This document shows positions 1 through 20,256 of a stretch of DNA of 20,256 nucleotides, one piece after another. How positions within the stretch are numbered: position 1 is the first letter of the stretch; every line of letters begins with the position of its first letter. This DNA is from a virus: the IMG/VR virus record IMGVR_UViG_3300020478_000091, positions 1 through 20,256 of that record; one strand, given 5' to 3'. The position numbers and the translations under genes are program-made. Below the pieces are notes generated by a model. It saw only the letters and a program-made list of their open reading frames with translations, ran no database searches and was not told the origin of the DNA.

Positions 1-234
1 GGAGCCGAGCGGGGCGACGACAACAACCACCCCACCGTCAAGCCGATCAAGCTGATGCGGTGGCTGGTGCGGCTGGTCACGCCGCCGGGCGGCACGGTCG
101 TCGAGCCGTTCTGCGGATCAGGGACCACGCTGATCGCCGCCGAGGCCGAGGGCGTAACGTGCCTGGCGGCTGAGATGGAACCGGCATATTGCGACATCAT
201 CCGCGCACGTTTCGAGGAGGCGTCGAATGGGTAA
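1..234 (+). CDS. DNA methyltransferase, C-terminal end (partial at left edge)
   Basis: The frame is open from base 1 and stops with TAA at 232-234, giving the last 77 residues. It carries an HPTVKP segment followed about 25 residues later by EPFCGSGTT. The latter is the AdoMet-binding motif I (FxGxGT type) of amino-methyltransferases (N6-adenine or N4-cytosine). Having motif I close to the C-terminus, after the HPTxKP stretch, fits the class in which the catalytic DPPY motif lies upstream, here outside the window. The gene overlaps the small terminase by 8 bases, so both are probably on one transcript. Phages often place such solitary methyltransferases beside terminase, where they may protect phage DNA from host restriction. 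The target base and recognition sequence cannot be read from this fragment. Confidence 0.85.
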   Translation, partial: GAERGDDNNHPTVKPIKLMRWLVRLVTPPGGTVVEPFCGSGTTLIAAEAEGVTCLAAEMEPAYCDIIRARFEEASNG

Positions 235-709
235 ACGTGGACCGAAACGGAAACCGACCGCGATCCTCAAGCTGCACGGCAGCCGGGCGGTCGAACAACG
301 CAAGGGCGAGCCGATCCCGCCGAGCGGGCGGCCCAGGTGCCCGTCGTTTGTCGACGACTATGCGAAACAAGCCTGGAAACAACTCATCCCGCAACTCGAG
401 CAAATGGGCGTCCTGTCCAAGATCGACAAGAACGCCCTGGTTCGGTATTGCCAGACGTGGTCCCGCTGGCGGAACTGTGCCGAGTTCATCAATCAGAACG
501 GCGAAACCTACCCGCTCCGCGACAACGACGGGAACGTCAAGTGCCTGCAACAGTGGCCGCAGGTCGGGATCTATAACAAGCTCGCCGACAGCCTGCTGCG
601 GCTCGAGGTGCAATTCGGCCTCACCCCGTCAGCCCGTGCCGGTTTGACCGTCCAGAAGAAACAGCAAAGCAACGACCAGGCGGCTCGGTTCTTCGGGGGT
701 GGTGCATGA
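227..709 (+). CDS. Phage terminase small subunit, P27 family
   Basis: A 160-residue protein. The N-terminus (MGKRGPKRKPTAILKLHGS) is the basic GRPPKPT-like opening typical of P27-family small terminases. A helical region follows (about residues 40-135, including AKQAWKQLIPQLEQMG and YNKLADSLLRLEVQFGLTPS), ending in a short basic and Gly-rich tail. In the family this subunit binds phage DNA and hands it to the large subunit for packaging. The ATG at 227 follows a TTTCGAGGAGG stretch with GGAGG at 216-220, a good ribosome site. The stop overlaps the next start as ATGA, so small and large subunits are probably translationally coupled. Length and position agree with the family. Confidence 0.92.
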   Translation: MGKRGPKRKPTAILKLHGSRAVEQRKGEPIPPSGRPRCPSFVDDYAKQAWKQLIPQLEQMGVLSKIDKNALVRYCQTWSRWRNCAEFINQNGETYPLRDNDGNVKCLQQWPQVGIYNKLADSLLRLEVQFGLTPSARAGLTVQKKQQSNDQAARFFGGGA

Positions 710-2271
710 TCAAGTCCGACCCCTACTGGTTCGACGACGACGCTGCCGACCGGGCGGTCGAGTTCTTCGAGCAACTGGTACACGTCAAGGGACCGCTGGC
801 CGGGCAACCGTTCAAGCTGGAACCGTGGCAGGCCGACGATATCGTGCGGCCCCTGTTCGGCTGGAAACGCCAGGACGGGACCAGGCGATACAGGACGGCC
901 TACATCGAGATCCCCAGGAAAAACGGCAAGTCGACGCTGTGTGCCGGAATCGCCCTGTTCATGCTGTTCCTGGACGGCGAACAGGGTGCCGAGGTCTACA
1001 GTGCAGCGGGCGACCGCGACCAGGCGAGCCTCGTGTTCGACCCGGCGTGCGAGATGATCCGCAGGTGCCCGATGCTGGCCGAGCGGGCGACGATCAGGAA
1101 GTCGGTCAAGCGTGTGACGTTCGAGGAAACGCATTCCTACTACCGGGCCATTGCCGCCGACGTGGGCGGTTCGCACGGGTACAACGCAAGCGGCATCATC
1201 TTTGACGAATTGCACGTCCAGAAAACCCGCGACTTGTGGGACGTGCTGCAAACGTCTACCGGGGCCAGGCGGCAACCGCTGACCATCGCAATCACCACGG
1301 CGGGCCACGACCGATCGAGTATCTGCTGGGAGTTGCACCAGTACGCCCAGGGCCTGCTCGATGGCCGCCTGGATGATCCGACGTTCCTGCCCGTGATCTA
1401 CGCCGCCGAGACTGACGACGACTGGACCGACCCGGCCACCTGGCGGAAGGCGAACCCGAACCTTGGGGTCAGTCTCAGCGAGGACTACCTGGCCGACCAG
1501 GCCCTCAAGGCGAAGGAATCCGCGGCTTACGAAAACACGTTTCGACGGTTGCATTTGAACCAGTGGACCGAGCAAAGCGTGCGAGTCATACCGATGGATG
1601 CCTGGCGTGAGTGCCAGCCCGTCGAGACTGCCGAGGATCTGGTCGGTGAGTCCTGTTTCGCCGGTCTGGATCTCGCCAGCACTCGCGACGTGACGGCGTT
1701 GGCGTTGGTGTTCCCACGCCCCGAGGGCCGTTTCACCGTCCTGCCGTATTTCTTTGTGCCCGAGGAAATCCGCACAGACCGCGACCGGCAGGATCGGCGG
1801 CAGGTATTGAACTTCGCCACCCAGGGACACATCGAGAAGACGCCAGGCGACGAGGTCGACGGTTCCTACATCCGCGAACGCATCCTGCAACTGGCCGACC
1901 AGTTCGACATCGAGGAACTGGCGTTCGACCCGTGGAACGCGACGCATTTCATCCAGTCGCTGGTCGACGCCGGGATGCCTCACGATGCGATGGTCAAATT
2001 CGGGCAGACGTTCGCCAACTATAACGAGCCATTTAAGAAACTGCTGCAACTGGTCGACTACCGCAAATTGGACCACGGCGGGAACCCGGTGCTGGAATGG
2101 ATGGCGGGCAACACGGCAGCCCGCACTGACCCCTCGGGCAACATGCGACCGGACAAATCGAAGAGTGCCGACAAAATCGACGGGATCTGTGCCGCCCTGA
2201 TGGGGCTGGCCCGTGCGATCAGATCAGCGGACGGGGTGTACGACGAGCGTGCCGAATTCATCACAATCTAG
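706..2271 (+). CDS. terL: Phage terminase large subunit (packaging ATPase and nuclease)
   Basis: A 521-residue protein with the two-domain plan of large terminases. The N-terminal ATPase has a Walker A variant PRKNGKST (about residues 70-77) and Walker B IIFDEL (about 164-169). The C-terminal RNase-H-like nuclease begins near residue 315 with CFAGLDLASTRDVTALAL, whose Asp residues are candidate metal ligands. It continues with ELAFDPWNATHF and ends with an acidic position in DKIDGICAAL near 500. The enzyme translocates DNA into the prohead and cuts concatemers. The KNGKS Walker A form goes with P27-type small terminases, as found just upstream. The gene is full length and overlaps its neighbour by four bases. 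Confidence 0.96.
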   Translation: MIKSDPYWFDDDAADRAVEFFEQLVHVKGPLAGQPFKLEPWQADDIVRPLFGWKRQDGTRRYRTAYIEIPRKNGKSTLCAGIALFMLFLDGEQGAEVYSAAGDRDQASLVFDPACEMIRRCPMLAERATIRKSVKRVTFEETHSYYRAIAADVGGSHGYNASGIIFDELHVQKTRDLWDVLQTSTGARRQPLTIAITTAGHDRSSICWELHQYAQGLLDGRLDDPTFLPVIYAAETDDDWTDPATWRKANPNLGVSLSEDYLADQALKAKESAAYENTFRRLHLNQWTEQSVRVIPMDAWRECQPVETAEDLVGESCFAGLDLASTRDVTALALVFPRPEGRFTVLPYFFVPEEIRTDRDRQDRRQVLNFATQGHIEKTPGDEVDGSYIRERILQLADQFDIEELAFDPWNATHFIQSLVDAGMPHDAMVKFGQTFANYNEPFKKLLQLVDYRKLDHGGNPVLEWMAGNTAARTDPSGNMRPDKSKSADKIDGICAALMGLARAIRSADGVYDERAEFITI

Positions 2272-2283
2272 GGGATGACCAGG

Positions 2284-3924
2284 ATGGTCGACATAATCAA
2301 AACGATGCGGGGTTGGTTCGGCGGGACACGGGCCACGCTACGAGATCCGTCAGCACTGGCTGACCTGGTGCAGACGAAAACGGCGGCGGGCATGGCCGTC
2401 GACCGCAACAAGGCGATGACCTTTTCGGGCGTCTACGCCGCCGTCAGGATCATTTCCGAAACGGTGGCGGGACTGCCCCGGCACGTTTATCGCCGGGACG
2501 GCGACAACGCCGTCAAGGAGTCAGGGCACCCGTTGTCGCGTCTGCTGGTGCAGCCGAATGATAACCAGACCCAGTTCACGATATTCGAGACCCTGATGGG
2601 CTACGTTCTGACCTGGGGCAACGCCTACGCCGAGATCGTGCGGGCACCGGCCACGGGCCAGGTTGTGAGCCTGCACCTGATGCGGCCCGACCGGGTTCGC
2701 CCCAGGATTCGGAACGGGAAGGTCGTGTACGAGGTCCGCACCGACAATATGGGCATTGTGACGCTGGCAGCCGACCGGGTGCTGCACGTCAAAGCGGTTG
2801 GCGACGGCATCGCCGGGTACAGCCAGATCAGGCTCGCCCGTGAGGCGATCGGCCTGGGCCTGGCTGCCGAGCAGCACGGAGCGAGGTTCTTCGGAAACGA
2901 CGCAACGCCCGGCGGCGTGCTGACCCATCCTGGTCGGTTGAAAAAGGAAACCGCCGAGAGATTGCGGGCCAGTTGGGAAAAGGTCCACGGCGGCAGCGGC
3001 AACTCGCACCGGGTGGCGATCCTCGAGGATGGCATGGGCTGGACGACGATCGGGCTGCCCAACACAGACGCCCAGTACATGGAATCGCGAAAATTTTCGA
3101 TCACCGAGATCGCCAGGATCTACTCGATCCCGTTGCATATGCTGGCGGATCTCGACCGCGCGACGTTCTCGAACATCGAACACCAGGGAATTGAATTCTC
3201 GAAGTTCTCGATTCTGCCCTGGTGCATTCGGATCGAACAGGAAATCAACCGCAAGCTATTGGTCGAACGTGATCAGGGTCGGTTCTACCTCAAACACAAC
3301 CTCGACGGTTTGCAGCGTGGCGACTCAGCCAGCCGGGCGAGTTTCTACAACACGCTTTTCCAAATCGGGGCACTGTCGCAGAACGACATCAGGGCACTCG
3401 AGGAAAAGAACCCGATCGAAAACGGTGACACCTATTTCGTGCCGTTGAACTTGCGACCCAGCGACGAGGAACCCGAGCCGGAAAATGAGCCGGCAGTTCA
3501 GCCAGCACCGGCCCCAGATCCCGAACCCGAACCCGAACCGACCGACGACGAGGATCTGCGGGCGGCGTTGCGTGACCTGGTCGCTGACGGCATTCGCCGG
3601 GTGATCAGTCGCGAGGCCGCCCAGGCTCGCAAGGCCAGCCGGGACGCTGCCCGGTTCCTGGACTGGCTCGACGAGTTCTACGGTGCGACCGAGAAGCTCG
3701 TCGGGTGCCTGCGACCCGCTGTGCGGGCGTGTGAGGCGGCAGGCTACGACGTGGGCGACATACTCGCCGAACACGTCACCAGGAGCCGCGACGAGCTGCT
3801 CGAGGTCGCAGGGGCCTCGACGGCGAAGACACTCGAAACCAACGTCGACCAACTGGTGCAGCGGTGGCAGGATGCCCGCCCGCACGAGGTCGCCTGGCAA
3901 TCACTTGAAGGGGTAACACGATGA
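2284..3924 (+). CDS. HK97-type portal protein with Pro/Glu linker and helical C-terminal extension
   Basis: An ATG at 2275 is in frame, but AGGGG at 2270-2274 touches it directly. The same SD stands 9 bases before the ATG at 2284, so I prefer 2284 (546 residues). The core is the HK97-like portal fold: an N-terminal FSGVYAAVRIISETVAGLP stretch, WGNAYAEIVR, LHLMRPDRV, and the long stem helix region FSITEIARIYSIPLHML. The portal forms the dodecameric DNA gate at the capsid vertex. After about residue 390 the protein departs from the usual ~400-residue core. A linker of repeated Pro-Glu pairs, coded by tandem CCCGAA hexamers around 3520-3540, leads into a ~110-residue predicted helical domain of unknown role. 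The stop overlaps the protease start by four bases. Confidence 0.95.
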   Translation: MVDIIKTMRGWFGGTRATLRDPSALADLVQTKTAAGMAVDRNKAMTFSGVYAAVRIISETVAGLPRHVYRRDGDNAVKESGHPLSRLLVQPNDNQTQFTIFETLMGYVLTWGNAYAEIVRAPATGQVVSLHLMRPDRVRPRIRNGKVVYEVRTDNMGIVTLAADRVLHVKAVGDGIAGYSQIRLAREAIGLGLAAEQHGARFFGNDATPGGVLTHPGRLKKETAERLRASWEKVHGGSGNSHRVAILEDGMGWTTIGLPNTDAQYMESRKFSITEIARIYSIPLHMLADLDRATFSNIEHQGIEFSKFSILPWCIRIEQEINRKLLVERDQGRFYLKHNLDGLQRGDSASRASFYNTLFQIGALSQNDIRALEEKNPIENGDTYFVPLNLRPSDEEPEPENEPAVQPAPAPDPEPEPEPTDDEDLRAALRDLVADGIRRVISREAAQARKASRDAARFLDWLDEFYGATEKLVGCLRPAVRACEAAGYDVGDILAEHVTRSRDELLEVAGASTAKTLETNVDQLVQRWQDARPHEVAWQSLEGVTR

Positions 3925-4553
3925 ACGAGAAACGAACGCTCGACGCAAACGAAACAGAACTGCGATTCGACGAGGCTGACGGCAAGATCGTCGGGTATGC
4001 GGCAGTCTTCAACGACCTGAGCAGTCCGATCGGCGGCCAGTTCCGCGAGCGGATTCTCCCTGGTGCGTTCAAGAACCTGCGCGGCGACGATGACATCATC
4101 TCGGCAGTCAACCACGACGACAGCAAGGTGCTGGGCCGCAAGTCGGCGGGCAACCTCGACCTGACGGTCACCAAACGGGGCCTGCGGTACTCGATCACGC
4201 CGCCGGATACGTCCTACGTTCGCGACCTGGTCGAGAACATCCGAGCCGGGAACGTCCAGGGGTCGAGTTTCGAGTTCCGAGTTCGAGAAGGCGGCGACGG
4301 TTGGGTCGACAACGACGGCGAGATGATCCGCGAACTCAGAGCTATCGACGTGTTCGAGGTTGGCCCGGTCACCCGCCCGGCCTACCCGACAACCGACGTG
4401 GCGATGCGGTCACTTGAGGCGTGGCGATCCGAGCAGGTCGAAACCGAGCCCGAGGTCGAGGTCGAACCGGAAACCGAGGCGGCCCCCGAGCAGACGCCCG
4501 TCGAGGTGTTGCGTGAGAAATTGAAATTGACCGAACAAGATGGGCACGGGTAA
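3921..4553 (+). CDS. Prohead maturation protease, peptidase family S78
   Basis: A 210-residue protein beginning after a strong SD (GAAGGGG, 3906-3912). The N-terminal half reads KIVGYAAVFNDLS, then FRERILPGAF, the typical opening of HK97 prohead proteases. The likely catalytic His is H65 in VNHDDSKVLGR and the likely catalytic Ser is S116 in VQGSSFEFRV, where the family usually has MSFGF. In this family the protease cleaves the scaffold-like N-terminus of the capsid protein during head maturation and then itself. Residues from about 165 on are an acidic Glu-rich tail that resembles a scaffold segment. It lies between the portal and capsid genes, the canonical order. The gene ends inside a candidate promoter for the capsid gene. 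Confidence 0.94.
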   Translation: MNEKRTLDANETELRFDEADGKIVGYAAVFNDLSSPIGGQFRERILPGAFKNLRGDDDIISAVNHDDSKVLGRKSAGNLDLTVTKRGLRYSITPPDTSYVRDLVENIRAGNVQGSSFEFRVREGGDGWVDNDGEMIRELRAIDVFEVGPVTRPAYPTTDVAMRSLEAWRSEQVETEPEVEVEPETEAAPEQTPVEVLREKLKLTEQDGHG

Positions 4554-4556
4554 AAT
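4527..4556 (+). promoter_or_regulatory. Candidate sigma70-type promoter for the capsid gene
   Basis: TTGACC at 4527-4532 and TAAAAT at 4551-4556 are separated by 18 bases and match the -35 and -10 consensus at 5/6 each. They straddle the protease stop codon and would start transcription near 4563, about 190 bases upstream of the capsid start. This would allow extra capsid mRNA relative to the enzymes upstream. It is a consensus match only; whether the host sigma factor uses such sites is unknown. Confidence 0.5.
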
Positions 4557-4648
4557 CCGCCCAGCGAACAATTGAATCAATCCAGTTTCGGCCACGAGGG
4601 TACAAACCCAACCGAGCCAGAAACTGCGACACAGAGAAGGCCAGTACA

Positions 4649-4710
4649 GACCGGCCCGATCTGCTTGGTGAGTTTTCACATACTCACCGGCAGACCGGGC
4701 CGGTCTTTTT
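4649..4710 (+). terminator. Intrinsic terminator / attenuator hairpin in the capsid leader
   Basis: GACCGGCCCG (4649-4658) pairs perfectly with CGGGCCGGTC (4696-4705). The stem continues inward with TCTGC/GCAGA (4660-4664 with 4690-4694) and GGTGAG/CTCACC (4667-4672 with 4683-4688) around a 10-base loop. TTTTT follows at 4706-4710. It is a textbook Rho-independent terminator, but it sits inside the head operon between protease and capsid. It could end the packaging transcript, act as an attenuator, or serve as an RNA-stability element for the capsid message. Confidence 0.8.
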
Positions 4711-4712
4711 GA

Positions 4713-4746
4713 TGCCCCTCGGGTGCCGGTGGCAACCCAAGGGGCA
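4713..4746 (+). promoter_or_regulatory. Hairpin sequestering the capsid ribosome-binding site
   Basis: TGCCCCT (4713-4719) pairs with AGGGGCA (4740-4746). Inside it GGGT pairs with ACCC and GCC with GGC, with one bulged A and a three-base loop. The 3' arm contains AAGGGG (4739-4744), the SD of the capsid ATG at 4752. The ribosome site of what should be the most highly made phage protein is therefore folded into a GC-rich stem. This suggests translational control or a requirement for unfolding by a partner. Confidence 0.6.
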
Positions 4747-4751
4747 AACAG

Positions 4752-5978
4752 ATGTTGAAGCGATTGCAGAACGAGCGACTCGAGGCGATCACCCAGGCAC
4801 GTTCCATCCTGGACCGGGCTGACGAGGAAAAACGGTCACTGACCGCCGAGGAACGCGAACAGTACGACCGGCACGACGCCGAGATCAGCCGCATCGACGG
4901 CGAGATCGACAACGAGATCAAGGACCAGGAACGCCGCGAGCGGCTCGACGCCTGGCAGGCCCGCAACGAGCAGGCCGAGGCCCGCAAGGTGCCCGAGGAT
5001 CAGCCCAGCGGCGACTTCCAGCCCGAGGAGTCGGAACTGCGTGGCACGGCGTCGAAAGAGTACGCCGATGCGTGGTGGAAGGCTATGCGGCACAGTCGTG
5101 GCGTCCTGGAACCCAACGAGCGACGAGCTTTGCAGGTCGGCACCGACTCCGAGGGTGGCTACCTGACGCCCGACGAGTTCTGGAACGCCGAACTTGTTCA
5201 GGCTCTCGAAGAAGCCAACATCATGCGTCAACTCGGCAACGTGATCCAAACGTCGAGCGGCACGATGGAGATCCCTGTCGTCAGTTCCCACGGGACTGCT
5301 GCCTGGACGGCGGAAGAAGCCGCATTCACCGAGGGTGACGAGGCGTTTTCCGTTGTGAGTCTTTCGGCATACAAGGCCGGAACGATCATCAAGGTTTCCG
5401 AGGAACTGTTGCAGGATTCGGCCTTCAACCTGGCGAGCTACCTCGCCAGCGAATTGGGTCGACGCATCGGCGCACTCGAAGAGGCCGCATTCGTCAACGG
5501 CGACGGTTCCAGCAAGCCGACCGGCGTCACTGACGGTTCGACCGCTGGCAAAACGGCAGCCGCCCAAGCTGCGGTCACCTCCGACGAAATCATTGACCTG
5601 TATCACGCACTTGGTCGGCAGTACCGCAACAACGCCAGTTTCCTGATGGCCGACGCGACGCTCAAGGCCGTTCGGAAGCTCAAGGACGGCAATGATCAGT
5701 ACCTCTGGCAGCCCGGCCTGCAATCCGGCGAACCCGGCCAGATCCTGGGCCGCCCGGTTTACACGAGCGACTCGTGCGAAGCGATGACGACCGGCCTCAA
5801 GTCGATCTTGTTCGGCGACTTCTCGTACTACTGGATTGCTGACCGCGAGTCGGTCGTTCTGAAGCGGCTCGATGAGTTGTACGCCGCGAACGGGCAGGTC
5901 GCGTTTCGTGCCCATCGTCGCGTCGACGGCAAGGTCATCCTGGCCGAAGCCATCCAGCACCTGGTCCAGGCGTCGTAA
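4752..5978 (+). CDS. HK97-type major capsid protein
   Basis: A 408-residue protein. The first ~110 residues are charged and strongly helical (heptad-like, rich in Glu, Arg and Asp), matching the HK97 delta domain that scaffolds assembly and is removed by the prohead protease. The shell domain opens near residue 126 with ALQVGTDSEGGYLTP, the standard start of HK97-fold capsid proteins. It continues with IMEIPV-like and KVSEELLQDS segments, and the C-terminal part includes GRPVYTSDS and RVDGKVILAEAIQHL. The upstream protease and this delta domain make an HK97 maturation pathway likely. The start at 4752 has AAGGGG 7 bases upstream, inside a hairpin. I cannot tell whether the chain-mail crosslink is formed. 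Confidence 0.95.
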   Translation: MLKRLQNERLEAITQARSILDRADEEKRSLTAEEREQYDRHDAEISRIDGEIDNEIKDQERRERLDAWQARNEQAEARKVPEDQPSGDFQPEESELRGTASKEYADAWWKAMRHSRGVLEPNERRALQVGTDSEGGYLTPDEFWNAELVQALEEANIMRQLGNVIQTSSGTMEIPVVSSHGTAAWTAEEAAFTEGDEAFSVVSLSAYKAGTIIKVSEELLQDSAFNLASYLASELGRRIGALEEAAFVNGDGSSKPTGVTDGSTAGKTAAAQAAVTSDEIIDLYHALGRQYRNNASFLMADATLKAVRKLKDGNDQYLWQPGLQSGEPGQILGRPVYTSDSCEAMTTGLKSILFGDFSYYWIADRESVVLKRLDELYAANGQVAFRAHRRVDGKVILAEAIQHLVQAS

Positions 5979-6023
5979 ACGTCTCCGGCGTCTGATCTCG
6001 CCACCGAATAGGAAAACGAAATC

Positions 6024-6215
6024 ATGCAATGCGAAATCCTCCACGCATTTAGCGGGGTGATGGGTTCCTTTTCGGTCGGCGAGGTCGCTGACGTTGCCGA
6101 CGAATGGGTGCCGGAACTGTCGAAAATCGGCTGGATCAAGCCAGTCGGCAAGGCACCCAAGAAACGCAAGGCGACCAAGAAAAAGGGCGAAGTGCCCAAC
6201 GGTGAGGGGGACTGA
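6024..6215 (+). CDS. Small Lys-tailed phage protein after the capsid gene
   Basis: A 63-residue protein of unknown function starting after AGGA at 6011-6014. It has a short beta-like N-terminus, then VGEVADVADEWVPELSKIGW, then a Lys-rich tail (PKKRKATKKK). The central block aligns without gaps to the small protein at 8561-8737 (shared pattern G-[ED]-V-x-D-x2-D-x4-E-L-x3-G). The two therefore look like paralogs, each placed directly after a major structural gene. Its stop shares its last base with the start of the connector gene. A role as accessory head protein or DNA/RNA binder through the basic tail is conceivable but not shown. Confidence 0.75.
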   Translation: MQCEILHAFSGVMGSFSVGEVADVADEWVPELSKIGWIKPVGKAPKKRKATKKKGEVPNGEGD

Positions 6216-6781
6216 TGGCCCTGGTGACGGTGACAGCCGCAACCACGGCCCCGGTCACGATCAGCGAGGTCAAGGACCACCTCGTGGTTGACCACTCCGA
6301 CGACGATCAGTACCTGGCGGGGCTGATCGACGCCGTGGTGCAATACCTCGAGGCGGTCCAGGACCGCACGCTGGTGACGACAACCTACGACCTCAAGCTC
6401 GATCGGTTCCCAGACGGGAACGGCACGATCGAACTGCCCAGGTCACCACTCGCGTCGGTAACGTCGGTCACGTACCAGGATCTCGACGACGTGGAGACGA
6501 CGCTGGCGGCGAGCAAATACACGGTCGACACCAGCAGCACGCCGGGGCGACTGCTCCCGGCCTACGACGAATCCTGGCCGTCGACCAGGCAGCACGTCCA
6601 CGATGTCACGGTGCGTTATGTGGCCGGGTACGGCGACCCGGCAGACGTGCCCCGTGCCCATCGTCACGAGATCCTGCTGCGGGTTGCCGACCTGTTCGAG
6701 AACCGCGAAGCGGCAGTGACAAAACGGCACGAGTCGAGTTTCGCCGCCGAGGCATTATTTCAACTGAATCGGGTGGTCTGA
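6215..6781 (+). CDS. Head-tail connector protein, HK97 gp6-like
   Basis: A 188-residue protein. The N-terminal VTISEVKDHLVVDHSDDDQYL followed by a helix is the typical opening of gp6-like DNA-packaging/connector proteins (ITLEEAKxHLRVD...D). A middle beta-rich section (IELPRSPLASVTSVTY) and a C-terminal VTVRYVAGYGDPADVP, followed by a helix ending in LFENREA, are also characteristic. In the family it forms a ring under the portal that closes the head and receives the tail. The protein is complete, with a one-base overlap on both sides, so it is translated as part of the head operon. Confidence 0.9.
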   Translation: MALVTVTAATTAPVTISEVKDHLVVDHSDDDQYLAGLIDAVVQYLEAVQDRTLVTTTYDLKLDRFPDGNGTIELPRSPLASVTSVTYQDLDDVETTLAASKYTVDTSSTPGRLLPAYDESWPSTRQHVHDVTVRYVAGYGDPADVPRAHRHEILLRVADLFENREAAVTKRHESSFAAEALFQLNRVV

Positions 6782-7110
6782 TGCGGGCGGGTGCCTTCCG
6801 GTTGCCGATCAGGGTCGAGGCTCGAGACGAGTCGACGCTTAACTCGTACAACGAGACCAGCGAAAGCTGGACCCGGCTACTCGAAACCCGTGCCGCGATG
6901 GCGACGACCGGGGGCCGCGAGTTTGTCGAGGGTGGCGGGACTGCCGCCGACGTGACGCACGTCCTGCGGATCAGGTCCAGCCGCCTGGCCCGAACCATCA
7001 CGCCTAAGAATCGGCTTGTCTACGACGGGCGGACGTTCGAGATCGTCGCCGCCATCGACCGGGACGGTCGCCGCCGGGTCATCGAGTTGCAATGCCGGGA
7101 GGCAGTGTGA
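6781..7110 (+). CDS. Head-tail adaptor / stopper protein
   Basis: A 109-residue, beta-rich protein of the head-closure (SPP1 gp16 / HK97 gp7-like) type. Supporting segments are an N-terminal RLPIRVEARDES, a central SWTRLLETRAAMATTGGREF, where family members have W-x3-.-.WAxI-x5-GxE, and a C-terminal RLVYDGRTFEIVAAIDRDGRR, matching the usual RI.YdGr.ydI..v...d. Size and gene order (after the gp6-like connector, before the gp10-like protein) agree. It should bind the connector ring and form the interface for the tail. Confidence 0.88.
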   Translation: MRAGAFRLPIRVEARDESTLNSYNETSESWTRLLETRAAMATTGGREFVEGGGTAADVTHVLRIRSSRLARTITPKNRLVYDGRTFEIVAAIDRDGRRRVIELQCREAV

Positions 7111-7577
7111 TGGCTCGAATGGACGGGATCACAATCACCGGAATCAAACCGTTCCGCAAGAAGATGAAACGGTTGCCCGAGAAAGTGCGCAAGCGGGTGG
7201 TCAAAAAGGCGGTCACCCGTGCCGGTGCCATTGTGAGAATGCACGCCCGCAAACTGGTCAAGAAAAACGCGATCGACGACGGGTTGCCCAACGGGCACCT
7301 CTACAAGGAAATCGTCAGCAAAACGGCCATGAGCAAGGGCACGCCGGTCGTCACTGTCGGTGCCGAGTATTACAAGGTCAGCGTCGCCCATTTCGTCTAC
7401 CAGGGCACGCCCGCCCACGACATCGAGGTGCCGTGGCGGGCGGAACCACTCAGGCACCCAGGGGCGCGACCCTACCCGTTCATGGAAATCGCACTCCGTC
7501 AGTCCCGGCAGCGGGCGCAGTCGGAGATGGTCAAACGGCTTCAGCGTGAAATCACGAAGGAGTTGCAAAAGAAATGA
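7110..7577 (+). CDS. HK97 gp10-like tail-joining protein
   Basis: I use the ATG at 7110 (155 residues): it overlaps the preceding stop as TGATG and has GGGAGG at 7097-7102, 7 bases upstream. An in-frame ATG at 7092 lies before this SD and is less likely. The protein is basic at its N-terminus (KPFRKKMKRLPEKVRKRVVKKAVTRAG). It then has YYKVSVAHFVYQGTPAHDI and PWRAEPLRHPGARPYPFM, typical of gp10 family proteins (HK97_gp10 / TIGR01725 type), which are needed to complete the tail end that joins the head. Confidence 0.88.
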   Translation: MARMDGITITGIKPFRKKMKRLPEKVRKRVVKKAVTRAGAIVRMHARKLVKKNAIDDGLPNGHLYKEIVSKTAMSKGTPVVTVGAEYYKVSVAHFVYQGTPAHDIEVPWRAEPLRHPGARPYPFMEIALRQSRQRAQSEMVKRLQREITKELQKK

Positions 7578-7993
7578 CCATCAAAAAGGGACTGATCGAC
7601 TACCTGCTGACCCAGACGCCGGTCACGGCCCTGGTATCGACCAGGATACGCCCCGGCACGATCGAGCAGGGGCTGGCTCGACCGAACGTGCGGGTCGACC
7701 AGACGGGCGGCGAGGTCCATTACAACATGAGCGGGAACAGCGGACTGGTCGAGACGTTCGTCGACATCGTCTGCGAGGCCGACAGCGAGAAAGACGCCTG
7801 CGAACTGGCCGAGACTGTCCGGAAAGAGGTCGACGGCTTTCGCGGCACCTGGGGCAGCGAGACGGTGCGGGGTGCGTTCTGGGTCGGCACCAGGGACACA
7901 CGCACGCGACCGGGGTCGGGCGGCGAGGTGGGCAAACCGTCACAGACGATTGCCCTGCAAATCATGCACACGGCAACGGTGCCGAGCTTTTGA
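7574..7993 (+). CDS. Tail completion / terminator protein, DUF3168-like
   Basis: A 139-residue protein. The opening KGLIDYLLTQTPVTALVSTRIRPGTIEQG, written here only as an outline, follows the DUF3168 pattern of a helix, then 'V.aLVg.RI.PG..pQ', then a VRVDQTGG strand. A later VETFVDIVCEADSEKDA segment corresponds to the '.v.i.v.a.t..ea..la' helix of the family. Its position between the gp10-like protein and the tail tube is the usual one for the terminator that caps the tail tube. It overlaps its upstream neighbour by four bases (ATGA) and has AGGAGTTG just before the start. Confidence 0.82.
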   Translation: MTIKKGLIDYLLTQTPVTALVSTRIRPGTIEQGLARPNVRVDQTGGEVHYNMSGNSGLVETFVDIVCEADSEKDACELAETVRKEVDGFRGTWGSETVRGAFWVGTRDTRTRPGSGGEVGKPSQTIALQIMHTATVPSF

Positions 7994-8178
7994 ACACCAT
8001 CCAGGCCAAATCGAAAACGGGGCAGATACTCGAAATCGAAGTCGAACGGATCATCTCAATCGACGGCGAACCATTTACGGCAACCAGCGGCGAGCTACGC
8101 GACCACTTGATGATCATCGAGGGCCGCCTGCAAGCGATCGAAACAATCATCAGCCAACAACCACTCGCGGGAGTCTAA
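7990..8178 (+). CDS. Small hypothetical protein between tail terminator and tail tube
   Basis: The frame from TTG at 7990 (overlapping the previous stop as TTGA) gives 62 residues. It has a beta-like half (GQILEIEVERIISIDGEPF) and then a helical half (LRDHLMIIEGRLQAIETIIS). There is no clear SD, and the frame is open further upstream inside the previous gene, so the start is uncertain. Its support is that it fills the space between two clear genes without stops and has codon use like its neighbours. I do not recognise a family. It could be a minor tail or assembly factor. Confidence 0.5.
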   Translation: MNTIQAKSKTGQILEIEVERIISIDGEPFTATSGELRDHLMIIEGRLQAIETIISQQPLAGV

Positions 8179-8182
8179 GGCA

Positions 8183-8551
8183 ATGGCAGACAGCGGATTC
8201 GGCACAACTATCACGTTCTCTTCGGGCTTTTTTGCCGAGATCATTTCGGTCGACGGTCCCGACCTCAGTCGCGAGGCGATCGACACCACGCACATGGGGA
8301 CCACAAACGGCTGGAAAACCTTCATTCCGAGCGACCTCAAGGACGGCGGCACGCTCTCGGTAGAAATGGCCTATGACCCCGGCACGTCACCGCCGATCGC
8401 CGATGCGGAATCATCTTGCACCGTTACCTATCCCGACGCGAGCACCTGTTCGTTCACGGGGTTCATGACCAGTTTCAGTTCGTCTATTCCGATCGACGAC
8501 CGCATGACCGCCTCGGCTGAAATCAAGGTGAACGGCGCGGTCTCGTTCTAA
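8183..8551 (+). CDS. Major tail (tube) protein
   Basis: A 122-residue protein with an SD GGGAG at 8169-8173, 9 bases before the ATG. It is beta-rich and carries features of tail tube proteins: IISVDGPDLSREAIDTTHM near residues 20-38, where relatives have 'i.g..l....ve.T.m', GGTLSVEMAYDPG, and a C-terminal IDDRMTASAEIKVNG strand pair. In the family it polymerises into the hexameric tube around the tape measure. It is about the size of short siphovirus tube proteins and lies directly before the chaperone and tape-measure genes. There is no added Ig-like domain. Confidence 0.85.
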   Translation: MADSGFGTTITFSSGFFAEIISVDGPDLSREAIDTTHMGTTNGWKTFIPSDLKDGGTLSVEMAYDPGTSPPIADAESSCTVTYPDASTCSFTGFMTSFSSSIPIDDRMTASAEIKVNGAVSF

Positions 8552-8560
8552 GGAAACACG

Positions 8561-8737
8561 ATGAAAGTCAAATTCTTGAAAACCGTCACCAAGCCAGCCC
8601 ACCGAGCGGGCGAGCCTGGCGACGTTAAGGATCTACTCGACCACGACGCGCGGGAACTCGTCGCTGGCGGATTCTGTGAAACCGCCGAACCGAAACCCCG
8701 AGCGAAAAAGGTCAAGAAAGATGTCGAACCTGCGTGA
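8561..8737 (+). CDS. Small Lys-tailed phage protein after the tail tube gene
   Basis: A 58-residue protein with SD AAGGA at 8550-8554, six bases before the ATG. It starts MKVKFLKTV, then EPGDVKDLLDHDARELVAGG, then a basic tail (KPRAKKVKKD). The middle block matches the 6024-6215 protein position for position in spacing (G-[ED]-V-x-D-x2-D-x4-E-L-x3-G), so the two probably share a fold. It overlaps the tail chaperone gene by 17 bases. The function is unknown. The repeated placement behind capsid and tube suggests an accessory role for each polymer. Confidence 0.7.
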   Translation: MKVKFLKTVTKPAHRAGEPGDVKDLLDHDARELVAGGFCETAEPKPRAKKVKKDVEPA

Positions 8738-9116
8738 CGCCATCCTGGCGGCGAACGATCTCGAACAGCAAGAAATCACGATCGACGGCTGGGACTTCCC
8801 GGTTTCCGTTCGCGTGATCTCTGGGCGGGAGCGTCAGCAACTGGTTGAGAAGTGGAATCAAGTCAAGGACGACGAGGCGGCCATGCAGGATTTGCTGCCG
8901 TTCGTCTGCGCCCTGACACTGGTCGACCCCGATGGCTCGCGACCGTTCGAGCCGACCGACCAGACCGACCTGGATCTGCTCAAGGGGAAGGGGGCCAGAC
9001 AACTCGAGGAGGTCTACCACGCCGCGATGAAGCTGAACGGGATGGAGGATGATTCGCTCGACGAGGCGGTTGCAAATTTTCAACAGACAGAGAGCGTCGG
9101 TTCTGGTTCCACCTAG
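8721..9116 (+). CDS. Tail assembly chaperone, zero-frame (G-type) product
   Basis: A 131-residue protein. I place the start at the ATG at 8721, with AAAGG about 9 bases upstream, rather than the in-frame ATG at 8676, which lies deep inside the preceding gene. It follows the tail-chaperone outline: an opening MSNLRDAILAANDLEQ, then IDGWDFPVSVRVISGRERQ with strand-rich character, and a helical C-terminal part (QLEEVYHAAMKLNGM). The family binds the tape measure and guides tube assembly but is not part of the virion. Before its stop it contains an AAATTTT slippery site in the correct phase, so a longer fusion product is expected. Confidence 0.85.
   Translation: MSNLRDAILAANDLEQQEITIDGWDFPVSVRVISGRERQQLVEKWNQVKDDEAAMQDLLPFVCALTLVDPDGSRPFEPTDQTDLDLLKGKGARQLEEVYHAAMKLNGMEDDSLDEAVANFQQTESVGSGST
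9074..9080 (+). promoter_or_regulatory. Programmed -1 frameshift site (AAATTTT)
   Basis: In the chaperone frame the codons read GCA AAT TTT CAA, so A-AAT-TTT is a canonical X-XXY-YYZ slippery heptamer. Slipping back one base moves both tRNAs to AAA TTT and continues with TCA at 9080. The -1 frame then stays open to 9397. A possible stimulatory stem, CGGTTC (9098-9103) with GAACCG (9120-9125), begins 17 bases downstream. Confidence 0.85.
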
Positions 9117-9397
9117 CCCGAACCGTCACCCACACGAGTGTCCAGGAGGCACAACGCCAGATCACTTCTCGGGAATTCCTCGAGTGGATGGCCATTTATG
9201 AAATCGACCCCTGGGGGGACGACTGGGCACAAGCCGCAACGATCGCGACCGCAACCCTGGCCCCCTGGAGCAAGAAAAAACTCGACCCGCTGGACTTCAT
9301 CCCCGGCGGCAAACGTCGCAAGCGGCGACAAAGCCGCGAGGAAGTCGCACACCGTCTGCAACTGTTTTTTGACAACCACAACAAACGGGAAACCTGA
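9080..9397 (+). CDS. Tail assembly chaperone, -1 frameshift extension (T part of G-T fusion)
   Basis: This frame has no good start but is open from the slippery site to TGA at 9395-9397. It adds 105 residues to the first 120 of the zero-frame protein (225 in all). It reads RFWFHLARTVTHT and then SREFLEWMAIYEIDPWG. That is the usual content of second-half tail chaperones (R.fw.LA...g.s..E......S..EF.eW.ayy...P.G). A basic stretch KRRKRRQSREE follows near the end. It overlaps the tape-measure start by one base. In lambda-type phages a small fraction of ribosomes makes the G-T form, which links the chaperone-coated tape measure to tube subunits. The first in-frame ATG, at 9188, lies inside the conserved block, which argues against a separate gene. 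Confidence 0.82.
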   Translation, partial: STDRERRFWFHLARTVTHTSVQEAQRQITSREFLEWMAIYEIDPWGDDWAQAATIATATLAPWSKKKLDPLDFIPGGKRRKRRQSREEVAHRLQLFFDNHNKRET

Positions 9398-11049
9398 TGG
9401 CCAAGTCGATCGGCAAATTCGCCGTCAACATCGGCGCGAACACGCGAGGCTTTTCAAAGGGCCTCGGGCGTGCGTCGGGGATGGCGGGAGGGTTTTCTAA
9501 GTCAATCGGCGGGCTGGCGGTCAAGCTGGCGGGTGCTGCTGCCGGGTTCCTCGCGCTAAAAAAGATTGTCGGATCAATTGCGAGTGAGTTTGCGAATATC
9601 GACAAACTCGCCAAGACGACCGCAAAACTCGGGGTGAGTTCGATCGCGGCACTACAGGGATTGAGGTTCGCCGCCCAGCAAACCGGAGCGGATACAAACA
9701 CGCTCGACATGGGGTTGCAACGGATGACCCGCCGGGTGGCCCAGGCGGCCCAGGGCGGCGGCGAAGCGGTCAAGGCCCTCGACGAACTGGGGCTGAGTGC
9801 GCAGGGGCTTAATAACATGGCCCCAGACGAGCAATTCAAGGCCATCGCGGACGCGATGAAGGAAATTAAGAATCCTGCCGACCAGGTGCGTCTGACGTTT
9901 GCCCTGTTCGACTCCGAGGGGGTCAACCTCGTCAACCTATTGCGCGAGGGCAGCGGTGGGGTGCAGTCTCTCGTCGGTGAATTCGACGAACTGGGCGGCG
10001 CGATCACAGCAATCGACGCCGCAAAGGTGGAGCAGTCGAACGACGCCTGGAACCGTGTCAAAACCGCCGTCAGCGGCGTGGTGCGAATGTTTACCGTCCA
10101 CCTGGCCCCGGTGCTGACGAACATTTCGACCAAGTTCGTCGAAGTCGCGAAAGTGATCATCGCCAAGGTCAAAGAGTGGGCACCGGCTTTCGTCGCATTC
10201 GCGAACGTCGCGATCGCGATGTTTAACTATGTCTTTGATGCAGTGTCGGGCGTGTTCTCGGCAATCTTCGGCGTGATCTCGGGCAACATGGGTTCGGCCC
10301 TCGACTTTGTTATCGACAGCCTGATCGGTCTCGAATTCAACATTCGCAATTTCGAGTCGATCGCGGCGGCGGCGTTCCTCAACGTCGCCGCAAGTGCGGT
10401 CGGGTTCGGTGCCGCGATCAAACATTTCTTCACGGGCGTCCTGCCTGCCCTGTTGGGGTGGTTCACCAAAAACTGGACGGGCATCTGGCACACGGCCCTC
10501 GACTTTGTTCTGACCGGGTTTATCAACCTGGGCCAGAACATCCGAAATCTGTTCTCGGCAATCTGGCAGTTCATGAAAACGGGCGAGTGGGAGGTGGCAT
10601 TCGTGCCACTGACCGAGGGTTTCCGCAACATGATCCAGGAACTGCCCAAGATCCCGAAACGGGAGATCGGGCCTCTCGAGGCTGGCCTGCGAGACGAGGC
10701 GGCACAGATCCAGGCGAAGCTCGATACAGATTTCGCAGTCTTTCGCGACAAGCGTCGCGAGGAATTGATGGGCGGCGACAAGGTCGAGATTAAGAAACCC
10801 GAGTTTTCATTGCCGACCGGGATCGACTCAAAAGACGGGTCAGGTGACAAGGCGGCGGCGGGCGGAATCGCGGCCCTGGAGCGTGGCAGTGCTGGGGCGT
10901 TCTCGGCGATCGCGAAACAGATAAGGGGGGCGAGCGAGAAGAAAGTCGCCGCCGACAATAAGGACGCGAACGAGAGAACAGCAGAGGCCGCCGAGGCGAT
11001 GGCCGAAGGGATGGCAGCACAACCGACCCTCGCGGTGGGCACCATATGA
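9397..11049 (+). CDS. Tail tape measure protein
   Basis: A 550-residue protein. The N-terminus (GKFAVNIGANTRGFSKGLGRASGM) and Gly/Ala-rich helices to about residue 70 are typical of tape measures. Next come a regular helical stretch (IDKLAKTTAKLGVS, TNTLDMGLQRMTRRVAQA) and a long hydrophobic middle (about residues 235-400) with several membrane-like segments. The C-terminus is charged and Ala-rich. The tape measure sets tail length and is ejected with the DNA. By the usual ~1.5 angstrom per residue rule, the tail would be roughly 80 nm. I see no peptidase or lysozyme domain. It begins one base inside the chaperone stop (TGATG) and ends overlapping the next start. Confidence 0.92.
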   Translation: MAKSIGKFAVNIGANTRGFSKGLGRASGMAGGFSKSIGGLAVKLAGAAAGFLALKKIVGSIASEFANIDKLAKTTAKLGVSSIAALQGLRFAAQQTGADTNTLDMGLQRMTRRVAQAAQGGGEAVKALDELGLSAQGLNNMAPDEQFKAIADAMKEIKNPADQVRLTFALFDSEGVNLVNLLREGSGGVQSLVGEFDELGGAITAIDAAKVEQSNDAWNRVKTAVSGVVRMFTVHLAPVLTNISTKFVEVAKVIIAKVKEWAPAFVAFANVAIAMFNYVFDAVSGVFSAIFGVISGNMGSALDFVIDSLIGLEFNIRNFESIAAAAFLNVAASAVGFGAAIKHFFTGVLPALLGWFTKNWTGIWHTALDFVLTGFINLGQNIRNLFSAIWQFMKTGEWEVAFVPLTEGFRNMIQELPKIPKREIGPLEAGLRDEAAQIQAKLDTDFAVFRDKRREELMGGDKVEIKKPEFSLPTGIDSKDGSGDKAAAGGIAALERGSAGAFSAIAKQIRGASEKKVAADNKDANERTAEAAEAMAEGMAAQPTLAVGTI

Positions 11050-11996
11050 CAATTCTATCGGTGACAGAAACCTGGTCCGGCGAGACCGGGACGAACGACA
11101 AGAGCCTCGAACGGACCTACGCGCGCACGTTTCGGGTGATCACAAACGATCCGTTGCACACGGTCGTCGACATCGGCAACGCCCCAGGAATCCCGACACT
11201 CTGGAACCGATACCCGAGCGACCCGGTCTGCTACTGCGAGAAGGTCAACGTAAAGCGGACCAGGTCGAGCCGCGAGGTCTGGGAAGTCACGGCGAGTTAT
11301 ACCAACAAGCTCGACGAAGACGACGAACCCGAAGAAAACCCGCTCAACCGCCCGTGGAAATTGTCCTGGACTTCCCAGACGTTTCAGAAAGTGGCCGAGC
11401 GTGGCATAAAACGCGAGACGATCGACGCGCAGGGAAACACTGTTGTGGCGGCCCCGGCGGGCGACATCGAGGGACCGATCATCAACTCGGCGGGCGACCA
11501 GTTCGACCCTCCAGTCGAGATCGAGTCTAGCAATTGGCAGCTGACCGCGAAAAAGAACATTGCCACGGTTCCGACCTGGCTAATGGATTTTCGCGACTCG
11601 TTGAACGACGCCCCGATCACCATCGCTGGGATCACCTTTCAGAAACACGAATTACGTATCAACTCGATGACGATCGGCGAATATGCGATCGAGAATGATG
11701 TCGGGTATTATCCGTTTCAAATCCAGATCGCCCAGAAGTCGGAAACGTGGACCCGCGAACTGCTCGACCAGGGCACCCACGAGATCAAGACGGTTAACGT
11801 CGGCGGCGTGTCCACCGACAGCCGGGTGCGGATCGTCGACAAAAAGGGGCAGCACGTCACCGAGCCGATACGGCTCGACGGTGAGGGGCAAAAACTGACC
11901 CCCGACACCGCCCCGGTCGAGGACTCTATTTTCATCAGATACCAGGTCTATTTGAAAGAGCGAGCATTCAGCAGCCTGGGGCTGCCCACCAAGTAA
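11046..11996 (+). CDS. Tail-tip candidate, hypothetical 316-residue protein
   Basis: A beta-rich protein starting in the tape-measure stop overlap. It begins TILSVTETWSGETG and LERTYARTFRVI and has a middle part with VWEVTASYTNKLDEDDEPEE, a likely exposed acidic loop. It ends with SIFIRYQVYLKERAFSSLG. The position directly after the tape measure is that of distal-tail or baseplate-hub proteins, but I do not recognise a family signature. Segments such as WLMDFRDSLNDAPITIAGI and YPFQIQIAQKSETWTRELLD suggest a jelly-roll or tube-like beta domain. It may be the tail-tip hub of a very small tip. Confidence 0.6.
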   Translation: MTILSVTETWSGETGTNDKSLERTYARTFRVITNDPLHTVVDIGNAPGIPTLWNRYPSDPVCYCEKVNVKRTRSSREVWEVTASYTNKLDEDDEPEENPLNRPWKLSWTSQTFQKVAERGIKRETIDAQGNTVVAAPAGDIEGPIINSAGDQFDPPVEIESSNWQLTAKKNIATVPTWLMDFRDSLNDAPITIAGITFQKHELRINSMTIGEYAIENDVGYYPFQIQIAQKSETWTRELLDQGTHEIKTVNVGGVSTDSRVRIVDKKGQHVTEPIRLDGEGQKLTPDTAPVEDSIFIRYQVYLKERAFSSLGLPTK

Positions 11997-12006
11997 GGGG
12001 AAAACC

Positions 12007-12375
12007 GTGGCCGAAGAACTGGCGATCACAATACTGTCGACGCTGACAAATGGAAATTTCAAGGACCGTGTCGATCACGGTCAGCAGAAGTTTGACCAGA
12101 CGGCAATCGGTGCCGCGAGCAATGTCGTGTCGGTTGGGACATCCGAAGAAGACGTGACGACCGGCGACCTGTCTACGCTCGGTTGGTGTTTCATGCGGAA
12201 TTTGGACGCGACCAATTACGTCACATACGGGCCGAAAAGTTCCGGCTCGATGGTCGGCATGGGCCGAATCGAGGCGGGCGAGGTCCACGCCTTTCGACTG
12301 GAACCGGGAATCACTTTGAGGTGGGCGGCTAATACTGCCACCTGCCTGGTCGATTTGCGGATTTACGAGGACTGA
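12007..12375 (+). CDS. Small beta-rich virion-type protein, hypothetical
   Basis: A 122-residue protein with a GTG start at 12007, six bases after a strong AAGGGG (11995-12000). The second half reads LGWCFMRNLDATNYVTYG, then RIEAGEVHAFRLEPGITLRW. This is a regular alternation of strands and turns like a small jelly-roll or decoration-type domain. The function is unknown. It sits between two tail-tip candidates and shares their operon, so a surface or tip component is likely. Closely spaced Asn/Asp turns and the absence of a signal peptide agree with assembly in the cytoplasm. Confidence 0.65.
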   Translation: MAEELAITILSTLTNGNFKDRVDHGQQKFDQTAIGAASNVVSVGTSEEDVTTGDLSTLGWCFMRNLDATNYVTYGPKSSGSMVGMGRIEAGEVHAFRLEPGITLRWAANTATCLVDLRIYED

Positions 12376-12379
12376 GTCG

Positions 12380-13594
12380 GTGGCAGACCTGCACGGATTC
12401 GACAAGGACAGCGCTGAAAAGATCGCGCGCGTGGTCCGCAAGGCATTGGGTGCAGCAGATGGTCAGAAGTCGCACCGCCGGGCCGACGTGTCGGGTCCGG
12501 GAAATCACGTCGCAATCGGGATGATCACCGAGGCGGGTGGAAATACACACAAATTTATTTTCGCGGCTGGCACTTACACCGAGACGGTCGGGAGCAATAG
12601 CGCGGAGTTTCTTGAGATCCCCGACGAGTACTACGCACACGACATCTGTGGGGAAAAACTGGGCATCGGTGACCACGTCTGGCTGGTCGATCACAACAAT
12701 CAGTGGTGGATAATTGACCGCTGCACGCGAAACACGGGCAGCGGTCCCACTGGCGGCGCGTGTTGTGGTTCTTGCGGCGGCGGGACGATCACGGCCTGCA
12801 CACAATGTGACGTGGCACAACCGACTTACACCTTCGACCTGGGTGCGTTCGGTGGCCAGATGCCCGACGATCCTGACTGCTGCGACGAGTTGTGGGCCAG
12901 TCATTTCATCCGGTGGCAATCGGGGTGTGTCTGGGAAGGGGAGGAACTCGACGGGTGCTGCTCGGTTTCGGGTTCACCCCCTAAGTGGACCATGACCGTT
13001 AACAGCACCGACCCCTGGGGGGTAGAACTCAAGGTGGAACTGGATGAGGACTGCGACGGCGTTCTCGACACGTCGGTCACTTATTCCAATCCTTTCCCAT
13101 TTTGCTGCGACTGTGCCAACGCGATGCGGCTTAAGTGCCCCGACGCCTTGCCGACCGGGTGCGATACGATGCCGTGTGAAATCTGCCTGCTACCTGGCCC
13201 GAAGTGTTGCGCCACTTCAAACCTGACGACGAACCTCACGGCGACGATTTCTAACTCGATGGGGTGCCCGTGTGCGGATGGTAAAACCATCAACCTCGGC
13301 TGGCGGCCTAACACCCAGGACTGGTTCGGCAGCGGCCTATTTTGTCACGACACCATCACGGGCGACTCCCACTATGTCGACCTGACGTTGTCCTGCACCA
13401 CCGACGGCGGTGGCTGTTCCGACTTCCGGCTGACCGTCAGTTTCCAGGATGCCTGTAATTCCGGAGGAACCTTTTCTCCGAGCGTGTCGTGCGACTGCAA
13501 CCCTCTTGACCTGCCTTTCGACGGCCTGGCGGTCGACGGGTGCTGTGGTGCGAGTTCAACCGGCGCTAGTGTGACGATCAGAGTGACGGCATAA
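12380..13594 (+). CDS. Cysteine-rich tail-tip / receptor-binding candidate
   Basis: A 404-residue protein with a GTG start at 12380; GAGG at 12367-12370 is 9 bases upstream. The first ~115 residues contain one Cys. The rest holds about 31, many as CC, CxC or CxxC pairs (GGACCGSCGGG, FPFCCDCAN, GPKCCATS). Two related end modules can be seen: DGCCSVSGSPPKWTMTVN near residue 195 and VDGCCGASSTGASVTIRV at the C-terminus. The N-terminal part, with GIGDHVWLVDHNNQWWIIDRC, looks like a virion-attachment domain. Such cysteine density suggests a disulfide-stabilised or metal-binding surface protein, and the last place in the tail block fits a host-binding tip. The family is not recognised and the function is inferred from position and composition. 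Confidence 0.6.
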   Translation: MADLHGFDKDSAEKIARVVRKALGAADGQKSHRRADVSGPGNHVAIGMITEAGGNTHKFIFAAGTYTETVGSNSAEFLEIPDEYYAHDICGEKLGIGDHVWLVDHNNQWWIIDRCTRNTGSGPTGGACCGSCGGGTITACTQCDVAQPTYTFDLGAFGGQMPDDPDCCDELWASHFIRWQSGCVWEGEELDGCCSVSGSPPKWTMTVNSTDPWGVELKVELDEDCDGVLDTSVTYSNPFPFCCDCANAMRLKCPDALPTGCDTMPCEICLLPGPKCCATSNLTTNLTATISNSMGCPCADGKTINLGWRPNTQDWFGSGLFCHDTITGDSHYVDLTLSCTTDGGGCSDFRLTVSFQDACNSGGTFSPSVSCDCNPLDLPFDGLAVDGCCGASSTGASVTIRVTA

Positions 13595-13717
13595 TCACGC
13601 GACCCAAACCCCACGCGAGACCATTCGAGGCCCTTACACGGCAAATACGGGCCTGCAAAACGACCCAGATCAGTAGAAATCCTAGTTTCAGACCATCGAG
13701 CCGCATATTTGCCCCAT

Positions 13718-15322
13718 ATGAGCCGCAACCAACCACTCGCCGACGTTGTCCTCGGCGTGACAGCCTTCAACCGGCCCCGCCTGCTCGAACGACTGATTAA
13801 GAGCGTGCGCGAGTTCTACCCTGCCCTGCCGATACTGGTGGCCGACAACGGCTGGATGCCCGCCGACCTGGAACAGTTCGACGGCGTTACGACTGTCCAC
13901 GTCGAGCGGGATTGTGGGTTGTCTGCGAGCCGCAACGCACTCGCCAGGGCCTGCCCGACCGAGTTTATGGTGCTGGCCGAGGAGGATTTCGTTTTTACCG
14001 ACAAGACCGACCTGGCCGCCGCCCACGCGATACTCGCCCCCGACGAATCTCTCGGCATGGTCGGCGGGTCTCTCGTGGCCGATCGCCAGGTGCAGCACTA
14101 CGCTCGAAACTTTCGACGCGAGACACGCCCCGAGGGCGATGTGCTGCTGGCCTACCCGGCGGGCGGACCCGTCAAGCGACTGACCACGGGCGGGCGTTCG
14201 ATTCCCTGGAGGCGTTGTGAAATGGTTTTCAACTGGGGCATGATCCGTCGCGACCTGATGATCGAGCTACCGTGGGATGAGAACCTTAAACTGGCCGAAC
14301 ACGTCGATTGGTTTCTGAGAATCCAAAACGAGACGGGCTGGACTATCGCCCACACGCCCGCCCTACAAGCCCGGCATGACCGCGAGGAGCCGGGCGACTA
14401 CCAGCAGCACCGACAGCGGGCTGCCGGGTTCCTGGAACTATTCCGGCAAAAGCACGAGCTGCAACGGTTCGAGCATACCCCAGCCACACGCGAGCCGATC
14501 CAGGCCAGCCGCAGCGTGGTGGTTATGGGCGTGGGGCACTCGGGCACGTCGATCGTGTCCAAGATGCTCCAGGCCCTCGGGTGGTACGGCGGTCCAGCCG
14601 ACGAGGAATACGGTGAGCATCCCGGCGTGCGGGATGTCAACGAGGCGGGCTGGCGTTCCCACGACATCGACCTATCGGCGGCGTTTGATCATCTCGACGA
14701 CCTGGCCGGGCCCTGGGTGATCAAAGACCCGCGATTCGTCCACACGCTCGATCTGTGGCTGCCGATCCTGGGCCGACACAAGCCGACGCTGGTCTGGGTT
14801 GTGCGGGATGCCCAGCGGGTCGCCGCGAGCTACGTCAGTCGGGAAGAGTCGACCCGCGACGGTCTGACTGTCGAGGAACTTGAGCGGATGGCGAAGAAAC
14901 AATTCGACGCCTGGCCCTGGGGCAAAGTGCGTGTCGACTATGAGAACATCGCCGACGCGATCGGCTTGTTCGACCTGGTGCGGGCCGGGGTTGGTGATGG
15001 GGCCACCGATCCAGTGCCGCCACAAGCCGAACCGCGAAAGGTGCCGTCGCCGGTTTACGACGGCGAGCCGGGAGGCCCGTGCGTCTGTGACGTGCCAGGG
15101 GACTGTCGGCGGCACCCGGCGATACATAAGGTCGGGCGTTTGTTCGACATCTGCCGAGGGGACGTCCTGACCCCGACAAAGTGCGAGGAGTATCGCCGAG
15201 CGTGGGACGACCAGGCCGCCGGGCTTCAGGTTGTCACCAAGTCGAAAAAGCTAAACACCAACGACGACCCGATGGGGTGCGTCCATCGCGGCGAGTACCT
15301 CGAAAAGTGCGGCGCGGGCTGA
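13718..15322 (+). CDS. Glycosyltransferase-sulfotransferase fusion with Cys-rich tail
   Basis: I use ATG 13718; a TTG at 13709 is in frame and neither start has a good SD. The 534 residues hold two enzymes. Residues ~10-250 are a GT-A glycosyltransferase (GT2/GT12-like): VLGVTAFNRPRLLERLIKSV, GLSASRNALA, and AEEDFVFTDKT with the acidic metal-site triplet. Then comes EHVDWFLRIQNETGW and a His-Asp-Arg. Residues ~265-420 look like a PAPS-dependent sulfotransferase: P-loop VMGVGHSGTS near 270 and VVRDAQRVAASY near 365 (5' and 3' phosphosulfate-binding motifs), with WVIKDPRFVHT between them. The last 80 residues hold eight Cys, ending CGAG just before the TGA, after which the frame stays open with more regularly spaced Cys. 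It may modify a virion or host surface glycan. The substrate is unknown. Confidence 0.82.
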   Translation: MSRNQPLADVVLGVTAFNRPRLLERLIKSVREFYPALPILVADNGWMPADLEQFDGVTTVHVERDCGLSASRNALARACPTEFMVLAEEDFVFTDKTDLAAAHAILAPDESLGMVGGSLVADRQVQHYARNFRRETRPEGDVLLAYPAGGPVKRLTTGGRSIPWRRCEMVFNWGMIRRDLMIELPWDENLKLAEHVDWFLRIQNETGWTIAHTPALQARHDREEPGDYQQHRQRAAGFLELFRQKHELQRFEHTPATREPIQASRSVVVMGVGHSGTSIVSKMLQALGWYGGPADEEYGEHPGVRDVNEAGWRSHDIDLSAAFDHLDDLAGPWVIKDPRFVHTLDLWLPILGRHKPTLVWVVRDAQRVAASYVSREESTRDGLTVEELERMAKKQFDAWPWGKVRVDYENIADAIGLFDLVRAGVGDGATDPVPPQAEPRKVPSPVYDGEPGGPCVCDVPGDCRRHPAIHKVGRLFDICRGDVLTPTKCEEYRRAWDDQAAGLQVVTKSKKLNTNDDPMGCVHRGEYLEKCGAG

Positions 15323-15353
15323 AGCGGCACGATCAAGGCGAAGGTCTTCGCCT
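15320..15353 (+). promoter_or_regulatory. In-frame TGA with SECIS-like hairpin (candidate recoding site)
   Basis: TGA at 15320-15322 interrupts the Cys-rich tail frame. AGGCGAA (15336-15342) pairs perfectly with TTCGCCT (15347-15353) around the loop GGTC (15343-15346), 20 bases after the TGA. Bacterial selenocysteine insertion elements are stem-loops just downstream of UGA with a G early in a small apical loop (GU in known cases), at about this distance. The match is by geometry only, and a hairpin of this size can arise by chance in GC-rich coding DNA. Confidence 0.4.
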
Positions 15354-15490
15354 GCGAGATACTGGGACGTTGCACGATCAAATCGAAAGTCAAAGGCGTG
15401 GACGGGGTCTGCACGTTCTGCCCGCACTATTCGGCCCGACCCAAGGAGGGGTCTGTCAATGAGCGCGAAACGACTGGTAGTAATCAGTGA
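15323..15490 (+). other. Open continuation of the fusion gene beyond its TGA (Cys-rich tail)
   Basis: Read in the frame of the upstream gene, this stretch has no stop until TGA at 15488-15490. It encodes 55 codons with a zinc-ribbon-like layout: KVFAC, GRCTIK, then GVCTFCPHY. With the preceding CVHRGEYLEKCGAG it makes one coherent module in which the TGA occupies a Cys-like position. From memory, similar C-terminal modules in other bacterial and phage proteins have Cys there; this was not checked. No start codon with an SD precedes it, so independent translation is unlikely. It may be a recoded extension (selenocysteine or readthrough) or the remnant left by a TGC/TGT to TGA change. Its last 32 bases overlap the phosphoesterase gene. 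Confidence 0.5.
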
Positions 15491-16307
15491 CCTGCACGCC
15501 GGGTGCCGGGTCGGTTTGTGTCCGACGCATGGGGTGACCCTCGACGACGGGGGCCAGTATTTCCCGTCTGCGTTGCAGATGAAATTGTGGTCAATGTGGC
15601 GGTCGTTCTGGGACGAATTCGTGCCCGAGGCGACCAGGGGCAAACCGTTTGACCTGGTGGTCAACGGCGACGCGATCGACGGGGTCCACCACGGGTCGAC
15701 GACCCAGGTCTCGCACAACCTGGCTGATCAGTTGCGTATCGCCCACGAGATCCTCGAGCCGGTCGTGCGGCGGGCTGAGAACTACTACCACGTCAGAGGG
15801 ACCGAGGCCCACGCCGGGAAATCTGGGGCGACCGAGGAAGAACTGGCCCGGTCGCTGGGTGCAGTGACAAACCGTGACGGGCAATCTGCCCGGTTCGAGT
15901 TGTGGAAGCGGGCAGGCCGTCACCTGGTCCACGTCCTGCACCACCTGGACGGAGGTGGCAACGCCGAGTCGACTGCGATCTTTCGGGAACTGGTCGACAC
16001 GTTCACCGAGTCGGCCAGGTGGGGCCGCCGCCCGCCCGACGTGATCGTGCGGAGTCATCGTCACCGCTACATCAAGGTCGAGATCCCGACCGGGTTGTCG
16101 AAAGGTGCCGAGCGTGGCCGGGAGCCGACGCCGATCGCGGCGTGCGTGGTCACCCCAGGCTGGCAGGGCAAAACCCCGTATGCCTGGAAGGTCGCGGGGG
16201 CACGTTTGCAGACGCCGCAATTCGGTGGCGTGGTGATCGACGGGTCGGGCGACGACGTGGTCGTGCGTGGGCGTGTGTGGACCGTGGGACGAACCGAGGC
16301 GGAATAA
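15459..16307 (+). CDS. Calcineurin-like metallophosphoesterase
   Basis: A 282-residue protein with a strong SD GGAGG at 15445-15449, 9 bases before the ATG. All metal-site blocks of the calcineurin fold are visible: SDLHAG (D11, H13), VVNGDAIDG (D71), RGTEAH at 113-118 where GNHD is usual, HH at 161-162, and RSHRHRY (H200, H202) in place of GHxH. The protein should therefore bind two metals and hydrolyse a phosphate ester or nucleic acid end. The substrate cannot be told from sequence. It follows the glycosyltransferase-sulfotransferase gene and overlaps the next gene by one base, in a block of accessory late genes. GTEAH in place of GNHD is unusual and may set specificity. Confidence 0.85.
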   Translation: MSAKRLVVISDLHAGCRVGLCPTHGVTLDDGGQYFPSALQMKLWSMWRSFWDEFVPEATRGKPFDLVVNGDAIDGVHHGSTTQVSHNLADQLRIAHEILEPVVRRAENYYHVRGTEAHAGKSGATEEELARSLGAVTNRDGQSARFELWKRAGRHLVHVLHHLDGGGNAESTAIFRELVDTFTESARWGRRPPDVIVRSHRHRYIKVEIPTGLSKGAERGREPTPIAACVVTPGWQGKTPYAWKVAGARLQTPQFGGVVIDGSGDDVVVRGRVWTVGRTEAE

Positions 16308-16543
16308 TGGAACCGATCACCATCGAGGAACTGCTGGCCGAGTGGGAATCCACCGAGCAGGAATCCAGCGGCTGGACGGCTCGCGAACTGTGCGAGTTGT
16401 GGGGTTGTAATCGGAACCGGGTTCACGACCTGTTGAACGAGGCCAAACGTCGAGGTCGCCTGGTCGTTGGACGCAAGCGGGTCGAACGGATCGACGGCCA
16501 GGTCACCTGGAGACCGGCCTACTCGATCACGCCCGCCGAATAG
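16307..16543 (+). CDS. Small helix-turn-helix protein
   Basis: A 78-residue protein whose ATG overlaps the previous stop as TAATG. After an acidic N-terminal helix (ITIEELLAEWESTEQ) it has GWTARELCELWGCNRNRVHD, then LLNEAKRRGRLVVGRKRVER. This is the pattern of a helix-turn-helix with a following wing: a recognition helix after the CNRNRV turn and a basic beta hairpin. It may be a DNA-binding regulator of late or neighbouring genes, or a small assembly factor. It is the last gene before the AT-rich control region with the 15-bp inverted repeat, which would be a plausible target. It is complete, with nothing odd in composition. Confidence 0.65.
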   Translation: MEPITIEELLAEWESTEQESSGWTARELCELWGCNRNRVHDLLNEAKRRGRLVVGRKRVERIDGQVTWRPAYSITPAE

Positions 16544-16585
16544 GCCCGAAACGTCCCCAGGTTTTTTTTCGTAAAACCGGAAAAA

Positions 16586-16632
16586 AGATATCGGTTTACG
16601 TTGTTTGGTCTATGCATCGTAAACCGATATCT
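16586..16632. repeat. Perfect 15-bp inverted repeat in an AT-rich control region
   Basis: AGATATCGGTTTACG (16586-16600) and CGTAAACCGATATCT (16618-16632) are exact reverse complements around a 17-base spacer. A looser third copy of the core, CGTAAAACCG, lies at 16570-16579. The stretch 16561-16637 is far more AT-rich than its surroundings and ends in TATATAGT before the small-gene cluster. An operator pair for a phage repressor over a promoter is the likeliest role. On the - strand the hairpin is followed by TTTTT, so it could also end leftward transcription. Confidence 0.7.
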
Positions 16633-16694
16633 ATATAGTGGGGGGCATGGCAGTTACACGACACATACACGAAACCCAAGTGAGGAACGAAACG

Positions 16695-16934
16695 ATGGCC
16701 CAGCCGAACACGCAAATCGACCACAGCGAATACCCCAAGCGAGCCGCCGCCATGACGGACGCCGAGCTGTCGCACACAATCAACGACTGCTCTGAGGCAC
16801 TCGAAGCCAACCCCGGCGGCCACAAGGCCGGATACTACGCCGACGAGATCCACTACTGTGCGATGGAAGTGGCGAAGCGTAGAGGGGAAACCGACAAGCT
16901 CAACATGATGCTGGCCGGAACCTGGTACTGCTAA
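16695..16934 (+). CDS. Small hypothetical protein, first of the small-gene cluster
   Basis: The frame is open from 16638, but I place the start at ATG 16695. The 15 bases before it (GTGAGGAACGAAACG) are identical to those before the next gene, and they include the SD GAGGAA. The resulting 79-residue protein has a polar N-terminus, then AAAMTDAELSHTINDCSEAL and GHKAGYYADEIHYCAMEVAKRRGE. It is a small helical protein with two amphipathic helices and one Cys in each. No family is recognised. Its place right after the AT-rich inverted-repeat region and before two other small genes suggests an early or regulatory phage protein. Confidence 0.65.
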   Translation: MAQPNTQIDHSEYPKRAAAMTDAELSHTINDCSEALEANPGGHKAGYYADEIHYCAMEVAKRRGETDKLNMMLAGTWYC

Positions 16935-16942
16935 CGGACAAC

Positions 16943-16990
16943 CAAACACCCCGCCCGCCGGGCCGACCCCGGCGGGCCTTACCGTGAGGA
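16943..16990 (+). repeat. 48-base direct repeat with GC hairpin and SD, copy 1
   Basis: This copy and 17180-17227 match at 47 of 48 bases. Each contains GCCCGCCGGG pairing with CCCGGCGGGC (here 16953-16962 with 16968-16977) around the loop CCGAC, then a short spacer and GTGAGGA, which supplies the SD of the next gene. There is no T-run, so it is not a classical terminator. It may protect or process the mRNA between genes, or set expression of each small gene. Confidence 0.8.
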
Positions 16991-16998
16991 ACGAAACG

Positions 16999-17175
16999 AT
17001 GAACGAAGCAAGAAAACAACTTGAGCAAATTGGACGGGGATGCGTCGCAACCCTTTACGGTGTGAGCGTCCAGCGAGTGGGTGACCGATACATCATTGGC
17101 CGGGGTGTGGAGAATGAGGTGCCAGTTTTGATGGGTCTTGAAAACGCCGCATATACGCTGTCGCTGTTGAAGTAA
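16999..17175 (+). CDS. Small hypothetical protein, second of the small-gene cluster
   Basis: A 58-residue protein starting after GAGGAACGAAACG, the same leader as the gene before it. It has an N-terminal helix (MNEARKQLEQIGRGC), then a beta-rich middle (VATLYGVSVQRVGDRYIIGRG) and a short helix at the end (LENAAYTLSLLK). The function is unknown. The shared leaders and the hairpin repeats on both sides show that it belongs to a unit with its neighbours. It is less GC-rich in codon use than the structural genes (for example AAA, AAC, TTG, AAT), perhaps reflecting different origin or expression. Confidence 0.65.
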   Translation: MNEARKQLEQIGRGCVATLYGVSVQRVGDRYIIGRGVENEVPVLMGLENAAYTLSLLK

Positions 17176-17179
17176 CAAA

Positions 17180-17227
17180 CAAACACCCCGCCCGCCGGGC
17201 CGACCCCGGCGGGCCTAACCGTGAGGA
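17180..17227 (+). repeat. 48-base direct repeat with GC hairpin and SD, copy 2
   Basis: The second copy of the intergenic repeat, differing only at CTAACC instead of CTTACC. The hairpin arms are 17190-17199 and 17205-17214. It carries GTGAGGA at its end, 8 bases before the ATG at 17236, and so serves as the ribosome site of the third small gene. Near-identity of non-coding DNA between unlike genes points to duplication or gene conversion. Confidence 0.8.
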
Positions 17228-17235
17228 TAACATAG

Positions 17236-17424
17236 ATGGCACTGACCCCGATCATCCTGCGACTGCCGCCCGAGTGGATCGAGGAAATTGACAAGCGGCG
17301 AGGACCGACGCCCCGTGCCGAGTTTCTTCGCGACATCATCCGCCCGAAACTGGGCCGCCAAAAACTGCCGACGCCCCGGCGACGTGGTCGCCCCGTCAGC
17401 GAACCACCACCACCCGCAACGTGA
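17236..17424 (+). CDS. Ribbon-helix-helix protein with AT-hook-like tail
   Basis: A 62-residue protein. The N-terminal half fits a CopG/MetJ-type ribbon-helix-helix: a strand IILRLPPEWIEEIDKRRG, then helix AEFLRDIIRPKL, where relatives read '.slRlp..l...id....rS.flR.air'. The C-terminus is basic with RRRGRP, an AT-hook-like core, and a Pro-rich end. As a dimer it would bind DNA and could regulate its own cluster through the upstream repeats or the AT-rich operator region. It ends 29 bases into the 3' end of the opposite-strand gene at 17396, so the two are convergent and overlap. SD GAGGA precedes it. Confidence 0.72.
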   Translation: MALTPIILRLPPEWIEEIDKRRGPTPRAEFLRDIIRPKLGRQKLPTPRRRGRPVSEPPPPAT

Positions 17425-17788
17425 TCCCGTAACGACCGCAGACGGCCAAGGCCCGCAGGTAGAACTTTCGTTCCGCCTGCGGGTCTTTTTGTAGCAGGAT
17501 CAAGCCCGGTTTGCGGTTGGTCGCCAGCCCGTAGAACAACGCCTGCCCGATCCCCTGGCACCACTTGCCCGACTGGCACCAGTCGACCTCGTAGGCGACC
17601 TGGTCGGTGAGGATGTCCACCCGAGACCCGTCAGGCGTGCGCGCCTCGGCCTGGCCGCCCATCTCGGCGGCGAGGTGTTTCGACCAGTCGACCTCGCGCC
17701 AGCCCGATCGGTCAGGCGGCGGCGTGTCGACTGGCGGCGGCAGCAGCAGGGCCGCCAGTGACAGCGCCGCGATTCTCAATTCCCGCAT
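17396..17788 (-). CDS. Predicted secreted PD-(D/E)XK-like nuclease-type protein
   Basis: The frame extends upstream to 17884, but the ATG at 17788 gives a clear signal-peptide start, MRELRIAALSLAALLLPPP (130 residues in all). After a Pro-rich linker the domain reads RVDILTDQVAYEVDWCQ, then GIGQALFYGLATNRKPGLIL. This layout (a D in a strand, then E-x-D in the next strand, then a helix with GQAL) resembles small PD-(D/E)XK-like proteins. Remote-homology assignment by eye is tentative, and the classical K is replaced by D/W. The start overlaps the XRE gene stop by 13 bases, so the two are co-transcribed. Possible roles are cutting incoming DNA outside the cytoplasm or a non-enzymatic surface role. 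Confidence 0.55.
   Translation of the reverse strand: MRELRIAALSLAALLLPPPVDTPPPDRSGWREVDWSKHLAAEMGGQAEARTPDGSRVDILTDQVAYEVDWCQSGKWCQGIGQALFYGLATNRKPGLILLQKDPQAERKFYLRALAVCGRYGITLRVVVVR
17451..17490 (+). terminator. Intrinsic terminator of the small-gene cluster
   Basis: CCCGCAGG (17452-17459) pairs with CCTGCGGG (17476-17483). Inside it GAAC pairs with GTTC around TTTC. TCTTTTT follows at 17484-17490. It ends rightward transcription 27 bases after the last small gene, and it lies within the coding region of the opposite-strand gene at 17396-17788, so that gene's sequence is constrained on both strands here. Confidence 0.85.
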
Positions 17789-18015
17789 TTGTGTGACCCC
17801 AGCCAGCAGTTGAGGTCGAGGTCCAGGACGACCGAGATCGTCCGCAGGTGCGAGAGTTTCATCGACCCCACGCCACGTTCCCACCGCTTTACGGTCGCCG
17901 GGGTGACCCCCAGAACCTCGGCGAGTTCCGACTGGCTCAAGCCCTCGATCTCGCGAGCCTGGGCGAGCAGTCGCCCGACCGACGTTTCGTATGTGGCACC
18001 GTTGCGGTTTTCCAT
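17776..18015 (-). CDS. XRE-family helix-turn-helix regulator
   Basis: A 79-residue protein with a classic HTH: VGRLLAQAREIEGLSQSELA, then EVLGVTPATVKRWERGVGSM, where SQSELAEVLGVTPATVKRWERG is the Cro/CI-like signature. A short C-terminal helix and tail (HLRTISVVLDLDL) complete it. The size is that of a Cro or small repressor without a cleavage domain. It sits between the SUMF gene (10 bases upstream) and the secreted protein (13-base overlap). The SD is poor. TAAAAT lies 7-12 bases before the start on its strand, so translation may be coupled or the mRNA nearly leaderless. It is a candidate repressor for the AT-rich region at 16.6 kb. Confidence 0.88.
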   Translation of the reverse strand: MENRNGATYETSVGRLLAQAREIEGLSQSELAEVLGVTPATVKRWERGVGSMKLSHLRTISVVLDLDLNCWLGSHKCGN

Positions 18016-18024
18016 CCGGCCATT

Positions 18025-19212
18025 TTACCGGCGGGCGACTTTCTTCGCGGGGTTGATTTCGCGAACAACCCGAAAGCCCGTTGCGGCCCCGACGAAAAAC
18101 TCGCCCACCCCTGCCCGGCTGGCGGATCGACTAAGCCACGGGTCTGACCGGAAAGACCCGCCCCGCATCACGACCCAGCCATCTTTCCCCGGCCAGGTGC
18201 CGGTTGTCCATTCCCACACGCTGCCCGACATATCCAACAGGCCCCACGGGTTGGCGGTCATTTGCCCGACTGGGTGCGGCACCTGGCCCGACGTGCGAGC
18301 GTTCCACGACTGCCGGGTCGCGGTCACCAGGTCGTCACCACTGTGCCAGCGTGTTGTCGTGCCCGCCCGTGCGGCGTGTTCCCATTCGGCCTCGGTCGGC
18401 AGTCGGTACAGGTCGCCCGTTTGATCGGACAACCACTGGCAAAACGCCTGGGCGTCGGCACGGGTGACGTTCACCACCGGCAGCACGTCAGCGGCAAGCA
18501 CGTCGCCGAGTTGGTCCCAGGAAAAACCGATCTTGTGAACCCAGTGTCCGTCGACCCGACCCATGCCGCGATTGCGTTCGGCCCACGTCAGGTACTCGGT
18601 CGCGTCGACAAACCGTTTCCACTGGCCGACGGTGACCTCGGTGCGGCCCATATAAAAAGACTTCACCCGTTGACGACTCGCTAGTTCTTGCTGGATTCGT
18701 TTCTTGTTGTTCTCGTTGACTTTCGCGGTGGTCACGACGGTCTCGCGATCCTCGGGCGAGGTGCCCAGGTCAGTCGTGCCGCCGGGCACCCGCACCAGCC
18801 AGCCAGCCAGGTCGGTCTCAGTCATCGGCGGCGGCGGTGCCGGGGCCGGTTTGAAAGCGTCGCCAGAAACAAACACGCCAGCGAAGACCACGACGACCGG
18901 AACGACCCAGGCCGCCGAGTAGGCGAACCACCGACGCGAGTCGCGGCGGCGTTCGACGGGGATCGTGAGCGAGGTTTCGACCCTGGCATCGACAGCGGCG
19001 TCAGGTTGCCCCTCAGTCGCGGCCAGCCACTCGAGGGCCTCGTTGTGGGTCCGCGAAACCACCAGCAGCATCTCGCGGACTTCGGCCATCACGAGGGTCT
19101 GCCGGTCGTCGGCCTCGCCCCCCTCGTCGATCCGCATTTCGAGGTCGGTTGTTCCGAGGTCTAATTCTTGGAGCAACGTTCGCACGTCAGTCTTCAGGTC
19201 TTGGTAGTCCAT
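18025..19212 (-). CDS. Membrane-anchored SUMF/FGE-sulfatase-domain protein
   Basis: I use ATG 19212, preceded by GAGAGAA; the frame runs to 19305, but those residues look non-coding. The 395 residues comprise a charged, helical cytoplasmic part (1-94) and one membrane segment near 95-116 (WFAYSAAWVVPVVVVFAGVF). A Pro-rich linker follows, then a formylglycine-generating-enzyme-type domain (137-385): FYMGRTEVTVGQWKRF, LYRLPTEAEWEHAARAG, NPWGLLDMSGSVWEWT, VMRGGSF and TGFRVVRE. The only Cys in the domain is C258 and none lies where catalytic copper-binding Cys are expected after the WEWT block. It is probably a binding (lectin-like) rather than an oxidising protein. Topology suggests an external sensor or blocker. 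It heads the - strand operon. Confidence 0.85.
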   Translation of the reverse strand: MDYQDLKTDVRTLLQELDLGTTDLEMRIDEGGEADDRQTLVMAEVREMLLVVSRTHNEALEWLAATEGQPDAAVDARVETSLTIPVERRRDSRRWFAYSAAWVVPVVVVFAGVFVSGDAFKPAPAPPPPMTETDLAGWLVRVPGGTTDLGTSPEDRETVVTTAKVNENNKKRIQQELASRQRVKSFYMGRTEVTVGQWKRFVDATEYLTWAERNRGMGRVDGHWVHKIGFSWDQLGDVLAADVLPVVNVTRADAQAFCQWLSDQTGDLYRLPTEAEWEHAARAGTTTRWHSGDDLVTATRQSWNARTSGQVPHPVGQMTANPWGLLDMSGSVWEWTTGTWPGKDGWVVMRGGSFRSDPWLSRSASRAGVGEFFVGAATGFRVVREINPAKKVARR

Positions 19213-19317
19213 CGCTGTTCTCTCAGATGTTGCAACACTCCTATACCACATATAACAGGCGTAACACGTGGCGAAATAATACAAAAAAAACGCATCGGAT
19301 TTCAATTATCTGACAAA
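19213..19317 (-). promoter_or_regulatory. AT-rich intergenic region between integrase and SUMF gene
   Basis: About 105 bases, more AT-rich than the flanks. Read on the - strand, it has an eight-T run shortly after the integrase stop with only a weak stem before it. TTATATG and GGTATAGG follow as possible -10 elements for the SUMF operon. GAGAGAA is the SD of the SUMF gene. A palindromic CACGTG is present near 19267. I see no clear -35 at standard spacing. The region could also hold the phage attachment site, for which there is no direct evidence. Confidence 0.4.
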
Positions 19318-20256
19318 TCAATCGAGCCAGCGGCTGGCCGCCTCGTCGATAACGCGAGCCACTCGGGCCAGTTCCGGCTCGCTGACCGGGGCGTAGTGTT
19401 TGCGGGTGACGGTCCAGTTCTCGTCATTGGCCGAGTGCCCCAGGTATCGCCCGGCTGAATCGACGCCGTCGACCTGGGCCAGATAGGTGCCGACCCCGTG
19501 CCGCAGTTGGTTCGCCGACCACGGTTCCTCGATCATCCCGGCAGCCACGGCGGCCCGCACGCCACGTTTGACGGCGTTCTCGAAACCGCTGCGACTGTAA
19601 CAGTCGTTCGCGGGGTCGACCTTGCTGGCCGTTTCGGCTTTCTTCTGGGCGACCCGTTTGACCTCGCTCGGATACCTGGGCGTGGTGCGGTTGCCATCAG
19701 GATCGGGCAGCGTGGCAAACCGTTCGGCACGGACGACCGATGGGCGGAACAAAAAGCCGGTGCCGTCGCCCTCCTGGTCCTCGCGATCGAGGTGCCGGGC
19801 CAGGATCTCGAGTGCCCGATCTGGCACCGCTTTGACAAGTGCCTGGTCGGTCTTTTTTCTCATCTTGTGATCGTCCAGGCGATACATCACGACATCCGGC
19901 TGCCCCGGCTCGCGGTGCAACAACCAGACGAGATCCCGCTGGGTGCCGTACTTCCGCAACCCCTTGGCCTGGCGGCCCCGCATCCGCCGCACGTCCTGGG
20001 GGCGCATTCCACAAAAGAACTGGACCAGCAGCATCTCGCCGATGGTCTTGTCGAGGAACGGCAGCGTCGCCTGCAAGGTCTCGAAGTCGACCGGATCTTT
20101 CGTCACCGGGCGGGCGGCACCCAGGTCACCCGGTTCGATGCGTTTCATATCGCAGACAATCCATTTGACCTCGGGGCTGGCGTATTCCATTTCGACCGCC
20201 CATCTGATGAACCGCCGCACGATCCCATCGGCCCGACTGATCTGGGTGAAACCCCA
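19318..20256 (-). CDS. int: Tyrosine recombinase / phage integrase (partial, N-terminus beyond right edge)
   Basis: The frame is open to base 20256. A GTG at 20220 is in frame, but the preceding codons (FTQISRADGIVRRFIRWAVE) continue the core-binding domain, so the true start lies outside. Catalytic residues of the fold are visible: R in FFCGMRPQDVRRM, a hairpin with HKMRKKTD that may supply the Lys, QLRHGVGTYL with the R and H, LGHS, and the nucleophile Y in RKHYAPV. The usual HxLRH reads NQLRH, as I recall for integrases of Planctomycetota and their phages. The enzyme inserts and excises the phage genome at an att site. It is the upstream gene of a leftward set and the best evidence for a temperate lifestyle. 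Confidence 0.9.
   Translation of the reverse strand, partial: WGFTQISRADGIVRRFIRWAVEMEYASPEVKWIVCDMKRIEPGDLGAARPVTKDPVDFETLQATLPFLDKTIGEMLLVQFFCGMRPQDVRRMRGRQAKGLRKYGTQRDLVWLLHREPGQPDVVMYRLDDHKMRKKTDQALVKAVPDRALEILARHLDREDQEGDGTGFLFRPSVVRAERFATLPDPDGNRTTPRYPSEVKRVAQKKAETASKVDPANDCYSRSGFENAVKRGVRAAVAAGMIEEPWSANQLRHGVGTYLAQVDGVDSAGRYLGHSANDENWTVTRKHYAPVSEPELARVARVIDEAASRWLD

What the first reader, a model, noticed from the sequence alone, without database searches (positions are those of the whole stretch)
15257..15490. In-frame TGA within a Cys-rich domain, followed by a SECIS-like hairpin: candidate phage selenoprotein
Seen: the fusion gene ends CGAG-TGA, yet the same frame runs on 55 codons with KVFAC, GRCT and CTFCPHY, continuing the Cys spacing of the upstream part. 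20 bases after TGA lies a perfect 7-bp stem with loop GGTC. Known: bacterial SECIS elements sit directly downstream of UGA with a G/GU apical loop, and E. coli fdhF has, as I recall, the same GGUC loop at nearly the same distance. Known: Sec usually replaces Cys. Inference: recoded Sec, general readthrough, or a recent nonsense change at a Cys codon. A phage selenoprotein joined to a sugar/sulfate-transfer enzyme would be new to me.
Basis: partly seen in the sequence, partly recalled or inferred. Interest (0 to 1): 0.85.

Follow-up and report, generated by a model that had tools for sequence, protein, structure and literature searches.

The report
Conserved selenocysteine gene in marine phages
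A stop codon inside a phage gene is kept at exactly the same spot in eight divergent phage lineages, followed each time by the RNA hairpin that tells bacteria to insert selenium-containing selenocysteine, so these phages very probably encode a previously undescribed selenoprotein family.

Summary
The frame runs 55 codons past TGA 15320-15322. A 7-bp hairpin with loop GGUC starts its loop 20 nt after the TGA. On folding energy alone the hairpin is no better than shuffled sequence. However, all eight divergent lineages found in IMG/VR (36-59% identical to the window over the domain) carry TGA, never TAA, TAG or a Cys codon, at that column. Each is followed by conserved in-frame AKVFAC...C...C..C and the same hairpin, GGC(R)AA-GGUC-UU(Y)GCC, 17-23 nt after the UGA. 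The R-Y pair is G-C in four lineages and A-U in four. Val is GTC and the second Ala is GCC in 8/8, even in phages where those codons are rare. A search that did not use the SECIS region found only TGA versions. In three lineages the domain is not fused to the glycosyltransferase. TGA is an ordinary stop elsewhere in all eight. The hairpin matches the published bacterial SECIS geometry, and its loop and closing pair equal those of E. coli fdhF. Not shown: the host, its Sec genes, Cys homologues, or the protein itself. I found no phage selenoprotein in the literature held.

The parts
13709..15487 (+). Readthrough protein: GT2 glycosyltransferase domain, sulfotransferase-like domain, two Cys motifs, Sec at codon 538. 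TTG start 13709 or, more likely, ATG 13718.
   Evidence: Pfam Glycos_transf_2 E=2e-6 (over cut-off), Sulfotransfer_3 E=0.003 (below cut-off); Foldseek of the model matches GT-A enzymes; alignment with four fused relatives, 58-66% identity
15050..15217 (+). Cys motif 1 (C-x-C...C-R-R-H-P...K-x-G-R-L-x-x-I-C)
   Evidence: conserved in all fused relatives and in L023, which has no GT/sulfotransferase
15278..15457 (+). Cys motif 2 with Sec: C-x-x-R-G ... G-U ... AKVFAC ... C ... C-x-x-C
   Evidence: invariant columns across 8 lineages
15320..15322 (+). In-frame TGA read as selenocysteine (predicted)
   Evidence: TGA in 8/8 lineages at this column
15336..15353 (+). SECIS-like hairpin: stem 15336-15342 / 15347-15353, loop GGUC 15343-15346
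   Evidence: invariant loop, compensatory G-C/A-U pair
15488..15490 (+). Actual stop of the readthrough frame, inside the next gene
   Evidence: the overlap into the next gene is kept in the fused relatives
15459..16307 (+). Downstream metallophosphoesterase-like gene overlapping the readthrough frame
   Evidence: Pfam Metallophos E=0.002, below cut-off; relatives 47-86%
12380..13594 (+). Upstream Cys-rich tail-region gene, conserved directly before the Sec gene, also in unfused L023
   Evidence: tblastn 34-79% to relatives; the L023 homologue ends just before the Sec ORF

Best explanation
The gene encodes a selenoprotein. When the host ribosome reaches UGA 15320, the hairpin 13-31 nt downstream (loop GGUC) acts as a bacterial SECIS element. 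Host SelB bound to it delivers Sec-tRNA-Sec, so selenocysteine is inserted and translation continues to 15487, completing a Cys/Sec-rich domain. Shown here: conserved TGA, conserved reading frame beyond it, conserved and covarying hairpin with SECIS geometry, normal stop use of TGA elsewhere. Inferred: that the residue is Sec and that the host supplies SelA/B/C/D. The domain (invariant C8, U22, C33, C39, C52, C55) most likely is a small metal-binding or thiol/selenol redox module. In this clade it is the C-terminal part of a glycosyltransferase-sulfotransferase-like protein encoded beside the tail genes; in other phages it is a short protein of its own. That biochemical role is a guess.
For: (1) TGA at the same column in 8/8 lineages spanning 36-59% identity to the window over the domain and G+C 48-66%. 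(2) A search with Cys motif 1 only, without the SECIS region, again returned only TGA-bearing genes. (3) In-frame conservation after TGA, with no ATG/GTG/TTG between TGA and AKVFAC in any of the eight, so ordinary re-initiation cannot make it; pN<pS in all 28 pairs, e.g. L024/L025 0.25 vs 0.81. (4) Hairpin in 8/8 with invariant loop GGUC, loop 17-23 nt after UGA, 6-8 bp stem, within the published bSECIS limits of 16-37 nt, 3-9 nt loop, 4-16 bp stem and G in the first two loop positions (PMC13188914). (5) Pair 24-33 is G-C in four and A-U in four; 98.2% of cells are paired, reached by 6/500 shuffles, and sliding drops it to about 50% or less. (6) Synonymous sites: Lys AAG, Val GTC and second Ala GCC in 8/8, although GTC and GCC are used only 15-17% of the time in L024/L025; codon identity 77% in hairpin codons vs 49% elsewhere. 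(7) Loop and closing A-U equal those of E. coli fdhF, 18 nt after its UGA. (8) In L024/L025 stopping at TGA would leave only 23-32 aa. (9) TGA is an ordinary stop in all eight.
Against: Host and its sel genes are unknown. No tRNA-Sec was found in the window or in the eight virus records searched; most are fragments. No Cys-containing homologue was found, whereas nearly all known selenoproteins have one. The hairpin lacks the bulged U of fdhF. Stand-alone hairpin MFE is -7.1 to -9.0 kcal/mol, four of eight being slightly weaker than the -7.5 limit of the published model unless flanks are included. Only one pair covaries, and the tree implies only about two independent changes. The upstream partner Cys of the CxGU motif is not strictly kept (Arg in L011).
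Confidence: 0.87

Rival explanations
1. Programmed UGA readthrough by a near-cognate tRNA (Trp or other), stimulated by the hairpin, makes a fraction of longer protein; the residue identity does not matter.
For: Conserved TGA plus a downstream hairpin also fits hairpin-stimulated readthrough, and a truncated enzyme would still have its GT and sulfotransferase-like domains.
Against: Stop identity is TGA in 8/8. In L024/L025 termination leaves only 23-32 aa, so low-efficiency readthrough has no useful short product. Position and loop match bSECIS rules. The UGA sits in a Cys-rich motif of C-x-G-stop type in L023-L025.
Confidence: 0.08
2. UGA is reassigned throughout (to Trp, Gly or Cys) in these phages or hosts.
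For: A sense meaning for UGA would explain the open frame.
Against: TGA terminates 3 to 12 of the ORFs of 120 aa or more in each of the eight phages, including overlapping ATGA junctions in the window, and the lineages differ widely in composition. This would not explain the hairpin.
Confidence: 0.02
3. Nonsense mutation or sequencing error; the downstream part is decaying.
For: Possible from one contig alone; no other contig of the window's own virus covers the site (L001 ends before it).
Against: Eight lineages, and two independently assembled pairs of near-identical contigs, have the same TGA; no frameshift or further stop before the natural end; conserved cysteines downstream.
Confidence: 0.01
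4. The hairpin is only a by-product of the palindromic coding of AKVFA, and UGA is decoded some other way.
For: Four of the inner pairs are forced by the peptide; single-sequence folding is no better than shuffles.
Against: The two pairs not fixed by the peptide stay paired in 8/8, one with compensatory change. GTC and GCC are kept where rare. The peptide itself may be conserved because of the RNA.
Confidence: 0.02

Closest known systems
Bacterial selenoproteins with bSECIS, e.g. E. coli fdhF
   Same: In-frame UGA, hairpin directly downstream inside the coding region, loop GGUC closed by A-U, similar spacing (20 nt here, 18 in fdhF).
   Different: Phage gene; protein unrelated to formate dehydrogenase; no bulged U in the stem; no Cys homologue found.
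Poxvirus glutathione peroxidases (molluscum contagiosum, fowlpox)
   Same: Virus-encoded selenoproteins; the fowlpox SECIS lies in the coding sequence (PMC8310308).
   Different: Those are captured eukaryotic enzymes with eukaryotic SECIS; here a bacterial-type SECIS and a protein family for which no cellular relative was found.
Phages annotated with tRNA-Sec (PMC10747093, PMC8879037)
   Same: Suggested link between phages and selenocysteine.
   Different: Those passages report tRNA predictions and name no selenoprotein gene or SECIS; here there is a conserved gene and SECIS but no phage tRNA-Sec in the fragments examined.
GT2 glycosyltransferases of Salinibacter phages
   Same: About 30% identity over the N-terminal glycosyltransferase part.
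   Different: The listed matches cover only residues 10-261 of the query; the Cys/Sec domain matched no phage record.

Membership tests
Bacterial selenoprotein gene (UGA/Sec with bSECIS) | In-frame UGA with conserved coding on both sides | tested here: met
Bacterial selenoprotein gene (UGA/Sec with bSECIS) | Apical loop 3-9 nt with G in its first two positions, 4-16 bp upper stem, 16-37 nt from UGA (PMC13188914) | tested here: met
   Loop GGUC, 6-8 bp, 17-23 nt in 8/8 (model)
Bacterial selenoprotein gene (UGA/Sec with bSECIS) | Element MFE at or below -7.5 kcal/mol | tested here: inconclusive
   Hairpin alone -7.1 to -9.0; with 50 nt after UGA -9.6 to -26.3; bSECISearch itself not available
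Bacterial selenoprotein gene (UGA/Sec with bSECIS) | Cys-containing homologues with Cys at the UGA column | tested here: inconclusive
Bacterial selenoprotein gene (UGA/Sec with bSECIS) | Decoding organism has SelA, SelB, SelC, SelD | not testable with these tools
   Host unknown; no tRNA-Sec in the window or the eight virus records searched
Bacterial selenoprotein gene (UGA/Sec with bSECIS) | Selenium in the protein | not testable with these tools
   needs 75Se labelling or mass spectrometry
Genome-wide UGA reassignment (codes 4, 25) | UGA not used as a stop | tested here: not met
   TGA stops in all eight phages

The most novel reading that the evidence does not exclude
A family of selenoproteins that belongs to tailed phages themselves: always Sec, never Cys, in the phages found; present in at least two unrelated genome contexts (tail module of an integrase-bearing phage; ribonucleotide reductase/tmRNA-bearing phages); tying phage replication to hosts that make selenocysteine.
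Probability: 0.7. Interest if true: 0.9.

Novelty: new variant of a known kind. Interest (0 to 1): 0.85.

Why it matters
I found no phage selenoprotein in the literature held; the 2026 review of prokaryotic selenoproteomes does not mention phages or viruses. If right, a viral gene depends on a host's expanded genetic code, which would restrict its full expression to Sec-decoding bacteria and make selenium a direct factor in phage biology. Gene finders cut these genes at the UGA, so other such families may be hidden in viral databases. The short hairpin is directly testable in E. coli.

Tried and rejected
Single-sequence folding gave no support. Rfam found no SECIS or tRNA-Sec in the window. 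Structure prediction of the domain failed (pLDDT 40); the full-length model supports only the glycosyltransferase part. Pfam, PHROGs, NCBIfam and PDB profile searches found no family for the Cys/Sec domain. Genome scans gave no host: IKAKVFAC gave no relative; terminase matched only distant prophages in Herbaspirillum, Nitrosospira and an alphaproteobacterium. Profile search of 299 and 385 genomes gave one match, a chance overlap with another gene. A DNA scan for the hairpin gave nine further contigs that are not homologues. Hopes of reading the host from flanks of L022 failed, because phage genes continue past its tRNA-Gly.

Full report
What the window is. The 20,256-base window is a complete IMG/VR viral record. 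It encodes a tailed phage with an integrase: terminase, portal, major head protein, tape measure, a Cys-rich gene at 12380-13594, the gene in question, a metallophosphoesterase-like gene, and on the minus strand an FGE-type gene and a tyrosine recombinase. TGA is the stop of about half of its genes, several at overlapping ATGA junctions.

The observation. The gene starting at 13709/13718 has a glycosyltransferase 2 domain and a weak sulfotransferase match. It meets TGA at 15320 and stays open for 55 more codons, to 15488. Judged by folding energy in this sequence alone it is not significant, and four of its inner pairs follow from the peptide AKVFA. The single sequence therefore could not decide the matter.

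Relatives decide it. Searching IMG/VR with the downstream gene and with the domain gave relatives in which the fused gene, or only the Cys-rich domain, is present. Translated through, every one has TGA at the same column: L011, L013, L020 and L022 as GT-sulfotransferase fusions; L023 as a roughly 140-aa protein with both Cys motifs; L024 and L025 as short proteins of about 78 residues with only the second motif. L011 and L013 each have a second, independently assembled contig with 20 and 56 differences over about 10 kb and the same TGA. A search using only Cys motif 1, which contains neither the TGA nor the hairpin, again returned only TGA-bearing relatives. No relative with a Cys codon, TAA or TAG in that column was found.

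The sequence beyond the TGA is coding. The invariant residues after it are AKVFAC, C39, C52 and C55. pN is below pS in all 28 pairs although synonymous sites are near saturation (L024/L025: 0.25 against 0.81). There is no ATG, GTG or TTG between TGA and AKVFAC in any lineage, so an ordinary second start cannot produce this part. In L024 and L025 a product ending at the TGA would have only 23-32 residues.

The hairpin is under selection as RNA. In the alignment the stem is 98.2% paired over 56 cells. One pair is G-C in four and A-U in four lineages, always matched, and the protein trees imply roughly two independent double changes. Val is always GTC (the loop) and the following Ala always GCC, including in L024 and L025 where those codons make up about 15% of synonymous choices. 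Codon identity is 77% in the hairpin against 49% elsewhere. All eight hairpins satisfy the loop, stem and spacing rules of the bacterial SECIS model quoted in PMC13188914. Energies of the bare hairpin straddle that model's -7.5 kcal/mol limit, and are well beyond it when the flanks are included. The E. coli fdhF element, whose sequence I recalled and then confirmed against E. coli genomes, has the same loop GGUC closed by A-U, 18 nt after its UGA; it has a bulged U that is absent here.

Mechanism. Shown by sequence: conserved UGA, conserved coding after it, conserved RNA hairpin, ordinary use of UGA as stop elsewhere. Inferred from established knowledge of the Sec system: host SelB binds the hairpin and places Sec-tRNA-Sec at the UGA. 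Generic readthrough would not need TGA in all cases or bacterial SECIS geometry, and would be of little use where the upstream part is only 23-32 residues. Code reassignment is excluded by TGA stops in the same phages. I put 0.87 on selenocysteine.

What the protein does. The Cys/Sec domain matches no family or solved structure, and AlphaFold gave no usable model. Six positions are invariant (five Cys and the Sec), and the unfused forms read C-x-G-U. A metal-binding or thiol/selenol redox module is the most likely role, but this is inference. In the tail-module phages it follows a conserved Cys-rich tail-region gene, also in unfused L023. In L024 and L025 it lies between a ribonucleotide reductase and a vWA gene, upstream of a tmRNA.

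Novelty. Papers held mention poxvirus selenoproteins (PMC8310308), phage tRNA-Sec annotations (PMC10747093, PMC8879037) and marine bacterial selenoproteomes (PMC2398784, PMC9402790), but no phage selenoprotein turned up. Subscription literature is not covered. The decoding mechanism is the known bacterial one; the family and its home in phages appear new.

Limits. Host, host Sec genes, Cys homologues and the protein itself remain untested. The genomes reachable for profile search were Pseudomonadota only. That the phages are marine is my reading of the sample identifiers from memory, not a tool result.

Noticed in passing
L024:11039-11454, L025:10987-11411: Both phages with the short Sec gene carry a tmRNA gene (Rfam 105 and 101 bits); L025 also has an array of a dozen or so tRNAs.
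   Followed up: partly
L024:6004-9526, L025:6487-9539: Ribonucleotide reductase and following small genes lie just upstream of the short Sec gene in both phages; a redox link is conceivable but untested.
   Followed up: partly
window 12380-13594: Very Cys-rich tail-region protein without Pfam or PHROG match, conserved directly before the Sec gene, including in L023.
   Followed up: partly
window 18025-19305 (-): FGE-sulfatase-domain protein with an apparent membrane segment next to the integrase; a relative lies at the same place in L022.
   Followed up: no
L022:16671-16743: Complete tRNA-Gly(CCC) gene close to the integrase, a candidate attachment site; phage genes continue on the far side.
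   Followed up: partly
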